A DNA stretch of 64,000 bases, taken from Clostridia bacterium (lineage in GTDB: Bacteria; Bacillota; Clostridia; Oscillospirales; QAKW01). The notes under the pieces are model-generated. The model was not told the origin of the DNA, searched no databases, and saw nothing but the letters and a program-made list of their open reading frames with translations. Location: the NCBI GenBank assembly GCA_017440465.1, contig JAFSHF010000016.1, forward strand, positions 1 to 64,000, written 5' to 3'. The translations under genes and the position numbers were made by a program. Positions 1 through 64,000 of the stretch are shown in pieces (positions within the stretch are counted from its first letter, which is position 1; each line of letters opens with the position of its first letter).

Positions 1-34
1 GAAGCTCAATATAACTCGCCTAAGGCGAATGTAA

Positions 35-69
35 CTAAAAAACTCTTGTTCAAAAGAACAAGAGTTTTT
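35..69 (-). terminator. Terminator behind the tRNA pair
   Basis: An 11-bp perfect inverted repeat (AACTCTTGTTC / GAACAAGAGTT) with a four-base loop lies just after the 3' end of the minus-strand tRNA genes. A T-run follows it on both strands, so it may work in both directions. Confidence 0.75.
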
Positions 70-145
70 TGGCTCCCCCTGTTGGACTTGAACCAACGAC
101 AACTCGGTTAACAGCCGAGTGCTCTACCGACTGAGCTAAGGAGGA
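70..145 (-). tRNA. tRNA-Asn (GTT)
   Basis: On the minus strand the sequence folds as a complete 76-nt tRNA. It has an acceptor arm TCCTCCT/GGGGGAG, a D arm with the usual AGCTCAG...GGTAGAGC, an anticodon stem CTCGG/CCGAG around a CTGTTAA loop (anticodon GTT), a T arm with GGTTCAAGTCC, and an encoded CCA. It is read in tandem with the tRNA-Glu upstream of it, from the promoter at 246-274. Confidence 0.95.
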
Positions 146-151
146 ATATAT

Positions 152-226
152 TGGTGACCCCTGGGAGAATCGAACTCCCGATTTCAGCGTGAGAGGCTGA
201 CGTCTTAGCCGCTTGACCAAGGGGCC
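152..226 (-). tRNA. tRNA-Glu (CTC)
   Basis: A complete 75-nt tRNA on the minus strand. It starts GGCCCCTTGGTCAAG, has the anticodon arm TCAGC-CTCTCAC-GCTGA (anticodon CTC), a T arm with GGTTCGATTCT..., and an encoded CCA. It is separated from the downstream tRNA-Asn by six bases, so the two are probably one transcript. Confidence 0.95.
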
Positions 227-245
227 TCATTTTTCGTGCTTGATT

Positions 246-274
246 ATTATAACCAATTACATTCAGATTGTCAA
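246..274 (-). promoter_or_regulatory. Consensus sigma-A promoter of the tRNA pair
   Basis: On the minus strand TTGACA and TATAAT, both perfect consensus hexamers, are separated by 17 bp and end about 20 bp before the tRNA-Glu. This fits a strong stable-RNA promoter. Confidence 0.85.
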
Positions 275-322
275 TACATTTTTTAAAAAATATTTAAAGA
301 GGACGAATATTGAACAAAAAAG

Positions 323-351
323 TTGCTAAGCGGATGGGGTGGTGCTATAAT
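323..351 (+). promoter_or_regulatory. Promoter of the MBL-fold gene
   Basis: TTGCTA, a 17-bp spacer and TATAAT. The predicted transcription start (about 358) lies downstream of the longest possible reading-frame start at 310. This rules that start out and supports the ATG at 379. Confidence 0.7.
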
Positions 352-378
352 GATAAAAATCAAGAGGAGCGATATGAA

Positions 379-1107
379 ATGAAAATCACATTTTTTGGGA
401 CAAGCGCCGCGACGCCGCGCAAAAATCGTCGCAACACCTCCATCTTTTTTGAGATCGGGGAGCGTAAATATATTTTTGATATGGGCTGTAATGTGATAGA
501 AGATCTGTCTAATCGCGGGATCGATTGCGAAGAAATCGACGCTGTCTTTATCTCCCATATGCACGGCGATCATACCGGCGGTCTGATTCCGTTTTTGGGC
601 AACATTGACCGCCCCGCGCTCTTTCATATCGATCCCTTGATCTGCCTGCCGCCGCCGATGGAGCAGACTATCGACGCCTATGTTGCCTGGCGCAAGTGCA
701 CTTCCCATCGGGAACAGCGCACCTTTCGGTTCCAAGAGATCGAGCCCGGGACCTTCTACGATGACGGGATCTTGAAGGTCACCGCCTATCGCACGGAGCA
801 TTGCTGGATGTCCTTTGCCTTTTTGCTGGAAGCGGAGGGCAAGCGGGTCTTTTTCAGCGGCGATTTTTCCAGAGAGCCGGAAAAGGAATTTCCCTATGAG
901 ATTTTAGAACAGCCGTTGGATGTCGCCATCTGCGAGTTAGGGCATTTTCCGGCAGAAAAGTATGGCATCATCTTTGCGGAAAAGAAACCCAAGCACCTGT
1001 ATATCGCCCATATTTCTTCCCGTTTTCTCAAAACCATTCCGCCCTTTGCCGAGTCGGCGGATTTCCCTGTGACGGGAGCCTATGATGGTTTGGAATTTGA
1101 AGTTTAA
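379..1107 (+). CDS. Ribonuclease Z-like metallo-beta-lactamase-fold hydrolase
   Basis: A 242-residue cytoplasmic protein. The N-terminal KITFFGTSAATP is the typical first strand of RNase Z/ElaC-like MBL proteins. HMHGDHTGG is the HxHxDH zinc motif, and later HC, FSGDFS and AHISS stretches supply the remaining metal ligands. Single-domain relatives are nucleases or phosphodiesterases, but the exact substrate cannot be read here. The ATG at 379 was chosen because AAGAGGAG lies nine bases upstream and the promoter ends at 351. It is a single-gene transcription unit with its own terminator. It could be a tRNA 3'-processing enzyme given the tRNA neighbours, but it is shorter than classical RNase Z (about 300 residues), so I leave the name general. 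Confidence 0.8.
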   Translation: MKITFFGTSAATPRKNRRNTSIFFEIGERKYIFDMGCNVIEDLSNRGIDCEEIDAVFISHMHGDHTGGLIPFLGNIDRPALFHIDPLICLPPPMEQTIDAYVAWRKCTSHREQRTFRFQEIEPGTFYDDGILKVTAYRTEHCWMSFAFLLEAEGKRVFFSGDFSREPEKEFPYEILEQPLDVAICELGHFPAEKYGIIFAEKKPKHLYIAHISSRFLKTIPPFAESADFPVTGAYDGLEFEV

Positions 1108-1121
1108 ACTCAAAAATATTG

Positions 1122-1151
1122 ATATCCCCCCGTATAACGGGGGGATATTTG
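1122..1151 (+). terminator. Terminator of the MBL-fold gene
   Basis: A 10-bp GC-rich stem ATATCCCCCC / GGGGGGATAT with a seven-base loop, followed by TT(G)TTTG. It sits 15 bp after the stop codon. Confidence 0.8.
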
Positions 1152-1194
1152 TTTGTTACTTTTCTTTTTGTATTTGTTCCCACAAGGAAACACG

Positions 1195-1410
1195 TTATTT
1201 TTGTATATTAGGGTTATTTGTTCTATCAAGCAAATAATCGATACTTACATTATAATAATCGGATATTTTGATTAAAATTTCAGCGGTGAGCGAAATGACA
1301 CCGGTTTCATATTGAGAATAAGTATTTTGAGAAACATTTAAATACTTTGCAATATCCTTTTGTCTGATATCTTTATCTTCTCGAATCTCACGCAAATTTT
1401 TGAATTGCAC
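1195..1410 (-). CDS. Small XRE-family (Cro/CI) repressor
   Basis: A 71-residue protein made almost entirely of one HTH_3 domain: NLREIREDKDIRQKDIAKYL, then SQNTYSQYETG as the recognition helix region, and a C-terminal YYNVSIDYLLDRT, the standard end of this domain. A GTG start at 1410 is preferred because GAGGTG lies about seven bases upstream. The longer frame to 1461 would run through the operator. It is divergent from the lipoprotein gene at 1557, and the intergenic region holds two copies of a palindrome that is probably its own operator. I infer it represses the lipoprotein gene and itself. The block looks more AT-rich than the flanking genes. Confidence 0.85.
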   Translation of the reverse strand: MQFKNLREIREDKDIRQKDIAKYLNVSQNTYSQYETGVISLTAEILIKISDYYNVSIDYLLDRTNNPNIQK

Positions 1411-1437
1411 AATAATCACCTCATATCTATTATGCGA

Positions 1438-1483
1438 TATCTGTAATAAAGATATTGACATTTATCTGTAATACAGATATAAT
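1438..1483 (+). promoter_or_regulatory. Consensus promoter with an operator palindrome in its spacer
   Basis: TTGACA (1455-1460), a 17-bp spacer and TATAAT (1478-1483) form a perfect sigma-A promoter toward the lipoprotein gene. The perfect palindrome TATCTGTAATACAGATA (1463-1479) fills the spacer. A degenerate copy, TATCTGTAATAAAGATA (1438-1454), lies 25 bp upstream. A bound dimer at the first site would physically block polymerase. Confidence 0.8.
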
Positions 1484-1556
1484 TGTGTTGTTAGACGTTG
1501 ACGAAAACACAAAATGAGCGTCAGCGGAAGAAAAGAAAGAATAAGGCGGTGACTAT

Positions 1557-3044
1557 ATGAAAAAATCTGTGTATTTATTGTTGGTTGTAGTTCTTTTGTT
1601 TAATCTGTCTGCTTGTGCTACGGCAAGAACTAATGATGTATACGCCAGTATGGAAGCGTTCGTTGAATCGGAGCCCTCCGACAATACGGTGCCCTCCGGC
1701 AATAAGGAGACTTCCGACAATAAGGAGACTTCCGGCAATAAGGAGACTTCCGACGATAAGGAGACTTCCGGCAATAAGGAGACTTCCGACGATAAGGAGA
1801 CTTCTGACAATAAGGTGACAACCGACAATAAGGAAACCTCCAACAATAAGGAAACCTCCAACAATAAGGAAACCTCCAACAATAAGGAAACCTCCAACAA
1901 TAAGGAAAACTCCAACATTAAGGAAAACACCAACAACAAGGGAACCACCAACAATAAGGTGACCTCCAACAACAAGGGAACCACCGGAAACAAGGGAACC
2001 ACCGGAAACAAGGGAACATTCAGCGATAAGGTCTTAGCCGGTTTTAAGGAGATCTTCGACAAAAAAGCCGACACTGATAAGAAGGACCCCTCCGACAATA
2101 CGGAAACAGAATCAAATGTACCGGCGCATTCGCATACGTTTGACCAAAAGAACACAGCTGAAAAGTATTTAAAATCAAAAGCAACCTGCCAAAGCGCCGC
2201 TGTTTATTATTATTCTTGTTCTTGCGGAGAAAAAGGTGCTTCCACATTCAATAAAGGCGAAAAGGCAGAGCATACATTTGACCAAAAGAACACAACCGAA
2301 AAGTATTTAAAATCTAAGGCAACCTGCCAAAGCGGTGCTGTTTATTATTACTCTTGTTCTTGCGGAGAAAAAGGTGCTTCCACATTCAATAAAAGTGATA
2401 AGTTAGAGCATACATACGATCAAAAGAACACGGATATTGCATATCAAAAATCAAAAGCGACCACAAGCAGTCCTGCCATTTATTATTATTCGTGCAGTTG
2501 CGGTGCAAAAGGGAGTTCGACATTTACATATGGAACTGCCATTTCCGGTTGGCAACAGGAAAGCAAAAAAGTGTATTGCATCAGAAAGGTTAGTCTGCAT
2601 ACAACCACGGATGATAACAAAAACTCTTGCGAAAAAGTTTATGTCGGAAGAACACTGACTGTTATAGAAACCAATGGAACTTGGTACAAGGTAAAGTATC
2701 CTTCGATTTCCCAGGGCTTTGCCTATATTATGTGTAAATATGTCACCGAGAACAAAGAAGAAACAACGTTTGATGATTATCCCGAGGATGAAATTAAAAC
2801 GGCCGTTGTTCGAGATGGAATAAAAGGCATTTATCTGTGCGAAGATTTGAGCGAAGAAGAATCAAGCCAAGCCGGATATATCACCTACGCCCAATCCCAC
2901 GACAATAACCTTCGTGTTGTGGCCATCAACCAAAAAGGAGATTGGGTAAAAGTCCGATATTGCGGATACGATTCCAAAAATAAATATCACGACGGAACGA
3001 GCCTTTACTATTGTAAAATAAATAAACTGTTGATCCAAGAATAA
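1557..3044 (+). CDS. Repeat-rich SH3-domain lipoprotein
   Basis: A 495-residue exported lipoprotein. It has a signal peptide MKKSVYLLLVVVLLFNLSAC with the lipobox LSAC, so Cys20 is the likely lipidated residue. Residues ~40-165 are a low-complexity hydrophilic stalk of hexapeptides such as DNKETS and NNKETS. Next come three 46-residue repeats beginning HTFDQKNT and containing YYYSCSCG, with paired cysteines. The C-terminal ~180 residues carry two SH3-like stretches (VYVGRTLTVIETNGTWYKVK and a second ending GDWVKVRYCGYD). This suggests a cell-wall-spanning, wall-binding or display protein. It has an AT-rich composition, a divergent repressor and its own terminator, all consistent with a regulated, possibly acquired locus. 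No enzymatic domain is visible. Confidence 0.75.
   Translation: MKKSVYLLLVVVLLFNLSACATARTNDVYASMEAFVESEPSDNTVPSGNKETSDNKETSGNKETSDDKETSGNKETSDDKETSDNKVTTDNKETSNNKETSNNKETSNNKETSNNKENSNIKENTNNKGTTNNKVTSNNKGTTGNKGTTGNKGTFSDKVLAGFKEIFDKKADTDKKDPSDNTETESNVPAHSHTFDQKNTAEKYLKSKATCQSAAVYYYSCSCGEKGASTFNKGEKAEHTFDQKNTTEKYLKSKATCQSGAVYYYSCSCGEKGASTFNKSDKLEHTYDQKNTDIAYQKSKATTSSPAIYYYSCSCGAKGSSTFTYGTAISGWQQESKKVYCIRKVSLHTTTDDNKNSCEKVYVGRTLTVIETNGTWYKVKYPSISQGFAYIMCKYVTENKEETTFDDYPEDEIKTAVVRDGIKGIYLCEDLSEEESSQAGYITYAQSHDNNLRVVAINQKGDWVKVRYCGYDSKNKYHDGTSLYYCKINKLLIQE
1668..2032 (+). repeat. Tandem 18-bp coding repeat (stalk of the lipoprotein)
   Basis: About twenty head-to-tail 18-bp units of the type AATAAGGAGACTTCCGAC, encoding N/D-K-E-T-S-x hexapeptides. 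Neighbouring copies are identical or nearly so at the 5' side (GAGACTTCC) and differ at the 3' side (GAAACCTCC, then GGAACCACC), which suggests expansion by slippage. Copy number is a likely length polymorphism. The long open frame on the opposite strand here is an artefact of the repeat. Confidence 0.85.
2133..2546 (+). repeat. Three 138-bp coding repeats (46-residue Cys-containing domain)
   Basis: Copies start at 2133, 2271 and 2409, exactly 138 bp apart. The first two are nearly identical in DNA; the third has diverged. Each encodes a module ending in YYYSCSCG-x-KG-x-STF. Confidence 0.85.
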
Positions 3045-3071
3045 ACAGTTTTGAGCAGTCTCCATTGTTAT

Positions 3072-3103
3072 AAAAAACCCACCGCCGCGGCGGTGGGTTT
3101 TTT
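3072..3103 (+). terminator. Terminator of the lipoprotein gene
   Basis: A perfect palindromic stem AAAAAACCCACCGCCG / CGGCGGTGGGTTTTTT centred at 3088, with a T6 tail. It could also work on the other strand. Confidence 0.85.
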
Positions 3104-3110
3104 CTGTTCG

Positions 3111-3139
3111 TTGCAATTTTGAATTATTTATGATAGAAT
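3111..3139 (+). promoter_or_regulatory. Promoter of the surface-glycan operon
   Basis: TTGCAA, a 17-bp spacer and TAGAAT, 30 bp before the first ATG of the four-gene operon 3170-8108. Confidence 0.65.
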
Positions 3140-3169
3140 GATTATATATGTCCATAGGGGGTGTAGGAA

Positions 3170-4546
3170 ATGCGGTTGAAAGGTTTATTGATGGCCTTGG
3201 CGATGGTGCTGTTGGTGGGCTCGCTGACCTTTTCTGCTTCGGCGGAAGGAGCGGTTCGCTCCGAGGATTTTTCGGTGCAGAAATTGACCGACGGCAAGCG
3301 CACCACCTATACTGTGGCGGAGCAGGGCGGTGCCGTTTCCTTGGAAAATGCCAAGGGGCTTGCCCATCTTTATATCGAATTTGACCGCCTGCCCCAAGAT
3401 TGGAAATTGATCGCGGGCGGTAAGGAATATACCTGCGAGGGCGGATATTTGCATCAATACATTGACGTGGCCGCCCTTTGCGGCGAGCAGACCGAACTGA
3501 CCCTGCAATTTTCCGAAAAGACGGCAATCGCCGACCTTTATTTCTTTGAAAAAGGGGAGACGCTGCCCGATTTTGTTCAGCAATGGGATGCGCCTTGCGA
3601 AAAGGCGGATCTGATGTTGATCAGTTCCCATTCCGACGATGAACAGCTCTTTTTTGCGGGCGTGTTGCCCTATTATGCGGTGGAACGCAAACTGCAGGTG
3701 CAGGTGGTGTATATCGTCCAGCATTTTGAGGCGAATGGGTATGAGGACCACGTGCGCCCCCACGAGCAGTTGGACGGGCTCTGGACCGTCGGGGTTCGCA
3801 ATTACCCTGTGATGAGCGATTTCCCCGACCTGTATTCCGAAAGTTTTGAGGGTGCCAAGGCGGCCTTTGCTTCGGCGGGGGTGACCTACGATGATTTTAA
3901 AGATTATATCGTCGGGTGCCTCAATCGGTTTAAGCCGTTGGTGGTGGTCTCCCACGATCTCAAGGGCGAATACGGCCACGGCACCCATATCTTCTGCGCC
4001 AACGCGCTGACCGAGGCCATCAAAGCCGCCGATGCCCATCGGCCCGAGAAGACCTATCTGCATCTTTATGAGCAGAATCAGATAACGATGGATTGGGATA
4101 CTCCCTATGAGAGCCTTGGGGGTAAAACGCCCTTTGAAATGACCCAAGAGGGGTTTGGCTGCCACCAAAGCCAGCATTGGACCTGGTTCAAACGCTGGAT
4201 CTACGGCAACAGCGGCGAGATCAAAAAGGCGACCCAGATCAAGACCTATTCCCCTTGCCAATATGGGCTTTACGACACCATTGTTGGTGCGGACAAGCAG
4301 GGCGGCGATTTTATGGAAAATGTAGCGACCTATGCCCAGCGGGAAGAAGCCTATCGGCAGGAGCAGGCGCGGCTGGAAGCCGAGCAGAAAGCGGAGCAGG
4401 AGAAAGCCGAGCAACAGCGCGTTGAAGCGGAGCGGAAAAACCGCAAGCGGCTGATCATTACCGTGAGCGGGGTTGTTCTCGGCGTCATTTTGATCCGCGT
4501 TTTATTAAGATTGCTTTTGAAACTGCAGAGAAAGGGGAAAAAATGA
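3170..4546 (+). CDS. Exported membrane-anchored PIG-L/LmbE-family deacetylase
   Basis: A 458-residue protein. It has a signal peptide to about residue 25 (ending SLTFSASAEG), a beta-rich N-terminal domain (~30-145), a PIG-L/LmbE catalytic domain (~150-375), a charged Gln/Glu-rich coiled coil (~385-425), and a C-terminal membrane helix with a basic tail. The zinc motif appears as SHSDDE (family consensus PHPDDE), and SHDLKGEYGHGTH supplies the downstream ligand histidines. Family members remove N-acetyl groups from GlcNAc-containing lipids or glycans. The extracellular placement suggests a cell-surface polymer as substrate (inference). RBS AGGGGGTG lies upstream. It is the first gene of an operon and overlaps the glycosyltransferase by ATGA. 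Confidence 0.8.
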   Translation: MRLKGLLMALAMVLLVGSLTFSASAEGAVRSEDFSVQKLTDGKRTTYTVAEQGGAVSLENAKGLAHLYIEFDRLPQDWKLIAGGKEYTCEGGYLHQYIDVAALCGEQTELTLQFSEKTAIADLYFFEKGETLPDFVQQWDAPCEKADLMLISSHSDDEQLFFAGVLPYYAVERKLQVQVVYIVQHFEANGYEDHVRPHEQLDGLWTVGVRNYPVMSDFPDLYSESFEGAKAAFASAGVTYDDFKDYIVGCLNRFKPLVVVSHDLKGEYGHGTHIFCANALTEAIKAADAHRPEKTYLHLYEQNQITMDWDTPYESLGGKTPFEMTQEGFGCHQSQHWTWFKRWIYGNSGEIKKATQIKTYSPCQYGLYDTIVGADKQGGDFMENVATYAQREEAYRQEQARLEAEQKAEQEKAEQQRVEAERKNRKRLIITVSGVVLGVILIRVLLRLLLKLQRKGKK

Positions 4547-5607
4547 TGGAAAAGATCTCAATCATTATCCCTGCATATAAACCCGATGAAAAACTGATCA
4601 AAACCCTGCAATCGTTGATCGCGGCAGGCTTTTCGGATCTGCTGATCGTCGACGATGGGTCGGGAGACTCCTTTGCGCCCATCTTCGCGCAGGTGGAGGC
4701 GATGGAGCAGGTGACTCTGCTCCGCCACACCGTCAACCGCGGCAAAGGCGCCGCGCTCAAGACCGCGATGCGGTTCTTTTTGGAAAACCGCCTCGATTTT
4801 TTCGGCGCGGTCTCTGCCGATGCCGACGGACAGCATACCGCCGAGGATATTGCGGCGGTGGCGAAAAAACTGACCGAGAGCGGTCATATCGTTTTGGGCT
4901 GCCGAGATTTTTCATTGCCCGATGTTCCTGCGCGCAGTCGTTTTGGCAATCGGTTCACTTCGGGGACGTTCCGTTTATTCTTCGGGATGAAGATCGCCGA
5001 TACCCAGACCGGTCTGCGGGGGTACCCCCGCGGGGTGATGGAAGGATTGCTTTCGGTGGAGGGCGAGCGGTTTGAATATGAGACGCAGATGCTCTTTTAT
5101 ATCAGCCGCCAAGGCCTGCCCTTGGAGCAGGTGAAGATCCGAACGGTGTATATCGAAGAAAACGCCTCCTCCCATTTTCGCCCGATTGTGGACAGCCTGC
5201 GGATCTACTCTTTGATCTTAAAGTACTTATTCAGCTCGGTGGCGGCATCGGTGATCGATGCGCTTGCGTTCTTTTTATTGAAGCAATTTCCGTTGTTTGC
5301 CATCCCGATGATCCCGCTGACCTTCCCTGCGGCATTTTTGGCGCGGGCGATCTCCTCCTTTGTCAATTACCTCATCAATGCCAAGGCGGTTTTCAAAGGG
5401 GATACAAGCAAAAAGACCTTGTTGCGTTATTATCTTTTGGCGGTGGTGCAGATCGCCGTTTCGGCGGTTTGTGTCTTTATCATCGAGCATCTGCTGATGA
5501 TCCGCGCCGCCTGGCTTTCCACGTTAATCAAGCTGGCGGTGGATACAGTACTGTTCTTCATCAGTTTTAGAATTCAACATAAATGGGTGTTTAATAATGA
5601 GCAATAA
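4543..5607 (+). CDS. GT2 glycosyltransferase fused to a GtrA-like membrane domain
   Basis: A 354-residue two-domain protein. Residues 1-~215 are a DPM1-type family 2 glycosyltransferase: ISIIIPAYKPDE, the nucleotide-binding LIVDDGSGD, NRGKGAALKTAM, and the metal-binding SADADGQH. Residues ~225-350 hold four hydrophobic helices of the GtrA type. Known relatives make polyprenyl-phosphate sugars, and the GtrA part is thought to flip or position them. It is translationally coupled to the deacetylase before it and overlaps the next gene by 11 bp. I infer the operon makes and trims a lipid-linked or surface glycan. Confidence 0.8.
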   Translation: MMEKISIIIPAYKPDEKLIKTLQSLIAAGFSDLLIVDDGSGDSFAPIFAQVEAMEQVTLLRHTVNRGKGAALKTAMRFFLENRLDFFGAVSADADGQHTAEDIAAVAKKLTESGHIVLGCRDFSLPDVPARSRFGNRFTSGTFRLFFGMKIADTQTGLRGYPRGVMEGLLSVEGERFEYETQMLFYISRQGLPLEQVKIRTVYIEENASSHFRPIVDSLRIYSLILKYLFSSVAASVIDALAFFLLKQFPLFAIPMIPLTFPAAFLARAISSFVNYLINAKAVFKGDTSKKTLLRYYLLAVVQIAVSAVCVFIIEHLLMIRAAWLSTLIKLAVDTVLFFISFRIQHKWVFNNEQ

Positions 5608-7069
5608 AAAACTTTTTAAATGGATCTATATCGGTTTTGCCGCGCTGATGGCAGGCTTGATGCTGGCGGCGATTTTATACGTTCGCGGCTTGCTGGCGGA
5701 GTATGAAGCCGCCCGCCCCGAGCGGCAGGCGGAGCGCGCCATTGCGCTTTTGGCGCAGGAAACCAAAGAAGAAAGCTATTGGCAAAAATTCGATCTGCCC
5801 CAAGTGGGTGAGGAGACCAAAACCGCCTTTTTGAAGCTTTGCCAAAGCGAGGGGCTGAGCTATATCGCTCAATCCGCTTCTGCGGAGGATGAGATGGAAT
5901 ATCTCATCCGCAAGGGAAGCTTTCCCTTGGCGAAGGTGACTCTTAAAGCGCAGGGGCCGCAGGTGACCAAGTTGGCGGTCTTTACCATGCGGGAATGGGC
6001 GATCGAGGGGATCGTTCCCTTATTGGAAAAACGCACCTACACCGCCACCTTGCCCGAGGGCTTTGGGCTTTGGGCAGACGGCAAGGAGCTCTCTGCCAAG
6101 ACCGAGGGCGGAAAAGCCCGCTTTACCCTTGCGGAGGTCTATTTAGAACCGCAGTTTAAGGTGGTCGCCGCCGACGGTTCCGAGGTCGGCTATGAAATTA
6201 AAAATTTCAAGGTCCTTCCCGAAATTTATGAATATTCCCTCACCCTTCCCGCCACCATCGAGGTGAAGATGAACGGCAAGGACTTGCAAGGCACGGTGCT
6301 CCCCGGCGGCAGAGTGCGCTATGAGATCATGGAACTGAAAAAGCCGGAGATCCTTCTTTCCGATCTTTACGGAAATGAGATTACATACGAGGGCAAGGAT
6401 ACTTTGCCGATGACCTATCTGAGCCTGAACGCACCCGCCGATTACACCGTCTTGCTGGAGGGCAAGGCGGTGGCAGAGCAGGCGGTGAAGGAAGAGATCG
6501 CGGAAGAATATGCCCTTTTGGAAAACCTCGTCCACGAACTGCCGACGGTGGTCCGTTATGAGATCGCCATTCTTAAAGAGGATGCCGCGATCAAGGTGAC
6601 CGATGGGGAAGGCAAGGAGGTATCCTTGGAGCAAGGAGCGACCGAGCAGGATTTCACCGCTCCGTTGCCCAAGCAGGAGACTGTTCCCAAAGAGATCGCC
6701 GCTGAGATCGACGTTCTGAAAGTGGCGCAGCATTGGAGCCTCTTTATGAGCAACGACCGCACCTTTACCGAGATGGCAAAGGAGATGGACCCCGATTCCT
6801 ATCAATACGAGGTGGCAAAGAAATATTCCACCTCCATCGATAAGCAGTTTTTTGCCAGCCATACCCTCTTAAGCCCCGCCTTTACCGAAAATAAGGTCAG
6901 CAATTTCACCCAAATTACCCCCGATGCCTTTTCGGTGGAGGTCCGCTTTATCAAGCATATGCGGCTGAATAACGGCGGTAAGGTCGTGAAAGATGCTATG
7001 AACGATTGCTTCTATTTTGTTCGCAATGCCGATGGCTGGCGGTTGGCAGCCTTAAAGGAGGTGGCTTGA
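5597..7069 (+). CDS. Single-pass membrane protein of unknown function
   Basis: A 490-residue protein I do not recognise. A short cytoplasmic start (MSNKKLFK) is followed by one transmembrane helix (about residues 10-30), and the rest is predicted outside the cell. Two similar beta-rich stretches around residues 145-290 (each with a YEYSLTLPA- or YTATLPEG-like strand and a PE.LYGNE-like turn) suggest internal duplicated Ig-like domains. The C-terminal ~110 residues (from LKVAQHWSLFMSNDR) resemble an NTF2-like or TcaA-type terminal domain, with a closing DGWRLAALKEV strand. Its place between a glycosyltransferase and a glycosidase, one base before the next start, points to a partner in the same surface pathway. 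Confidence 0.7.
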   Translation: MSNKKLFKWIYIGFAALMAGLMLAAILYVRGLLAEYEAARPERQAERAIALLAQETKEESYWQKFDLPQVGEETKTAFLKLCQSEGLSYIAQSASAEDEMEYLIRKGSFPLAKVTLKAQGPQVTKLAVFTMREWAIEGIVPLLEKRTYTATLPEGFGLWADGKELSAKTEGGKARFTLAEVYLEPQFKVVAADGSEVGYEIKNFKVLPEIYEYSLTLPATIEVKMNGKDLQGTVLPGGRVRYEIMELKKPEILLSDLYGNEITYEGKDTLPMTYLSLNAPADYTVLLEGKAVAEQAVKEEIAEEYALLENLVHELPTVVRYEIAILKEDAAIKVTDGEGKEVSLEQGATEQDFTAPLPKQETVPKEIAAEIDVLKVAQHWSLFMSNDRTFTEMAKEMDPDSYQYEVAKKYSTSIDKQFFASHTLLSPAFTENKVSNFTQITPDAFSVEVRFIKHMRLNNGGKVVKDAMNDCFYFVRNADGWRLAALKEVA

Positions 7070-7070
7070 G

Positions 7071-8108
7071 ATGGCGAAAAAGATCGGTCAAATTCTTTTA
7101 AAGGTCGGCGCCTTTTTGGGCACCTTTCTGGTGGCGGCGGTGCTGACGGTCGCGATCTCGTTGGCAATGATCTGCTCCGATGCCTTTCCCTCGGCGCAGC
7201 AGATGTTTGTCACCACCATTTTGGAAACCGGTCAGTTGAAATTCTTGGCATCGGTCTTTTTGAGCGATGAGAAGATTCAGCAGATCGTCGATAAAAACTC
7301 TATGCAGACGCTCAATTCCGAAGTGGATAGCGGCCTGATTCAAATCGGTGGGAAAGAGGATAAGGAAGAGCCCATCGTCATCGAAGAGGTGCAGGGCGGT
7401 ACCTTCACCGGAACGATGATGATCGTCAAGGATCCTTCCCGCGTTTCCCTTGCCACCATCTATCCTTGGCGGGAGACCGGTGTCACTCTGGATCAGCTGG
7501 TGAAATCCGCTGATGCCATCGGCGGCATCAACGGCGGACTTTACGATTCCACCAATAATTCGGGCGGCCGCCCCTATGGCGTGGTGGTCTGCAACGGCGA
7601 GATCCAGCAGAATAAGCCGCGGGAATATACCGGATTGGTGCTGATCGGGTTCACCGAGCAGAACCTTTTGCAGATCATCGATATTTCGGATATGACCGCT
7701 TCGGAAGTGGAGACCCTCGTTAAGGAGCAAAAGATTCGCGACGCGGTCTGCTTCCAGGAAGAGGCCAGCGACAGCAATAACCATTTCGTTCAGCTGATTA
7801 TCAATAATGAACCGCGGGAAATGAACGGTATGGGCAGCGGACTCAACCCCCGCACCGCCATCGGTCAGCGCGCGGACGGCGCGGTGCTGATGTTCGTCAC
7901 CGATGGGCGCGGCAAATCGGGGCATTTGGGTGCCTCCAGCGGCGATCTCATCGCAGTGATGCAGGAATACGGCGCCGTCAACGCCGCCAATCTGGACGGC
8001 GGCAGTTCCTCTTGTATGTACTACAACGGCGAATATCTCAAGAGCAGCGTCACCTTCTACTATGAAAACTCCTCTTGGAAACTCCCCGCAGGATTTGTTG
8101 TGAAATAA
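7071..8108 (+). CDS. Phosphodiester glycosidase (NAGPA/DUF2233) family protein
   Basis: A 345-residue protein. It has an N-terminal membrane anchor (residues ~10-35), then the NAGPA-type domain: INGGLYDSTNNSGGRPYG, later NPRTAIGQRADGAVLMFVTDGR, and the signature NLDGGSSSCMYYNGE. The family includes the human uncovering enzyme that removes GlcNAc from a phosphodiester, and bacterial enzymes linked to exopolysaccharides. The N-terminal helix places the catalytic domain outside. Last gene of the operon, starting one base after the previous stop. A palindrome array begins directly after its stop codon. Confidence 0.85.
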   Translation: MAKKIGQILLKVGAFLGTFLVAAVLTVAISLAMICSDAFPSAQQMFVTTILETGQLKFLASVFLSDEKIQQIVDKNSMQTLNSEVDSGLIQIGGKEDKEEPIVIEEVQGGTFTGTMMIVKDPSRVSLATIYPWRETGVTLDQLVKSADAIGGINGGLYDSTNNSGGRPYGVVVCNGEIQQNKPREYTGLVLIGFTEQNLLQIIDISDMTASEVETLVKEQKIRDAVCFQEEASDSNNHFVQLIINNEPREMNGMGSGLNPRTAIGQRADGAVLMFVTDGRGKSGHLGASSGDLIAVMQEYGAVNAANLDGGSSSCMYYNGEYLKSSVTFYYENSSWKLPAGFVVK

Positions 8109-8300
8109 AATGTCAACTAAGTTTGCCCTAAAGGGCAAGTGAAGGTATCTTCGATAGTGAAGTTGTCCTGCAGACAGTGAAGTTTCGCTCAGTACGCGAA
8201 GTGGGCAAACTTGACTTCACTTGGACATTAAAGTCCATACTTCACTGCGAGTAAAACACGCAACTTCACTTTTGCGGTAGCAAAAACTTCACTTTAAAAA
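8109..8300. repeat. Palindrome array A1 (AGTGAAG box)
   Basis: Short variable hairpins (TGCCctaaaGGGCA, TATCttcGATA, GTCctgcaGAC, GGACattaaaGTCC, TTTGCggtaGCAAA) alternate with a near-constant box. The left half reads AGTGAAG(TT) and the right half reads its complement AACTTCACT, so the orientation flips near 8200. It begins immediately after the stop of the NAGPA-type gene. The same architecture is present at 33068 and 42236. Confidence 0.85.
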
Positions 8301-8335
8301 TAAAAGCACCGCTTCTTTTTAAGCAGCAATTCATC

Positions 8336-8366
8336 AAAAAACGACCACCATCGGTGGTCGTTTTTT
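8336..8366 (-). terminator. Terminator of the two XRE genes
   Basis: AAAAAACGACCACC / GGTGGTCGTTTTTT around an ATC loop. It overlaps the last codons of the minus-strand regulator and also has a T-run for plus-strand traffic, so it is probably bidirectional. Confidence 0.8.
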
Positions 8367-8562
8367 ATTTATTGCTTCGTCCAATCAAGTAATCAACCGA
8401 AACATTGAAATAATCGGCAATGCGGATCAATTCGTTGACGCCCGGTTCACGTTCGCCGGTTTCATAGCGGCTGATCGTGTTTTGATTCATATTCAGATCC
8501 ATTGCTAATTTTAATTGGGAAATGCCTTTGGCATTGCGCAGTTCTTTCAGTCGCAAGAACAT
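8365..8562 (-). CDS. Small XRE-family regulator
   Basis: A 65-residue single HTH_3 domain: LRLKELRNAKGISQLKLAMD, NQNTISRYETGER, and the standard ending YFNVSVDYLIGRSNK. The ATG at 8562 is chosen because AAAGGAG lies nine bases upstream; the longer frame overlaps the preceding gene. It lies four bases behind the larger XRE gene, so both are co-transcribed. It is similar to the repressor at 1195. It may bind the operators at 8950-8998 together with, or instead of, the larger regulator. Confidence 0.8.
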   Translation of the reverse strand: MFLRLKELRNAKGISQLKLAMDLNMNQNTISRYETGEREPGVNELIRIADYFNVSVDYLIGRSNK

Positions 8563-8566
8563 TGCC

Positions 8567-8911
8567 TTATTCTCCTTTGCGCCCGCGCAGAACACTTTTC
8601 GTGGTTTTGATTACTTCGACTAAAGAATGCAGTTCTTCTGCAGTGCAGTCTGCAAGCAGTTGATCGATCAATGCCACAGATATATGTGTGCTTTTGTTAA
8701 GATTACTGTAAACGAGATCATCAAGACTGACGTCTAATGCATTTGCTATGCTTACCAATGTGGGCAGGCTTACTTTGGTTGCTGCACGCTCAATGTGAGA
8801 AATATTGGAAGGCTCCACTCCGGATTTTTCAGCCAAAAGCGCTTGCGTCCATTGCTTTGATTTTCTGATTTCCCGAATTCTTGAACCGATTACAACATAA
8901 TCTAAATTCAA
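8567..8911 (-). CDS. XRE-family regulator of the SLOG-like module
   Basis: A 114-residue protein. The N-terminal HTH (GSRIREIRKSKQWTQALLAEKSGVEPSNISHIERA) is followed by a ~45-residue helical tail that could serve dimerisation or sensing. A TTG start at 8911 fits GGAGTGAG just upstream, better than the ATG at 8929 that lacks spacing. Divergent from the SLOG-like gene at 9033. Two ATATCC-N5-GGATAT palindromes between the genes are the obvious operator candidates. Confidence 0.8.
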   Translation of the reverse strand: MNLDYVVIGSRIREIRKSKQWTQALLAEKSGVEPSNISHIERAATKVSLPTLVSIANALDVSLDDLVYSNLNKSTHISVALIDQLLADCTAEELHSLVEVIKTTKSVLRGRKGE

Positions 8912-8945
8912 TATACTCACTCCGATCACAAAAAATATATTGTTA

Positions 8946-8998
8946 TTGTATATCCTAATCGGATATGTTAGAATAACACATATATCCTTTTAGGATAT
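8946..8998 (+). promoter_or_regulatory. Promoter with twin ATATCC-N5-GGATAT operators
   Basis: TTGTAT (8946) and TAGAAT (8969) are 17 bp apart. Palindrome ATATCC-TAATC-GGATAT (8950-8966) covers the -35/-10 spacer. A second copy, ATATCC-TTTTA-GGATAT (8982-8998), lies 32 bp downstream over the probable transcription start. The two sites share identical arms with different centres. Confidence 0.8.
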
Positions 8999-9032
8999 CT
9001 ACTAATATTTTTGCTTAAAAGGAGTGATTTAT

Positions 9033-9467
9033 TTGACTATTACTTTTTTTGGACATAAGAATGTACCAATAGCGAAAATCAAAAATAAAGCGTATGAAAC
9101 CGTAGTTGAGTTGATTGAAAAGGATGGGGCAAATCAATTCTATGTCGGTAATCAAGGGGCTTTTGATCTAATGGTTTATGAGCTTTTAAAGGAATTGAAA
9201 AAGCAATATCCGAAAATTCAATATAATGTTGTATTAGCATATTTTCCGGAAGAATCGGAGCGGGGGAGAATAGACGAGGAACACACAATTTATCCTGAAG
9301 GGTTTGAAACCGTCCCACGAAAATTCGCCATTGACCGAAGAAACCATTGGATGATCGAGCAATCGGATATCGTCGTAACGTTTGTTGAGCGACCCTTCGG
9401 CGGAGCGGCAAAGTTTAAAGAAATAGCTCGAAGAAAAAAGAAACGCGTCATTGAATTAAGCGAATAA
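9033..9467 (+). CDS. SLOG-like Rossmann-fold protein, copy 1
   Basis: A 144-residue protein. It starts TITFFGHKN, a first beta strand plus glycine loop typical of SLOG/DUF1273-like nucleotide-binding folds, and continues with FYVGNQGAFD (second glycine loop), VVLAYFP, and RNHWMIEQSDIVVTFVERPFGGAAKF. No enzyme motif beyond the fold is visible. SLOG proteins bind or process nucleotide-derived ligands, and some relatives sit in phage-defence or signalling loci. A TTG start at 9033 is chosen because AAAGGAG lies eight bases upstream. Same architecture and same divergent XRE partner as the paralogue at 13525. Confidence 0.75.
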   Translation: MTITFFGHKNVPIAKIKNKAYETVVELIEKDGANQFYVGNQGAFDLMVYELLKELKKQYPKIQYNVVLAYFPEESERGRIDEEHTIYPEGFETVPRKFAIDRRNHWMIEQSDIVVTFVERPFGGAAKFKEIARRKKKRVIELSE

Positions 9468-9497
9468 AACCGACCACCCGAGCGGGTGGTCGGTTTT
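9466..9497 (+). terminator. Terminator of SLOG-like gene 1
   Basis: AAAACCGACCACCCG / CGGGTGGTCGGTTTT, loop AG, overlapping the stop codon; followed by the large palindrome array B1. Confidence 0.85.
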
Positions 9498-9499
9498 TG

Positions 9500-10395
9500 C
9501 GGCATACAAATCATTTGTATGTTTTTGTCACAAATCATTTGTGTTTTTTCGTACCAATTCATTTGGTACACCCAAATCATTTGGGGTATAGCACACAATT
9601 CATTTGTATTTTTTGTCACAAATCATTTGTGTTTTTCCGTACCAATTCATTTGGTACACCCAAATCATTTGGGGTATAGCACACAATTCATTTGTATTTT
9701 TTTGTCACAAATCATTTGTGTTTTCGTACCAATTCATTTGGTACACCCAAATCATTTGGGGTACGGTATACAAATCATTTGTATGTTTTTGTCATAAATC
9801 ATTTGTGTTTTCGTACCAATTCATTTGGTACACCCAAATCATTTGGGGTACGGCACACAATTCATTTGTATTTTTTTGTCATAAATCATTTGTGTTTCCG
9901 TACCAATTCATTTGGTACACCCAAATCATTTGGGGTATAGCACACAAAGCATTTGTATTTTTTCGTCACAAATCATTTGTGTTTTTTCGTACCAATTCAT
10001 TTGGCACACCCAAATCATTTGGGGTACGGTATACAAATCATTTGTATGTTTTTGTCACAAATCATTTGTGTTTTTCCGTACCAATCCATTTGGTACACCC
10101 AAATCATTTGGGGTACGGTATACAAATCATTTGTATTTTTTGTCACAAATCATTTGTGTTTTCGTACCAATTCATTTGGAACACCCAAATCATTTGGGGT
10201 ACGGTAGACAAATCATTTGTATGTTTTTGTCACAAATCATTTGTGCAACGCGATTTTTGTACCAAATGAATTGGTACGGAATTGCACCAATGAATGGTGC
10301 ATAAGGGGCTTGGTCGATGGTTTGTAGGGGACGATGCCGTCATTGTACCAAATGAATTGGTATGAAACCGCCCAAATGAATTGTGCAGAAAAAAT
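9500..10395. repeat. Palindrome array B1 (AATTCATTTG box), about 0.9 kb
   Basis: About nine super-units of roughly 80-90 bp fill the gap, each containing CAAATCATTTG-type, TACCAATTCATTTGGTA and CCCAAATCATTTGGGG palindromes. All share the core A(T)TCATTTG with variable outer arms. Up to about 10250 the core reads TTCATT. From 10259 to 10386 it reads AATGAAT in the opposite orientation, including GCACCAATGAATGGTGC. All three plus frames stay open across the array because of its regularity, but there is no RBS and the predicted peptides are just the repeat translated. I see no gene here. Confidence 0.9.
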
Positions 10396-10446
10396 GATCG
10401 CATAGGAGCATAAAAATCAGGAGGGGAAAGAAAAAGGAAAATTTCA

Positions 10447-10476
10447 TTGACGGAGTGTCGGGAAATGTAGTAAAAT
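10447..10476 (+). promoter_or_regulatory. Promoter of the MBL-fold/nagB pair
   Basis: TTGACG, an 18-bp spacer and TAAAAT, 35 bp before the start codon at 10512. Confidence 0.6.
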
Positions 10477-10511
10477 AAAGGTAATACAATATAGTATATA
10501 GGGAGGGCATT

Positions 10512-11129
10512 ATGGAGCTGTTGCGGACCGCCAATGCGGGGATTCTTTTAACGATGGACTCAACCTCCATTCTGCTGGACGGTGTTTGCCCGCCCTATGC
10601 CAATTATTTGGGCACTCCCGATGGGTTGCGGGAGCGGTTGCTTCAAAACCCGCCCGATGCGTTGGTCTTTACCCATCGGCATCCCGATCATTGCGATGAA
10701 GATTTCGCCGATACGTTTTATAAAAATACCCACCGCCCCATCCTTTGGGCGGAGGACCCTTGCCCGATGCGGATCGGGAATTTAGAGATCATTCCTATTC
10801 CCACCTGCCACAGCGGCAAAGCGGAGATCGCCCACGTCAGTTATGTCATTAAAGGCAGTCAATGCCTTTGGTTCACCGGCGATGCGTCCCCCTTGGCGCG
10901 GTTCCCGAAGGAACTGCGCCGACCCGATGTGGCGGCGGTCACCTTTGCCTATGCCTGCAGACCCAATGTTTGGAAACGGACCAAGGCAATGGGCGCGAAA
11001 AAATATATCCTTTTGCATCTGCCCGATGAGGCAGAAGATTCCCATCAGCTTTGGAAAGCGGTGGAGGAGACAACGGCAGGAGAACCAAATTTGTTCATTC
11101 CCTCCATCGGAGAGAACATAGTATTATAA
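10512..11129 (+). CDS. UlaG-like metallo-beta-lactamase-fold hydrolase
   Basis: A 205-residue protein. The zinc motif is THRHPDHCD (HxHxDH), followed by a CHSG stretch and WFTGDAS with the bridging aspartate. It is a compact member of the MBL superfamily close to the UlaG/RomA type, but the substrate is not evident. RBS AGGGAGG lies upstream. It is 27 bp upstream of nagB in the same direction, so co-transcription is likely, though nagB has its own strong AGGAGGT. A link with amino-sugar metabolism is only positional. Confidence 0.75.
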   Translation: MELLRTANAGILLTMDSTSILLDGVCPPYANYLGTPDGLRERLLQNPPDALVFTHRHPDHCDEDFADTFYKNTHRPILWAEDPCPMRIGNLEIIPIPTCHSGKAEIAHVSYVIKGSQCLWFTGDASPLARFPKELRRPDVAAVTFAYACRPNVWKRTKAMGAKKYILLHLPDEAEDSHQLWKAVEETTAGEPNLFIPSIGENIVL

Positions 11130-11156
11130 TATAGGATGATATAGGAGGTACATAGT

Positions 11157-11891
11157 ATGATCCATCCCAGAATTTTAGTTGCCGCCACCGCCGAAGAGGC
11201 GGGCGCGCTCGCCGCAAACGAATTTGAGGCGCTCATTGCCAAGAAACCCGCCGCCGTTCTCGGCTTGGCGACCGGTTCCACCCCGCTGCCCCTCTATCGC
11301 GAGCTGATCGCCCGCGAAAAGGCAGGCAAGATTGATTTTTCCAGAGTTCGTTCTGCCAATCTGGACGAATATAAGGGCTTGGCTCCCGACCACGAGCAGA
11401 GCTACCGCAAGTTTATGCAGGATAATCTCTTCGATCATATCTCCATTAAGCCCGAAAACACCATCGTTCCCTCGGGTCTGGCGGAAGATGTTGAAAAAGA
11501 GTGCGACGAATATGAAGAGAAGATCGAAGCCTGGGGCGGTGTCGATTGCCAGCTTTTGGGCCTCGGTCACGACGGCCACATCGGTTTCAACGAGCCCGAA
11601 GATCATTTCCCCGCCAAGACCCACGAAGTGCAGCTGACCGAAATGACCATCGAAGCCAATAAGCGGTTCTTTGCGTCCATCGACGATGTTCCCCGCGCTG
11701 CCGTTACCATGGGCATCGGCACCATTATGGCCGCCAAAAAGGTGCTGATCATCGTTACCGGTGCCGATAAGAAAGAGATCTTGAAAAAGACCTTCTGGGG
11801 CCCTGTTGATCCGCAGGTTCCTGCGTCCATTCTGCAGTTCCACCCCGATGTGACATTGATCTGCGACAAAGCCGCTTACCCTTTTGACTAA
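11157..11891 (+). CDS. nagB: Glucosamine-6-phosphate deaminase
   Basis: A 244-residue cytoplasmic enzyme of the usual length. It converts glucosamine-6-phosphate to fructose-6-phosphate and ammonia in amino-sugar catabolism. Visible signatures: LGLATGSTPLPLYREL (phosphate-binding loop), NLDEYKGL (catalytic Asp), LGLGHDGHIGFNEP (active-site His and general base region), and the C-terminal ASILQFHPDVTLICDKAA. The start is fixed by AGGAGGT eight bases upstream. A conserved-tip hairpin element starts at its stop codon. Confidence 0.93.
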   Translation: MIHPRILVAATAEEAGALAANEFEALIAKKPAAVLGLATGSTPLPLYRELIAREKAGKIDFSRVRSANLDEYKGLAPDHEQSYRKFMQDNLFDHISIKPENTIVPSGLAEDVEKECDEYEEKIEAWGGVDCQLLGLGHDGHIGFNEPEDHFPAKTHEVQLTEMTIEANKRFFASIDDVPRAAVTMGIGTIMAAKKVLIIVTGADKKEILKKTFWGPVDPQVPASILQFHPDVTLICDKAAYPFD

Positions 11892-11990
11892 ATCGTTGAA
11901 ATCGGGCGCTTTTCCGATTTTTCGGTCTTGACGTATCGACATACGCCTACGCCCGAAGAAATCAAAAAATCACCCCGATTTGAACGATTT
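11890..11990. repeat. Conserved-tip hairpin element D1
   Basis: A ~100-nt hairpin starts inside the nagB stop codon. Its outer arms are 17 bp with one mismatch (AAATCGTT-GAAATCGGG and the complement ending at 11990). The inner part carries TTTTCCGATTTT, the tip GACGTATCGACATACGCC and GAAATCAAAAA. The tip and inner parts recur at 61328-61412 after mntP, but with different outer arms. Confidence 0.8.
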
Positions 11991-12012
11991 ATGGAAAGTG
12001 ACAAAATAACAC

Positions 12013-12046
12013 AAAAAGATCCTACCGCAAGGTGGGATCTTTTTGT
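12013..12046 (+). terminator. Terminator behind nagB
   Basis: AAAAAGATCCTACC / GGTGGGATCTTTTT with a GCAA tetraloop, downstream of the hairpin element. Confidence 0.8.
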
Positions 12047-12128
12047 ATCAATATTACGCCTTCGGGATCGCTCCGAACCGATCTTCATCTCATTTGAGCG
12101 GTTTTATGAGATTTGATATAAGGTTGAT

Positions 12129-13031
12129 TTAATTTTTGTCGCCGTAGGCAATTCTAAAATAATCCAAATAAGTTTTAAATGTGTCCTGCGCGGAGAGGCA
12201 GGTATCGGTGAGGTATCCTTTTTCCTGAGTCCATTCTTTCAGTCCGCGGTAGTAGAACATTTTGATTCTATCTTCGATAATAAACGGCACAATGCCGTGC
12301 TTTAGGCATTCTTTAAACATAATCAGTCTGCCGATACGACCGTTGCCGTCCTGGAAGGGATGGATGCGTTCAAACTGCACGTGGAACTCGATAATATCGT
12401 GGAGTGTTACATTCTCTTTGCTGTTATAACCGTTGAGGAGTTTTCTCATTTCAGCCGACACATCTTCGGGCAGGGTGGTTTTCATACCGCCGACTTCGTT
12501 GGGCAACTTTTTATAATTACCGACGGCAAACCAATCTTTTTTGGCATCGCTTGTACCGGTCTTGAGGATGAAATGCAGGTGTTTAATAAACTTTTCGCTG
12601 AGTTGGGACTTCGCATTTTCTATAATTTCATCAATACAACGGAAGTGGGTGGCGGTTTCGATAATATCGTCTACACGCACGCCTTCTTCGGTTAATCCAA
12701 TGGTGTTGGTTTCAAAGATATAACGCGTCTGATCGTGGGTGAGGCGACTGCCTTCGATGTGATTGGAGTTATAGGTCAGCTCGATCTGTATTTTATGATA
12801 AATTCCACCGTGGGTCTGACTGCGCTTTTCCTCTTTCAGAATATCGAGCAAGGTCTGCGGAGCGGGCTTTCTTTTATTGCTCCTTTCGGGCTTTTCGGCG
12901 TTTTCGGGGATATTCCATGTCTTTCCGGTAAGAAAAGCACCGGGGACACGACCGGCAGCACAATAATTCCGAACGCTACGCTCGGATGTTTTCCAAATGA
13001 ATGCAACCTCTTTGACAGATAAATAGTTCAT
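12129..13031 (-). CDS. Class II Fic-domain protein with N-terminal HTH
   Basis: A 300-residue protein. Residues 1-~50 form a MerR/excisionase-like DNA-binding domain (LSVKEVAFIWKTSERSVRNY...GRVPGAFLTGKTWNIP). Residues ~85-290 are a Fic domain with the complete catalytic motif HPFQDGNGRIGRL (HPFx[D/E]GNGRxxR). SNHIEGSRL upstream matches the inhibitory (S/T)xxxE(G/N) helix, placing it in class II (self-inhibited from the N-terminal side). Fic enzymes mostly transfer AMP from ATP to Ser/Thr/Tyr of target proteins. No separate antitoxin gene is adjacent, as expected for class II. It sits in an AT-rich islet between nagB and the second XRE/SLOG-like module. Confidence 0.88.
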   Translation of the reverse strand: MNYLSVKEVAFIWKTSERSVRNYCAAGRVPGAFLTGKTWNIPENAEKPERSNKRKPAPQTLLDILKEEKRSQTHGGIYHKIQIELTYNSNHIEGSRLTHDQTRYIFETNTIGLTEEGVRVDDIIETATHFRCIDEIIENAKSQLSEKFIKHLHFILKTGTSDAKKDWFAVGNYKKLPNEVGGMKTTLPEDVSAEMRKLLNGYNSKENVTLHDIIEFHVQFERIHPFQDGNGRIGRLIMFKECLKHGIVPFIIEDRIKMFYYRGLKEWTQEKGYLTDTCLSAQDTFKTYLDYFRIAYGDKN

Positions 13032-13145
13032 ATACAGACCTCCAACGTTCCTGTTAATAGTATATCACAGTATCGGCAAAAAGTCAATTAACACCAAACA
13101 ATCTTTTGCTATATTTTTGCCGATAACGGCGTTTTTATGCAAAAA

Positions 13146-13177
13146 TAAAACCGATCGGCAAAATACCGATCGGTTTA
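13146..13177 (-). terminator. Terminator of the XRE gene
   Basis: AAACCGATCGG / CCGATCGGTTT with a seven-base loop. A T-rich tail follows on the minus strand. Confidence 0.75.
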
Positions 13178-13182
13178 GATCT

Positions 13183-13419
13183 TTATAGATTTTCAAAAAA
13201 TGCATCGTATGAGCAATTATAGATCTTTTTTAGCTCAATTAAAACACTAATGCGGATATTTAATTCGCCGCATTCATATTTTTCGTAGGTGGATCTTCCG
13301 ATATCGCACCCTCTGCGTTGAAGTTCTGCACACAGTTTTTCCTGTGAAAAATGATGCTCTTTTCTTAATTTCCGCAGGTTACTGCCCATATTGCGATCGC
13401 GTCGTAATTTCTGTTCCAT
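13183..13419 (-). CDS. XRE-family regulator of SLOG-like module 2
   Basis: A 78-residue HTH protein: NLRKLRKEHHFSQEKLCAEL, RSTYEKYECGELN, IYNCSYDAFFENL. An ATG at 13419 with GATGAGG eight bases upstream is used. An internal ATG (MGSNLRK) is possible but has a poorer RBS. Divergent from the SLOG-like gene at 13525, and the intergenic region holds TGACC/GGTCA-type palindromes. It differs in sequence from the regulators of module 1, and so do the operators, so the two modules should be independently controlled. Confidence 0.8.
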   Translation of the reverse strand: MEQKLRRDRNMGSNLRKLRKEHHFSQEKLCAELQRRGCDIGRSTYEKYECGELNIRISVLIELKKIYNCSYDAFFENL

Positions 13420-13438
13420 CGTATAGCCTCATCTTTTT

Positions 13439-13510
13439 TGACCAGTATTGGTTGCAACTGTTTCTATTGTATGTTATACTGAAACAAAATATTGACCGTC
13501 ATATTGGTCA
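13439..13510 (+). promoter_or_regulatory. Promoter and operators of SLOG-like module 2
   Basis: TTGCAA (13452-13457), a 17-bp spacer and TATACT (13475-13480). TGACCAGTATTGGT (13439-13452) touches the -35 and TGACC-N8-GGTCA (13493-13510) lies past the start. These two related palindromes flank the promoter. Confidence 0.65.
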
Positions 13511-13524
13511 GAAATGAGAAAAAT

Positions 13525-13962
13525 ATGAAACGATGTGTGTTTTTTGGGCATCGGAATTGTCCGAATACGATCAAGCCGATGTTGCAAGAGGCGATTATGG
13601 AACTAATTGAGAATGGTTATGATGATTTTATGGTTGGAAATAACGGAGGCTTTGATCGGATGGTGCGGCATTGTTTGGAGGAACTTTCTCATACAATCGG
13701 AGGGTTTCGATACAGTATTGTTTTGGAACGATTGTCAAAGGAGGGAGAGGAGAAGATTGAAAATTCCATTCTCGCAGATGGAATCGAAGATTGCCCGCCA
13801 CGCTTTTGCATCGATCGGCGCAATGAGTATATGCTTCGGGTTGCCGATGCCGTTGTTTGCTATATAACCAAAGGGTATGGCGGTGCATATAAATTTGTTG
13901 AAAAAGCGCGCCGAAGAAAGAAAAGAATTATCAATATTGCAGATAAAAAAGACCGGCGGTGA
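13525..13962 (+). CDS. SLOG-like Rossmann-fold protein, copy 2
   Basis: A 145-residue paralogue of the protein at 9033: CVFFGHRNCPN, FMVGNNGGFDRMV, YSIVLERLS, RNEYMLRVADAVVCYITKGYGGAYKF, then a basic tail RRRKKRIINIADKK. The conserved glycines of both loops and the GGA.KF..AR motif are shared. The ATG at 13525 replaces a longer frame that would start inside the operator. The stop codon lies in the loop of its own terminator (13945-13975). Role unknown; ligand sensing under an XRE switch is the simplest reading. Confidence 0.75.
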   Translation: MKRCVFFGHRNCPNTIKPMLQEAIMELIENGYDDFMVGNNGGFDRMVRHCLEELSHTIGGFRYSIVLERLSKEGEEKIENSILADGIEDCPPRFCIDRRNEYMLRVADAVVCYITKGYGGAYKFVEKARRRKKRIINIADKKDRR

Positions 13963-13975
13963 GCCGGTCTTTTTA
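13945..13975 (+). terminator. Terminator overlapping the end of SLOG-like gene 2
   Basis: AAAAAGACCGGC / GCCGGTCTTTTT. The loop contains the TGA stop codon, so the last codons KKDRR are encoded by the stem. Confidence 0.85.
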
Positions 13976-13993
13976 TATTGAATTTTATAGTGA

Positions 13994-14422
13994 TTACAGA
14001 TTGACCAAATCGTCGTTCTGCAGGACTTTGAAACCGTGGTTGACGAGGGTTTCATCGGTCAGGGCGGGGTCGTGGACGCGGAGGACCACGTAGGCGTTAT
14101 TGGCTTTGCCGTGGTTAAAGGCGTAGAGGTATTCCACATTGACGCCCACTTCGTCCAGCAGGGCGATGACATCGTGCAGGGCGCCTGCGGTATCGGGCAT
14201 CATCACCGCGACCACATCGTTGGCGCGGGTGAGGTAGCCTGCGCGGGTGAGGGCGTTGCCGGCGGCGTCCGCCTTATCCACGATCATCCGCAGAACGCCG
14301 TACTTGGTGGTATCCGCTAAAGTCATGGCACGGATATTGATATTCTCTTTGGCAAGGACTTCGGCGGCATCTGCCAGCGCACCTTGCTTATTTTCGATAA
14401 ATACAGATAATTGACGGATCAT
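13994..14422 (-). CDS. Tandem ACT-domain protein
   Basis: A 142-residue protein made of two ACT domains: IRQLSVFIENKQGALADAAEVLAKENINIRAM (residues 1-~70), then VVAVMMPDTAGALHDVIALLDEVGVNVEYLYAF (~70-142). ACT domains bind amino acids allosterically. Stand-alone double-ACT proteins commonly follow paaK/ior genes in anaerobes, where an aromatic amino acid is the likely ligand (inference). Last gene of the minus-strand aryl-acid operon, 14 bp after paaK. Confidence 0.85.
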   Translation of the reverse strand: MIRQLSVFIENKQGALADAAEVLAKENINIRAMTLADTTKYGVLRMIVDKADAAGNALTRAGYLTRANDVVAVMMPDTAGALHDVIALLDEVGVNVEYLYAFNHGKANNAYVVLRVHDPALTDETLVNHGFKVLQNDDLVNL

Positions 14423-14436
14423 AGTAGTAGTTCTCC

Positions 14437-15756
14437 TTAATCGTGTAATTTGCGCTTATCGATGACGCGCACCGCTTTGCCTTCGCTGCGTTGGATAGAC
14501 TTAGGCGCGACCAAATGCACCTTGGGGCCGATGCCCAGCATGGTGCGCATTGCGTCGGCAAGGTCGCGTTCCCGCTTTTCGATATCCTTAACGGTATCGC
14601 TGAAATGCTCGGGGTTCATTTCCACCAAAACGTCCAGAGTGTCGTTATTATTGACGCGGTCGACTTCGATCAGGTAGTTGGAGCTATAGCCCTTTTGGAT
14701 CAAGACCGTCTCGATCTGGGAGGGGAAGACGTTGACACCGCGGATGATCAGCATATCATCGCTTCTGCCCATCGGCTTACGCATCCGAACAAAGGTTCTG
14801 CCGCAGGAGCATTGCTCGCGGGAGAGAACGCAGATATCGCGGGTGCGGTACCGCATCATCGGGAAGGCTTCCTTATCGATGCAGGTAAAGACCAGCTCGC
14901 CCTTTTCGCCCTCGGGCAGGACTTCACCGGTCTCGGGATCGATGATCTCGGCGATGAAATGGTCCTCATTGATATGCATTCCGTTCTGCGCCTGACATTC
15001 AAAGGAAACGCCGGGGCCGGAGATCTCGGTCAGACCGTAGATATCGTAGGCCTTGATGCCAAGGGATTTTTCGATATCGCGGCGCATCTCCTCGGTCCAG
15101 GGTTCCGCACCGAAGATACCTGCCTTGAGGTGGTTATCCTCCGGCTTATAGCCCATCTCCTTGAGGGTCTCGCCGATATAGGCGGCATAGGAGGGGGTAC
15201 AGCAGAGAATGTTGGACTTGAGGTCCATCATAAATTGGATCTGGCGTTCGGTATTACCGGAGCTCATCGGCAGGGTGAGGCACCCCACCTTATGAGAGCC
15301 GCCGTTGAGGCCCGGGCCGCCGGTGAAGAGACCGTAGCCGTAGCAGACCTGGCAGACATCCTCTTTGGTGCCGCCTACCGCCACAATGGCGCGGGCGCAA
15401 CATTCTTCCCACATATCGATGTCGTTCTGGGTGTAGAAGGCAACCACCCGCTTGCCGGTGGTACCGGAGGTGGATTGGATACGGACACAGTCCGAAAGGG
15501 GCTTTGCCAAAAGACCGTAGGGGTAAGCCTCCCGCAGGTCGGCTTTGGTCAAGAAGGGGAGTTTATGAAGATCGTCTACCCCCTTGATGTCCTCGGGCTT
15601 GACGCCCTTTTTGTCCATCAGATCGCGGTAGTAGGGGACATTTTCGTATACGTGCTTGACCTGCTTGACCAACTTTTCGGATTGCAGGGCGCGGATCTGC
15701 TCATAGGGCATGGTCTCCGCTTCTTTTTGGTAGTAGTTTTGCGCCATTAAAATCAC
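14437..15756 (-). CDS. paaK: Phenylacetate-CoA ligase (PaaK-like)
   Basis: A 439-residue adenylate-forming enzyme of standard PaaK length. It activates an aryl acid (phenylacetate, hydroxyphenylacetate or indoleacetate) with ATP and CoA. Visible motifs: the P-loop IQSTSGTTGKRVVAFYT, CYGYGLFTGG, the A5-type YDIYGLTEISGPGVSFEC, the TRDICVLSREQCSCGRT cysteine pair typical of PaaK, GRSDDMLIIRGVNVFPSQIE, and the C-terminal lysine region RSEGKAVRVIDKRK. It overlaps iorB by 4 bp, so ligase and oxidoreductase act in one pathway: aryl acid, aryl-CoA, arylpyruvate (or the reverse). Confidence 0.92.
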   Translation of the reverse strand: MILMAQNYYQKEAETMPYEQIRALQSEKLVKQVKHVYENVPYYRDLMDKKGVKPEDIKGVDDLHKLPFLTKADLREAYPYGLLAKPLSDCVRIQSTSGTTGKRVVAFYTQNDIDMWEECCARAIVAVGGTKEDVCQVCYGYGLFTGGPGLNGGSHKVGCLTLPMSSGNTERQIQFMMDLKSNILCCTPSYAAYIGETLKEMGYKPEDNHLKAGIFGAEPWTEEMRRDIEKSLGIKAYDIYGLTEISGPGVSFECQAQNGMHINEDHFIAEIIDPETGEVLPEGEKGELVFTCIDKEAFPMMRYRTRDICVLSREQCSCGRTFVRMRKPMGRSDDMLIIRGVNVFPSQIETVLIQKGYSSNYLIEVDRVNNNDTLDVLVEMNPEHFSDTVKDIEKRERDLADAMRTMLGIGPKVHLVAPKSIQRSEGKAVRVIDKRKLHD

Positions 15757-16328
15757 TCCTTATTATATCCAAGGTCAAAGGCCTTTTTATTGATCTCGAC
15801 AAATTGGGGTTTCACACTCTTGGCGATGGCATCGATCCACTGTTCATAGGGGATCTGCAGATACTTGGCAAGTCTGCCCATCAAAACGATGTTGACTGCC
15901 TTGGAGGAGCCCGCCTCTTCCGCCAGAGAAAGGGCGTCGAAGGCATCGATATCAATGCCCTTGGCCAAGAGAGACTCCAAGATCTCTGCGGGGTATTCCG
16001 CCGCGCCGATCACTACCGGCATCGGATCGATCTGCTGGGTATTGCAGATGATCTTTCCGCCTTCCTTCAGGCGGGAGACATACCGCGCACCCTCTAATTT
16101 TTCAAAGGAGATGATAAAATCCGCTTCCCCTTCGGCAACCACCGGAGAGAAGACCTTATCACCGAACCGGACATAGGTAACCACGCTTCCGCCGCGCTGG
16201 CTCATCCCGTGGACTTCCGAGACCTTAACATCGTAGCCTTCGTCCACCAGCAGAGTGCCCAGCAGTTTGGAGGCCAGCAGCGAGCCTTGGCCGCCGACGC
16301 CGACAATCATTAAGTTGACAGTTTTCAT
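15753..16328 (-). CDS. iorB: Indolepyruvate:ferredoxin oxidoreductase, beta subunit
   Basis: A 191-residue gamma-type 2-oxoacid oxidoreductase subunit: NLMIVGVGGQGSLLASKLLG at the N-terminus, EVHGMSQRGGSVVTYVRFG, then VNIVLMGRLAKYL. With IorA it interconverts arylpyruvate, CoA and oxidised ferredoxin with aryl-acetyl-CoA, CO2 and reduced ferredoxin. It overlaps paaK and is three bases from iorA. Confidence 0.92.
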   Translation of the reverse strand: MKTVNLMIVGVGGQGSLLASKLLGTLLVDEGYDVKVSEVHGMSQRGGSVVTYVRFGDKVFSPVVAEGEADFIISFEKLEGARYVSRLKEGGKIICNTQQIDPMPVVIGAAEYPAEILESLLAKGIDIDAFDALSLAEEAGSSKAVNIVLMGRLAKYLQIPYEQWIDAIAKSVKPQFVEINKKAFDLGYNKE

Positions 16329-16331
16329 CGG

Positions 16332-18065
16332 TTATGCCTCCTTTCCGCCGATGGCATCAAATTTGCAAAGCTGGGTGCAGACCCCGCAACCCACGCAGAG
16401 GGTGTGGTCGATGACCGCCTTGCCCTCTTTCATCGAAATGGCGGGGCAACCCATTTTCATACACATTTTGCAGCTGCGGCATTTTTCGGGATCCACCTTC
16501 AAGGGCGGCAATGCCTTCACCGTCTTGAGCAGGGCGCAGGGGCGGCGGCTGATGATGACCGAGGGCTCCTTGGCGGCAAGCTCTTCCTTGATGGCGATGT
16601 CGCAGGCGGCAAGATCATAAGGATCGACCACCCGCACGCGGTTGATGCCGATGGCGTGGCAAAGGGTCTCCAGATCCACCTTGGCGGCGGGATCGCCCTT
16701 GATATTATAGCCGGTGGTGGGGTTTTGCTGATGCCCTGTCATACCGGTGATGGAGTTATCCAAGATAATAACCGTGGAATTGGTACCGTTATAGGCGATG
16801 TTGACCAGCCCTGTCATTCCCGAATGCATAAAGGTGGAATCGCCGATGACGCAGACCGTCTTGCTCTCGCTCTCTTCGCCGCCCGCCTTATTAAAACCGT
16901 GCAGACCGCTGACGGACGCACCCATACAAAGGGTGGAATCCAGCGCGTTGAGCGGGGCGGCCATCCCCAAGGTATAGCAACCGATGTCACCCAAAACGGT
17001 GACCTTATTTTTGACCAGCGAATAATATAAGCCGCGGTGGGGGCATCCGGCGCACATCACCGGCGGACGCACCGGCAGAGCGGGCTGATCGGCGGCTTTC
17101 GGCAGTTTTTTGCCAAAAGCGGCGGCGACGGTGGTCTGATTATATTCACCCAAGGGGGAGAACAGTTCCTTGCCCTTGACTTTGACACCGATGTGCTCGC
17201 AATGCTGCTGAATGATACCGTCCAGCTCTTCGATGACATAGACTTCCTCCAAATCGGCGGCAAAGTCGCGGATCAATTTGGTGGGCAGGGGATGGACCAT
17301 CCCCAATTTCAGTACATTGACGGTATCGCCGAAAACTTCCTTGACATATTGGTAGCAGGCACCGGCGCAGATAATGCCCATCTTGCTCTCCGCCTTTTCC
17401 ACGCGGTTGATGGGTGCGGTCTCGGCGTAATCGACGAGTTTTTGCAACCGCTCCTCCACAAAGGGATGGCGGGCGATCGCGTTGGCGGGTGCCATAATAA
17501 ACTTTTTGGGGTTGCGCTCATAAGTACCGGCGGGATGTTCCTCCCGCTCCGAAAGTTCCACAATGCTCTGGCAATGGGCGATGCGGGTGCAGATCCGCAT
17601 CAGCATCGGGGTATCAAACTGCTCCGAAAGATCAAACGCCAGCTTCATAAAGTCCTTGGCCTCGGCGGAATCGGCAGGCTCCAGCATCGGCACCTTGGCG
17701 GCGATGGCGTAGTGGCGGCTGTCCTGCTCGTTTTGGGAGCTGTGCATGGCGGGATCGTCTGCCACGCAGACCACCAACCCGCCGTTGACACCGGTATAGG
17801 AAAGGGTAAAGAGCGGGTCCGCCGCCACGTTCAGCCCCACGTGCTTCATAGCGCAGGCACTGCGCACCCCGCGCAGAGATGCACCGAAGGCGACCTCGCA
17901 GGCGACCTTTTCGTTGGGTGCCCATTCGCATTTGATTTCATCGTATTTTGCGGCAAACTCGGTAATCTCGGTGGAGGGGGTGCCGGGATAACTTGAGACG
18001 ACCTCCACCCCTGCTTCGTACAGACCGCGGGCAAGGGCTTCGTTGCCGATCATCAGCTTTTTCAT
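16332..18065 (-). CDS. iorA: Indolepyruvate:ferredoxin oxidoreductase, alpha subunit
   Basis: A 577-residue catalytic subunit. The N-terminal pyrimidine-binding domain starts MKKLMIGNEALARGLYEAGV. The central part has the TPP region VMCAGCPHRGLYYS and GDIGCYTLGMAAP, with VCVIGDSTFMHSGMTGLVNIAYN as the GDS...N magnesium/TPP motif. The C-terminus carries a 2[4Fe-4S] ferredoxin domain (CRSCKMCMKMGCP and CVGCGVCTQLCKFD). Spacing to the symporter gene upstream is 96 bp and could hold a weak secondary promoter (TTGCAG-17-TAAAAC), so ior/paaK may not depend on the T-box alone. Confidence 0.94.
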   Translation of the reverse strand: MKKLMIGNEALARGLYEAGVEVVSSYPGTPSTEITEFAAKYDEIKCEWAPNEKVACEVAFGASLRGVRSACAMKHVGLNVAADPLFTLSYTGVNGGLVVCVADDPAMHSSQNEQDSRHYAIAAKVPMLEPADSAEAKDFMKLAFDLSEQFDTPMLMRICTRIAHCQSIVELSEREEHPAGTYERNPKKFIMAPANAIARHPFVEERLQKLVDYAETAPINRVEKAESKMGIICAGACYQYVKEVFGDTVNVLKLGMVHPLPTKLIRDFAADLEEVYVIEELDGIIQQHCEHIGVKVKGKELFSPLGEYNQTTVAAAFGKKLPKAADQPALPVRPPVMCAGCPHRGLYYSLVKNKVTVLGDIGCYTLGMAAPLNALDSTLCMGASVSGLHGFNKAGGEESESKTVCVIGDSTFMHSGMTGLVNIAYNGTNSTVIILDNSITGMTGHQQNPTTGYNIKGDPAAKVDLETLCHAIGINRVRVVDPYDLAACDIAIKEELAAKEPSVIISRRPCALLKTVKALPPLKVDPEKCRSCKMCMKMGCPAISMKEGKAVIDHTLCVGCGVCTQLCKFDAIGGKEA

Positions 18066-18161
18066 AGAAAGAAAAGCTCCTTTCGGGATATATTATTTTA
18101 ATATTTTAACATAGATCGTTTTAGAATGGAAGAAAAAACACTGCAAAAATCGCGGTATTTT

Positions 18162-19721
18162 TTATTTGCCTAAGGAATCTTTGACATCCACGGTGGCAAC
18201 CTGCTTATAGCAGGAGAACATCTGCTCCACACCGTCGGGTGCGGTCTTTTTGGAAAGCAGGCTGACGATGGGAACCAAGAGCAAGCCGCCCACCATCGCA
18301 AACACACCGGAATAGAGGGAGTTTTGGAAGACAAAGTTCAAAACAGGGATATTGGCGACCGAGACCCAGCCCAGCGAAACGATTAGCTGGAACAGTTCCA
18401 TCCCCACGCCGAAGATAAAGGAGGCAACCACCGCGGCTTTGGTGGTCCCTTTCCAATATAAGCCATAGAGGAAGGGGGCAAGGAACGCGCCCGCCAGCGC
18501 ACCCCAGGAGACCCCCATCATCTGCGCGATGAAGAGGTTGGGGCTTTTCGCCTGATAGATGGCGATGACCGCCGAAATGATGATAAAGAGAGCAATGAAG
18601 GCGCGGATCAGCAGCATATTGCCCTTATCGGAAGCCTTCTTTTTACGCAAGGGGGCGATGAAATCCAAGGTGATGGTGGAACCGCTGGTCAGCACCAGAG
18701 AAGAAAGGGTGCTCATCGATGCGGAGAGGACCAACACGATGACAATGCCGATGATGACGGGGGAAAGGGTGGAAAGCATTTTGGGGATGATGGCATCGAA
18801 GCCCACCCCTGCGGCGGTGGGGTCAATATCGTAAAGTCGCCCGAAGCCACCCAGAAAATAGCATCCGCCGGCGACGATGATGGCAAAGACGGTGGAGATG
18901 ACCGTTCCCTTTTTGATGTCCGCTTCGTTGCGGATGGAATAGAATTTGCCTACCATCTGCGGCAAGCCCCAGGTGCCCAGCGAAGTCAGCAGGACGACAA
19001 AGAGCAAAAAGACGGGATCGGCACCCAAGAACGATGTAAACTCCCAGCCGCCGTTGGCACCGGTCGCCAACCCTTCCATCGCGCCGTTCAGGCCACCGTG
19101 TTGGTTGAGTACCGCCAAAATGACCGCCACAATGCCAAAGAGCATCACAACGCCTTGGATAAAGTCGTTGATAGCGGTCGCCATATAGCCGCCCACCAGC
19201 ACGTAGATGGCGGTCAGAATCGCCATAACGATGACGCAGACGGAATAATCAATACCGGGGAACGCCATCGCAAATAAGCGGGAAAGACCGTTATAGAGAG
19301 AAGCGGTATAGGGGATCAAAAACAAAAAGGTAATGCAGGAGGCGGCGATCTTTAAGGCTTGGGAATCAAAACGATTGCCGAAGAAGTCGGGCATCGTTTT
19401 GCTCTCTAAATGCTGGGTCATCACGCGGGTGCGCCGCCCTAAGAGCACCCAGGCCAGCAGCGAGCCGATGAAGGCGTTGCCCAAGCCGATCCAGGTGGAT
19501 GCCACGCCGAATTTCCAGCCGAACTGCCCTGCGTAGCCGACAAAGATGACGGCGGAAAAGTAAGAAGTTCCGTAGGCAAACGCCGTCAGCCAAGGGCCTA
19601 CCGAGCGACCGCCCAGAACAAAGCCGTTGACATCGGTGGAATTTTTGCGGCAATAAAAGCCAACGCCGATCATAATGGCAAAAAAGACAACTAAAAACAA
19701 TGAAATAATCACGGTGTTCAT
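18162..19721 (-). CDS. Sodium:solute symporter (SSS family)
   Basis: A 519-residue polytopic membrane protein with about 13 hydrophobic helices. The SSS-type opening FVLGGRSVGPWLTAFAYGTSYFSAV and the later VLSASMSTLSSLVLTSGSTITLDF resemble PutP/PanF-type transporters. Substrate specificity cannot be read from sequence. Between an acyl-CoA ligase and iorA, an aryl or organic acid is the plausible cargo (inference). It begins 22 bp after the ligase. Confidence 0.85.
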   Translation of the reverse strand: MNTVIISLFLVVFFAIMIGVGFYCRKNSTDVNGFVLGGRSVGPWLTAFAYGTSYFSAVIFVGYAGQFGWKFGVASTWIGLGNAFIGSLLAWVLLGRRTRVMTQHLESKTMPDFFGNRFDSQALKIAASCITFLFLIPYTASLYNGLSRLFAMAFPGIDYSVCVIVMAILTAIYVLVGGYMATAINDFIQGVVMLFGIVAVILAVLNQHGGLNGAMEGLATGANGGWEFTSFLGADPVFLLFVVLLTSLGTWGLPQMVGKFYSIRNEADIKKGTVISTVFAIIVAGGCYFLGGFGRLYDIDPTAAGVGFDAIIPKMLSTLSPVIIGIVIVLVLSASMSTLSSLVLTSGSTITLDFIAPLRKKKASDKGNMLLIRAFIALFIIISAVIAIYQAKSPNLFIAQMMGVSWGALAGAFLAPFLYGLYWKGTTKAAVVASFIFGVGMELFQLIVSLGWVSVANIPVLNFVFQNSLYSGVFAMVGGLLLVPIVSLLSKKTAPDGVEQMFSCYKQVATVDVKDSLGK

Positions 19722-19743
19722 AAGAACCTCTCCTTTTTATATT

Positions 19744-21378
19744 TTAAGATTTATTCTGAGAAGCCACCAACTGCTCCGAGCCGTAGATCTTGCGGAGCTT
19801 GGGCTTTTCGATCTTGCCGGTGGGGTTGCGGGGAACTTCGGCGAAGATGATCTTGCGGGGACGCTTATAGCGGGGCATCCCTAAGCAGAATTCTTGGATC
19901 TCCTCTTCGGTGCAGTCCATCCCCGGTTTGATCTGGATGATGGCGGCGGCAATTTCGCCCAACCGCTCGTCCGGCAGGCCGATGACCGCCACATCGCCGA
20001 TCTTTTGGTGGGCGGCCATAAAGTTTTCGATCTCGACAGGGTAGAGGTTTTCGCCGCCCGAGATGATAACATCCTTTTTGCGGTCCACCAGGAAGATAAA
20101 CCCTTCTTCGTCTATCATCGCCATATCGCCGGTATAGAGCCAGCCGTCCTTTAAGGACGCGGCGGTGGCTTCGGGATCGTTATAGTAGCAGACCATCACA
20201 CCGTCGCCCTTGAGCAACAGTTCGCCCACCTCGCCTTGGGGGACGTCCTTGCCCTCGCTGTCCACGATGCGGACCTGCCAGCCGTGCCCCGGAATACCGA
20301 TGGCACCCACCTTACGGACGTTCTCCACCCCCAGATGGACCGCACCGGGGCCGATGGATTCGGAAAGACCGTAGTTGGTATCGTATTGATGGTCGGGGAA
20401 GTATTCCAGCCAACGCTTAATGAGGCTTTGGGGGACCGGTTGCGCGCCGATGTGCATCAGCCGCCATTGCTTGAGGCGGTAATCGGAAAGTTGCAGTTCG
20501 CCCCGATCCAAGGCATTGAGGATATCCTGCGCCCAAGGGACCAAGAGCCAGACGATGGTGCAACGCTCCTCCGAAGCCGCCTGCAGGATTTGATGGGGAT
20601 TGGTGCCTTTGAGCAGTACCGCCTTACTGCCTGCGATCAGCGAGCCGAACCAGTGCATCTTCGCGCCGGTATGATAAAGCGGCGGGATGCAGAGAAAAAC
20701 ATCCTTTTCCGTTTGGCTATGGTGCTTTTGCTCCACGATGGCGGCGTGCATCAGCGCGCGGTGGAGATGCAGGATGGCTTTGGGGAAGCCGGTGGTGCCG
20801 GAAGAAAAGTAGATGGCGGCTTCATCCTCGGGGCTTAAGTAGACTCCCGGTGCCTGAGAAGACGCATCGGCGGTCAGCTCGCGGTAATCTTCCGCAAAAT
20901 CGGGGCAGCCGCTGCCGGCAAAGATGAGCAGACGCTCTCTGCCGATCTTATCGGCGATCTGCTCCACCCGCCCGATAAATTCGGGCCCGAAGATCAAAGC
21001 GTTCGCCTCGGCAAGATTTAAGCAGTATTCAATTTCAGAGGAGCTGTAGCGGAAATTCAAAGGCACCGCTAAGGCGCCCGCCTTTAAGATACCGAAATAG
21101 ATGGGCAGCCATTCCAGGCAGTTCATCATCAGGATCGCCACCTTATCGCTGCGGCGGATCCCCCGCGCGATCAAAGCGTTGGCGACGCGGTTTGCCTTTT
21201 CGTTAAAGACGCTCCAGGTGATCTCGCGGCGGTAATGCCCGCGGGCGGCAGGCTCTACCAGATCATATTCCCGCCAGGTGCGGCGGCGGTTTTCGGGCAG
21301 CTCGGGGTTGATCTCCACCAGCGCCACCTCCGCGCCCTTTTGGGCGGCATTGCGTTCCAATAAATCAACGATCGTCAT
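19744..21378 (-). CDS. Acyl/aryl-CoA synthetase behind a T-box
   Basis: A 544-residue ANL-superfamily ligase: P-loop YFSSGTTGFPKAI, A5 NYGLSESIGPG, A7 YTGDMAMIDEEGFIFLVDRKKD, A8 SGGENLYPVEIE, and the catalytic Lys in NPTGKIEKPKLRK. It activates a carboxylic acid to its CoA ester; the substrate class (medium-chain or aryl) is not determinable by eye. The ATG at 21378 has AAGGAG nine bases upstream; the longer frame runs into the T-box. First gene of the minus-strand cluster ligase, symporter, iorA, iorB, paaK, ACT, directly controlled by the leader at 21403-21670. Confidence 0.85.
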   Translation of the reverse strand: MTIVDLLERNAAQKGAEVALVEINPELPENRRRTWREYDLVEPAARGHYRREITWSVFNEKANRVANALIARGIRRSDKVAILMMNCLEWLPIYFGILKAGALAVPLNFRYSSSEIEYCLNLAEANALIFGPEFIGRVEQIADKIGRERLLIFAGSGCPDFAEDYRELTADASSQAPGVYLSPEDEAAIYFSSGTTGFPKAILHLHRALMHAAIVEQKHHSQTEKDVFLCIPPLYHTGAKMHWFGSLIAGSKAVLLKGTNPHQILQAASEERCTIVWLLVPWAQDILNALDRGELQLSDYRLKQWRLMHIGAQPVPQSLIKRWLEYFPDHQYDTNYGLSESIGPGAVHLGVENVRKVGAIGIPGHGWQVRIVDSEGKDVPQGEVGELLLKGDGVMVCYYNDPEATAASLKDGWLYTGDMAMIDEEGFIFLVDRKKDVIISGGENLYPVEIENFMAAHQKIGDVAVIGLPDERLGEIAAAIIQIKPGMDCTEEEIQEFCLGMPRYKRPRKIIFAEVPRNPTGKIEKPKLRKIYGSEQLVASQNKS

Positions 21379-21402
21379 TTTGAAATACTCCTTTTTCCAA
21401 AT

Positions 21403-21670
21403 AAAAAAGCCCTTTGGCTTAAAATAAGCCAAAGGGCGAAATAAATTCGCGGTACCACCTTTGTTTACCTGCTTTTCGCAAAGCAAGCCTCACCAAGTAT
21501 CCATCAATACTCTGCCGCCGTAACGCAGCGGATGCGACGCATCTTTCAATGCGCGGCTCGCGAAAGCGTATTTCCGAAAAAGTTCTCTGCCGCCTTTCAC
21601 CAACCGGCGGCTCTCTGAAAGCAGAATCAAATTCGTACTGAGTCTTCCGTTCATTGCCTTTTGAAAATAT
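21403..21670 (-). ncRNA. T-box leader, specifier probably UUC (Phe)
   Basis: On the minus strand the T-box sequence AAGGTGGTACCGCG (21461-21448) is followed by an antiterminator arm, and by a strong terminator GCCCTTTGGCTT / AAGCCAAAGGGC with a T6 tail (21437-21403). Stem I shows CAGAGAGCCGCC-GGTTGGTG-AAAGGCGG, the classical distal loop and AG bulge. An AGTA lies on the 5' side, and GAA-CTT-TTC-GG on the 3' side. By position after GAA plus three bases the specifier is TTC at 21578-21576, a Phe codon. T-boxes raise expression when the cognate tRNA is uncharged. Specifier assignment is less certain than the T-box itself. Confidence 0.9.
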
Positions 21671-21676
21671 GAACCT

Positions 21677-21705
21677 ATTTTAACGCGGTTTTGCAAGGTT
21701 GTCAA
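21677..21705 (-). promoter_or_regulatory. Promoter of the T-box operon
   Basis: TTGACA (21705-21700), a 17-bp spacer and TAAAAT (21682-21677) on the minus strand, placing the transcript start near 21670, just ahead of stem I. Confidence 0.8.
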
Positions 21706-21731
21706 GCACTTTTTAGTAATTTAGCGAAAAA

Positions 21732-21756
21732 AAGCGAGCGAATTTTTCGCTCGCTT
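21732..21756 (-). terminator. Terminator of the cohesin gene
   Basis: AAGCGAGCG / CGCTCGCTT with an A/T loop and an eight-base T-run on the minus strand, a few bases after the stop codon. Confidence 0.8.
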
Positions 21757-21761
21757 AAAAA

Positions 21762-22655
21762 TTAGTTCTTTTTCTTGGTTTTGATGGCAAGGATCACTCC
21801 GCCGACAGCGATCAGCACCGCCGCGCCGAAGGGGATGAGATACCAAAGGGAGAAGGAGGGCTCCTCGTTCTTTTTCTTACCCTCGTCCTCATCGTTCATC
21901 TGCTTATCGGTGACATTGAGGTTGCCGTATTCGTCCTCTTCCACCTCTAAGCGTCCCGCTTCGGTCTTGTCCTCTTTATCATAAAGGATGACACCGGTGG
22001 TGTTACCGTCTTTATCCTTTTCATATTCCGCATCGTATTGAACCGACTCTTCGGAATTATCGGGGTAGTATTCGATCGCCTGATCGCCGTCGAAATACCA
22101 ATCGCCGCCCTGCTCTTCCTTCTTTTCTTCCTCTTTTTCGGGGGCAGGCTCGGTTAAGGTGCCGCCCTCGGCCACCCGCACCCGCGCAGGAACCAACAGC
22201 AAGGTGGGAACGGGGGTGAGCTTTTCATCGTCTTGACTGAAGGTATAATCGTACACATCGATCAGCGAGCCTTGGGCATCTTCGGGGGTGCCGATGATCT
22301 TGAAGGAGATGTTCAGCAGATCCATTGTCCCCTCCAAAAGGTTCCCTTTAACAGCGACCGCGGCGACCTTGACCATCTTTTTGCCCTCGATATCGGCTTC
22401 GGTGTTGACCACCATCAAGCCGTTGAGGTGCATCTTCTGATAATCACCGGTCGGTTGCAATACCGCAGGATCGTAGGTCAATGTGGTTTCATAGGCAACA
22501 CAGGCGGGAGCCTCTTCCACCGAGAGCACCACCTTGACCACATCCCCGACCTTTCCTTCGCCGCCCTTGAGGCGGTAGGTCATTTGGGGAGTATCCGCAA
22601 AGGCGGTGGGGGTGAGCATTAATAACGCTAAAATAAGGCATACAATTCGCTTCAT
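21762..22655 (-). CDS. Membrane-anchored cohesin-domain protein
   Basis: A 297-residue exported protein with a signal peptide MKRIVCLILALLMLTPTAFA. Residues ~25-150 have the cohesin/carbohydrate-binding jelly-roll pattern: GKVGDVVKVVLSVEEAP, the AYETTLTYDPAVLQPTG strand typical of cohesins, then a GTMDLLNISFKIIG strand. A charged Glu/Lys linker and an acidic region (~155-255) follow. The C-terminal helix SLWYLIPFGAAVLIAVGGVI and the basic tail KTKKKN anchor it in the membrane. No LPXTG motif is visible. Cohesins bind dockerins, and two dockerin-bearing proteins are encoded at 46533 and 52447. A single cohesin on the membrane would act as a receptor, not a multi-enzyme scaffold (inference). 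Confidence 0.75.
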   Translation of the reverse strand: MKRIVCLILALLMLTPTAFADTPQMTYRLKGGEGKVGDVVKVVLSVEEAPACVAYETTLTYDPAVLQPTGDYQKMHLNGLMVVNTEADIEGKKMVKVAAVAVKGNLLEGTMDLLNISFKIIGTPEDAQGSLIDVYDYTFSQDDEKLTPVPTLLLVPARVRVAEGGTLTEPAPEKEEEKKEEQGGDWYFDGDQAIEYYPDNSEESVQYDAEYEKDKDGNTTGVILYDKEDKTEAGRLEVEEDEYGNLNVTDKQMNDEDEGKKKNEEPSFSLWYLIPFGAAVLIAVGGVILAIKTKKKN

Positions 22656-22698
22656 TTTTATATAGAGTTCCTTTCGTTTATCGTTAATGATCGGTTTT

Positions 22699-22728
22699 AT
22701 TATAGCATCGGCGCCGCAATAATGTCAA
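22699..22728 (-). promoter_or_regulatory. Promoter of the cohesin gene
   Basis: On the minus strand TTGACA, an 18-bp spacer and TATAAT, both perfect hexamers, about 45 bp before the ATG. Confidence 0.75.
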
Positions 22729-22800
22729 TACAGAGCCCAACGGGATTTTTCGGCAGGGCATTTTTTAAGGGCAATTCCGCTCTTTTTTACGCAAATTCTG

Positions 22801-22829
22801 TTGACAATAATCGCGGTTTTTGGTAACAT
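22801..22829 (+). promoter_or_regulatory. Promoter of xpt
   Basis: TTGACA, a 17-bp spacer and TAACAT, leaving a leader of only about 30 nt before the ATG. That is too short for the purine riboswitch that often precedes xpt. Confidence 0.75.
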
Positions 22830-22866
22830 AAAACTGTATGAATGATATAAAAAGGAGCGGGCAGAA

Positions 22867-23439
22867 ATGAAAGCATTGGAAGAGCGGATATTAAAAGACG
22901 GCAAGGTTCTGCCCGGTCACGTTCTGAAGGTGGGCAACTTCCTAAACCACCAAATCGATACCCCCTTTATGATGGAGATGGGTAAGGAAATCGCCCGCAT
23001 CTTCGAGGGGGACAAGCCTACCAAGATTTTGACCATTGAAGCCTCCGGCATCGCTTTGGGGATGGCGGCGGCTGTGGCGATGGATCTGCCGTTGGTGTTT
23101 GCCAAAAAGAAAAAGTCCATTAATGTGGAGGATGATCTCTATAGCACCATCGTCCATTCCTATACCCATAATATCGATTATCGCGTGGTGGTCAGCAAGG
23201 AAAACCTGCTGGCGGGCGAGCGGATCTTGATTGTGGATGATTTTCTTGCCAACGGTTGCGCCATCCGCGGATTGATGGATCTGGTGGCGCAGGCGGGCGG
23301 CAAGGTGGTCGGTTGCACCACCGCCATCGAAAAAGGCTTTCAGGGCGGCGGCGATCAGCTCCGCGCCGAGGGCTATAAGGTGGAATCGCTGGCGATCGTC
23401 GATGAAATGACCGACCATAGTCTGGTATTTCGTAAATAA
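22867..23439 (+). CDS. xpt: Xanthine phosphoribosyltransferase
   Basis: A 190-residue enzyme of exact family length. It joins xanthine and PRPP to XMP for purine salvage. Visible: [29 protein letters not shown]-like opening, [21 protein letters not shown], and the PRPP motif [32 protein letters not shown] upstream. It lies 56 bp ahead of the nucleoside ABC importer genes, a common purine salvage arrangement. Confidence 0.93.
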   Translation: [190 protein letters not shown]

Positions 23440-23495
23440 GGTAATTACCGCTGTAAAGCGGAATTATAAAAATTATTTATTGGAGGGAAAGACCA

Positions 23496-24683
23496 ATGAA
23501 AAAGCTGATCTCTTTGCTGCTGGTTGCAATGATGCTCTTCACCATGGCGGCCTGCGGCGCAAACAATGCGAAAGATGAACTGAAGGTAGGCTTCATCTTC
23601 CTGCACGACGAGCAATCTACCTACGACAAGAACTTTATTGACGCCGCCATCGCTGCTTGCGAGAAGATGGACGTCACGATGGTTCAGAAGACGCAGATCC
23701 CCGAATCCAACAAATGCTATGATGCTGCTGTTGAATTGATCGAGTCCGACGGTTGCGACATTATCTTTGCCGATAGCTTCGGTCACGAAAACTTCCTGAT
23801 CAAAGCCGCCAAAGAGTATCCCGATGTTGAGTTCTGCCACGCTACCGGTACTCAGGCACACACCGCCGATCTGGCAAACTTCCACAATGCATTTGCTCAT
23901 ATCTATCAGGGCAGATACATGGCAGGCGTTGTTGCCGGTATGAAGCTCAACGAGATGATCGCCAATAAGGAGATCACCGCAGAAGAAGCCAAGATGGGCT
24001 ATGTTGGTGCTTTCACCTTTGCTGAAGTTATGTCCGGTTACACCTCTTTCTATCTGGGTGCCAAGTCTGTTTGCCCCAGCGTGACCATGGATGTGAAGTT
24101 CACCGGTTCCTGGTATGATGAGCAGAAGGAAAAAGAAGCCGCTCAGGCTCTGATCTCCGGCGGTTGCGTGCTGATCAGCCAGCATGCCGATTCGATGGGT
24201 GCTCCCACCGCTTGCGAGACAGCAAAGGTTCCCAACGTTTCCTATAACGGTTCCACCGTAGCTGCTTGCCCCGAGACCTTCCTGATCTCTTCCAGAATCA
24301 ACTGGGCTCCCTACTTTGAGTATATGATCACCCAGGTTCAGAACGATGCTGCCATCGCGGCCGACTGGGCAGGTACTCTGGAGAACGGTGCAGTTGCTCT
24401 GACTGAGCTGGGCAAGAACGTTGCCGAAGGCACTGCCGAGAAGCTGGAAGAAGTTGAAAAAGGCCTGAAGGACGGCACCATCAACGTATTCGATACCGCA
24501 AACTTCACCGTTGGCGGCAAGAAGATCGACAGCTATATGGCAGACGTCGACACCGATGCCAAGTTCGAGAAGGACACCGAGGTTGTTACCAACGGTATCT
24601 TCGAAGAATCCAAGTATCGTTCCGCTCCTTATTTTGATGCTGAAATCGACGGCATCACCTTGCTGGATCGTAACTACGGTTAA
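23496..24683 (+). CDS. BMP-family nucleoside-binding lipoprotein
   Basis: A 395-residue solute-binding lipoprotein with signal peptide MKKLISLLLVAMMLFTMAAC and Cys20 in an MAAC lipobox. The PBP1-type BMP fold follows: KVGFIFLHDEQSTYDKNF (ligand loop), DIIFADSFGHENF, FAHIYQGRYMAGVVAGMKL, and WYDEQKEKEAAQALISGG. Members bind nucleosides (purine or pyrimidine) for ABC uptake. The ATPase and two permeases follow. The preferred codons (CTG, AAG, GAG) look more biased than in neighbours, suggesting high expression. A strong stem after the stop probably lets the binding protein be made in excess over the rest. Confidence 0.9.
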   Translation: MKKLISLLLVAMMLFTMAACGANNAKDELKVGFIFLHDEQSTYDKNFIDAAIAACEKMDVTMVQKTQIPESNKCYDAAVELIESDGCDIIFADSFGHENFLIKAAKEYPDVEFCHATGTQAHTADLANFHNAFAHIYQGRYMAGVVAGMKLNEMIANKEITAEEAKMGYVGAFTFAEVMSGYTSFYLGAKSVCPSVTMDVKFTGSWYDEQKEKEAAQALISGGCVLISQHADSMGAPTACETAKVPNVSYNGSTVAACPETFLISSRINWAPYFEYMITQVQNDAAIAADWAGTLENGAVALTELGKNVAEGTAEKLEEVEKGLKDGTINVFDTANFTVGGKKIDSYMADVDTDAKFEKDTEVVTNGIFEESKYRSAPYFDAEIDGITLLDRNYG

Positions 24684-24696
24684 TCCGATTTAATTT

Positions 24697-24721
24697 AAGG
24701 CGGGGCGCCTCGCCCCGCCTT
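24697..24721 (+). terminator. Stem-loop between binding protein and ATPase genes
   Basis: AAGGCGGGGCG-CCT-CGCCCCGCCTT with only a weak T tail. It is followed by a second hairpin, CCGCACCGAT / ATCGGTGCGG, at 24749-24775. Both probably act as partial terminators or mRNA stabilisers, not as full stops, since the ABC genes have no obvious own promoter. Confidence 0.65.
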
Positions 24722-24805
24722 AATTTCTTTAAAATGGAACACTGAAACCCGCACCGATGCAAATAATCGGTGCGGCTTTGAGCGTTTTAAAAAGGGAGGA
24801 CGACT

Positions 24806-26341
24806 ATGGCAAACCAAGCGGCAATCGAGCTGAAAAATATCACCAAGACCTTTGGCAGCGTTGTGGCAAATAAAAACGTCAATTTAGTTGCCAACCGCGG
24901 TGAGATCCTTTCCATTCTGGGGGAGAACGGCAGCGGGAAAACCACGCTGATGAATATGATCTCCGGTATCTATTTCCCCGATGAAGGCGAGATCTTCATC
25001 GACGGCGAACCGGCGGTCATCGCATCGCCGAAGGATGCCTTTGATTATAAGATCGGTATGATCCATCAGCATTTTAAGCTGGTGGATGTCTTTAGTGCGA
25101 CCGAAAATATCATTTTGGGGCTGGAGGAGCAGGGGCGGTATAACCTCAAGGCCGCCGAAGGGCGGATCAGTGCCATCTGCGAGCAATACGGTTTTGAGCT
25201 GGACCCCAAAAAGAAGATCTATACCATGGCGGTCTCCGAAAAGCAGACGGTGGAGATCATCAAGGTGCTGTATCGGGGTGCCGATATTCTGATTTTGGAC
25301 GAGCCCACCGCGGTTTTGACCCCGCAGGAGACGCAAAAACTTTTTGCAGTCTTGCGCAGAATGCGGGACGATGGCAAGTGCATTATCATCATTACCCATA
25401 AACTGCACGAAGTGCTCTCTCTTTCCGATCGGGTGGCAGTCCTGCGGAAGGGCGAATATATCGGTACCGTTGAAACCGCCAAGACGAGCGAGACCGAGCT
25501 GACCGAAATGATGGTCGGCAAAAAGATCTCTTTGAATATCGAGCGCAGCGAGCCCAAGGACCCTCAGGTGCGGCTGGAGGTGCATCACGTCAATTGCTCC
25601 AACCGCGAAGGCGCGTTGGTGCTGGACGATGTTTCCTTCCACGTCAACGCGGGCGAGATCTTGGGCATCGCCGGTATCGCCGGCAGCGGCCAGCGGGAGC
25701 TTTTGGAGGTCATCGCCGGCCTGCAAAAAAGCGATAGCGGTGCGGTGCTTTATCATAACCCCAAGACCGGCAATGTGGATAACCTGCAGAATAAGACTCC
25801 GTTGCAGATCCGCGAGCTGGGCGTCCGCCTTTCCTTTGTCCCCGAAGATCGCTTGGGGATGGGCTTGGTCGGCAATATGGATATCACCGATAATATGATG
25901 CTCCGCAGTTACCGCCGCGGTAAATCTGCCTTTTTGGAGCGCAAGGCGCCCAAGGATCTGGCGGAAAAGATCATTGAGGACTTAGAGGTCGTCACCCCCG
26001 GTACCACCACACCGGTCCGCCGCCTTTCCGGCGGGAACGTCCAAAAGGTGCTGGTCGGGCGGGAGATTGCCGCATCGCCCACTGTTTTGATGGCGGCATA
26101 TCCGGTGCGGGGGTTGGATATCAATTCTTCCTATACTATTTATAATCTTTTGAATGAGCAAAAAGAAAAAGGGGTTGCGGTGGTCTTTGTCGGCGAAGAT
26201 CTGGACGTTCTGCTGGAGCTTTGCGACCGCATCTTGGTCATCGGCGGCGGTAAGGTCACCGGCATTGTCGATGGCAGAACCGCCACCAAAGAGCAGGTCG
26301 GTCTGCTGATGACGAAAACCGAAGGAGGGAAGCAAGAATGA
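24806..26341 (+). CDS. Nucleoside ABC importer, tandem ATPase
   Basis: A 511-residue protein with two ABC domains. In the first: Walker A GENGSGKTTLMN, a signature region that is degenerate (AVSEKQTVEIIKVLYRG instead of LSGGQ), and Walker B ILILDEPTAVLTPQE. In the second: a replaced Walker A GIAGSGQRELLEV, signature LSGGNVQKVLVGREI, and a Walker B region VLMAAYPVRGLDI without the usual DEP. These substitutions are normal for this family (YufO/NupO-type), where one ATP site is degenerate. It energises uptake with the two permeases that follow and overlaps the first by ATGA. Confidence 0.92.
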   Translation: MANQAAIELKNITKTFGSVVANKNVNLVANRGEILSILGENGSGKTTLMNMISGIYFPDEGEIFIDGEPAVIASPKDAFDYKIGMIHQHFKLVDVFSATENIILGLEEQGRYNLKAAEGRISAICEQYGFELDPKKKIYTMAVSEKQTVEIIKVLYRGADILILDEPTAVLTPQETQKLFAVLRRMRDDGKCIIIITHKLHEVLSLSDRVAVLRKGEYIGTVETAKTSETELTEMMVGKKISLNIERSEPKDPQVRLEVHHVNCSNREGALVLDDVSFHVNAGEILGIAGIAGSGQRELLEVIAGLQKSDSGAVLYHNPKTGNVDNLQNKTPLQIRELGVRLSFVPEDRLGMGLVGNMDITDNMMLRSYRRGKSAFLERKAPKDLAEKIIEDLEVVTPGTTTPVRRLSGGNVQKVLVGREIAASPTVLMAAYPVRGLDINSSYTIYNLLNEQKEKGVAVVFVGEDLDVLLELCDRILVIGGGKVTGIVDGRTATKEQVGLLMTKTEGGKQE

Positions 26342-27447
26342 GCCAAAAAATCAAAAAGCACCATGAGCCGCTGATCCATATCGTCAAGCGGGACGATCTT
26401 TTGGGTTGGCAAGCCTGGGGCATCCGCCTGGCCGCCATTGCCGTCGGCGTGTTGCTGATCGGGGTCATCTCTTCGCTCCTCACCGGTGAAAATTTCTTTA
26501 AGGTCTATGATATTATGTTCAGCGGCGTGTTCGGCCGCATCTTTGAGGGCAAGACGAGTATGCTCTGGAAATACCTGCAGGATACCGCTATTTTGCTTTG
26601 CTTAGGTCTGGCAGTCGCCCCCGCGTTTAAGATGAAGTTCTGGAACTGCGGCGCGGAAGGTCAGGCGTTGGTGGGCGGTTTGGCGGCGATGTTCTGTATG
26701 ATCACCTTCGGCGGTAAGATCTCGGAATTTCTGCTGGTCCCCATCGTCATCGCCGCCAGCATCCTTGCCGGCGCGATCTGGGGTGTCATCCCCGCCATCT
26801 TCAAGGCGAAATGGAACACCAACGAGACCCTCTTTACTCTGATGATGAACTATATGGCGACCCAGCTGATCGCCTATTATGTCTATATCGTGGGCGGCGG
26901 TTCCAACGTTATCACCCCCGTCTCCACCGGCGCACTGCCGGTGATCGGCAATCTGCAATATCTGCTGAACGTGTTGATCGTTGCCGCGCTGACGGTCGCA
27001 ATGTATGTGTTCCTGCGCTACAGCAAGCAGGGCTATGAGATCGCCGTCGTCGGCGAAAGCCAGAATACCGCGCGGTATATCGGCATCAACGTCAAAAAGG
27101 TCTTTTTGCGTACCATGATGCTCTCCGGCGCGGTCTGCGGTGTGGCGGGAATGTTGTTGGTGGCAGGCACCGATCATTCCATCAATACCAACACCGTCGG
27201 CGGGCAGGGCTTTACCGCCATTATGGTCGCCTGGCTGGGTAAGTTTAATCCCTTTGTGATGGCGTTGATGTCCGGTCTCATCATCTTTTTGAGAACCGGT
27301 GCCGCCAAGGTTGCCGACAGTAACTTCTTGAATAGCTCCTTTGCCGATATTTCGGTGGGCATCGTTATTCTGCTGTTGGTCGGCTGCGAATTCTTTGTTC
27401 AATATTCGGTTCGGCTGCGCCGCGCCAAGAAGGAGGTAGAAGCATGA
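26338..27447 (+). CDS. Nucleoside ABC importer, permease 1
   Basis: A 369-residue membrane protein with about eight to ten hydrophobic helices. The BPD_transp_2 signature is FKMKFWNCGAEGQALVGGLA, the EGQ motif typical of this family. VVGESQNTARYIGINVKK follows, the cytoplasmic loop that contacts the ATPase. Start and stop overlap both neighbours by 4 bp, so it is translationally coupled. Confidence 0.92.
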   Translation: MSQKIKKHHEPLIHIVKRDDLLGWQAWGIRLAAIAVGVLLIGVISSLLTGENFFKVYDIMFSGVFGRIFEGKTSMLWKYLQDTAILLCLGLAVAPAFKMKFWNCGAEGQALVGGLAAMFCMITFGGKISEFLLVPIVIAASILAGAIWGVIPAIFKAKWNTNETLFTLMMNYMATQLIAYYVYIVGGGSNVITPVSTGALPVIGNLQYLLNVLIVAALTVAMYVFLRYSKQGYEIAVVGESQNTARYIGINVKKVFLRTMMLSGAVCGVAGMLLVAGTDHSINTNTVGGQGFTAIMVAWLGKFNPFVMALMSGLIIFLRTGAAKVADSNFLNSSFADISVGIVILLLVGCEFFVQYSVRLRRAKKEVEA

Positions 27448-28433
27448 TCGTTGAATTTATCAGCAGAGCCATCCTTTTGAGCATCCCCCTTCTCTTCGGT
27501 GCGGTCGGCGAGATCCTGACCGAAAAATCCGGTCATCTGAACTTGGGTATCCCCGGTATTATGTACGGCGGTGCCATCGGCGGCGTCATCGGCGCGTTCC
27601 TCTATGAGAACGCCTGCGGCAATGTGGCAGAGAATATGAATCCCTTCCTCGCCATTTTGATCCCGTTGCTCAGTTCGATGATCTTCTCGATGCTGATGGG
27701 CTTGATCTATAGCTTTATGACCGTCACCCTGCGCGCCAACCAGAACGTGACCGGTCTGGCGCTCACCACCTTCGGCATCGGCTTGGGCAACTTCTTCGGC
27801 GGCTCGCTCACAAAGTTAGTGCAAAGCGACCTGCCCTCGATTGCGCTGACCAAGACCAGCCGGTTTTTCAAGGCGGAACTGCCCTTCGCAAAGGATCTGG
27901 GCTGGTTCGGCGAGATCTTCCTGTCCCACGATTTTCTGGCGTATTCCGCCATTCTGATCGCTGTTTTGGCGAGCATTTTCCTAACCAAGACCCGCGTGGG
28001 TCTGAATCTGCGCGCGGTGGGCGAAAACCCCGCCACCGCTGATGCGGCGGGCATCAATGTTACCGCCTATAAGTATGCAGGCACCATTATCGGCAGTGCC
28101 ATCGCCGGCTTGGGCGGTCTGCAGTATGTGATGGCGTATGCCGACGGTGTCTGGTCCAATAACGCCTTCGGTGATCGCGGCTGGATGGCGATCGCGCTGG
28201 TCATTTTTGCGCTGTGGAAGCCCTCGATGGCGATCCTCGGCTCCTTCCTGTTCGGCGCGCTTTGCAATGCCAATAACTATCTCAAGGGTCTGGGGACCGA
28301 AACGCAGGAACTCTTCAAAATGCTGCCCTATATCGTCACGCTGATCGTTTTGATCATCACAAGTATGCGTAAAAAGCGGGAGCATCAGCCCCCCGAAAGC
28401 TTAGGGCTTCCGTATTTCCGCGAAGAACGGTAA
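27444..28433 (+). CDS. Nucleoside ABC importer, permease 2
   Basis: A 329-residue membrane protein: FGAVGEILTEKSGHLNLGIPG is the characteristic E-KSG-LNLG start of BMP-linked second permeases. VGLNLRAVGENPATADAAGINV is the ATPase-coupling loop. Heterodimer partner of the preceding permease. The transcript probably ends at the stem at 28448-28477. Confidence 0.92.
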   Translation: MIVEFISRAILLSIPLLFGAVGEILTEKSGHLNLGIPGIMYGGAIGGVIGAFLYENACGNVAENMNPFLAILIPLLSSMIFSMLMGLIYSFMTVTLRANQNVTGLALTTFGIGLGNFFGGSLTKLVQSDLPSIALTKTSRFFKAELPFAKDLGWFGEIFLSHDFLAYSAILIAVLASIFLTKTRVGLNLRAVGENPATADAAGINVTAYKYAGTIIGSAIAGLGGLQYVMAYADGVWSNNAFGDRGWMAIALVIFALWKPSMAILGSFLFGALCNANNYLKGLGTETQELFKMLPYIVTLIVLIITSMRKKREHQPPESLGLPYFREER

Positions 28434-28447
28434 AAATATGTGTTTTA

Positions 28448-28481
28448 AATATGCCGTTGCTTTGCAGCGGCATATTTTATC
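28448..28481 (+). terminator. Terminator of the importer operon, close to the next RBS
   Basis: AATATGCCG(T)TGC / GCA(G)CGGCATATT followed by TTAT and CTTTT, only 7 bp before the GAAAGGA used by the next gene. Confidence 0.65.
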
Positions 28482-28504
28482 TTTTGAAAGGATATAATAA
28501 AGTT

Positions 28505-29899
28505 ATGAACTGTGATGTTTTGATTATCGGCGCCGGCCCTGCCGGCATCTTCACCGCGCTGGAATTGGTGCGCCAAGGGAGCGATAAAAAGATTGTCATC
28601 GTTGAAAAGGGCGTGGCGGTGGAAAAGCGCCGCTGCCCCAAGCATAAAACCAAGCAGTGTGTCAACTGCAAGCCCTGCAATATCACCACCGGCTTTTCCG
28701 GCGCGGGCGCGTTTTCCGATGGAAAACTCTCCCTTTCCTGCGATGTGGGCGGCGATCTGCCCCAACTGATCGGGGAAGATCTGGCGCAGGAGACTATCGA
28801 CTATACCGATAAGATCTATCTGGAATTCGGTGCCGATACCCATGTGGAGGGGGTGAGCAACCCCGATGCCGTCAAGGAGATCCGCCGCCGCGCCATTCAG
28901 GCGGGACTAAAATTGGTGGATTGCCCCATTCGTCATCTGGGGACCGAAAAGGCGCAGGATATTTATTACGCCATCGAGCAATATCTGCTGGAGCACGGCG
29001 TGGAGATGCTCTTTAGCCACGAATGTACCAACCTCATTATCGAAGATAAAAAATGCCTGGGCGGCTATATTCGCAGCGGTAAGGAGCCGTTTGAGATCCG
29101 CGCCGAGCATACCATCGTCGCCACCGGTCGGCGGGGGGCGGAATGGCTGGAGCACCTTTGCACCGAGCACGAGATCGAGCACCAACCGGGTACGGTGGAT
29201 ATCGGCGTGCGGGTGGAAGTCCGCAACGAGATTATGGAAAAGGTCAATGAGGTCCTTTATGAATCCAAGCTGGTGGGCTACCCCGCCCCCTTTAAGAATA
29301 AGACCCGCACCTTCTGCCAGAACCCCGGCGGCTTTGTCAGCCAGGAGAACTACGACAACGATCTGGCGGTGGTCAACGGCCATTCCTATAAGGAACTCAA
29401 GAGCAATAATACCAACTTAGCGATCCTCGTCTCCCATAACTTCAATACCCCCTTTAATCAACCCATCGCCTACGCGCAAAAGGTGGGCGAACTTTCCAAT
29501 ATGCTCGCCAACGGCCATATTTTGGTCCAGCGTTTCGGCGATATTTTAGACGGTAAGCGTACCTGGCAAAAGGAGCTTGCCCGCAGTAACCTGAAACCCA
29601 CCCTGCCCGATGCGGTGGCAGGGGATATCACCGCGGCGATCCCCTACCGCGCGATGATGAATATCATCAATTTCATCAAAGCGCTGGACCATGTGGTTCC
29701 GGGATTTGCTTCGGAAGAAACTCTGCTCTATTCTCCCGAACTGAAGTTCTATAGCAACCGCGTCTCGATGGACGAAAAGTTCCATACCAGCGTCGAGGGC
29801 TTATATTGCCTGGGCGATTCCTCCGGCTGGACCCGCGGTTTGATGATGGCTTCGGTGATGGGCGTTCTGATGGGTAGGGAACTAAGTAACCACGAATAA
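28505..29899 (+). CDS. FAD-dependent oxidoreductase (COG2509-like)
   Basis: A 464-residue flavoprotein. The N-terminal dinucleotide fold DVLIIGAGPAGIFTALELV binds FAD. A cysteine cluster CPKHKTKQCVNCKPC follows, then FSGAGAFSDGKLSLS, HTIVATGRRG, and the C-terminal GLYCLGDSSGWTRGLMMASV, the second FAD contact. The family is widespread in anaerobes and its substrate is not established. The ATG at 28505 starts exactly at the FAD domain; the earlier in-frame ATG at 28451 lies inside the terminator stem. No promoter is evident in the short gap, so read-through from the importer operon or an unusual promoter must be used. Confidence 0.85.
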   Translation: MNCDVLIIGAGPAGIFTALELVRQGSDKKIVIVEKGVAVEKRRCPKHKTKQCVNCKPCNITTGFSGAGAFSDGKLSLSCDVGGDLPQLIGEDLAQETIDYTDKIYLEFGADTHVEGVSNPDAVKEIRRRAIQAGLKLVDCPIRHLGTEKAQDIYYAIEQYLLEHGVEMLFSHECTNLIIEDKKCLGGYIRSGKEPFEIRAEHTIVATGRRGAEWLEHLCTEHEIEHQPGTVDIGVRVEVRNEIMEKVNEVLYESKLVGYPAPFKNKTRTFCQNPGGFVSQENYDNDLAVVNGHSYKELKSNNTNLAILVSHNFNTPFNQPIAYAQKVGELSNMLANGHILVQRFGDILDGKRTWQKELARSNLKPTLPDAVAGDITAAIPYRAMMNIINFIKALDHVVPGFASEETLLYSPELKFYSNRVSMDEKFHTSVEGLYCLGDSSGWTRGLMMASVMGVLMGRELSNHE

Positions 29900-29911
29900 T
29901 CCGGAGAAACT

Positions 29912-30574
29912 ATGACCGAACTTTTTACTACTTCATTATTAGATCTTTCCCATACCGACGCAAAGCCCCTGCTGCAAGGGGTGCAATACCCTTGGCAAGC
30001 GCTGGCGGGGATCGGCGATTTTATTGCCGACTTCGGCAAGACCTTGGGGGAGGAGTATCTCCATCCCCGAGAGACCGTCTGGATCCATAAGACCGCCAAG
30101 GTGGCGCCCACCGCCTTTTTGGGTGAGCGGGTGATCATCGGCGCGGATGCCGAGATCCGCCATTGCGCTTTTATCCGCAGTAATGCGCAGATCGGCAAAG
30201 GAGCGGTGGTGGGCAATTCCACCGAACTGAAAAATGTCATTTTGTTTGATGGCGTGCAGGTGCCTCATTATAATTATGTAGGAGATTCCATTTTGGGCTA
30301 TAAAGCCCATATGGGCGCGGGTGCCATCACCAGCAATGTCAAGGCGGACCATTCCTTGGTGGCGGTGCGGGGGAAAGAGACAATTCATACCCACCTTAAA
30401 AAGTTCGGCGCCATCTTAGGCGATTTCGCCGAGATCGGCTGCAGTGCGGTCCTTAATCCCGGAACGGTGGTCGGTCGTAAGAGTAATGTATATCCGCTCT
30501 CGATGGTAAGGGGCGTCATCCCACCCGACTCGATTTATAAAAACAAAAACGAAGTAATCAAAAAAGAGCCTTAA
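29912..30574 (+). CDS. Hexapeptide-repeat (left-handed beta-helix) acyltransferase-like protein
   Basis: A 220-residue protein. Residues ~50-200 show the hexapeptide rhythm of LbH proteins (VWIHKTAKVAPTAFLGERVI, AQIGKGAVVGNSTELKNVIL, AHMGAGAITSNVKADHS, CSAVLNPGTVVGRKSNVYPL). It resembles the C-terminal half of GlmU-type nucleotidyl/acetyltransferases without the uridylyltransferase part. Likely acetyl or acyl transfer to a sugar or nucleotide sugar; the substrate is unknown. It is 12 bp behind the FAD gene. A terminator overlaps its end, and a palindrome array follows directly. Confidence 0.8.
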   Translation: MTELFTTSLLDLSHTDAKPLLQGVQYPWQALAGIGDFIADFGKTLGEEYLHPRETVWIHKTAKVAPTAFLGERVIIGADAEIRHCAFIRSNAQIGKGAVVGNSTELKNVILFDGVQVPHYNYVGDSILGYKAHMGAGAITSNVKADHSLVAVRGKETIHTHLKKFGAILGDFAEIGCSAVLNPGTVVGRKSNVYPLSMVRGVIPPDSIYKNKNEVIKKEP

Positions 30575-30588
30575 GGGCTCTTTTTTTG
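30561..30588 (+). terminator. Terminator of the hexapeptide-repeat gene
   Basis: AAAAAGAGCC-TTAA-GGGCTCTTTTT with a T7 tail, overlapping the last codons and stop. Confidence 0.85.
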
Positions 30589-30596
30589 ATGCATCG

Positions 30597-30950
30597 AACG
30601 ATGCACAAATGAATTGTGCAAAGAGCGTACCAAATGAATTGGTACAGACTCCCAAATGATTTGGGGTACCAAATGATTTGGTAGGATAACAAAACAATGT
30701 ATTTGTGTACCAAATGAATTGGTACGCAGACATACAAATGATTTGGTAGGATAACGAAACAATGTATTTGTGTACCAAATGAATTGGTACGCAGACATAC
30801 AAATGATTTGGGGCACCAAATGATTTGGTAGGATAACAAAACAATGTATTTGTGTACCAAATGAATTGGTACGCAGACATACAAATGATTTGGGGTACCA
30901 AATGATTTGGTAGGATAACGAAACAATGTATTTGTGCACCAAATGAATTG
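30597..30950. repeat. Palindrome array B2 (AATGAATTGG box)
   Basis: Four ~80-bp super-units with GTACCAAATGAATTGGTAC, ACAAATGATTTG and ACCAAATGATTTGGT palindromes plus a constant stretch GGATAACAAAACAATG. These are the complements of the palindromes in array B1, so relative to the upstream gene the box reads AATGA(A/T)T. A further short piece of the same array is at 31207-31242, after the tandem repeats. No gene is supported inside; open frames on both strands are repeat artefacts. Confidence 0.9.
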
Positions 30951-31024
30951 GTTGCGACTGCGACCGCTGCCTGTGGTTGCGACTGCGACCGCTGCCGGTG
31001 GTTGCGACTGCGACCGCTGCCTGT
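30950..31024. repeat. Three 25-bp tandem repeats
   Basis: Copies at 30950, 30975 and 31000 of a GC-rich 25-mer beginning GGTTGCGACTGCGACCGCTG. The middle copy has one substitution (CCGGT instead of CCTGT). It starts exactly where array B2 breaks off. Confidence 0.95.
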
Positions 31025-31028
31025 GGCA

Positions 31029-31200
31029 GATGAAGGGAGCAGGTTAGCAGGTGCCGCAACACAAAAGATATCGAGCGCATCGCGCGAAGAATATTTTGAT
31101 GTTGCAAACGGGACGATGAAGGGAGCAGGTTAGCAGGTGCCGCAACACAAAAGATATCGAGCGCATCGCGCGAAGAATATTTTGATGTTGCAAACGGGAC
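31029..31200. repeat. Perfect 86-bp direct duplication
   Basis: Two adjacent copies (31029-31114, 31115-31200) starting GATGAAGGGAGCAGG and ending CAAACGGGAC appear identical over all 86 bp. Each contains GATATCGAGCGCATCGCGCGAAG. Identity implies a recent tandem duplication or an assembly artefact. Array B2 resumes afterwards. No RBS or credible gene is seen within. Confidence 0.95.
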
Positions 31201-31206
31201 GAAAAC

Positions 31207-31242
31207 ATACAAATGATTTGGGGTACCAAATGATTTGGTAGG
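31207..31242. repeat. Residual piece of array B2
   Basis: ACAAATGATTTGGGGTACC and ACCAAATGATTTGGT palindromes, identical to units in 30597-30950. They show that the 25-bp and 86-bp repeats interrupted or grew inside the array. Confidence 0.85.
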
Positions 31243-31261
31243 CTGCGGCAAGAATTACCGC

Positions 31262-31291
31262 TTGACCGCAGCAGTGGGATTTTGATATAAT
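31262..31291 (+). promoter_or_regulatory. Promoter of the SLH protein gene
   Basis: TTGACC, an 18-bp spacer and TATAAT, 42 bp before the GTG start. Confidence 0.75.
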
Positions 31292-31333
31292 TAATATAAT
31301 GTCGAAATTGAACGAAAGGAAGGAAACGCGAAA

Positions 31334-33067
31334 GTGGCAAAAGCATTTTTTAAAAATTGCATAGCGACGGTGCTGGCATTGCTGTTGTTGGCGGCGATGG
31401 TGCCTGCCGCGGTTGCGGCAACGCCGAGCGAAGATACCTTTGGGACGCTGATCCATACCTTTCAGGAAGAATTTCCGGTGGGGAAGTATTGGAACGATGC
31501 CAACGGTACGGTGAAGAGCGGGCGGTATCAAGGCACCTCTTTGGTAGGGGATCGCTCCTGCGTGGGCTATGGTTGCGGCTCGCTGGCGGTGGATGGGTCG
31601 GAATGGGCGTGGCAATGCCACGGCTATGCCATGCTGCTCGCCGATCGTGTTTTTGGTAGTTTTTATAATATCGATTCTGTAAATTGGAGCAAAACGGATT
31701 ATACAAGAGGTAGTTTTTCGGGTGAATTATACGCAGGGGATGTGGTACGCGTGATTTTACCCCGCGGAAGTGCCCATTCGGTCTTTGTCTATAAAGTGAC
31801 GGAGGATACGGTGTATTACACCGAATGTAACCGCCACGGCAAGTGCCAATTGGATTGGGAAAGCGAGGAGCTGCAGAGCTTCAAAAAACGAGTGACCTAT
31901 ATCCATCATTATAAGGGAAACACATTAAAAGGCACCAAGACCGTCACTCCGCAGTTGGCTATTACCTATCACGCCAACGGCGGTCAGGTTCGCGGCGCCG
32001 ATCAGGCGGAGGAACGCTATCGGGTGTTGACCGAGGCAGGAATGAACCTGCGAGAGAAACCCTCTCTTTCTGCTTCGACAGTAAAAAATCTGCCAAAAGG
32101 GACGGAATTTGCCGTCAGCCAAACCGAGCAGGCCGATGGCTATCTTTGGGGCAAGACCGAGGGCGGCTGGTGCGCCATCTCCAACACCGCGTGGGTGGAG
32201 AAGTTTTCGGTACCCGCCACCAAATATTATGTTAATGACGATGGGATTCTTTGCAAAAGCGAAAGCGGCGCAGTCTATCAGCAAAAATGCTATATGGGAA
32301 TCTCTTATCCCAACGGGCTAGTGGATGCTTCCTCCTTTAAATTAGAAAAAGAAGGTTTTCTTTTTGTGGGCTGGTCTACCAAGCCGCAAGGGGCAACGGT
32401 CTGGGGCGAAAAGCAAGCCTTTCAGCCCGAAGAGTTGGTTCCCGCGCTGGCGAGCGGAGATCAGAAAATAACAGTGTATGCCATCTGGAAGGACCTAAAG
32501 TCGGAAGTTCCGTTTTTGGATGTCTTGCCGACCCAATGGTTTTATGAGGGAGTTCTATATACCAACCAAAAAGGCTTAATGAACGGTATTTCCGATACAG
32601 AATTTGCCCCCGACAGCGATACCACGCGGGCGATGCTGGTCACCGTTCTCCATCGTATGGAAGGAAGCCCTGCGCCCCAAAAGCAAGGAGCATTTTCCGA
32701 TATTGAGGCGGGAACATGGTATACCGACGCGGTGGCTTGGGCGGCGGAAAATAACGTGGTCAACGGAATGGGAGACGGCACCTTCGCGCCCGAGGATAAA
32801 ATTACCCGCGAACAGTTGACAACGGTGCTGTTCCGCTATGGGCAGTTCAAGCAAAAGGACGAAGGGACCCGCGCTCCGCTGGAACCCTTTGCCGATCAAG
32901 CCAAGGTGTCCCAATGGGCATCGGAGGGGATGCAATGGGCGGTCTCCAAAGGCATTATCAACGGCATCAACGAAGAAGACAAAACCAATCTGCAACCGCA
33001 GGGTAACGCCACCCGCGCGCAGATCGCCACCGTTCTGATGCGGTATGACAAAGAAATATTGCAATAA
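31334..33067 (+). CDS. SLH-domain surface protein with papain-like amidase and SH3 domains
   Basis: A 577-residue exported protein. It has a signal peptide (AKAFFKNCIATVLALLLLAA, cleavage near VAA). Residues ~60-195 look like a papain-fold (CHAP-like) domain: WQCHGYAML with the candidate Cys, GSAHSVFVYKV with the His, and YYTECN. Residues ~230-295 form an SH3 domain (RVLTEAGMNLREKPSLSAS). An InlB-B-like repeat follows (GFLFVGWSTKPQGATVW). Three SLH domains (~400-575: FLDVLPTQWFYEGVLYT, FSDIEAGTWYTDAVAWA, FADQAKVSQWASEGMQWA) bind a pyruvylated wall polymer. Probably a wall-bound peptidoglycan or peptide amidase. GTG start with AAGGAAGG upstream. Array A2 follows the stop codon directly. Confidence 0.82.
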   Translation: MAKAFFKNCIATVLALLLLAAMVPAAVAATPSEDTFGTLIHTFQEEFPVGKYWNDANGTVKSGRYQGTSLVGDRSCVGYGCGSLAVDGSEWAWQCHGYAMLLADRVFGSFYNIDSVNWSKTDYTRGSFSGELYAGDVVRVILPRGSAHSVFVYKVTEDTVYYTECNRHGKCQLDWESEELQSFKKRVTYIHHYKGNTLKGTKTVTPQLAITYHANGGQVRGADQAEERYRVLTEAGMNLREKPSLSASTVKNLPKGTEFAVSQTEQADGYLWGKTEGGWCAISNTAWVEKFSVPATKYYVNDDGILCKSESGAVYQQKCYMGISYPNGLVDASSFKLEKEGFLFVGWSTKPQGATVWGEKQAFQPEELVPALASGDQKITVYAIWKDLKSEVPFLDVLPTQWFYEGVLYTNQKGLMNGISDTEFAPDSDTTRAMLVTVLHRMEGSPAPQKQGAFSDIEAGTWYTDAVAWAAENNVVNGMGDGTFAPEDKITREQLTTVLFRYGQFKQKDEGTRAPLEPFADQAKVSQWASEGMQWAVSKGIINGINEEDKTNLQPQGNATRAQIATVLMRYDKEILQ

Positions 33068-33250
33068 AACGAAGTTTGCCCTTGCGGGCAAGTGAAGATA
33101 TCTTCGATAGTGAAGTTCACAATGTGAGTGAAGTTTCGCTCGACACGCGAAGTGGGCAAACATCACTTCACTTGGGACGTCCAAACTTCACTGCGAGTGA
33201 AACGAGCAACTTCACTTTTGCACCGCAAAAACTTCACAACGAAAGCGGCT
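33068..33250. repeat. Palindrome array A2 (AGTGAAG box)
   Basis: Same design as A1: TTGCCCttgcGGGCAA, TATCttcGATA, TCACaatGTGA and TCGctcgacaCGCGA hairpins separated by AGTGAAG. After about 33165 the complementary AACTTCACT boxes come, with GCGagtgaaacgaGC and TTTTGCaccGCAAAA. It starts two bases after the stop codon. A1 and A2 share some whole segments, others differ. Confidence 0.85.
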
Positions 33251-33263
33251 TTATTTATAATGA

Positions 33264-33306
33264 AAAAACCCGAGAGGCATCTTTGAAAAGTGCCATCTCG
33301 GGTTAT
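33264..33306 (-). terminator. Terminator of the NFACT operon
   Basis: AACCCGAGATGGCA / TGCCTCTCGGGTT with one bulged base and a T6 run on the minus strand, directly after the stop at 33307. Confidence 0.8.
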
Positions 33307-35051
33307 TTATTTTACTTCTTCCAATAATAGTTTCGGTTCCACCAAAACCGAATAATGCCCTTCATAGACCACCATACCGGGGCGGGCACCCACCGGCTTT
33401 TTGACATGGGAGACCGGGCAATAATCCACCTCCACCTTGGGGGCCTCTTTGCCCTTGCTGAAATAGGCGCAAAGGGCGGCGGCTTCTAAGATGGTATCGT
33501 CGTCGATCTCTTTTCCCTCGGAAACCACCAAAACGTGGGAACTGTGGATGCCCTTGGTATGCAACCAAAGGTCGTTTTTGCGGGAGAGTTTGACCGTCAG
33601 CTGATCGTTTTGGACGTTATTGCGCCCCACCAAAATGGTAAAACCGCCCGAAGAGATGAACTTGCGGGGCTTGGAGGGGGAGCAGCTGCGTTGCACCCCC
33701 TTTTTGGTGCGGCGGGAAAAGCCGGTCTGCACCAGCTCTTGGCGGATCTGGTCGATGTCGGCGGAATTTTCGCAGTCGCAGAGTGCTAAATAGACGCTCT
33801 CTAAATAGGAAAGATCCGCCTCGTCCTGCTTGATCAGGTCGGCGACTACCCGCGCTGAGGTCTTGGCTTTATTATATTTTTGAAATAGAGCTGGGCGTTT
33901 TGCTGGGGCGAACGGTCTACCCGCAGGGGGATGGTGAAGGGTTTACATTCATCATAGTAGTTTTCGACGGTGATCTCCTTCATTCCGCTCTGCGCCCGAT
34001 GAAGATTGGCCTGCAACAGTTCGCCGCAGATGCGGTAGTGCTCTGCCTTTTCGCCCTCTTTGAGTTCCTTTTTCCGTACATTCATCGTCCGTTCGATGCG
34101 GGCGGCGGTGCGGGTGATGAGTTGCTCTACGTCCTTGGTTTTTTGCTTTAGGCGGGTATCTTCCGCGCTCTTTTCATAGTAGTCTTCCATCAAGGCGACT
34201 GCCGACGGATAGGAGATGATCTCTGCCGCCGCGCCGTATTGAGCGATGGGCAGGAAGGAAAAGTCCAACCATTTGCCGGTGGCGATCTCCCGCGCCGCCG
34301 ATGGCGCACCGTCGGCGTTGCGAATCCGCTCGGCGGCTTGGTTTAAGGCCTCTGCCAGCGCGGTTTTTTGGTTGGGGGTCAAGCCGTTGGCGGCGGTATC
34401 AAACCGCCCTGCTCCTTGATGGGCGATCTCGCGGGCAACAATGGGGGAGATGCCGCTGTAGCAGTCCATAATCGCTTGCCATAAAGGCTTATCGGTGGCC
34501 AAAATGCGCTCAAGATCCGCCGCGTCGGCATCGATAAATGCGATTTTATCCTGCGGCGGGATCGGCTCATAGCGTAAACCGGGCAGGACCTGCCGACCGT
34601 TTTTTGCAGTCAGATCGATATGGCGGATGGATTCGATGATCTTATGGTCTTCGTTTAAAAGGATCAGATTGGCGGTGCGGCCCAAAATTTCCAGCACCAG
34701 ATATTTTTTGACCGGCTCGAAAAAGTCATTTTTGCCCAAAAATTCGGCAAAGATCGCCCGCTCGAACTGCGGCATCCATACCCGCTCTAACTTGGCGCCC
34801 ATCAGGTGCTTGCGCAGTACCATACAAAATAAAGGGGGTTGCGCAGGGTTTTCCGCATCCTTTTCGGTCAAGGTGATGCGGGCGCAGTTGGGGGCGCAGC
34901 AAAAGAGCAGCCGCGCACGCACCCCCGGTGCCCGCAGATGCAGGATGATCTCATCCTTGGCGGGTTGGTAGAGTTTTTCCACCCGCGCACCCTGCACGAC
35001 CCCATCGATTTCTTGGGTCAGCAGGGATAAAAAACAAGCGTCTAATGCCAT
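33307..35051 (-). pseudogene. rqcH: Rqc2/NFACT (FbpA-like) gene split by a one-base frameshift
   Basis: The N-terminal part (35051 to 33846, MALDACFLSLLTQEIDGVVQ...) is the NFACT-N domain plus coiled-coil middle. The C-terminal part (ending 33307; ILVGRNNVQNDQLTVKLSRK, DLWLHTKGIHSSHVLV, KKPVGARPGMVVY) is the NFACT-R domain. The reading frame breaks inside the run of five T at 33877-33881 (A5 on the coding strand). With a sixth A the sequence reads on as YFKKYNKAKTSARVVADL, a normal family stretch, without any other stop. Rqc2 binds split 50S ribosomes and adds alanine tails for rescue. A single homopolymer indel could be a sequencing error, a phase-variable site or a true mutation. Confidence 0.85.
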
Positions 35052-35806
35052 TATAAAATCTCCGTGGGTGCCTCAAAGGGCATCTGCTCAAAAGTAATGT
35101 CGGGGAAGGCTTGCCGCAGTTGCTCTACCAGCGGGGCAAGAACAGGGTATTCGGTCTCATAATGCCCCAAGACCAGCAGGTTGACCCCCTGCTCCTTGGC
35201 GATCAGCCGTTGGTGGTGCTTGGCTTCGCCGGTGATGAAGGTATCCCCCGCCTGCAGGGCAAAGGGCTCTTCCAAAAAACTGCCGCCCGCGCCGCCGACG
35301 ATGGCGACTCTGCCCACCTGCTCCTGCGCGCAGACCGCTTGGCAATGCTCTGTCTGCAGAGCCGCTTTCAGCCGCTCTGCCAAGGCAGAGAGGGTGGTGT
35401 CGGTGGTGCCGATGCGACCCATTCCGCAGAAATTCTCGACATTTTTCAGCCCGCAAAGCTCCGCCAAAACATCGTTGACCCCGCCCGCGGCGGCATCTAA
35501 ATTGGTATGGCAGGCGATATGGGCGATATTATTGGCGGCCAACGCCAGCACCCGCCGCCCCTCCGCTGTATCGGAATTGATCTGCTTGGCGGCATCGAAA
35601 AGCAGGGGATGGTGGGTGATGATCAGTTCGCACCCCTTTTCTTTGGCGGCAAGGACGGTCTGCATCGTCAGATCCAGAGCCACCAACACCTTTTGCACCT
35701 TGCGACTGCGGTAACCCACATTCAAGCCCGCATTATCCCAAGGCTCTGCCAATGCATAGGGGCAGACGGTATCTAAAAATTCATAAATTTCCTGAACGGT
35801 TTTCAT
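35051..35806 (-). CDS. Nif3-like dinuclear metal-centre protein
   Basis: A 251-residue protein of the Nif3/YqfO family (short form). It starts VQEIYEFLDTVCPYALAEPWDNAGLNVG, with the metal ligands in LIITHHPLLFDAAKQI and ACHTNLDAAAGGVNDVLAELCG, and a second metal region GEAKHHQRLIAKEQGVNLLVLGHYETE. Function in cells is unresolved for the family, though it commonly neighbours trmK as here (GTP cyclohydrolase-like claims are debated). It abuts the NFACT gene and overlaps trmK by 26 bp. Confidence 0.9.
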   Translation of the reverse strand: MKTVQEIYEFLDTVCPYALAEPWDNAGLNVGYRSRKVQKVLVALDLTMQTVLAAKEKGCELIITHHPLLFDAAKQINSDTAEGRRVLALAANNIAHIACHTNLDAAAGGVNDVLAELCGLKNVENFCGMGRIGTTDTTLSALAERLKAALQTEHCQAVCAQEQVGRVAIVGGAGGSFLEEPFALQAGDTFITGEAKHHQRLIAKEQGVNLLVLGHYETEYPVLAPLVEQLRQAFPDITFEQMPFEAPTEIL

Positions 35807-36464
35807 AGGATTTTCTCACACTTTCAAGTAGTTTTTCGGTTTCTTCGATGCGCTTGGCATCGGGCGTTTTTGCCGATTGCAAGCCCTTCAGCGCGATCTG
35901 CAGGCGCGCCTCTTCCTTTTGCAGATAGGGAAGATATAAGGGATCCTCCCGCAACGCTTCAAAATAATCGGCTTCATAGGGAATTGCGGTCTTTTGCACC
36001 TGGAACACCCGATAAAATTTATCGCCGTCCTGCGCCAGGCGGGCGGCTAAAACGGTATAGCCCTCCGCCGCCATATAATCCATCAGTTCATAGATGGCGC
36101 TCATCGGCTGGAGCACCCAAAGATCCGGCTCCAGCGGCGCGTTTTTGAGGATCTGCTCCATCACTTCGCCGCCCATCCCCGCCACCGCCACGGTGGTGAC
36201 CTGCTCCAAAACCTCCAAGGGGATGGATTTCAGCCCATCGGAAAGAAAGAGGGGGATGCGACCCGCCAGCCCCAAAGAGAGCAACTGCCGCTTGGCGGCA
36301 TCCAGCGGGCCTTGGTTGATATCGGCGGCAAAGGCGGAAGCGATCTTGCCGCTGCGCAACGCTTCGGCGGGCAGTTTGCAATGGTCGGTCCCGATATCCA
36401 GCAGGGTACTGCCCGCAGGGATCAGATCCAAAACCGCCTGCAAGCGTGCGTCTAATAGGCTCAT
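35781..36464 (-). CDS. trmK: tRNA (adenine22-N1)-methyltransferase
   Basis: A 227-residue SAM-dependent methyltransferase: LLDIGTDHCKLPAEALRSG (SAM motif I), ADINQGPLDAAKRQL, TVAVAGMGGEVMEQIL (motif IV), and LQPMSAIYELMDYMAAEGY. It methylates N1 of A22 in the D loop of certain tRNAs. Overlapping genes on both sides mean tight co-translation with the Nif3-like protein and the hydrolase. Confidence 0.9.
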   Translation of the reverse strand: MSLLDARLQAVLDLIPAGSTLLDIGTDHCKLPAEALRSGKIASAFAADINQGPLDAAKRQLLSLGLAGRIPLFLSDGLKSIPLEVLEQVTTVAVAGMGGEVMEQILKNAPLEPDLWVLQPMSAIYELMDYMAAEGYTVLAARLAQDGDKFYRVFQVQKTAIPYEADYFEALREDPLYLPYLQKEEARLQIALKGLQSAKTPDAKRIEETEKLLESVRKSYENRSGNL

Positions 36465-37375
36465 TGCGCCATCTCCTTTAAAACCGTTAAAATATGCTCA
36501 ATCACAAGGGCAGAGTCCTTTTCCAAAAGGACCTCGTGTCGCATCTGCGGGAAAAGTTTTTTAGTGGTGGGGTAGCCTTTGGCGGCGATCATTTCCACCG
36601 CCGCATCGAAGTTTCGGATGCCGGTGTGGCAAGGATCATCCTCCCCGGAGAGAAAATGAACGGGCAAGGCGGGATTTTTCAGCACCCAGCCCTTGGGGGA
36701 ATAGGTTTCGTCCATCAATTTCAGCAAGGCTTGAAAGCCATTGAGGGTGAAGCAAAATCCGCACCGCTCATCCGCATCGTAGGCGGCGACGTTTTCGGGA
36801 TTATAGCTGATCCATTGGTTGGGGGAGCAGGGCTTTTCGATCCCCTTATTGAAGGCACCGGTCACCATCGCGTTGACGGTGTTGCTCCGCCATTCATCGC
36901 CGTTGATCTTGAGCTTTAGTGCCACAAACGCCCGCCCGGCTTTGATGATCGCCTTGGGGGCGAAGGGCGTTCCGCAGACGAAAACACCCGCCAAGCCGGC
37001 ATCGTCTTTTTTCATATAACAGCGAACGATCAGACTGCCCATACTGTGCCCGAAAAGGTAGAGGGGCAGATCGGGAAATTCCTTTTTCGCCAGCGCCGAG
37101 ACTTCCATTGCGTCGGCAACCGCGCCGTCGGCACCGCCTTTGCCGAAATGCCCGAAAAGAGCGCAGTTTCCGTGCCCGCGGTGGTTATGGATGACGCAGG
37201 CGTAGCCTGCCTTTGCAAAGGCGCGCATTGCGCCGAAATACCGCTCCTGATGCTCCGCCATTCCGTGGACAAATTGAAGAATACCGATGGGCGCATCGGG
37301 GTAAATATAGGTCCCTTCCAAGGGAATTCGGTCGATGGGGGAGGAAAAAGAAAATGCCTTTTGGTGCAGATTCAT
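36461..37375 (-). CDS. Alpha/beta hydrolase (monoacylglycerol lipase-like)
   Basis: A 304-residue serine hydrolase: oxyanion-loop QFVHGMAEHQERYF, NHRGHGNC, nucleophile elbow FGHSMGSLIVR (Ser within GHSMG), acid in LSGEDDPCH, and the catalytic His in FPQMRHEVLLEK. It resembles lysophospholipase/monoglyceride lipase. First gene of the minus-strand operon, with GAAAGGAGCGG upstream; it overlaps trmK by 4 bp. Confidence 0.88.
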   Translation of the reverse strand: MNLHQKAFSFSSPIDRIPLEGTYIYPDAPIGILQFVHGMAEHQERYFGAMRAFAKAGYACVIHNHRGHGNCALFGHFGKGGADGAVADAMEVSALAKKEFPDLPLYLFGHSMGSLIVRCYMKKDDAGLAGVFVCGTPFAPKAIIKAGRAFVALKLKINGDEWRSNTVNAMVTGAFNKGIEKPCSPNQWISYNPENVAAYDADERCGFCFTLNGFQALLKLMDETYSPKGWVLKNPALPVHFLSGEDDPCHTGIRNFDAAVEMIAAKGYPTTKKLFPQMRHEVLLEKDSALVIEHILTVLKEMAQ

Positions 37376-37449
37376 AGACTGCCGCTCCTTTCCTATGGTA
37401 TATTCTTACCTCTATTGTAGCAAAATCATAGAAGAACTGCAAGTTTTTA

Positions 37450-37479
37450 TTGCATTTAACCCTATTCATATGGTATAAT
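37450..37479 (+). promoter_or_regulatory. Promoter of the WecG/TagA gene
   Basis: TTGCAT, an 18-bp spacer and TATAAT, 30 bp before the ATG. Confidence 0.7.
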
Positions 37480-37508
37480 CTATGTGATTATGTAGAAAGA
37501 GGTAGAAA

Positions 37509-38219
37509 ATGAGCGTATCGATTTTGGGATTGCCCATTCAAAATGTGACTATGAGCGAGGCGGTAGACGATGTTTACGGCTTTTTCGGTGCGCGCGAAAG
37601 CAAGATCGTGGTCACCCCCAATGCCGAGATTTTGCAGATGTATTCTACCGACCCCGCGATGAAGGAAGCGTTGGAAAAAGCGGATTACATCGTGCCCGAC
37701 GGCGTGGGCGTTTTGCTCGCCGCCAAGCGGTTGGGGACTCCGCTGAAAGAAAAAGTAGCGGGCGTGGAACTCAGCCGCAATCTTTTGGAAAAGGCGGCAA
37801 AGGAAGGCGGAAATGTCTATCTTTTAGGTGCCAAGCCCGGTGTCGCGGCGGAGGCCAAGCGTTGCCTGGAGGAGGAGATCCCCGGCATCTCCATTGTCGG
37901 TGTGCGGGATGGGTATTTCAAACCTGAGGACGAGCCTGCCATCATTGAGGAGATCAACGCCCTGAATGTGGATATGCTGTTTGTCTGCTTAGGGGCACCC
38001 AAGCAGGAACTTTGGATGGCGGAGCATAAAAGCGATCTGAAGATCGGTGTGATGCTGGGGCTGGGCGGTTCGCTGGATATCTTTTCCCATACCCTCAAAA
38101 GAGCCTCTCAATGGATGATCAACTGCCGTGTCGAATGGCTGTATCGCGTCATCAAAGAGCCTTATCGCATCGGGCGGATCGCATCCCTGCCGAAATTCTT
38201 ATTAAGCATCAAAAAGTAA
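37509..38219 (+). CDS. WecG/TagA/CpsF-family glycosyltransferase
   Basis: A 236-residue GT26 protein: ILGLPIQNVTMSEAVDDV, VVTPNAEILQMYSTDPAMKEAL, ADYIVPDGVGVLLAAKRLG, VYLLGAKPGVAAEAKRCLEEEIPG, LFVCLGAPKQELWMAEH, and a C-terminal RVEWLYRVIKEPYRIGR. Members add ManNAc or another sugar to GlcNAc-PP-undecaprenol, the linkage step for wall teichoic acids or other wall polymers. Such a polymer could anchor the SLH protein encoded nearby (inference). Its stop codon is the base of the nested-palindrome element E1. Confidence 0.9.
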   Translation: MSVSILGLPIQNVTMSEAVDDVYGFFGARESKIVVTPNAEILQMYSTDPAMKEALEKADYIVPDGVGVLLAAKRLGTPLKEKVAGVELSRNLLEKAAKEGGNVYLLGAKPGVAAEAKRCLEEEIPGISIVGVRDGYFKPEDEPAIIEEINALNVDMLFVCLGAPKQELWMAEHKSDLKIGVMLGLGGSLDIFSHTLKRASQWMINCRVEWLYRVIKEPYRIGRIASLPKFLLSIKK

Positions 38220-38493
38220 GGTGACAAGAATAATCCGAACCTGCCTCAAAGCAGGATATTTTGGTGCTTTTCACTTATTTTTATTTGATCGGCGACAGCC
38301 GATCTGCATAAAAGATAGAGCAAAAATCCCTCAAAATCTCCTTGCTTTGAGGTCGGAGATTTTAAAAAGAGCGGATTTTTGGTCAATCAAGGCATAAAAC
38401 ACAGCCAATGCTTTGTGCATTGGCGAGTATTTTAACGAAGGGTGAGCGGAAATCCGCCTTTTTAAAACAGGTTGGGATTATCCTTGTCACCTT
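38218..38493. repeat. Nested-palindrome element E1 (~276 bp)
   Basis: Terminal inverted repeats of 26 bp with two mismatches begin AAGGTGACAAG (38218) and end CTTGTCACCTT (38493). Inside are further complementary pairs: CCTCAAAGCAGGA with TCCTTGCTTTGAGG, AAAATCTCC with GGAGATTTT, GCGGATTT with AAATCCGC, and CCAATGC with GCATTGG. The result is a branched fold. It starts at the stop of the WecG/TagA gene. No open frame or RBS inside. It is MITE-like in size and ends but could equally be a structured RNA. Confidence 0.8.
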
Positions 38494-38498
38494 AACCC

Positions 38499-38524
38499 AA
38501 GGCGGAGAGTACTCCGCCTTTTTT
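38499..38524 (+). terminator. Terminator directly before the thyX RBS (probable attenuator)
   Basis: GGCGGAG-AGTA-CTCCGCC followed by T6. The next bases, AAGGAG, are the thyX ribosome-binding site. No promoter fits between, so thyX transcripts must pass this hairpin. Confidence 0.75.
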
Positions 38525-38539
38525 AAGGAGATACATACT

Positions 38540-39277
38540 ATGGGAGAAGCAAAATTAAGAGTTCAACTTTTAAGCCATACCCCCGATGGGGAAAAACTCA
38601 TCGCCGCCGCCGCCAAGCTTTGCTATGCGCGGGCAGGGATCGATACGGTGATGGACGGGCTGACCCCCGAAAAGACCAAAGATTTTTTGGAGATGCTCTC
38701 TTCCTTGGGGCACGCAAGCCCCATCGAGCATATCTCTTTTACCTTTGGCATTGAGAATGTGTCTCGCGCTCTGCTGGCGCAGATCACCCGCCATCGCATC
38801 GCTTCCTTCAGCGTGCAGAGCCAGCGGTATGTGGCGGAGGATGGGTTCGAATTTATCCTGCCCCCTGCCATTGCCGCCAATGAGGAGGCAAAAGCACTCT
38901 ATTTGGAGACGATGGACGAGCTTTCCGCCCGCTATACCAAGCTGACCGAACTGCTGATGGAGGGCACCGAGGGGACGACCGCCGATAAAAAGAAGGCGAT
39001 CGAGGATGCCCGCTTTGTCCTGCCCAACGGCTGTACCACCAAAATGATGGTGACGATGAATGCCCGCAGTTTGATGAATTTCTTCAACCTGCGCTGCTGC
39101 AACCGCGCCCAATGGGAGATCCGCGAGTTGGCGACTCAAATGCTCTTTTTGGTGCGGGAGGTCTGCCCCACCCTGTTCCGCTATGCAGGCCCGCCCTGCC
39201 TTGCGGGCAAATGCCCCGAGGGCAAGATGACCTGCGGCAAAATGAAAGAAATGAAAGAAAAGTTTTTAGGTGAATAA
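38540..39277 (+). CDS. thyX: FAD-dependent thymidylate synthase
   Basis: A 245-residue enzyme converting dUMP to dTMP with methylene-THF, FAD and NADPH. The ThyX signature RHRxxSxxxxSxR is seen as RHRIASFSVQSQR. Also FVLPNGCTTKMMVTMNARSLMNFFNLR and the QWEIRELA region for dUMP/FAD binding. The ATG at 38540 has AAGGAG nine bases upstream; the longer frame to 38408 runs through element E1 and is rejected. It is followed three bases later by tmk, so dTMP synthesis and phosphorylation are coupled. Confidence 0.94.
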   Translation: MGEAKLRVQLLSHTPDGEKLIAAAAKLCYARAGIDTVMDGLTPEKTKDFLEMLSSLGHASPIEHISFTFGIENVSRALLAQITRHRIASFSVQSQRYVAEDGFEFILPPAIAANEEAKALYLETMDELSARYTKLTELLMEGTEGTTADKKKAIEDARFVLPNGCTTKMMVTMNARSLMNFFNLRCCNRAQWEIRELATQMLFLVREVCPTLFRYAGPPCLAGKCPEGKMTCGKMKEMKEKFLGE

Positions 39278-39279
39278 CA

Positions 39280-39960
39280 ATGGGTAGATTATTGGTTATT
39301 GACGGATTGGACGGCAGCGGCAAGGGAACCCATTCCAAGTTGGTTGCCGCCAAGCTCAATGAGCTTGGCATCCCTGCCGAGCGCATCTCCTTTCCCGATT
39401 ATGATTCCCCCTCCAGCGCGTTGCTGCAGATGTATCTTCACGGGGAGTTCGGTACCCACGCCGACGATGTCAACGCCTATGCGGCGTCGGTCTTTTTTGC
39501 CGCCGACCGCTTTGCAGGGTTTCGGACAAAGTATCAGAAATTATACGACGACGGCGTCATCTTGGTCGCCGATCGGTATACCACCTCCAATATCGTCCAC
39601 CAGATGAGCAAACTGCCCAAGGACGAATGGGATGGGTTTATCGAGTGGCTTTCGGATTTTGAATACGGCAAATTGGAACTGCCCCGCCCCGATGCGGTGA
39701 TCTATCTGGATATGAAGCCGGAGATCTCCCAGGCGTTGATCGAGCGGCGGTACCGCGGCGATCTTTCCAAAAAGGATATCCACGAGTTGGATGTTTCCTA
39801 CCTGCAAAAGAGCCGCGATTGCGCCCTTTATGTGGGGGAGCAGTTGGGCTGGCGGATGACCCCGATGTATGATGAAGCGGGCGTCCCCCGCAGTAAGCAG
39901 GAAAATTTTGAGATCATTTTTGAGCAAGTAAAGGAAATTTATGGAGACCTTGACCTTTAA
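39280..39960 (+). CDS. tmk: Thymidylate kinase
   Basis: A 226-residue kinase phosphorylating dTMP to dTDP: P-loop LVIDGLDGSGKGTHSKL, DRYTTSNIVHQM (DR[YF] motif), and YLDMKPEISQALIERR. It is slightly longer than the canonical ~210 residues, with a C-terminal extension. The start follows thyX by two bases; the end overlaps the DUF2156 gene by 20 bp. Confidence 0.92.
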   Translation: MGRLLVIDGLDGSGKGTHSKLVAAKLNELGIPAERISFPDYDSPSSALLQMYLHGEFGTHADDVNAYAASVFFAADRFAGFRTKYQKLYDDGVILVADRYTTSNIVHQMSKLPKDEWDGFIEWLSDFEYGKLELPRPDAVIYLDMKPEISQALIERRYRGDLSKKDIHELDVSYLQKSRDCALYVGEQLGWRMTPMYDEAGVPRSKQENFEIIFEQVKEIYGDLDL

Positions 39961-40807
39961 TACCCCCGATCTTTCCCAAAAGGACGCGGTGGTTTCCATC
40001 GCGCAGGCGGAAGATGTACGCATCTGCGATCAGGCGTTTGGGAACCTTTTTTGCTGGGCGGCGGCGATGGATGTCGGCTTGGCACTTTCGGGGGATAACT
40101 TTGTTGCCCGCTGGGGCAAGCGGTATACTGTGCCCATCGGGCCCGACCGCAAGGTATTGATCGAGCAGATGCTGAAGCAGGGGATCACCCGCTTTTTGGG
40201 CGCGGATGAACGGTATAAGCAATGGATGGAGGAGACCTTTCCCCATCAATTTCGGTTTAAAGAATCCCGCAATTTCGATTATATCTATGAGCGGGAAACG
40301 CTGGCGACCTTGCGCGGCAAAAAGCTTGCCGCCAAGCGCAACCATATCAACGCCTTTGAGCAGGCGCATCCATGGGAAGTGCGCCCCATCACCGCCGAAA
40401 ATCTGCCGCAGGTTCGCGCCTTCAACGATTGGTGGTGCGCGCAAAATAATTGCGCCGCCGAAGATTCGCTGGCGCGGGAGGGCTGCGCGGTGCGGCGGGG
40501 CTTGAAGCATTTTGAAGAATTAGGCTTTTTCGGGCTGGCTTTATATGCCGAGGGCAAGATCTGCGCCTTTTCCTATGGTGAGCGGCTGGGCAAGAATGGC
40601 TTTTGCGTCCACGCGGAAAAAGCCGATGCCAACTTGCGCGGTGCTTACCCGATGATCAATCGGGAGCTGGTGCGGGCGTTGCCCGAGGAGATCCTCCGGA
40701 TCAATCGGGAGGACGATGCGGGGGATGAGGGCTTGAAAAAAGCCAAAATGAGTTATCGCCCCATAGAACTTTTGAAAAAATACGAAGCGGAGTATATCAA
40801 TGAATAA
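39941..40807 (+). CDS. DUF2156 (phosphatidylglycerol lysyltransferase C-terminal-like) protein
   Basis: A 288-residue protein with a GNAT-like fold duplicated as in the MprF/FemX catalytic part: QAFGNLFCWAAAMDV, RKVLIEQMLKQGITRF, DYIYERETLATLRGKKLAAKRNHINAFEQ (a hallmark stretch), FALYAEGKICAFSYGERLG, and INREDDAGDEGLKKAKMSYRP at the C-terminus. No membrane domain. Relatives transfer aminoacyl groups from tRNA or act on unknown substrates. It overlaps tmk and the DJ-1 gene. Confidence 0.85.
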   Translation: METLTFNTPDLSQKDAVVSIAQAEDVRICDQAFGNLFCWAAAMDVGLALSGDNFVARWGKRYTVPIGPDRKVLIEQMLKQGITRFLGADERYKQWMEETFPHQFRFKESRNFDYIYERETLATLRGKKLAAKRNHINAFEQAHPWEVRPITAENLPQVRAFNDWWCAQNNCAAEDSLAREGCAVRRGLKHFEELGFFGLALYAEGKICAFSYGERLGKNGFCVHAEKADANLRGAYPMINRELVRALPEEILRINREDDAGDEGLKKAKMSYRPIELLKKYEAEYINE

Positions 40808-41345
40808 AATTTATTTGTTATTAGCCGAAGGATTTGAAGAGATCGAGGCGTTGGCACCGGTGGATCTGCTGCGCCGCGCCGGAGCCGAGGTGGAAACGGT
40901 ATCCATCACCGACCGAAAGACGGTGATGGGGGCGCACGGTGTCCCCGTTTGCGCCGACAGTACCATCGGGGAGATCGATGAAGAAGATCTTTCCATGCTG
41001 ATCCTGCCCGGTGGATATCCCGGCTATGTGAATTTGGATCAAAGTGGGGCGGTGCGGGATCTTTTGATCCGTACCAACGAGGCGGGCAAGACCATCGCCG
41101 CCATCTGCGGCGCCCCCTCGGTGCTGAACGGCTTGGGTCTTCTGCGAGATAAGGTTGCCGCCTGCTATCCCTCGATGGAAGAGGATATGGATTGCGAAAT
41201 TTCCCATAAAAAGGTGGTCGAATGTGAAAATATCATCACCTCCCGCGGGGCAGGCACCGCCATTGATTTTGCGCTGGCGCTGGTAGAAGCGGCGGTTTCT
41301 GCCGAAAAGGCAGAAGAATTGCGGAAAGGGATCGTATACGAATGA
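40800..41345 (+). CDS. DJ-1/PfpI-family protein
   Basis: A 181-residue flavodoxin-like protein: YLLLAEGFEEIEALAPVDLLRRAG, LILPGGYPGYVNL, and the nucleophile elbow AAICGAPSVLNGLG with the conserved cysteine; Glu in AEGFEEIE is the usual partner. The family has glyoxalase III/deglycase or chaperone activities; the exact role is not settled. It overlaps both neighbours. Confidence 0.9.
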   Translation: MNKIYLLLAEGFEEIEALAPVDLLRRAGAEVETVSITDRKTVMGAHGVPVCADSTIGEIDEEDLSMLILPGGYPGYVNLDQSGAVRDLLIRTNEAGKTIAAICGAPSVLNGLGLLRDKVAACYPSMEEDMDCEISHKKVVECENIITSRGAGTAIDFALALVEAAVSAEKAEELRKGIVYE

Positions 41346-42238
41346 GTTCCCGCCGCGATATCTCCAAAGAAATATCGTTACTGCTGCTGACTGTTCTTTG
41401 CCTGCTTTTGGGGCTGAGCTTTTGCCGCCAATGGTTGCCCGCCTTTGATCCGCCGCTGACCGCGCTGGTCTATGTGGTGGTCTACCTGATCCCCATCTGG
41501 ATCTATAAACGCACCCATCGCTATAAGGCAAGAGCCGCATTGCGGCTGAAATGGGTCCATCCGCGGCATTGGCTGTTCATTGTGATGTTCGGGCTTTCGG
41601 TCTGCCTGCTCTGCAGTCTGATCAATCTGGGCTGTTCCGCCTTTGCCCGCGGGGTACTGCACCTTTCCTACGGCAATGCCACCATCGTCGATTTGAGCAG
41701 TACCAATCCCGCCACGCTGTTGTTTATCGGCGTGTTGCTCCCCGCCTTTTTTGAGGAATTGCTGCTGCGGGGCTTGGTGCAGAGCGAGTATGAAAAATAC
41801 GGCGTCACTATCGGCGTCTTGCTGACCGCCCTGCTGTTTGCGTTGTTCCATACCAATCCGGTGCAGATCCCCTCGTTGTTTGTGGCAGGGGTGTGCTACG
41901 GAGTGCTGACGCTGTTGTTCGGCAGTATCTGGCCCGCCATTATCGCCCACGCCATCAATAACGGCATCGCGGTACTGCTGGCAAAATACAACGATTTTAT
42001 CCGCTACATATTGCAGGACCGCCTTTTTATCATCATCGCGATCGTCGCCTGTTTCTTGATCCTCATTATCACCCTTAAATTGTTGGAAACGACGGTGGAT
42101 CGGCTATTGGGCAAGGGCAAAAAACTCAAAAAAAGCACCCGCTCGCTTGCCTACGGCGATCCGCTGATGAGTCCGTGGTTATGGATATTTACCTTGTTAT
42201 GTATTGGAAAAATGGTATATAATGGTTTCTTTAAATAA
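41342..42238 (+). CDS. CPBP-family intramembrane metalloprotease
   Basis: A 298-residue protein with about eight hydrophobic helices. The CPBP (Abi/CAAX) motifs are present: FFEELLLRGLVQ (EExxxR), FALFHTNP (FxxxH) and AIIAHAINNGIAVLL (HxxxN). It probably cleaves membrane substrates such as prenylated or leader peptides (family knowledge; substrate unknown). Last gene of the thyX-tmk operon; array A3 starts at the stop. Confidence 0.88.
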   Translation: MSSRRDISKEISLLLLTVLCLLLGLSFCRQWLPAFDPPLTALVYVVVYLIPIWIYKRTHRYKARAALRLKWVHPRHWLFIVMFGLSVCLLCSLINLGCSAFARGVLHLSYGNATIVDLSSTNPATLLFIGVLLPAFFEELLLRGLVQSEYEKYGVTIGVLLTALLFALFHTNPVQIPSLFVAGVCYGVLTLLFGSIWPAIIAHAINNGIAVLLAKYNDFIRYILQDRLFIIIAIVACFLILIITLKLLETTVDRLLGKGKKLKKSTRSLAYGDPLMSPWLWIFTLLCIGKMVYNGFFK

Positions 42239-42310
42239 AGTGAAATTTACCCTTATGGGTAAGTGAAGTTCGCTTAGCGAGTGAAGTTTTGCCTCCGGCA
42301 AAGTGAAGTT
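42236..42310. repeat. Palindrome array A3 (AGTGAAG box), short
   Basis: Boxes AGTGAAA/AAGTGAAG occur four times, separated by TTTACCCttatGGGTAA, CGCTtAGCG and TTGCCtccGGCAA. There is no orientation flip; the array runs straight into the terminator. This is the clearest small example of the box-plus-variable-hairpin plan. Confidence 0.85.
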
Positions 42311-42346
42311 AAAAAGAACCCAACCGAGCGGTTGGGTTCTTTTTAG
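42311..42346 (+). terminator. Bidirectional terminator between the CPBP and malQ genes
   Basis: AAAAAGAACCCAACCG / CGGTTGGGTTCTTTTT with an AG loop, at the ends of converging genes. Confidence 0.85.
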
Positions 42347-43843
42347 TTATATGCGGTTATAAAGAGCAGAAAGTGTGCGGTATTCGGCGGGTTTGAGCTG
42401 GGCGAAGGCCTCTTCGGTCAGGCGGTAGCCCCAATTGCCCTTGGCGATACCGGGGTGGTTCATCTTGGTATCGCCGCCGAAGCCCAAAAGGTCTTGGATG
42501 GGCACCATCGTCAGCGCGGCGTGGGACGCCCAAAGGGCGCGGATCAAGGCGCGGATGGCGGGATTTTGGGTGCCGCCTTCTTTCCAGATCTTGCCGTGGT
42601 ATCCGCAGTAATCCAGGGCATAGCGGCGGTCTTCGGGGGTCAGCTCCCAAAGATAGCCCAAGAGGGTATTATTATCGTGGGTACCGGTATAGGCGACGGT
42701 GTTGGCAGAATAATTATGGGGGAGATGGATGCCGTTGTCCATTCCGGGGAAGGCAAATTGCAATACCCGCATTCCCGGCAGTTCGGTCTCCTTTAAAAGC
42801 GCGCGCAGGGCATCGTCCTGCACCCCTAAATCTTCAGCGATCAGCAGATTTTTATCGATCTTTTGGAAGACGGTGTTGAAAAAGTCCATCCCCGGCCCTG
42901 CCTTCCATTGCCCCTCTTTGGCGGTGGCGGCAGCGGCAGGCACCGCCCAATAGGCGGAAAAAGCGCGAAAATGGTCGATGCGGATGCGGTCGAAGAGAGC
43001 TCCTGCCGTCTGCAACCGTTCGATCCACCAGCGGTAGCCGTCGGCCTTCATTGCCGCCCAATCGTAAAGAGGATTGCCCCAGCGTTGCCCATCCTCGCTG
43101 AAATAATCGGGCGGAACGCCCGCTTCTTCTTCGGCGCGCCCTTCGCCATCCAGCGCAAAGAGATGCTGATGGCTCCAGACATCCGCGCTCTCGTGGGAGA
43201 CGTAGATCGGCATATCGCCGATGATCCGGATGCCTTGGGCATTGGCGTAACGGCGGATCTTCTGCCATTGGGTGAAAAAGAGATATTGCAAAAAGACCGC
43301 GCGATCGATGGCGGTCTTGAGCCGCGCCTGCGCTTCGGCGAGGGCCTGCGGCTCCCGCAGTTTCAGCGGCAGTTCCCAATCGATCCAATCCTTGCCCGTC
43401 TCCTGCTGCAGAGCGGCATAGAGGGCGAAATCCTCGATCCAAGGCTGCTTACTGCGCCAGGCATCGATGCGGGTCTTAAGGGCGGCATCGCAGCGGGCAA
43501 AGGCGGCATTGAAAAGAGCGGTGCGTTGCGCCTTGAGCAGGTCAAAATCGACGGTATAGGGCTGGGCGGCTTTGCAGCCCTCCAGCTCCGCTTCGGTGAT
43601 CAGCCCGTCTTCTTTCAGCTGTTCGGGGTCGATGAACAGCGGATTGCCCGCAAAGGCGCTGACACTTTTATAGGGGGAATTGCAGAGGTCGGGGACGGAA
43701 AAGGGCAGAACCTGCCAGGCTTTAAATCCCGCCTCCTTCAAAAAATCGATGAACCGCAGGGCATCCTTACCGAAAACACCGATGCCGTAGGGCCCCATCA
43801 GGGAGGATATATGCAGCAAAACGCCGCTGCTTCTTTCAAGCAT
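42347..43843 (-). CDS. malQ: 4-alpha-glucanotransferase
   Basis: A 498-residue GH77 enzyme, the standard length, that moves maltodextrin segments between glucans. Visible: SSGVLLHISSLMGPYGIGVFG at the start, IRIIGDMPIYVSHESADVW, FDRIRIDHFRAFSAYWAVPA with the nucleophile Asp (RIDHFR), LLIAEDLGVQDD with the acid/base Glu, and AYTGTHDNNTLLGYL with the third Asp. The ATG at 43843 has AAAGGAGAG seven bases upstream; the extra 20 codons of the longer frame are outside the family. Confidence 0.95.
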   Translation of the reverse strand: MLERSSGVLLHISSLMGPYGIGVFGKDALRFIDFLKEAGFKAWQVLPFSVPDLCNSPYKSVSAFAGNPLFIDPEQLKEDGLITEAELEGCKAAQPYTVDFDLLKAQRTALFNAAFARCDAALKTRIDAWRSKQPWIEDFALYAALQQETGKDWIDWELPLKLREPQALAEAQARLKTAIDRAVFLQYLFFTQWQKIRRYANAQGIRIIGDMPIYVSHESADVWSHQHLFALDGEGRAEEEAGVPPDYFSEDGQRWGNPLYDWAAMKADGYRWWIERLQTAGALFDRIRIDHFRAFSAYWAVPAAAATAKEGQWKAGPGMDFFNTVFQKIDKNLLIAEDLGVQDDALRALLKETELPGMRVLQFAFPGMDNGIHLPHNYSANTVAYTGTHDNNTLLGYLWELTPEDRRYALDYCGYHGKIWKEGGTQNPAIRALIRALWASHAALTMVPIQDLLGFGGDTKMNHPGIAKGNWGYRLTEEAFAQLKPAEYRTLSALYNRI

Positions 43844-43947
43844 AATAGCTCTCCTTTGAACTGTTGTTATCTTTATTATACCAAAGGGTGCGGCTGTAAT
43901 CAAATGTTTTTATAAAAACTTTGTGCTTATCTTTTGCGAAATTTAGC

Positions 43948-44009
43948 AACATTGTGTTAAATAAAAACAACATTGAGTCGTTGGAAAAGTTGCATTTAAA
44001 TGTTATAAT
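43948..44009 (+). promoter_or_regulatory. Promoter with two 21-bp-spaced direct repeats (LytTR-like)
   Basis: AACATTGTG (43948) and AACATTGAG (43969) are in the same orientation exactly 21 bp apart. TTGGAA (43981-43986), 17 bp and TATAAT (44004-44009) follow. The identical geometry recurs at 52323-52384. Pattern and spacing match activator sites of LytTR response regulators, but the consensus fit is partial. Confidence 0.65.
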
Positions 44010-44066
44010 GCTAATATCTAATACTGTCTCGTAAATTCCGCGCGTTGCGGAAGAGGAGGTTCGAAC

Positions 44067-45437
44067 ATGAAGAAACGGACAAAATGCATTGCTTTGCTGG
44101 GGATCCTGGCGATCAGCCTTTCGATGCTTTCGGGCTGTGTATCCGGAAGAAACTACAGCGAAGAGATGATGGGCAATAAGGGCGGTCTTCCGACCTTCCA
44201 TAAGGATCAGGAGGTCGAGGTTCCCTATACCGGCGATGCGCGCATTGAACTCATAGAGACCGACGATCCGGTCCTTGCAGGCAAATGCGATGCCGACGGT
44301 AATTTGCTGGACGGCAGCGGCAAGGTCGACCTTTCCAATTTAGGCGGCTCGGTCAGCAACAGCGGCAACAGTGGCGGCAGCAATGTTGACGATAATGGGA
44401 ATGATACCCCTGCAGATGAGGATAATCAAGATAATCAAGAGGATACCGGTACGAATAAGCCCAATAACGGAAACGGGCTGATCGACCCGAACGATTCCGA
44501 GGATCCCTTGGCGGTGTATGAGGCGGACGAAAGCGGCACCAAGGTCCGAATTATGTCTCAAAACGTGCGTAAAGACGATTCGGGTGACGAGTCGGCCGGC
44601 TTAGGAGGCGCTGTGCGTATGTACCGCCTGCAAAAGCTGGTGGAGCAGAATGATCCCGATATTATCGGAACGCAGGAGGCCAATGCCTTCTGGATCGAGG
44701 CCTTCCCTCAGTTGTTTCCGGACTATACCATGAGCTATCAATACCGCGGTGCCTCTTCGGGAAGCGACGAGGCTTGCGCGATTTTGTGGAAGACCGAGAA
44801 ATATAATCTTTTGGATAAAGGGCAGTTCTGGCTCTCCGAAAGCCCCAATCAGGTCAGCACAATGAACAATCAGTATTATCCCCGTATTGCCCATTGGGTC
44901 AAGCTGGAGGATAAAGCCACCGGCGAAAAGATCCTCTTCTTTTCCACCCACTTCGGCTTCCCCCGGAGCGAGAACAATCCGGACGGCTATACCCAACCGC
45001 AGATCATCTACCTGCGCAGTCTGTTTATCAAGGTTTGCGCGGAGCATCCCGATGCCTACCCCTTTATTGTGGGCGACTTCAATATTCACTTTGATACCGA
45101 TAGCTACCGTGCGCTCTGCGACGGTAAGGAGCTGTTCGATATGCGCGATGTTGCGAACGATATGTCTGTCGCCGGCCATTGCCAGATGGGCGATATCCGC
45201 GACGGCACCAGCGGCGCTTATGAGAAGGATAACGGAAGCAATATTATCGACTATATCTTCTCTCTGCCGCGTAAGCAAATAGCGGTGGACTATTATACCT
45301 TCCTGTATGACCGCATCGGCGTAGAGGAAAAAGGAATTCCGGTAGGGCCGGTCTCCGACCACTTTGCGGTGTTGGCTGATTTCCGCATCGGCACCTCGGT
45401 TTCCTATGAAGAATACTATAACGGAAACGCGAAATAA
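44067..45437 (+). CDS. Exported EEP-superfamily phosphoesterase lipoprotein
   Basis: A 456-residue lipoprotein. The signal peptide MKKRTKCIALLGILAISLSM runs to the lipobox LSGC. An Asn/Asp/Gly-rich linker (~95-150) precedes an endonuclease/exonuclease/phosphatase domain (~165-455): VRIMSQNVRKDD, DIIGTQEANAFW (catalytic Glu), STHFGFP, PFIVGDFNIHFD (GDFN), IIDYIFSLP, and PVSDHFAVLADF (SDH). Members hydrolyse phosphodiesters in nucleic acids, lipids or inositol phosphates; the extracellular location suggests DNA or phospholipid scavenging (inference). RBS GAGGAGG upstream. A closely related cytoplasmic protein follows. Confidence 0.85.
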   Translation: MKKRTKCIALLGILAISLSMLSGCVSGRNYSEEMMGNKGGLPTFHKDQEVEVPYTGDARIELIETDDPVLAGKCDADGNLLDGSGKVDLSNLGGSVSNSGNSGGSNVDDNGNDTPADEDNQDNQEDTGTNKPNNGNGLIDPNDSEDPLAVYEADESGTKVRIMSQNVRKDDSGDESAGLGGAVRMYRLQKLVEQNDPDIIGTQEANAFWIEAFPQLFPDYTMSYQYRGASSGSDEACAILWKTEKYNLLDKGQFWLSESPNQVSTMNNQYYPRIAHWVKLEDKATGEKILFFSTHFGFPRSENNPDGYTQPQIIYLRSLFIKVCAEHPDAYPFIVGDFNIHFDTDSYRALCDGKELFDMRDVANDMSVAGHCQMGDIRDGTSGAYEKDNGSNIIDYIFSLPRKQIAVDYYTFLYDRIGVEEKGIPVGPVSDHFAVLADFRIGTSVSYEEYYNGNAK

Positions 45438-45480
45438 GACTCCATATCCGCTTGGTTGCTCTGTCTGAACAATAGAAAAT

Positions 45481-45513
45481 AAAATGCAGAGCGGATACCG
45501 CTCTGCATTTTTG
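45481..45513 (+). terminator. Terminator-like hairpin between two EEP genes
   Basis: AAAATGCAGAGCGG-ATA-CCGCTCTGCATTTTT. It ends seven bases before the AAAGGAAA used by the next gene. Since no promoter lies between, it must be partly read through or act as a processing stem. Confidence 0.75.
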
Positions 45514-45534
45514 TATCGAAAGGAAAATGTTGCG

Positions 45535-46374
45535 ATGAACCTGAAGATTTTATGCCAAAATATGAAATATGCCGCCTATAAAAAGAGCGAAGATCCCGAG
45601 TGTCAAGTTTCGGTTCGCCGCCATCGCTTTCAATGGCTGGTGAAAAAATATGATCCCGATATCGTCGGGATGCAGGAGGTCGACGAACTTTGGAAATCGA
45701 TGCTGCGGGAGGATTTCAGAGAAGAATACGATATGTATTATCTCTACCGCGGTTCGCTGAAGGGCAGCAACGAGGCAGAGCCGGTGATGTGGAAAAAGGA
45801 TAAATTTGAGAAGGTAGAGGAAGGCAGTTTCTGGCTTTCCGAAACGCCCGATACCCCCTATCCGCCGGGATTTGGCCAATATTATCCCCGCATCTGCAAT
45901 TGGGTGCGCTTAAAAGAAAAAGAGAGCGGAAAGATCATCCGCATCGGCTCCACCCACTTTGGGTTTTATGACGATATCGAGCAGATCAAGGTGATCCGCG
46001 GCTTATTTGAAAACGAATGTGAAATTGCGGGGGAGGAACCCTATATCTTTATGGGCGATTTCAACATCGGCTATCAGGAAGAAAAGTATAACGCGTTGAT
46101 GGATACCAAGGCATTTTATGATCTGCGTCCCGCCGCCGAAGCGGCTGCCAAAGAGGGCAAGTGCGCCTTGGGCGATATCCGCGTGGGTACGAATAACGGC
46201 TTTAAACACCTCGATGGAAAGCGGGTCATCGACTATATTGTCGGCGGCAGTCATACCCCCGTCGAGATCCAAAAATTCACCTATTGCTATGAGCGGCCGG
46301 GCGTCCCCGAAAAGGGGATCAATGAGGGCTTTGTCTCCGACCATTTTGCGCTCTTTGCCGAGGTGGAAGTATAA
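45535..46374 (+). CDS. Cytoplasmic EEP-superfamily phosphoesterase
   Basis: A 279-residue paralogue of the domain at 44067 without signal or linker: LKILCQNMKYAAYK, DIVGMQEVDELW, STHFGFYDD, YIFMGDFNIGYQ, IDYIVGGSH, and FVSDHFALFAEVEV. All catalytic residues of the family are present. The ATG at 45535 has AAAGGAAA upstream and fits the first strand; longer frames run through the terminator. It probably arose by tandem duplication. Its location in the cytoplasm implies a different substrate pool from the lipoprotein. Confidence 0.85.
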   Translation: MNLKILCQNMKYAAYKKSEDPECQVSVRRHRFQWLVKKYDPDIVGMQEVDELWKSMLREDFREEYDMYYLYRGSLKGSNEAEPVMWKKDKFEKVEEGSFWLSETPDTPYPPGFGQYYPRICNWVRLKEKESGKIIRIGSTHFGFYDDIEQIKVIRGLFENECEIAGEEPYIFMGDFNIGYQEEKYNALMDTKAFYDLRPAAEAAAKEGKCALGDIRVGTNNGFKHLDGKRVIDYIVGGSHTPVEIQKFTYCYERPGVPEKGINEGFVSDHFALFAEVEV

Positions 46375-46385
46375 AACTCATAAAC

Positions 46386-46427
46386 TGCGATTCGTGCATC
46401 AATTTGCGCGAATCGCAATTTTTTTAT
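46386..46427 (+). terminator. Terminator of the EEP pair
   Basis: TGCGATTCG / CGAATCGCA stem with an AT-rich loop containing a small inner stem, followed by T7. Confidence 0.75.
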
Positions 46428-46437
46428 GGAAATATAG

Positions 46438-46466
46438 TTGAAAAAAACCAAAATATATGTTATTAT
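46438..46466 (+). promoter_or_regulatory. Promoter of the dockerin-EEP gene
   Basis: TTGAAA, a 17-bp spacer and TATTAT. The 21-bp repeats seen before 44067 and 52447 are not present here, so this gene is probably regulated differently. Confidence 0.55.
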
Positions 46467-46532
46467 TGAATTAACTATATGACTATTGTACAAAATTACG
46501 CGTAAATTTTATCGAAAAAGGTGGTATTTGGA

Positions 46533-49500
46533 ATGAACAAATCGAAAAAGGCGGTATCCGGCCTGCTGGCAATCATAATGCTGGTATCTATGCTGGCGTG
46601 CTTTGCTCTGCCCGCAGCAGCTGCATCGGGCAGCTGTTATTACGTTTCCACGAAAAATGAGTGGAATGCTACGGCAGCCGAAATCAACGGCACGACCAAC
46701 GGCGGTGCCGGAAAGACCATCTATATTTTGGCGGACATCGACTTTAGTTCCGCCGCCCCCACTCAAATTACAAAGTTTGCGGGGACGCTGGACGGAAAGG
46801 GCTATAAGTTTACCAATATCGCAATGAGTAGTTCCTCCGAAACCGGCGCGAGCCTGATCGGAACATTGACCGGCACCATCCAAAATCTGACCTTAGCCGA
46901 TTCTTGCAATTTCACGAACAGCGATTCGGGTGCAAACTATTGGATAGCGACTAAATATGTGCAATTCGGTGCTTTTGCGGCGATCGCCAACGGCGGCACC
47001 ATCCAAAAGTGCGCCTCCTATGCCACCTATACCGCAACCGGCCAATACGCCAAAGTGGGCGGTTTTATCGGGGAGGCGACCGGCACCACCACCATTGACG
47101 GTTGCATCTTCGACGGTGTGGTTACCGGTAGCGGAACAGGCGTTGCAGCAAATGCTTTTGTTGGAGCTCAGGCGAGCGGTGTAACGGCAACTGTCCAACA
47201 TTCCGTTGCGCGGGGAACATTAACTGCAGCGACTACCGGGATCGGCGGGAGTACGATCACAAACACTTATGCGGTCAATACTGAAGGGAATACCTTGGAC
47301 AGCAGCAATACGAAGGATACGCTCAACGAGGCGGTCTGGACCGTCAATGAAGGCAGAAAAGCAGCAGAGAGCGGAGTTTGCTCGATCTATCTCAACGTCG
47401 ATTCCGGCGGTGTTCCCTGCTTCGGCGATGCAAACAACCGCGTTGTACAGTTGATCTACAAAAGCAGTCCCACTGACCAAGTTCCCACTTATCTTTACTA
47501 CGCGCCCCGCGAGGTCGCGACAGTAAGTACTAATGCCACCTGCGATGTTGCACAGACCAGAATCGATGTTAATACAGTATTTGAAGAAGATGTTACGGAT
47601 ACCATACAGGTCGACGGTGCCGAATACCGCGACGGGTATATCTATATCGGCAGCCGCGATATTACAGCGGTTGGGGTCCCCGATACCAATGAAAGCAGCG
47701 GATCCGATGCACAGGTGACCGCCCCCGAAGGCTATCCGTCCATCAGCGAATATGATACTTATAAATATAACACTGATATTAAAGATTATAATGTGAACTC
47801 CAAGGAGGATTGGCTTGCCGCTGTTGAAATGAGCAATTTCGTCGAAAACCCCGATGCGGTCAATTTTGAGGGGATCACTCTCCATCTCACCGCCGATATC
47901 AATATGGGCGGGCAGGAGATGTTGCCGCTTTGCTACGGTTGGTTCTTCGACGGCAACTTAGACGGCCACGATTTCGTCTTTCAGAATATCAACATCAATG
48001 TGGATAGCCCCTATGGTCCGGTGGGTCTGATCGGCGTGATCGGCGACTACTCTGATAGCACCAACACGAGATCGATTCAGAACGTCGGCATTGCGAGCGG
48101 GACCATCACCGTCACCGGATTGCCGCGGTTCAAGGCGAACCTTATGCACATTACAGACGAGACCAATGTCGTGGGCGGCATTGTGGGTAAGAACGGAGCC
48201 CAGAGCGCGAATCGGACATTGATCCGCAAGTGCTGGAACAATGCTGATATCAGCGTGGAAAACGGCGGAAACGTGGCGGGGATCATCGGCGAACCCCAGC
48301 ACTATGCCACGGTCGATAGTTGCTTCAATCTGGGGCAGACGACCGGCTACGGTATTCAGGGCTATGGTTACCAGCATGCCCTTGTCTGCAATTCTATGAG
48401 CGGACCGGTTCATTCCAGCGCGATGTTGTTCAGAGGCAATGTGGTGACTGCGGCGGGTGCCACGGGAGGTATGGAGAACGTCTACGGTGTTAAATCTGTC
48501 TTGAAATTCGACCAATATACCCCTGTTTCTACGTCTCAGGAAGCCAACGCAACTCAGAAAGAACATTTCTCTACCTTTAACGCGTCCAACACCGTATTCA
48601 GCAATGCGGCGGCAGCCTGGGCGGTCAATAATAACTATGTCGATAAAAACTACGGCGAGCGCGTCTATTATACCTTGGACGAAAACGGCGAGGTGCGGTT
48701 CGGCGATAAGGAAAATCAGATCTGCCGCATTGAAATGGTCTGCGAATGTGCCAAAGATGAAAACGGCGAATGTGCGGAGCATCCCACCCGCTATGCCTAC
48801 GGTGTCGCAGGGCGTGCAATTGAGCTGAACTTCGATTTGGGGGCAAACTATTATGCCTGCGCAGAGAGCGGTGTCTCCATCGAAGGAAACACCCTGACCT
48901 TTGAGCGCGCGCCCAAGGCGGCGAACGATGCGAAGGAGAATACCTTCACCGTCCACGTTGGCTTTGATGCCGACCGCGGCGATGTCAAAGCCGATGATGC
49001 CATCAACGTTCTGGACGTTTTGAAAGTGGTGCAGTTGGCAGTAAAAAATAGCACTGAAATAACATCTGACGATAAACTGACCGCCGATGTGGACAGCGAC
49101 TACGACGTCGATATCAACGACGCCTATCAGATCATCCGCTATGTATTTAATATGAAAGAGGCGGATGCGACCCCCTTTGAGTATAAGGGCGAGAGCGAAG
49201 ATGCCTATCTGAAGGTGCTCTCCTATAATGTTAAAGGTCTTTATTATAATCCTGCAGGCACCAGCGGAATCGGCACCGCTTTGAGCCGCAAAGAGGAAGT
49301 ATTGGCGGAGCTCAACGCCGCCGATGCCGATATTATGGGATTCCAGGAGCTTATTTCAAACCATTCGGTTTACACCGGCGGCGCAGATGTACTTGAAGAG
49401 ATCTACACAGGGTTGAGTTGGTATGATCCGAATGCCGACATAGACGAGCATATGCACCATGTCCCGACAAAGACTTATTCATCAGGAGGTACTGCCGGAA

Positions 49501-50141
49501 ACGGCATTATCAGCAGATATCCGATTATTACTTTTGAAACGGTGAAATTTGAAGGATTAGGGCAGATCGATGATCCCACCAATCGGCTGGATGACACCAG
49601 CGGTTCTCCCCGCGCCTTTACCTGGTATAAGATCGACCTAAACGGCAACGGTGTGTATGATCAAGGAACCGATATCATTTTCTATAACACCCATTTGGCG
49701 ATCATTACCGACGATGTTGCCGCCGCAGAGATACAGTATATCGTCGAGTATATGAACGGGAAAATAGACGATGAGATCGACCATACTAATGATCGCGTGG
49801 TCTGTGCCGGCGACTTCAACTTGGGCGCATATAAAATGGAAAAGGTGTTCAACGCAGCAGAGGGCGGGGAAACCATAACTCCTCTCAACGGCGGAAAGTT
49901 GTTTGATACTTATGTTGCGACCAACTCCTATTCCGGAAGTATGGTGGATAACATTCTGGTCAACAATAATGTGGTCTACTATGAGTCGGCGGAAAACGAT
50001 TTTACCACAGCGACCGGCTTGAATACCAGCGCCCAACTCTATGATGAAGACGGAAATCCGGTGGAAGGAACGGCTTTTACTGATACGGCTTGGACCGCCA
50101 GCGACCACCGTCTTATCTGGGCATATATCAAAATTAAATAA
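46533..50141 (+). CDS. Giant exported GLUG-dockerin-EEP protein
   Basis: A 1202-residue secreted protein. The signal peptide ends near LACFALPAAAASG. Residues ~25-260 and ~425-730 are GLUG-type beta-helical modules (FAGTLDGKGYKFTNIAMSS, FFDGNLDGHDFVFQNININ), each introduced by a YYVSTKNEWNA- or YNVNSKEDWLA-like strand. A dockerin follows at ~815-885 with two calcium loops (RGDVKADDAINVLDVLKVV and ADVDSDYDVDINDAYQIIRY). The C-terminal ~300 residues are an EEP domain (LSYNVKGLYY, DIMGFQELI, NGIISRYPII, VVCAGDFNLG, TASDHRLIW). The dockerin is internal, between adhesin-like part and enzyme. ATG at 46533, AAAGGTGG upstream. It may dock on the cohesin at 21762 (inference). Confidence 0.85.
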   Translation: MNKSKKAVSGLLAIIMLVSMLACFALPAAAASGSCYYVSTKNEWNATAAEINGTTNGGAGKTIYILADIDFSSAAPTQITKFAGTLDGKGYKFTNIAMSSSSETGASLIGTLTGTIQNLTLADSCNFTNSDSGANYWIATKYVQFGAFAAIANGGTIQKCASYATYTATGQYAKVGGFIGEATGTTTIDGCIFDGVVTGSGTGVAANAFVGAQASGVTATVQHSVARGTLTAATTGIGGSTITNTYAVNTEGNTLDSSNTKDTLNEAVWTVNEGRKAAESGVCSIYLNVDSGGVPCFGDANNRVVQLIYKSSPTDQVPTYLYYAPREVATVSTNATCDVAQTRIDVNTVFEEDVTDTIQVDGAEYRDGYIYIGSRDITAVGVPDTNESSGSDAQVTAPEGYPSISEYDTYKYNTDIKDYNVNSKEDWLAAVEMSNFVENPDAVNFEGITLHLTADINMGGQEMLPLCYGWFFDGNLDGHDFVFQNININVDSPYGPVGLIGVIGDYSDSTNTRSIQNVGIASGTITVTGLPRFKANLMHITDETNVVGGIVGKNGAQSANRTLIRKCWNNADISVENGGNVAGIIGEPQHYATVDSCFNLGQTTGYGIQGYGYQHALVCNSMSGPVHSSAMLFRGNVVTAAGATGGMENVYGVKSVLKFDQYTPVSTSQEANATQKEHFSTFNASNTVFSNAAAAWAVNNNYVDKNYGERVYYTLDENGEVRFGDKENQICRIEMVCECAKDENGECAEHPTRYAYGVAGRAIELNFDLGANYYACAESGVSIEGNTLTFERAPKAANDAKENTFTVHVGFDADRGDVKADDAINVLDVLKVVQLAVKNSTEITSDDKLTADVDSDYDVDINDAYQIIRYVFNMKEADATPFEYKGESEDAYLKVLSYNVKGLYYNPAGTSGIGTALSRKEEVLAELNAADADIMGFQELISNHSVYTGGADVLEEIYTGLSWYDPNADIDEHMHHVPTKTYSSGGTAGNGIISRYPIITFETVKFEGLGQIDDPTNRLDDTSGSPRAFTWYKIDLNGNGVYDQGTDIIFYNTHLAIITDDVAAAEIQYIVEYMNGKIDDEIDHTNDRVVCAGDFNLGAYKMEKVFNAAEGGETITPLNGGKLFDTYVATNSYSGSMVDNILVNNNVVYYESAENDFTTATGLNTSAQLYDEDGNPVEGTAFTDTAWTASDHRLIWAYIKIK

Positions 50142-50155
50142 AGCCACAATAATTA

Positions 50156-50194
50156 AAACAAGCAGAATGCAAATTGCATTCTGCTTGTTTTTTT
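50156..50194 (+). terminator. Terminator of the dockerin-EEP gene
   Basis: AAACAAGCAGAATGC-AAATT-GCATTCTGCTTGTTT with a T tail, 15 bp after the stop. Confidence 0.85.
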
Positions 50195-50206
50195 CCTTAA
50201 TTTATG

Positions 50207-50303
50207 CGTAGCATAACATCGTTGTGCCAAAGGCACACATCGTTTGGCGAAAGCCAACATCATTTGCGCAACGCGCAACCTCATTTTGCCGAAGGCAAAC
50301 CTT
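50207..50303. repeat. Palindrome array C (AATGATG box)
   Basis: TTGTGCCaaaGGCACA, TTTGGCgaaAGCCAA, TTTGCGcaaCGCGCAA and TTTTGCCgaaGGCAAA are separated by CATCG, CATCA and CCTCA. Read on the minus strand, the direction of the small gene it follows, the boxes are AATGAGG, AATGATG and AACGATG. It begins directly after that gene's stop codon. Same plan as arrays A and B in a third sequence flavour. Confidence 0.8.
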
Positions 50304-50459
50304 TCACACCGTATGGCAACGGAATTTTCGCTCGATCGGCGCGGGTTGCTCAGCGCGTTCCAATTTGGTTTTCAGCGCGCGAACCTCATTGCGCTGATGG
50401 AGAAGAAACGATCCTCCGAAAAACGCACCGCATACCCCTAAATACCATAAAATACTCAT
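50304..50459 (-). CDS. Small membrane protein (51 residues)
   Basis: A previously easily missed short gene. It has an ATG at 50459 with a perfect AAGGAG eight bases upstream, and 51 codons to a TGA. Residues 3-20 (ILWYLGVCGAFFGGSFLL) form one hydrophobic helix. The rest (HQRNEVRALKTKLERAEQPA) is a charged, potentially coiled-coil tail in the cytoplasm. I do not recognise a family. The RBS sits inside an 11-bp inverted repeat (ATAAGATCATC...GATGATCTTAT, about 50457-50499), which could hide the start and regulate translation. Array C follows its stop. Confidence 0.7.
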   Translation of the reverse strand: MSILWYLGVCGAFFGGSFLLHQRNEVRALKTKLERAEQPAPIERKFRCHTV

Positions 50460-50530
50460 AAGATCATCTCCTTTTTCTTTGTTTTGATGATCTTATTATA
50501 AACCAAGATGTGTCCGATAAAACGGACATA

Positions 50531-50577
50531 AAAAATCCCTTCAAACCCGCTTAAAATCTGCGGTTGAGGGGATTTAT
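50531..50577 (-). terminator. Terminator of the lipid kinase gene
   Basis: AAATCCCTTCAAACCCGC / GCGGTTGAGGGGATTT with small mismatches, seven bases behind the minus-strand stop and followed by a T-run. A hairpin TGTCCG/CGGACA at 50511-50528 lies next to it. Confidence 0.7.
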
Positions 50578-50583
50578 TGCTTT

Positions 50584-51471
50584 TTATACAATCAGTTGGA
50601 ATGCGTTATGCAGGACTTCGATATGGACATCCTGCTGCTCGCCGCCGGATTCGCCGTCTAAGGTCCAGGTCTGGGGCTTTTCGGTGTGAACATCCACCGC
50701 CTTGGCGTGGGTGAAGACAACATAGCGGGGGTCGTATTTTCCCCGCACCAGCCCCTGCACGATGCCGTGCAGATCGGCGAGATTCTTGGGGTTGCGGATC
50801 AGCATCAATTCAAATTCGCCGTCGTCCATTCGAACGTCCAGCGAGTTGAGTTTAAAGAGCCCGCCGATGGAGGAGGAATTGGAGACCGAACCGAAGACAA
50901 ATTCGCCCTCATAGGTTTCGCCGTCGGCGGTGATGGTCGCCTCAAAGGGGGAGATATTGCGGATCTCCTTGATGCCCTCCCAAAGGTATGCCGAATGACC
51001 GAAAATATTTTTCAACTTTTGCGGGGTGGAATAGGAAACGTTGGTGAAGGCGCCCAGCGAAGCGATATAGGTGAAATTTCGGTCGTTGAACCGCCCTAAA
51101 TCGCAGTTCCGCGGCCAACCGCCCAGAATAAGGTCCATACATTTTTCTGCCTTGTTGGGCAGGGAAAAGGTGCGGGCAAAATCGTTGGTGGTACCTGCGG
51201 GAACATACCCCAGCGGAACCGAAAGATGGGCTTGATGCAGGCCGTTTAAGACCTCGTTGAGGGTGCCGTCGCCGCCGCAGCAGATGATGAGGTCCATATG
51301 GGCGCCGTATTCCAGAACAAAGCGGGTACCGTCGCCGCTACAGGTGGTGGTCTGGATAGAGACACGATAGCCCTTTTTGCTTAAGCGGTCCACGATCTCA
51401 AACATATCTTTTTTGGATTTTTTCATTCCTGCTTTGGGATTCAAGATCACCAATGCTTTGCGTGAATTCAA
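50584..51471 (-). CDS. Diacylglycerol kinase-family lipid kinase (DagK/YegS-like)
   Basis: A 295-residue soluble kinase: ALVILNPKAGMKKSKKD at the start, LIICCGGDGTLNEVLNGL (GGDGT nucleotide motif), LGYVPAGTTNDFARTFSLP, and FVFGSVSNSSSIGGLFKLN. It phosphorylates diacylglycerol or a related lipid at the membrane, returning it to phospholipid synthesis. No adjacent partner; it stands between the small membrane protein and ung. Confidence 0.9.
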   Translation of the reverse strand: MNSRKALVILNPKAGMKKSKKDMFEIVDRLSKKGYRVSIQTTTCSGDGTRFVLEYGAHMDLIICCGGDGTLNEVLNGLHQAHLSVPLGYVPAGTTNDFARTFSLPNKAEKCMDLILGGWPRNCDLGRFNDRNFTYIASLGAFTNVSYSTPQKLKNIFGHSAYLWEGIKEIRNISPFEATITADGETYEGEFVFGSVSNSSSIGGLFKLNSLDVRMDDGEFELMLIRNPKNLADLHGIVQGLVRGKYDPRYVVFTHAKAVDVHTEKPQTWTLDGESGGEQQDVHIEVLHNAFQLIV

Positions 51472-51609
51472 CGCCGCTGCGCCTCCTTTAAGATCGTCTT
51501 TATAACTATGATATAACTTATTGCAGAAAAATTCAATGGAAATTTTGAAAATACTATGTTAAACTTAGTTCATATAAGGTTCATCTTTCAAAAATAAAGG
51601 AGCGATGGT

Positions 51610-52266
51610 ATGGTTCATATCGGCAATAGTTGGGATGCCCTGCTGGCAGACCAATTTTCCGCACCCTATTATCTGCAGCTGCGGGAGTTTTTGAAGGCGG
51701 AATACCGCGCAGGTGCTGTCTTTCCGCCGCCCGGCGATATTTTTAATGCGTTGAAAGCCACCCCCTATGAAAAGGTCAAGGTGGTGCTTTTGGGGCAGGA
51801 CCCCTATCATGGAGAAGGGCAGGCGCACGGAATGTGTTTTTCGGTGCGTAAAGGGGTTGCTCTGCCGCCGTCGCTGAAGAACATTTATAAAGAATTGGAG
51901 CGGGAATTGGGCATTCCGCCCGCCGCCCACGGCTGCCTGCAAAAATGGGCGGAAGAAGGGGTACTGCTGCTCAATACGGTGCTGACCGTCCGTCAAGGCG
52001 CGCCTGCCTCCCATCGGGGCAAGGGTTGGGAGAAACTGACCGATCGGATCATCACCCTGCTGGATGAGCGTCCCGAACCGCTGGTCTTTTTGCTTTGGGG
52101 GAGCCACGCCCGCGCAAAAAAGGAACTGATAAAAAATCCCCGCCATCTGATCTTGGAATCGGCGCACCCCAGCCCCCTTTCTGCCCACAGCGGATTTTTC
52201 GGGTGCGGCCATTTCATCAAAGCAAACGAATTTTTGAAAGAGCCCATTGATTGGTCGCTCGAATGA
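51610..52266 (+). CDS. ung: Uracil-DNA glycosylase
   Basis: A 218-residue family 1 UDG of usual length that removes uracil from DNA. Visible: [22 protein letters not shown] (GQDPYH, catalytic Asp), [11 protein letters not shown] (LLLN), and [20 protein letters not shown] (HPSPLS, catalytic His). Start ATG 51610 with AAAGGAGCG upstream. Single gene with its own terminator. Confidence 0.95.
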
Positions 52267-52302
52267 ACGAAGGACCCCGATTCGGGGTCCTTCGTTCATT
52301 TT
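52264..52302 (+). terminator. Terminator of ung
   Basis: AATGAACGAAGGACCCCGA / TCGGGGTCCTTCGTTCATT, a 19-bp perfect stem including the stop codon, followed by TT. Confidence 0.9.
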
Positions 52303-52322
52303 ATTTATAATATTATATATAC

Positions 52323-52384
52323 AACATAGTGTTGAAAAAAAGCAACATAAAGTGCTGTTATAAAAAGGGCGGTCGTGCTATAAT
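52323..52384 (+). promoter_or_regulatory. Promoter with two 21-bp-spaced direct repeats, second copy
   Basis: AACATAGTG (52323) and AACATAAAG (52344), 21 bp apart and 36 bp from the second box's preceding C to the start of TATAAT (52379-52384). This is exactly the spacing seen at 43948-44009. No good -35 hexamer is present (GTTATA-like), which fits an activator-dependent promoter. Confidence 0.65.
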
Positions 52385-52446
52385 TAGGCTATATAATAGC
52401 CTTTTTATATATTAGGCGCAAATTTAGTGTTAAGGTGGAAGTGATT

Positions 52447-55400
52447 ATGGTAAAGAAGAAAACAAGATGGCTATCTGCTATAGCCGCTGTGATCATGCTG
52501 GTTTCCATGCTTGCGGGTATTGTTGTCCCTGCGGGCGCAGAGACCGGTTCCGCAGTTCTTTCCGCGCTGCAAAAGAAGTATGATGCTTTGCAGCCGGAGC
52601 ATTTTGTCGCGGAGATCGACGGTTATACCGTTGAGGAGACCCGCGATGAAATTGCCAATCAGATCGCTGAATATGAGGCGACCGATTTGGAGCACGAGCG
52701 GTTGATCTACGAAAAGATCGGTACGCAGATCGATCAAGAATTTGTTGCCGCCAATAAAGGAAATCTGGTCTCCGGGCTGATCCTTCGGTATTCTGTCAAG
52801 GGGTACTACGAAGAGTTGGGGTATGATCCCGACGCATCGACCTATTATATCTCCGATGCGGAGGACTGGAATGCCGCCGCTGCCGCCGACTCGATGTTTA
52901 TCGGAAAGACCCTGCTGGTCACCAACGATATCGATTTCAAAGGCACGAAAGCCGACCCACTGACCGTAAACGAAATGGCCTTCCAGGGCGTTCTGGACGG
53001 TCAGGGCTATCGTTTTGTCAATATGGCCATTAATATCGGGGATACCACCGCTGAGAGATCCTATAAGTACGGCGGTCTGGTCGCTGCATTGACCGGCGGT
53101 ACCATTAAGAATCTGGGTCTGGACGGCGGCGAGCTTATTTTCGCCGGTGAAGATACAGTGACCGACCGTAACGAAGGTGTCGGCTCCTTTGCGGGCTACA
53201 TCGGAACGGGCGGTCTGTTGCAGAACTGCTGGAGTACCATGACGGTCACCAACAACACCAAGACAAACTCAAAAGGCCAAACAACTCTTGACGGCGCAAA
53301 GAACGGTGTTTCCGGCTTGATCGGTTGGGGCGAAGGCGGCGCGATCGATAACTGCTTCTTCGCCGGTACGGTCAATAATACCGGCAGTAAGCGCGGGGCC
53401 ACCGACCTGATCGGTTATACAACCAACGCTGTTAAAGTCTATAACTCTATCGGTGCCGGTACCCTCAACTGCGACGTGAACTATAATCCCGCCGCCATCT
53501 GTATTCACTATAATGCATATACCGACATTGAAAACCTCGGCATATACAATTCCTACGCTGTAGGTAAAAATGCAATCCGCCACCGCGCAAATTACGATCC
53601 CTACAGTGTCAAAGATACGGACGAAGCAGGCAACACGATTTATAAAAGCTATGTTGAACTTCCCGACACCGACATCACTTTCACTAAAGATATTGTTCAT
53701 AAATACACTCCCGAAGAGACCAATGCCGCCTATATGGTAGATTCGCCGGAAGAGGCGGTCTGGGCGGTAAACCGTCGTTTCGATCCCACCCATCAATCCT
53801 CCGACCGCGCGTATATCATTTCCGTCGACGATAACGGCAACCTCTATATGGCGAAAAAAGAGAGCGATTGCATTTATCGCAAGGTTATCATCGAGGGCAG
53901 TGCCTCCGGTACATACTATTTCAAAGAGGGTGCCAAGATCAATCTGCTCAATGACCTGAATCTGCTGGTCGCCGATTCTGTCACCATTGAACAAAAGGAA
54001 TTCGCCTCTGCGCTCAACGGCTATGATCTGACCGTTCCCGCCGGAGATATCACGATCAATATCACATATACTCTCGATGGCGAGCTCCATCTCAAAACCA
54101 CCGAGTTGGCGAAGAGAGTCGCGAAATATGAGAAACTCAATTTTTCTCTCTTTGATTGCGAGGAGGTGCTTGAAGCTTGGCTGAAGGAAGCCCAGGCCGA
54201 ACTTGCAAAGAGCGAAAAAGATCTCGATGCGATCAAAACATTGCTGGAGATCGAATCCGGCGAAGATGGCTTTCTCCATATTATGTCATTGCTCCCCGGC
54301 AAATATCCCAGTGCTGTAGATTACGAAGAAGCGTATGAAGCATATCAGGAATTCAATCGCAGCAAAGAATGGGCGGTCACCTCGCCGGAAGACTGGATGG
54401 CGATGATCCGGCTCTCCGAGACCAACACCTTTGAAGGTGAAACCTTCCACATTCTTAATGATATCGATTTTGAAGATCAACCGATGCTTCCCTTGAGTTT
54501 CGGTGATAACGGAGAAGTGGACGATGCTGCCTATCGTTTCAACGGCACCATCGAGGGTCATAATCACGCCTTCAAGAACATAAATGTCCGTGTAACTTTG
54601 GATACCTCCTCTACCAATTCGCACATCGCGGTCGGTATGATCGGAAAGCTGGGCAATAAGGCACGTATCAATAACTTCGGTGTTGATAGCGGCTCGATCA
54701 CCGTTGACGGAACGATCTATAGCAGCCGAACCCTTTATGTAGCTACCTTCGGCGAAGCCTTGCATCAGGAAAACGGCGCGAGTATGGCGACCAACTATGT
54801 CAACGACCACGCCGAATTGAGCAACGTCTGGTCCGGCGCGGCAATTACCGCGGGGGCGACCGCCGGCACGAATATGGCTGCGGGTCTGATGGCTCATTCC
54901 CAGTATTCGTCGGTCTCCATCAACGGCGGTTACTTCTTTGGCACCTTGTCTGCGGCAGATGCCAGATACGGTCTCACTACCCATGAGCGCGAGACCTCCT
55001 TCTACAACATATTGATCGACTGCGCCACGGCAACAGAAATGTTCTCGTCTTATAATAAAGTGAACGGGGCAAACAATGTCTATGCCACAGGCTCCACAAC
55101 CATCGATGCGGTCACTTATCCGATTGTCAACTACGGCAATGTATCTTCCGCTTTGGAGGGCGCGTGGATCATCAATGGCAAGCAACCCGCTGCAACAGGC
55201 GTTGATACCGTTTACTTCACGATGAAGGACGGCAAGGTCGCTTTCGGTGCTAACGATGGCTCCGATCAGATCCGCAAGATCACCTTTACAAACAGCGGCG
55301 CGGTCATCGGCGAAATGTACGGAGCCGCCGGTACCACCGTGCAGTTGGTCTGCGAAAAGGCAGAGTCCTTTGATTCCATCCTGGTCGGCAGCAGCAGTGT

Positions 55401-57852
55401 CCTCAACGGAGATCTGTTGGAGCTGGGCAATGAGGATGTCACCATCGAGGTCACCGTCGATAATTCGGAAGCGATCAAGAGCCAGATCGCGGTGTTGCGC
55501 GAATTGATGGCAAAATATGAAGGGTTGAACCTCGATGAGTTTGCCAACGGTGCGGAGATCACCACTTGGAAGACCGCCGCGCAAAAAGCGATCGACGATG
55601 AAGATCTGTTGGCTCTTAACAGTGCGATCAACGCTGAAGCGGCGTTGGCGGAGAACCTTGAGTTGAAAGAAGGCTTCTGGCCCACCTTCACTCAATACGA
55701 AAAATATAAAGACTTCAATAAAAATAACGACTGGCTGATCGATTCCAAGGCCGATTGGGATGCGATGGACGACTATGCAAAGGCAGCTCCGGCAGGGAAC
55801 TACTTTGAAGGATTCACCTTCCATCTGAAGAGGGATGTCGACTTCGGCGACGTGTCTATGGGTCCTTTGGGAATTAAAATGAAAGACCAAAAGGTCTTTG
55901 CCGGTACCATCGACGGCCATGGCTATGGGTTTAAAAATGTAAAGATCTACTATCATAAGGATGCGTCGACCGGAAATACCACTTATTATGGCGACGATAT
56001 GGGCGGCTCCATCGGCTTGATCGCCTTCCTCGGCGATTGCGAGATCCGCGATTTCGGTCTCTATAACGGATCGGCCGAGTCTAAAACCGGTAACGGTAGA
56101 GGCAATGTATCGAGCTTTGGTTGCGTTGTCAAAGATACCACACCGACCTTTACCCGCGTCTGGTCGGGCTTAGACCTTATAGCTCCGCAGAATACGCACG
56201 TGAACGCTTTGGTAGGTCTTGTAGAGAACGAAAGCACCGCGGTAACAGTAAACGGCTTTATCTTCAACGGTACGATGAAAAAAGCCAAAAAACACGGTAC
56301 CGCGCAAAGAAATACCGCCTTTGCTGTCTTTGGCGGCGTCTCTGCGGCACCCGGTGATGATGGTGAATTTTACAATATTATCACTATGCCGGAGATCAAT
56401 ACCACCAATATCTCCGCGTCCTTCCTCTTTGGTTTTACCAGTGAAGATGCATTTAAGGCGGCGATGGAAAACGGTAAAGTGAAGAACGTATACGGATACG
56501 GAAACGTTGCCGAAACCTACCGTCTCGGAACCTCGGGTCAAGCCGCCGGTAAGACGACCTTTGGCGGAGTCAGCTATGAGATGATCGCAAAAGGATCTGT
56601 TACGGTGGCAGCCTGGAACAGCAACAACAATCAGGTCGCCGGTCAAGAGCCGGTCTACTTCACCTTGAAGGACGATGAGGTCTGGTTTGGTACCGCAGAA
56701 AATCAGATCCGCAGAGTTCTCGTTATGGCAGACGGAGCGGTCACCGCTACCCACTACGTGCTCCCCGGAGAGACGGTGACGCTGAATGCCAACACCGATT
56801 ACAGAATAACCGAAGGAACCTTGAGTTCCCTTGCGGGCAATGTCCTGACGGTGGGCAATGAAAACGTAGTCGTCACCGCGGCGACCTGCGAGCATCCCGC
56901 GTCCGCGCTCGAGTATACACCCAACGCGGGCACTGCAACCCATACCATCCACTGTAAGGATTGCGGCAAAAACTTCACCGGCGATTGCGAGCTCGGTGCT
57001 TGGTCTGCCAACGATGATCTGGTGATTGCAGGCGGCGTTGTCACCGCCGGTACCCATAGCGCATCCTGCGCCAAGTGCGGTGGGGTTCAGACCGAAAACT
57101 GTGTAGGTACCTTGGTTCCCAACGCCGTCGATTGTACCGACGACGGTACGATGACCTTTGATTGCTGCGATCGCGCAGATGCGGTTGCGATCGGCTCGGG
57201 AAGAGCGGAGCATACCTATAGCGGCAATTGGACCGAAGAAGGCGCTCCCGCAGGCAAAGAGATCAATCCGTGTGAGTATTGTGATGCGTATCTGGTGCGC
57301 TCCGTCGGCAAGGTGAATGTTTCCACCGGGAACCTGGTCCAAGCAGGTGGAGAGGTCGATGTGGTCATCACCCTGCCCTACGCGCTGACCGAAGCAAAGA
57401 TCGCGATCACCCCCGCGGAAAATTCCAAGTATACCATTAAGAATGTAACACCCGAAAATCTTTTCTGGGGCAGCGACATTCAATGGCAGGATGGCGGATT
57501 TGCTGCCAACATCAAGGACGTCCAGGCAGGTGCTACCATTACCGTTACTGTTAAGGTCGAGAAGTTCGGCTTTGTGGAAGACGGTTTCCTGAATGTAAGC
57601 GTCACCAATGCAAAAAATGGTGAAGGCGACGTTGTTGATGCTTCTGCGACGGCGCAGATCACTCTGGCACGCTTGAGAGGCGATGCCGATGCGGATGGAT
57701 TGCTAACGATTATGGATCCTCTGGCAGTTTTGCAATATGCCGTAGATCCGCAGGTTCAAATCCATATTGCCAATGCGGATTTGAATGAGGACGGTATCGT
57801 CACCATAGCAGACGCACCGCTGATCGTCCGTGAATGGATGAAGACGGTTTGA
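52447..57852 (+). CDS. Giant exported GLUG-repeat protein with terminal dockerin
   Basis: A 1801-residue secreted protein, the largest here. Signal peptide to about residue 31 (VVPAGAETG). Three long homologous beta-helical modules start near residues 130, 640 and 1085, each with a DAEDWNAAA/SPEDWMAMI/SKADWDAMD opening, a DIDF stretch and GLUG-like turns (GVLDGQGYRFVNMAIN, GTIEGHNHAFKNINV, GTIDGHGYGFKNVKI). A CxxC-rich segment follows (CKDCGKNFTGDCELG, CAKCGGVQTENC), then a cohesin-like Ig domain (~1610-1730, VVITLPYALTEAKIAITP) and a C-terminal dockerin (RGDADADGLLTIMDPLAVLQ and ADLNEDGIVTIADAPLIV). Likely a surface adhesin or glycan-binding protein held via cohesin. ATG 52447, AAGGTGG upstream. 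Confidence 0.82.
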   Translation: MVKKKTRWLSAIAAVIMLVSMLAGIVVPAGAETGSAVLSALQKKYDALQPEHFVAEIDGYTVEETRDEIANQIAEYEATDLEHERLIYEKIGTQIDQEFVAANKGNLVSGLILRYSVKGYYEELGYDPDASTYYISDAEDWNAAAAADSMFIGKTLLVTNDIDFKGTKADPLTVNEMAFQGVLDGQGYRFVNMAINIGDTTAERSYKYGGLVAALTGGTIKNLGLDGGELIFAGEDTVTDRNEGVGSFAGYIGTGGLLQNCWSTMTVTNNTKTNSKGQTTLDGAKNGVSGLIGWGEGGAIDNCFFAGTVNNTGSKRGATDLIGYTTNAVKVYNSIGAGTLNCDVNYNPAAICIHYNAYTDIENLGIYNSYAVGKNAIRHRANYDPYSVKDTDEAGNTIYKSYVELPDTDITFTKDIVHKYTPEETNAAYMVDSPEEAVWAVNRRFDPTHQSSDRAYIISVDDNGNLYMAKKESDCIYRKVIIEGSASGTYYFKEGAKINLLNDLNLLVADSVTIEQKEFASALNGYDLTVPAGDITINITYTLDGELHLKTTELAKRVAKYEKLNFSLFDCEEVLEAWLKEAQAELAKSEKDLDAIKTLLEIESGEDGFLHIMSLLPGKYPSAVDYEEAYEAYQEFNRSKEWAVTSPEDWMAMIRLSETNTFEGETFHILNDIDFEDQPMLPLSFGDNGEVDDAAYRFNGTIEGHNHAFKNINVRVTLDTSSTNSHIAVGMIGKLGNKARINNFGVDSGSITVDGTIYSSRTLYVATFGEALHQENGASMATNYVNDHAELSNVWSGAAITAGATAGTNMAAGLMAHSQYSSVSINGGYFFGTLSAADARYGLTTHERETSFYNILIDCATATEMFSSYNKVNGANNVYATGSTTIDAVTYPIVNYGNVSSALEGAWIINGKQPAATGVDTVYFTMKDGKVAFGANDGSDQIRKITFTNSGAVIGEMYGAAGTTVQLVCEKAESFDSILVGSSSVLNGDLLELGNEDVTIEVTVDNSEAIKSQIAVLRELMAKYEGLNLDEFANGAEITTWKTAAQKAIDDEDLLALNSAINAEAALAENLELKEGFWPTFTQYEKYKDFNKNNDWLIDSKADWDAMDDYAKAAPAGNYFEGFTFHLKRDVDFGDVSMGPLGIKMKDQKVFAGTIDGHGYGFKNVKIYYHKDASTGNTTYYGDDMGGSIGLIAFLGDCEIRDFGLYNGSAESKTGNGRGNVSSFGCVVKDTTPTFTRVWSGLDLIAPQNTHVNALVGLVENESTAVTVNGFIFNGTMKKAKKHGTAQRNTAFAVFGGVSAAPGDDGEFYNIITMPEINTTNISASFLFGFTSEDAFKAAMENGKVKNVYGYGNVAETYRLGTSGQAAGKTTFGGVSYEMIAKGSVTVAAWNSNNNQVAGQEPVYFTLKDDEVWFGTAENQIRRVLVMADGAVTATHYVLPGETVTLNANTDYRITEGTLSSLAGNVLTVGNENVVVTAATCEHPASALEYTPNAGTATHTIHCKDCGKNFTGDCELGAWSANDDLVIAGGVVTAGTHSASCAKCGGVQTENCVGTLVPNAVDCTDDGTMTFDCCDRADAVAIGSGRAEHTYSGNWTEEGAPAGKEINPCEYCDAYLVRSVGKVNVSTGNLVQAGGEVDVVITLPYALTEAKIAITPAENSKYTIKNVTPENLFWGSDIQWQDGGFAANIKDVQAGATITVTVKVEKFGFVEDGFLNVSVTNAKNGEGDVVDASATAQITLARLRGDADADGLLTIMDPLAVLQYAVDPQVQIHIANADLNEDGIVTIADAPLIVREWMKTV

Positions 57853-57870
57853 TCCAAACTTAATTGAATA

Positions 57871-57907
57871 AGACCCGCGAAGGTGAAATTCACCTTCGCG
57901 GGTTTTT
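57871..57907 (+). terminator. Terminator of the giant dockerin gene
   Basis: ACCCGCGAAGGTG-AAATT-CACCTTCGCGGGT followed by T5. Confidence 0.85.
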
Positions 57908-57912
57908 AGACT

Positions 57913-58122
57913 TTATTCTTTTTCGGGGCCTAAGTGTTTAAAGAGCAGGTTGATGCACCAGATGCCTGCCAAGCCCACCAGCGTGAAGATCACGCGGCTG
58001 ACCAGCGCATCCATACCGCCGAAGATCCAGCCCACCAGATCGAATTGGAATAATCCGACCAGGCCCCAGTTCAGCGCGCCGATAATGACCAGCGACAATG
58101 CGATTTTATTTACCATTTTCAA
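57913..58122 (-). CDS. DUF378-family small membrane protein (YuzA-like)
   Basis: A 67-69-residue protein with two transmembrane helices: the family hallmark LVIIGALNWGLVGLF, then GMDALVSRVIFTLVGLAGIWC, and a charged tail LGPEKE. Function unknown for the family. Either TTG at 58122 (5 bp from AAAGGAG) or ATG at 58116 (11 bp) may be the start. Confidence 0.85.
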   Translation of the reverse strand: MKMVNKIALSLVIIGALNWGLVGLFQFDLVGWIFGGMDALVSRVIFTLVGLAGIWCINLLFKHLGPEKE

Positions 58123-58153
58123 AACATCTCCTTTTAGATTTGGGTTTCATGAC

Positions 58154-58432
58154 ATAGCCGAGAAGAGTCGAACCCGCATCGGTTTTAAGCTATAAATTTA
58201 TGCTCGCACGGCTTCAGATTTGTTCACCATACGCCGGTATGCTAAACAAATCGTTCATTGTTCGAACAAAAATTTATGGCTTAAAACTGCCTTGCACCCA
58301 AGAGGCGTGGATATTGAGCGATTTTTGGTTGGCTTTGCAGCAGGAAGGCCGGCGCCTTACAATGCGAACACGACCGAAAAGCGCCAATATGCGCGCCTTT
58401 TGGGCGATGTGTGTTCGACTCTTCTCGGCTAT
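58154..58432. repeat. Nested-palindrome element E2 (~279 bp)
   Basis: A perfect 20-bp terminal inverted repeat (ATAGCCGAGAAGAGTCGAAC and its complement) encloses a second pair, GTTTTAAGC+ATAAATTT with AAATTTAT+GCTTAAAAC. That pair encloses a third hairpin, GATTTGTT...AACAAATC with CATAC/GTATG. A right-hand part contains GAGCGATTTTTGGTTGG, similar to E1's GAGCGGATTTTTGGTCA. Same size and plan as E1. Possible peptide frames across it have no RBS. The rest of 58123-58554 holds only the start region of the next gene. Confidence 0.8.
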
Positions 58433-58554
58433 AGTTTGGCAAGGGACGGAAAAATTATTCAAAAAAACTTAAAAAATGGGTCGGCATACTATATTTTTTC
58501 ATATTTTTATGGTAAGATATAGGGTGAATAATATCGTTTAAAGGAGATCCGTGC

Positions 58555-60039
58555 TTGAAAAAGAAGGAAAGTTGGATCAATCAAATAGAAAGCGGGCGGT
58601 TATGGCAAGCGATCCGCGTGCGCGTGCGCTGGGGAATCCGTCGGTTGCGCCGTGATCTGCAAAAAAAGCAACTGAAAGAGCGTTTGTTCGGCTCCTTTGC
58701 CCGCCGCCTTTATGCTATGATCCTGTTGCTTATGGCAGTGGGCGGCATCACCTTTGCCGCCGCTTGGTACGGCGAGCGGTGGTCTGCGGATGAAGCGGTG
58801 CTCAAAGAGCGGCTCTCAATGGGCGCGTATGATGCCAAAGATCCCGTCCTTACCGCATTGGATAGCTTTGGCGCATCCAATCGGGTGCAGGTGATTTTAA
58901 AAACCGCTAAAAAAGATCCTTTGAAGCCCCAATCGGTGGATCTGGATCGGGGCAACCTCAATTTGGTGATGACGCTCCAAAACGGCAAAATTATGGAATA
59001 TACCCTGCAGAATAAGCGGATCGATAATTTTGAGAGCGGCGGCACCGATTATTTTACCCTCATTCTGCCCCAATCCGTCTCTCCCTTTGATATTAAAGAG
59101 TACAAGCTGATGCTACTCCCGGATGCCCAAGGGAACTACGATGAATGGCATTGCGCCTCAGCGCAGATCGCCTGCCTGCTGGGCGGCGAGCGCACCCTTT
59201 TGGCGAAGGGAATCTGGCAGAAGGAATGGATCTTCTCCGCCGACCGTACCGAGGCAGTTCTGCCTTTGGCGACCGAAGAAAATGCCCATTTTCAGCAGGT
59301 GCAGGCGCTGTATTCCTATGTGTTGCAGGTTTGCCAAAAGCAGGGCGCGGTGCATACCAAACAGATTAAAAAGGAAGCCAATGTGGAGTTGGGGTTGATG
59401 AACGGAGATACCCTGCTGCTGGATATCGAGACCGTTGGCTTGGAAAACCAAAACCAACTCTTTAAGGATTCCTTGAGTAATCCTTTCTCGGAGTTTGAGA
59501 CCTTGGGCTATAACGGCACGATGACCCTGCGGGTGAAGTTCCTTTATGCCTTTGACGGCTCTTATTATAAAGATTATAATTTGGATACCCTCGGCAAAGA
59601 CGATTTTGAATTGGGAACCGCCTCCACCTTCGCGCTGGAGATGCCCGAAGGGGCTTCGGTCTTTGATATCACCGCAATGGAACTGTTGGTCCACGATGCC
59701 GAGGATGCCTGGGCGCCGCGGTTGATCCGCGCCTACCTGCGTACCGACTACGGAACCACCTTGGAGATCGCCCGCCTGAGCGATACCATGCTGACTGCCG
59801 AGCGCAAGACGAACATCTTCCATCGGGATTGGATCGATACCTCGGTCAGCCCCTTGAAGCTGGATTTAGAGCGGTCCTATGCGTTGCCCCTTGCCATTAA
59901 GGAGAAGATTGAAAAGCAATATTATACCGAGATCGAAGGGGTCATCTACAGTATGTATTTCGGCGACCATAACTTTATGGAGCGTCAAAAGCTTTATTAC
60001 AGCCAGATTTATAAGGAGGTTGCCGATGAAGAGACTTAA
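58555..60039 (+). CDS. Membrane-anchored protein with two PLAT-like domains
   Basis: A 494-residue protein. A basic cytoplasmic N-terminus (~1-50, rich in Arg/Lys) is followed by one transmembrane helix (YAMILLLMAVGGITFAAAW), and the rest is outside. Residues ~100-215 and ~285-425 look like PLAT/LH2-type beta sandwiches (DNFESGGTDYFTLILPQSVSPFDIKEYKLMLL; DDFELGTASTFALEMPEGASVFDITAMELLV). Both are followed by the same IFS-D/IFH-DW element, an internal duplication. No catalytic motif. TTG start with AAAGGAG eight bases upstream. It overlaps the lipoprotein gene, so both are probably one system. Confidence 0.7.
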   Translation: MKKKESWINQIESGRLWQAIRVRVRWGIRRLRRDLQKKQLKERLFGSFARRLYAMILLLMAVGGITFAAAWYGERWSADEAVLKERLSMGAYDAKDPVLTALDSFGASNRVQVILKTAKKDPLKPQSVDLDRGNLNLVMTLQNGKIMEYTLQNKRIDNFESGGTDYFTLILPQSVSPFDIKEYKLMLLPDAQGNYDEWHCASAQIACLLGGERTLLAKGIWQKEWIFSADRTEAVLPLATEENAHFQQVQALYSYVLQVCQKQGAVHTKQIKKEANVELGLMNGDTLLLDIETVGLENQNQLFKDSLSNPFSEFETLGYNGTMTLRVKFLYAFDGSYYKDYNLDTLGKDDFELGTASTFALEMPEGASVFDITAMELLVHDAEDAWAPRLIRAYLRTDYGTTLEIARLSDTMLTAERKTNIFHRDWIDTSVSPLKLDLERSYALPLAIKEKIEKQYYTEIEGVIYSMYFGDHNFMERQKLYYSQIYKEVADEET

Positions 60040-60754
60040 TTGGATCGCTTGGGTGTTGCTGTTTGCCGTGTTGCTGTGCGGTTGCAGTAAATCCCAAGAG
60101 GATGTGATGAAGCTGGAAGACCTGTTCTATCGCACCGAGGTGGCGATGGAAGAGGGGCAACTCTTTTTTGCCGGCAAGGTCTTAAGCGTTCAAAAGCAGG
60201 ACCGCGACATTACATATTATGAGAGTGAAACGGTGGCAAATACCTTTTATGAGGTGGAGGTCACCGAGGATTTCTTCGGCTTTTTGCCCGAGCGCACCCT
60301 GACTGTCTGCGTGATGGGAACGGGGGAGCATTTTATCTCCCGCACCGAGCCGGAAAAAGGGGGAGAATACCTCTTTCAGGTCAAGCCTTGGGCGGGGGAA
60401 GAGGAGATGCTCTTTTTGCTCCCCACTTTTTATGAAGCATTGCCCCGGCGGGAGGGTGAATATATTTATTATACCAAGGGCAATCAGCGGTATGCCGTCG
60501 ATGGCGGGTATGAGGACTATAAGCAGATGTTAAAGGATCTTGCCGACCGATATTCCTATTCTGCCCAAGGGGTCGGCGAAGCGATTTATTCCGATCTAAA
60601 GGCGGCAAGCAAAAAGGATGCCGCCTACTTTGAAGAATTGGACTATAAAACCATCGACCGCGCCGCCCTCGACGGTATCGCCGCCTTTGCGGCAGAGCGT
60701 GGCAACACAGCCGCGCCCAAAACTGCGCAAGAGATCAAGGAGATTTTGAAATGA
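60026..60754 (+). CDS. Lipoprotein of unknown function
   Basis: A 242-residue lipoprotein. The signal peptide MKRLNWIAWVLLFAVLLCGC has lipobox LCGC. A small beta domain follows (FFAGKVLSVQKQDRDITYYE, FYEVEVTEDFFGFLPERTLTVCVMG, GGEYLFQVKPWAG), an OB/NTR-like pattern, then a helical tail. ATAAGGAGGT lies seven bases before the ATG at 60026, inside the end of the PLAT-like gene. Function unknown; co-translated with its neighbours. Confidence 0.75.
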   Translation: MKRLNWIAWVLLFAVLLCGCSKSQEDVMKLEDLFYRTEVAMEEGQLFFAGKVLSVQKQDRDITYYESETVANTFYEVEVTEDFFGFLPERTLTVCVMGTGEHFISRTEPEKGGEYLFQVKPWAGEEEMLFLLPTFYEALPRREGEYIYYTKGNQRYAVDGGYEDYKQMLKDLADRYSYSAQGVGEAIYSDLKAASKKDAAYFEELDYKTIDRAALDGIAAFAAERGNTAAPKTAQEIKEILK

Positions 60755-61329
60755 CACTGTTTTTTTATGCCTTGGGATTAGGCATCAGCTTAGCGATGGA
60801 TGCCTTTTCGGTGTCTATCACCAATGGGATGCAATGCACCCGCTTTAAGTTTCGCCACGCCCTTGCCGATGGGGTCACCTTCGGGATCTTTCAGGCGCTG
60901 ATGCCGATGATCGGGCTGTTTTTGGGGCTTTCCTGCCTCAAATATATTGAGCCCATCGATCATTGGATCGCCTTCATTTTGCTGGGCGGCATTGGCTTTA
61001 ATATGATCCGCGGTGCCTTGAAAAAGGAAGAAGAGGAGGATTGCGCCTGCAATCCCTTTACCTGCAAAAACCTGCTGATCCAAGGGGTCGCCACCAGCAT
61101 CGATGCGCTGGCGGTCGGCGTGGGCTTTTCCACCGAACTCCGGGGCTATGGCGAAGGCATCTTCACCGCCGCCGTCATCGGCGTCGCCACCATGGTCATC
61201 AGCACCTTGGGTGTTTATATCGGCAAACTTTTTGGCGGTTTGTTGAAACAAAAAGCGGAAATTTTTGGTGGTGCGATCTTGATCGCGATTGGTTTGAAGA
61301 TACTGATCGAACATTTATTTTTTTCATAA
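60751..61329 (+). CDS. mntP: Manganese efflux pump MntP
   Basis: A 192-residue, six-helix membrane protein: FYALGLGISLAMDAFSVSIT with the conserved MDAF, FQALMPMIGLFLG, and TSIDALAVGVGFS with the second SIDA motif. It exports Mn2+. No Mn-sensing yybP-ykoY leader is visible, because the start overlaps the lipoprotein gene by 4 bp. Hairpin element D2 starts in its stop codon. Confidence 0.93.
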   Translation: MTLFFYALGLGISLAMDAFSVSITNGMQCTRFKFRHALADGVTFGIFQALMPMIGLFLGLSCLKYIEPIDHWIAFILLGGIGFNMIRGALKKEEEEDCACNPFTCKNLLIQGVATSIDALAVGVGFSTELRGYGEGIFTAAVIGVATMVISTLGVYIGKLFGGLLKQKAEIFGGAILIAIGLKILIEHLFFS

Positions 61330-61412
61330 AATGAGCGCATTTTCCGATTTTCGCCCCTCGACGTATCGACATACGCCTTCGGTTCGGGAAATCAAAAACT
61401 GCATCTCATTTT
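61328..61412. repeat. Conserved-tip hairpin element D2
   Basis: Outer arms AAAATGAG / CTCATTTT start in the mntP stop codon. The inner TTTTCCGATTTT, tip GACGTATCGACATACGCC and GAAATCAAAAA match D1 at 11890. Only the outer arms differ, as if they were selected to pair locally. Confidence 0.8.
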
Positions 61413-61472
61413 AAAGAAAAAAAGTTTGTGCAAATGAAACAGCAAGAGAGTTTGCACTTATTTGGTTTAATA

Positions 61473-61499
61473 AAAAAGCGGGGGTGAACCCCGCTTTAG
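61473..61499 (-). terminator. Terminator of ylmC
   Basis: AAAGCGGGG / CCCCGCTTT with a GTGAA loop and a T6 tail on the minus strand, overlapping the stop at 61496. Confidence 0.8.
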
Positions 61500-61732
61500 C
61501 ATTTCGGTTCCTTGCAGATCCAGATCACATCCTCGCCGATGCGTTCCACATCGCACCAAGGGATGCGCAAGGAGTCCTTATGAAAAAGAAATCCGCTCCG
61601 CTCGCAGAGCAGGATCGCCTCGATCCTGCCGCAGGAGCAATCGATGATCAGGTCTTTGGGGTACCCCAGCTTTCGCCCCGAGGCGACCACGATGACTTCT
61701 TTTTCTTTCAGTTGTTCCCAAGAAATCTCCAT
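61496..61732 (-). CDS. YlmC/YmxH-family PRC-barrel protein
   Basis: A 78-residue PRC-barrel protein: LKEKEVIVVASGRKLGYPKDLIID, CSCGRIEAILL, IPWCDVERIGEDVIWI. The family is linked to sporulation in Bacilli and Clostridia, a mild indication that the organism forms spores. RBS on the minus strand overlaps the region ahead of the divergent UPF0340 gene. Confidence 0.88.
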   Translation of the reverse strand: MEISWEQLKEKEVIVVASGRKLGYPKDLIIDCSCGRIEAILLCERSGFLFHKDSLRIPWCDVERIGEDVIWICKEPKC

Positions 61733-61758
61733 AAATAACCTCCGAAAGGATAATAAAA

Positions 61759-62307
61759 ATGAACGAATATAAGAATCAAGCCAAAGCCGCCGCAGAAGAA
61801 CTCATCGCGGCAGCCAATTTGAAGAAGGGTGATCTTTTGGTGGTGGGTTGCTCCACCAGCGAAATTATCAGCCAAAAGATCGGCACCGACTCTGCCCCCG
61901 AGATCGGGCAAGCGGTGGCGGAGGGGATCCTGGAAGCCTGCCGCGCCGCAGGGGTGGAACTTGCCGCCCAATGTTGCGAGCACCTCAACCGCGCGCTGAT
62001 CTTGGAATCGGCGGCGGCGCAAAAGCGGGGCTATCCCATCTGCAATGTCCTGCCCCAACCCAAAGCGGGCGGCTCCTTTGCCACCGCCGTTTATGGGCTG
62101 TTGGAGGCCCCCGTCGCGGTGGAAAATATCCAAGGCCAAGCGGGGATGGATATCGGCGGAACGCTGATCGGGATGCATCTGCAGGCGGTGGCGGTCCCCT
62201 GCCGCTTGAAGCAAAATCAGATCGGCGATGCCTTGGTGCTCGCCGCCCGCACCCGCCCCAAATTCATCGGCGGGGAGCGCGCCCATTATTGCGACGAACT
62301 GAAATAA
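61759..62307 (+). CDS. UPF0340 (YwlG/TIGR01440) family protein
   Basis: A 182-residue protein: LKKGDLLVVGCSTSEIISQKIGT, CCEHLNRALILE, NVLPQPKAGGSFATAVY, GMDIGGTLIGMHLQAVAVP. Conserved cysteines and histidine are visible, but no function is assigned to the family. GAAAGGA upstream. Ends head-to-head against the YitT gene, one base apart. Confidence 0.9.
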   Translation: MNEYKNQAKAAAEELIAAANLKKGDLLVVGCSTSEIISQKIGTDSAPEIGQAVAEGILEACRAAGVELAAQCCEHLNRALILESAAAQKRGYPICNVLPQPKAGGSFATAVYGLLEAPVAVENIQGQAGMDIGGTLIGMHLQAVAVPCRLKQNQIGDALVLAARTRPKFIGGERAHYCDELK

Positions 62308-63207
62308 TCATCGCCACCCCTCGCCGTTGATCTCCTGCACTTTCAGGACAGTGACAAAGGCATTGGGGTCGTATTGCTCGATGATCATCATCAATAGCGC
62401 ATATTGGCGCATCGAAAAGCTGACCTGCAGCATCGTTTTATCCGCGCCGCTGTAGCCACCCTTGGCGGAAAGCAGGGTGGTGGTGCGTTGCAGATGTTTG
62501 ATGATGGCTTGGTTGATCTCTTCATAATGATCCGAGATGATCTGCGCCGAAAGGGCGCGGTTACCGCCCAAAAAGAGGCGGTCCACCGCCAAGGCGCAAA
62601 GAAACGCAGAGAGGATGCCCAGCAGGGAGCGGGTAAGATCCCCCAGCGCAATCATCCCGAAAAGGATGATGGACGCATCCACCGCAAAAATAACATAAGA
62701 ACTGCGCCACTTTTTGAAATATTTGCAAAGCGAAAAGGCGATAATATCGGTACCGCCCGAAGAGCCGCCGCCCAAAAAGGTCAAAGAGCAACCCACGCCG
62801 ATCAAAAGCCCGCCAAAGAGCGCGCCCAAAAGCATGGCGATTTGGGGATGCTCCCCCGCGGGCAGATGGAAAAAACCGCCCAGAACATTGGGTTCTGCCA
62901 AGCGGGAAAAGGCGGCGACACCGATGGGATAAAGCAGGGCAGAGACCAAGGTCTTGGCGGCAAACCGCTTGCCGAGAAGTAAAAAACCCAAGAGAAATAA
63001 CCCCCAGCAGAGCAGGGTGATCAAAAGATCCTTGCTGACGCACTCCCAGGGGCAAAGGCGGTCGATGCCGACAGCAAGACCGCTCATCCCGCCGATCACT
63101 AAATCAAAGGGCAGGATGAAAACAGCGGTGGCAAAGGCAAGGATCAAGGTCCCCAACGCCACCAAACCGGTATTTTTAATTAATCGAAATAAAAGTTCTT
63201 TTTTCAT
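62308..63207 (-). CDS. YitT-family (DUF161/DUF2179) membrane protein
   Basis: A 299-residue protein. Five to six helices at the N-terminal side (GLVALGTLILAFATAVFILP, DLVIGGMSGLAVGID, LGGGSSGGTDIIAFSLCKYF) and a soluble DUF2179 domain (~220-299: HYEEINQAIIKHLQRTTTLLSAKGGYSG). Transport or regulatory role unknown. The ATG at 63207 fits the family; the upstream frame to 63312 is an extension. A TATAAT lies only six bases before this ATG, with no RBS. Either the mRNA is nearly leaderless or the TATAAT is fortuitous. Confidence 0.85.
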   Translation of the reverse strand: MKKELLFRLIKNTGLVALGTLILAFATAVFILPFDLVIGGMSGLAVGIDRLCPWECVSKDLLITLLCWGLFLLGFLLLGKRFAAKTLVSALLYPIGVAAFSRLAEPNVLGGFFHLPAGEHPQIAMLLGALFGGLLIGVGCSLTFLGGGSSGGTDIIAFSLCKYFKKWRSSYVIFAVDASIILFGMIALGDLTRSLLGILSAFLCALAVDRLFLGGNRALSAQIISDHYEEINQAIIKHLQRTTTLLSAKGGYSGADKTMLQVSFSMRQYALLMMIIEQYDPNAFVTVLKVQEINGEGWR

Positions 63208-63267
63208 AGTATTATTATATCTTTGAAAAAGAGCAACTATACCATCTTTTGAAAGGAGGGCACGCCG

Positions 63268-64000
63268 ATGGAGCGCCCTTGGCTCAAGCACTACGGCGCG
63301 GTCGCGCATCATCTGGAATATCCCGCCTGCAGTATCAGCGGGCAGGTCTTAAAAACCGCGGCGCGCCTTCCCGAAAGCGATGCCTTATCCTTTATGGGCA
63401 AGCGCATCTCCTATGCAAAAATGGCAGAAAAGATCGAGCAGACCGCCCGCGCCTTTTGGGCTTTGGGCATCCGCAAGGGAGATCGGGTCTTGCTCTGCCT
63501 GCCCAATCTGCCCCAGACCGTCTATTGCCTTTACGGTTTAAACCGCTTGGGCGCGGTGGTGGGATTGATCCATCCCCTTGCCGCCGAAAAGGAGATTGCG
63601 CAAAATCTCAAAGAAGTAGGGGCGCAGACGCTGGTTACCTTAAGGCAATTTCTGCCAAAAATCGAGCAGGTGCAAAAGGAAGTTCCTTTAAAGCATCTGA
63701 TCGTTACCGATATCGATGATGCCCTTGGCGGTATCAAAAAATGGGGCTACCGCTTGGCAGTCAAGAGCAAGTTCCCGCCGCTCAAAAAAGAGGAAAACCT
63801 ACTGCTTTGGCAGAAATTCATTGCGCAGGGTTGCCCTTATGAAGAAGAGAAAATGCCCGCCGAAGAGGGAGCGGTCATCCTCTTTTCCGGCGGAACCACC
63901 GGAACCCAAAAGGGGATCTTGCTCTCCAATCTCAACTTCAATGCCTTGGCGTTGCAGACGGAAGCCATGTCTGCGCGGCAGGTGGAGGGGCGGCGTCTGC
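63268..64000 (+). CDS. Acyl-CoA synthetase (AMP-forming), cut by the window edge
   Basis: An open frame begins at ATG 63268 with GAAAGGAGG eight bases upstream and continues past the last base, so only the first ~244 residues are seen. It starts MERPWLKHYGAVAHHLEYPA, followed by DRVLLCLPNLPQTVYCLYGL and the P-loop LFSGGTTGTQKGILLSN, characteristic of long-chain fatty acyl-CoA ligases of the ANL superfamily. The A5-A10 motifs lie beyond the window. Divergent from the YitT gene. Confidence 0.88.
   Translation, partial: MERPWLKHYGAVAHHLEYPACSISGQVLKTAARLPESDALSFMGKRISYAKMAEKIEQTARAFWALGIRKGDRVLLCLPNLPQTVYCLYGLNRLGAVVGLIHPLAAEKEIAQNLKEVGAQTLVTLRQFLPKIEQVQKEVPLKHLIVTDIDDALGGIKKWGYRLAVKSKFPPLKKEENLLLWQKFIAQGCPYEEEKMPAEEGAVILFSGGTTGTQKGILLSNLNFNALALQTEAMSARQVEGRRL

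Follow-up and report, generated by a model that had tools for sequence, protein, structure and literature searches.

We identified a T-box leader RNA on the minus strand of a 64,000-nucleotide stretch (hereafter the window) of contig JAFSHF010000016.1 from a Clostridia bacterium of the order Oscillospirales. A T-box with its conserved motif and terminator had been proposed at 21403-21705 in the initial annotation, and a covariance-model search confirmed it, with a full-length match to RF00230 at 21663-21429 (model positions 1-219 of 219; 113.9 bits against a gathering score of 93, E 2e-24) that includes Stem I, Stem III and the antiterminator. The T-box sequence (AAGGTGGTACCGCG / AAGGUGGUACCGCG; 21461-21448, minus strand) holds the UGGU bulge, and an intrinsic terminator hairpin lies on the same strand at 21437-21409, with a U-tract extending to 21399 (-22.5 kcal/mol, z -6.6). 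This hairpin shares the 3' strand of the antiterminator, making the two structures mutually exclusive. Single-sequence folding of Stem I was uninformative (z +0.4). A candidate sigma-70-type promoter, TTGACA-17-TAAAAT, was recognized by pattern matching only (11 of 12 positions) at 21705-21677 on the minus strand. Just upstream of the leader, at 21762-22655 on the minus strand, is a gene whose product combines a cohesin domain and a C-terminal membrane anchor.

The leader is followed on the minus strand by a compact operon in the order LIG, SSS, iorA, iorB, paaK and a double-ACT gene, and profile matches bore out all of the downstream genes listed in the initial annotation. LIG (21378-19744) encodes an AMP-forming acyl-CoA ligase that by sequence is a generic member of its family; based on the tyrosine specifier described below, the linkage to iorA and the gene neighborhood, we predict it to be a 4-hydroxyphenylacetate:CoA ligase. 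SSS (19721-18162), a sodium:solute symporter (PF00474), is a predicted aryl-acid importer. The alpha and beta subunits of indolepyruvate:ferredoxin oxidoreductase (IOR), encoded by iorA (18065-16332) and iorB (16328-15753), both exceed curated cut-offs (TIGR03336, 722.6 bits against 650.9; NF005325, 273.3 bits against 230). The start of paaK (15756-14437), which encodes a PaaK-type phenylacetate:CoA ligase, overlaps the end of iorB by 4 nt. Its product matches TIGR02155 over its full length at 527 bits, below the curated cut-off of 646, and its best match in the PDB is the phenylacetate-CoA ligase 4r1l (E 1.2e-128), so we regard it as PaaK-like rather than as a curated PaaK. The last gene (14422-13994) encodes a pair of ACT domains (PF19571) and may be an aromatic amino-acid sensor.

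A terminator dividing SSS from iorA was considered and rejected: in the 96-nt gap between them, which folds into a weak A/U hairpin, we detected no minus-strand site resembling a terminator. A single transcript from LIG to the ACT gene is therefore plausible. Ligase and IOR genes are linked in one unit, as expected of an aryl-acid reductive pathway.

Elsewhere in the window are two tandem-repeat arrays, at 9500-10245 and 30606-31202, to which we assign, in that order, an 87-bp unit and units of 82-147 bp; palindromes of the CAAATGATTTG and ACCAAATGAATTGGTAC type are common to both. A putative secreted protein (1557-3044) contains internal repeats of 18 bp (S/T/N/K/E-rich) and 138 bp, and the small RNA Gut-1 (RF01706) was detected at 42238-42314 (54.7 bits).

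The amino acid sensed by a T-box is set by its specifier codon, which by the positional rule used here is followed usually by one purine and then by the closing helix. In the window the specifier loop is closed by the helix CGGAAG (21649-21644):CUUUCG (21566-21561), and the sequence on the 3' side reads GAA-A-UAC-G, making the codon UAC (Tyr; 21570-21568, minus strand), one purine before the helix. An alignment of all leaders places this UAC in the specifier column. By eye, the same rule fits five other leaders of the genome whose targets have a known amino acid: those preceding trpB (UGG), pheS (UUC), ileS (AUC), a gene resembling Met-type sulfhydrylase/cystathionine synthase (AUG) and a cysteine-type unit with cysS (UGC), target names being read by eye from protein starts rather than by HMM search. 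The genome carries a tRNA-Tyr (G000 C8:83548, outside the window but on this contig) whose GUA anticodon complements the UAC specifier and whose ACCA end complements the UGGU bulge. The initial annotation had instead read the specifier as TTC (Phe) and proposed that the operon makes phenylalanine from phenylacetate. A UUC does lie near the loop, at 21564-21562, and PaaK belongs to the operon, but this triplet is paired inside the closing helix; a phenylalanine-specific T-box, which calls for a UUC or UUU specifier, was rejected because the aligned column reads UAC. We consider the phenylalanine reading of this leader extremely unlikely, although phenylalanine-type leaders do exist on the iorAB/paaK units of relatives, as described next.

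Relatives of iorA come mostly from metagenome-assembled genomes of gut and rumen Clostridia, and LIG, SSS, iorAB, paaK and the ACT gene cluster with them in varying order. LIG orthologues are present in 146 of the 394 genomes of the order. We searched 100 of the LIG loci and 80 iorA loci with a leader profile and took specifiers from the aligned column, since an automatic specifier scorer proved unreliable on several leaders; 23 of the surveyed leaders passed the Rfam gathering score, and L056, L183 and one of the pair in L067 scored below it. A T-box was present at 28 of the 100 LIG loci. Units that start with LIG or SSS have a UAC (Tyr) leader in 31 of 32 cases, a count that takes in the window and from which one split match was removed. 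These Tyr leaders come from 20 genera and 11 families (order sample plus window). Units with paaK or iorA and without LIG read UUC (Phe) in all eight cases found before the prediction test described below. A Fisher test of this split (31/32 against 8/8) gave 1e-7, a nominal value because the sequences are related.

Only one of the 32 deviates, L232; its sister L231 has UAC. The two sister genomes (G312 and G348, respectively) share the same operon, the Tyr and Phe specifiers differ by one base, and prephenate dehydratase was not detected in either genome. The split predicts that where LIG lies apart from the other genes, the leader of the IOR unit should be of the Phe type. Among 18 iorA regions taken for this prediction test, two had a T-box (L293 and L294), both on a paaK-iorA-iorB-ACT unit and both reading UUC, and in their genomes (G391 and G284) LIG is under a Tyr leader (L241 and L247). 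L067 and L252 likewise combine LIG under a Tyr leader with a paaK/iorA unit under a Phe leader. Including the two from the prediction test, UUC leaders are thus found on 10 of 10 iorAB/paaK units without LIG.

T-boxes often control amino-acid transporters (PMC2494555) and some of the leaders directly precede SSS, so the leader might serve a symporter that imports tyrosine itself, with LIG and the ior genes as passengers. However, about nine leaders head units in which LIG is the only operon gene, suggesting that the ligase itself is the tyrosine-supply gene, and Phe leaders are found on units that open with paaK or iorA rather than with a transporter. We therefore give the transporter explanation very little weight. 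The nearest homologues of LIG (71-78% identity) are mostly without a T-box, indicating that tyrosine control is not universal, and these homologues must be controlled in some other way. In four loci (L029, L033, L042 and L044) LIG is missing and the position between SSS and iorA is taken by a second paralogue of PaaK (46-47% identity), as though in its place.

The co-occurrence of LIG and IOR extends beyond the operon. We found iorA in 47 of 48 genomes with LIG, compared with 12 of 30 without it (p 6e-9). Neither gene occurs in G003, G005 and G007, which are complete and related to the window's genus, so the module is gained or lost as a whole. Auxotrophy was rejected as an explanation for the operon, as most genomes with LIG have tyrA, pheA and aroC; among the 76 genomes tested, tyrA was found in 74, pheA in 67 and aroC in 72. 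The operon route is thus not essential for prototrophy: it adds to the shikimate route rather than replacing de novo synthesis. The window's assembly (65% complete) lacks tyrA, probably because the contig stops at chorismate synthase and leaves a gap there.

Given the leader, the gene content and the specifier split, we consider it highly likely that the operon serves salvage, converting aryl acids to aromatic amino acids under the control of a tRNA-Tyr-sensing T-box. Uncharged tRNA-Tyr would pair through its GUA anticodon with the UAC specifier and through its ACCA end with the UGGU bulge, favoring the antiterminator and allowing transcription of LIG-SSS-iorA-iorB-paaK-ACT in vivo. The symporter would probably bring in the aryl acid. 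IOR substrates include phenyl-, hydroxyphenyl- and indolepyruvate (PMC13285125), and, given the Tyr leader, 4-hydroxyphenylacetate is the obvious acid for carboxylation to a tyrosine precursor. LIG would convert this acid to its CoA ester, which IorAB and reduced ferredoxin may carboxylate to 4-hydroxyphenylpyruvate for an aminotransferase to convert to tyrosine. Through the PaaK arm, phenylacetate could be converted by the same IOR to phenylalanine, and the ACT protein may report the level of aromatic amino acids. Most likely, then, the operon genes regenerate tyrosine and phenylalanine using residual aromatic acids.

Alternatively, the operon could be catabolic, with IOR oxidizing arylpyruvates to aryl-CoA, the ligases releasing or recycling aryl acids and the T-box having an unrelated role. 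Oxidation of aromatic 2-oxoacids by IOR and related oxidoreductases is indeed known from gut acetogens and from fermenters (PMC13290082, PMC13285125). Against this, a T-box switches genes on under amino-acid shortage, and Tyr and Phe leaders are found repeatedly on these genes, in agreement with the ligase arm. LIG and PaaK are also both of AMP-forming types, which favor acyl-CoA synthesis (PMC13285125), not ADP-forming or Pta/Ack. We judge a catabolic role to be very unlikely and favor salvage, in which genes usually labeled as breakdown genes are probably supply genes. The supply logic of the initial annotation, with ior and ligase genes running reductively, gains support from the recurrence of aromatic T-boxes in at least 11 families and from parallel ligases under Leu, Ile and Val T-boxes, whereas its phenylalanine product does not fit this leader.

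These parallel ligases are encoded on contig C1 of the same genome. There, a LeuA-like gene is preceded by a Leu leader (CUC) and followed by a fusion of a xylose-isomerase-like TIM barrel with an acyl-CoA ligase (L090:5403-7856), and Ile (AUC) and Val (GUA) leaders precede two N-terminal cupin-acyl-CoA ligase fusions resembling MbcS (L090:8264-10531 and L090:10944-13235, respectively). The first of these has an additional weak HTH match, and the two cupin fusions are possibly self-regulating enzymes. VorB/KorB/gamma genes for a branched-chain oxoacid oxidoreductase follow the T-box ligases. Relatives with leaders keep the specifiers (Leu in three, Ile in three and Val in one). The conversion of 2-methylbutyrate, which matches the Ile leader, is a classic rumen case. 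Rumen conversions of isovalerate and isobutyrate, from papers cited in PMC7356843, match the Leu and Val leaders. We think it reasonably likely that these systems represent a general acid-to-amino-acid salvage, in which each acid:CoA ligase has its own T-box whose specifier corresponds to the acid activated (UAC, 4-hydroxyphenylacetate; UUC, phenylacetate; CUC, isovalerate; AUC, 2-methylbutyrate; GUA, isobutyrate), the ligases share IOR/VOR and each is switched singly by its uncharged tRNA.

The leader resembles known tyrosine T-boxes (RF00230, e.g., that of Bacillus subtilis tyrS) in its Stem I, UAC specifier, UGGN bulge and antiterminator/terminator. Those precede a tRNA synthetase, a shikimate gene or an amino-acid transporter, whereas the target here is an aryl-acid ligase/IOR operon. 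The proposed route is like the aryl-acid pathway of Methanococcus maripaludis (Porat 2004, as cited in PMC4162585), in which a reductive IOR converts aryl acids to aromatic amino acids beside a de novo pathway; the operon differs from that system, as cited there, in being bacterial and in having two distinct AMP-forming ligases, a symporter and, we infer, tRNA-dependent control. The rumen, the habitat of many of the homologues, is also where reductive carboxylation of phenylacetate to phenylalanine and of isovalerate to leucine was described (Allison 1962-1966, as cited in PMC7356843). As cited there it is known as biochemistry, to which we add candidate genes, their regulation and an amino acid for each ligase. 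A Bacteroides pair of IOR and AMP-forming arylacetate-CoA ligase (PMC13285125) has the same linkage and a suggested biosynthetic role, but no T-box is described for it and the direction is argued from ligase type alone. The literature searched, which did not extend to the surveys of Vitreschak 2008 and Gutierrez-Preciado 2009, describes no T-box for ior or aryl-acid ligase genes. As far as their main texts extend, the T-box surveys PMC2494555 and PMC3766115 do not mention phenylacetate genes, and the latter does not mention indolepyruvate. The parts are known, and the link of a T-box to the operon and the Tyr/Phe specifier split are probably new.

For ior- and paaK-type genes of gut and rumen Clostridia, whose annotation points to the breakdown of phenylacetate or amino acids, the leaders give genetic evidence of the direction in which these genes work. 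They also provide candidate genes for the carboxylation of aryl acids and branched-chain acids, rumen biochemistry that has been known since the 1960s. The three-letter specifier codon predicts the substrate of acyl-CoA ligases that are otherwise generic.
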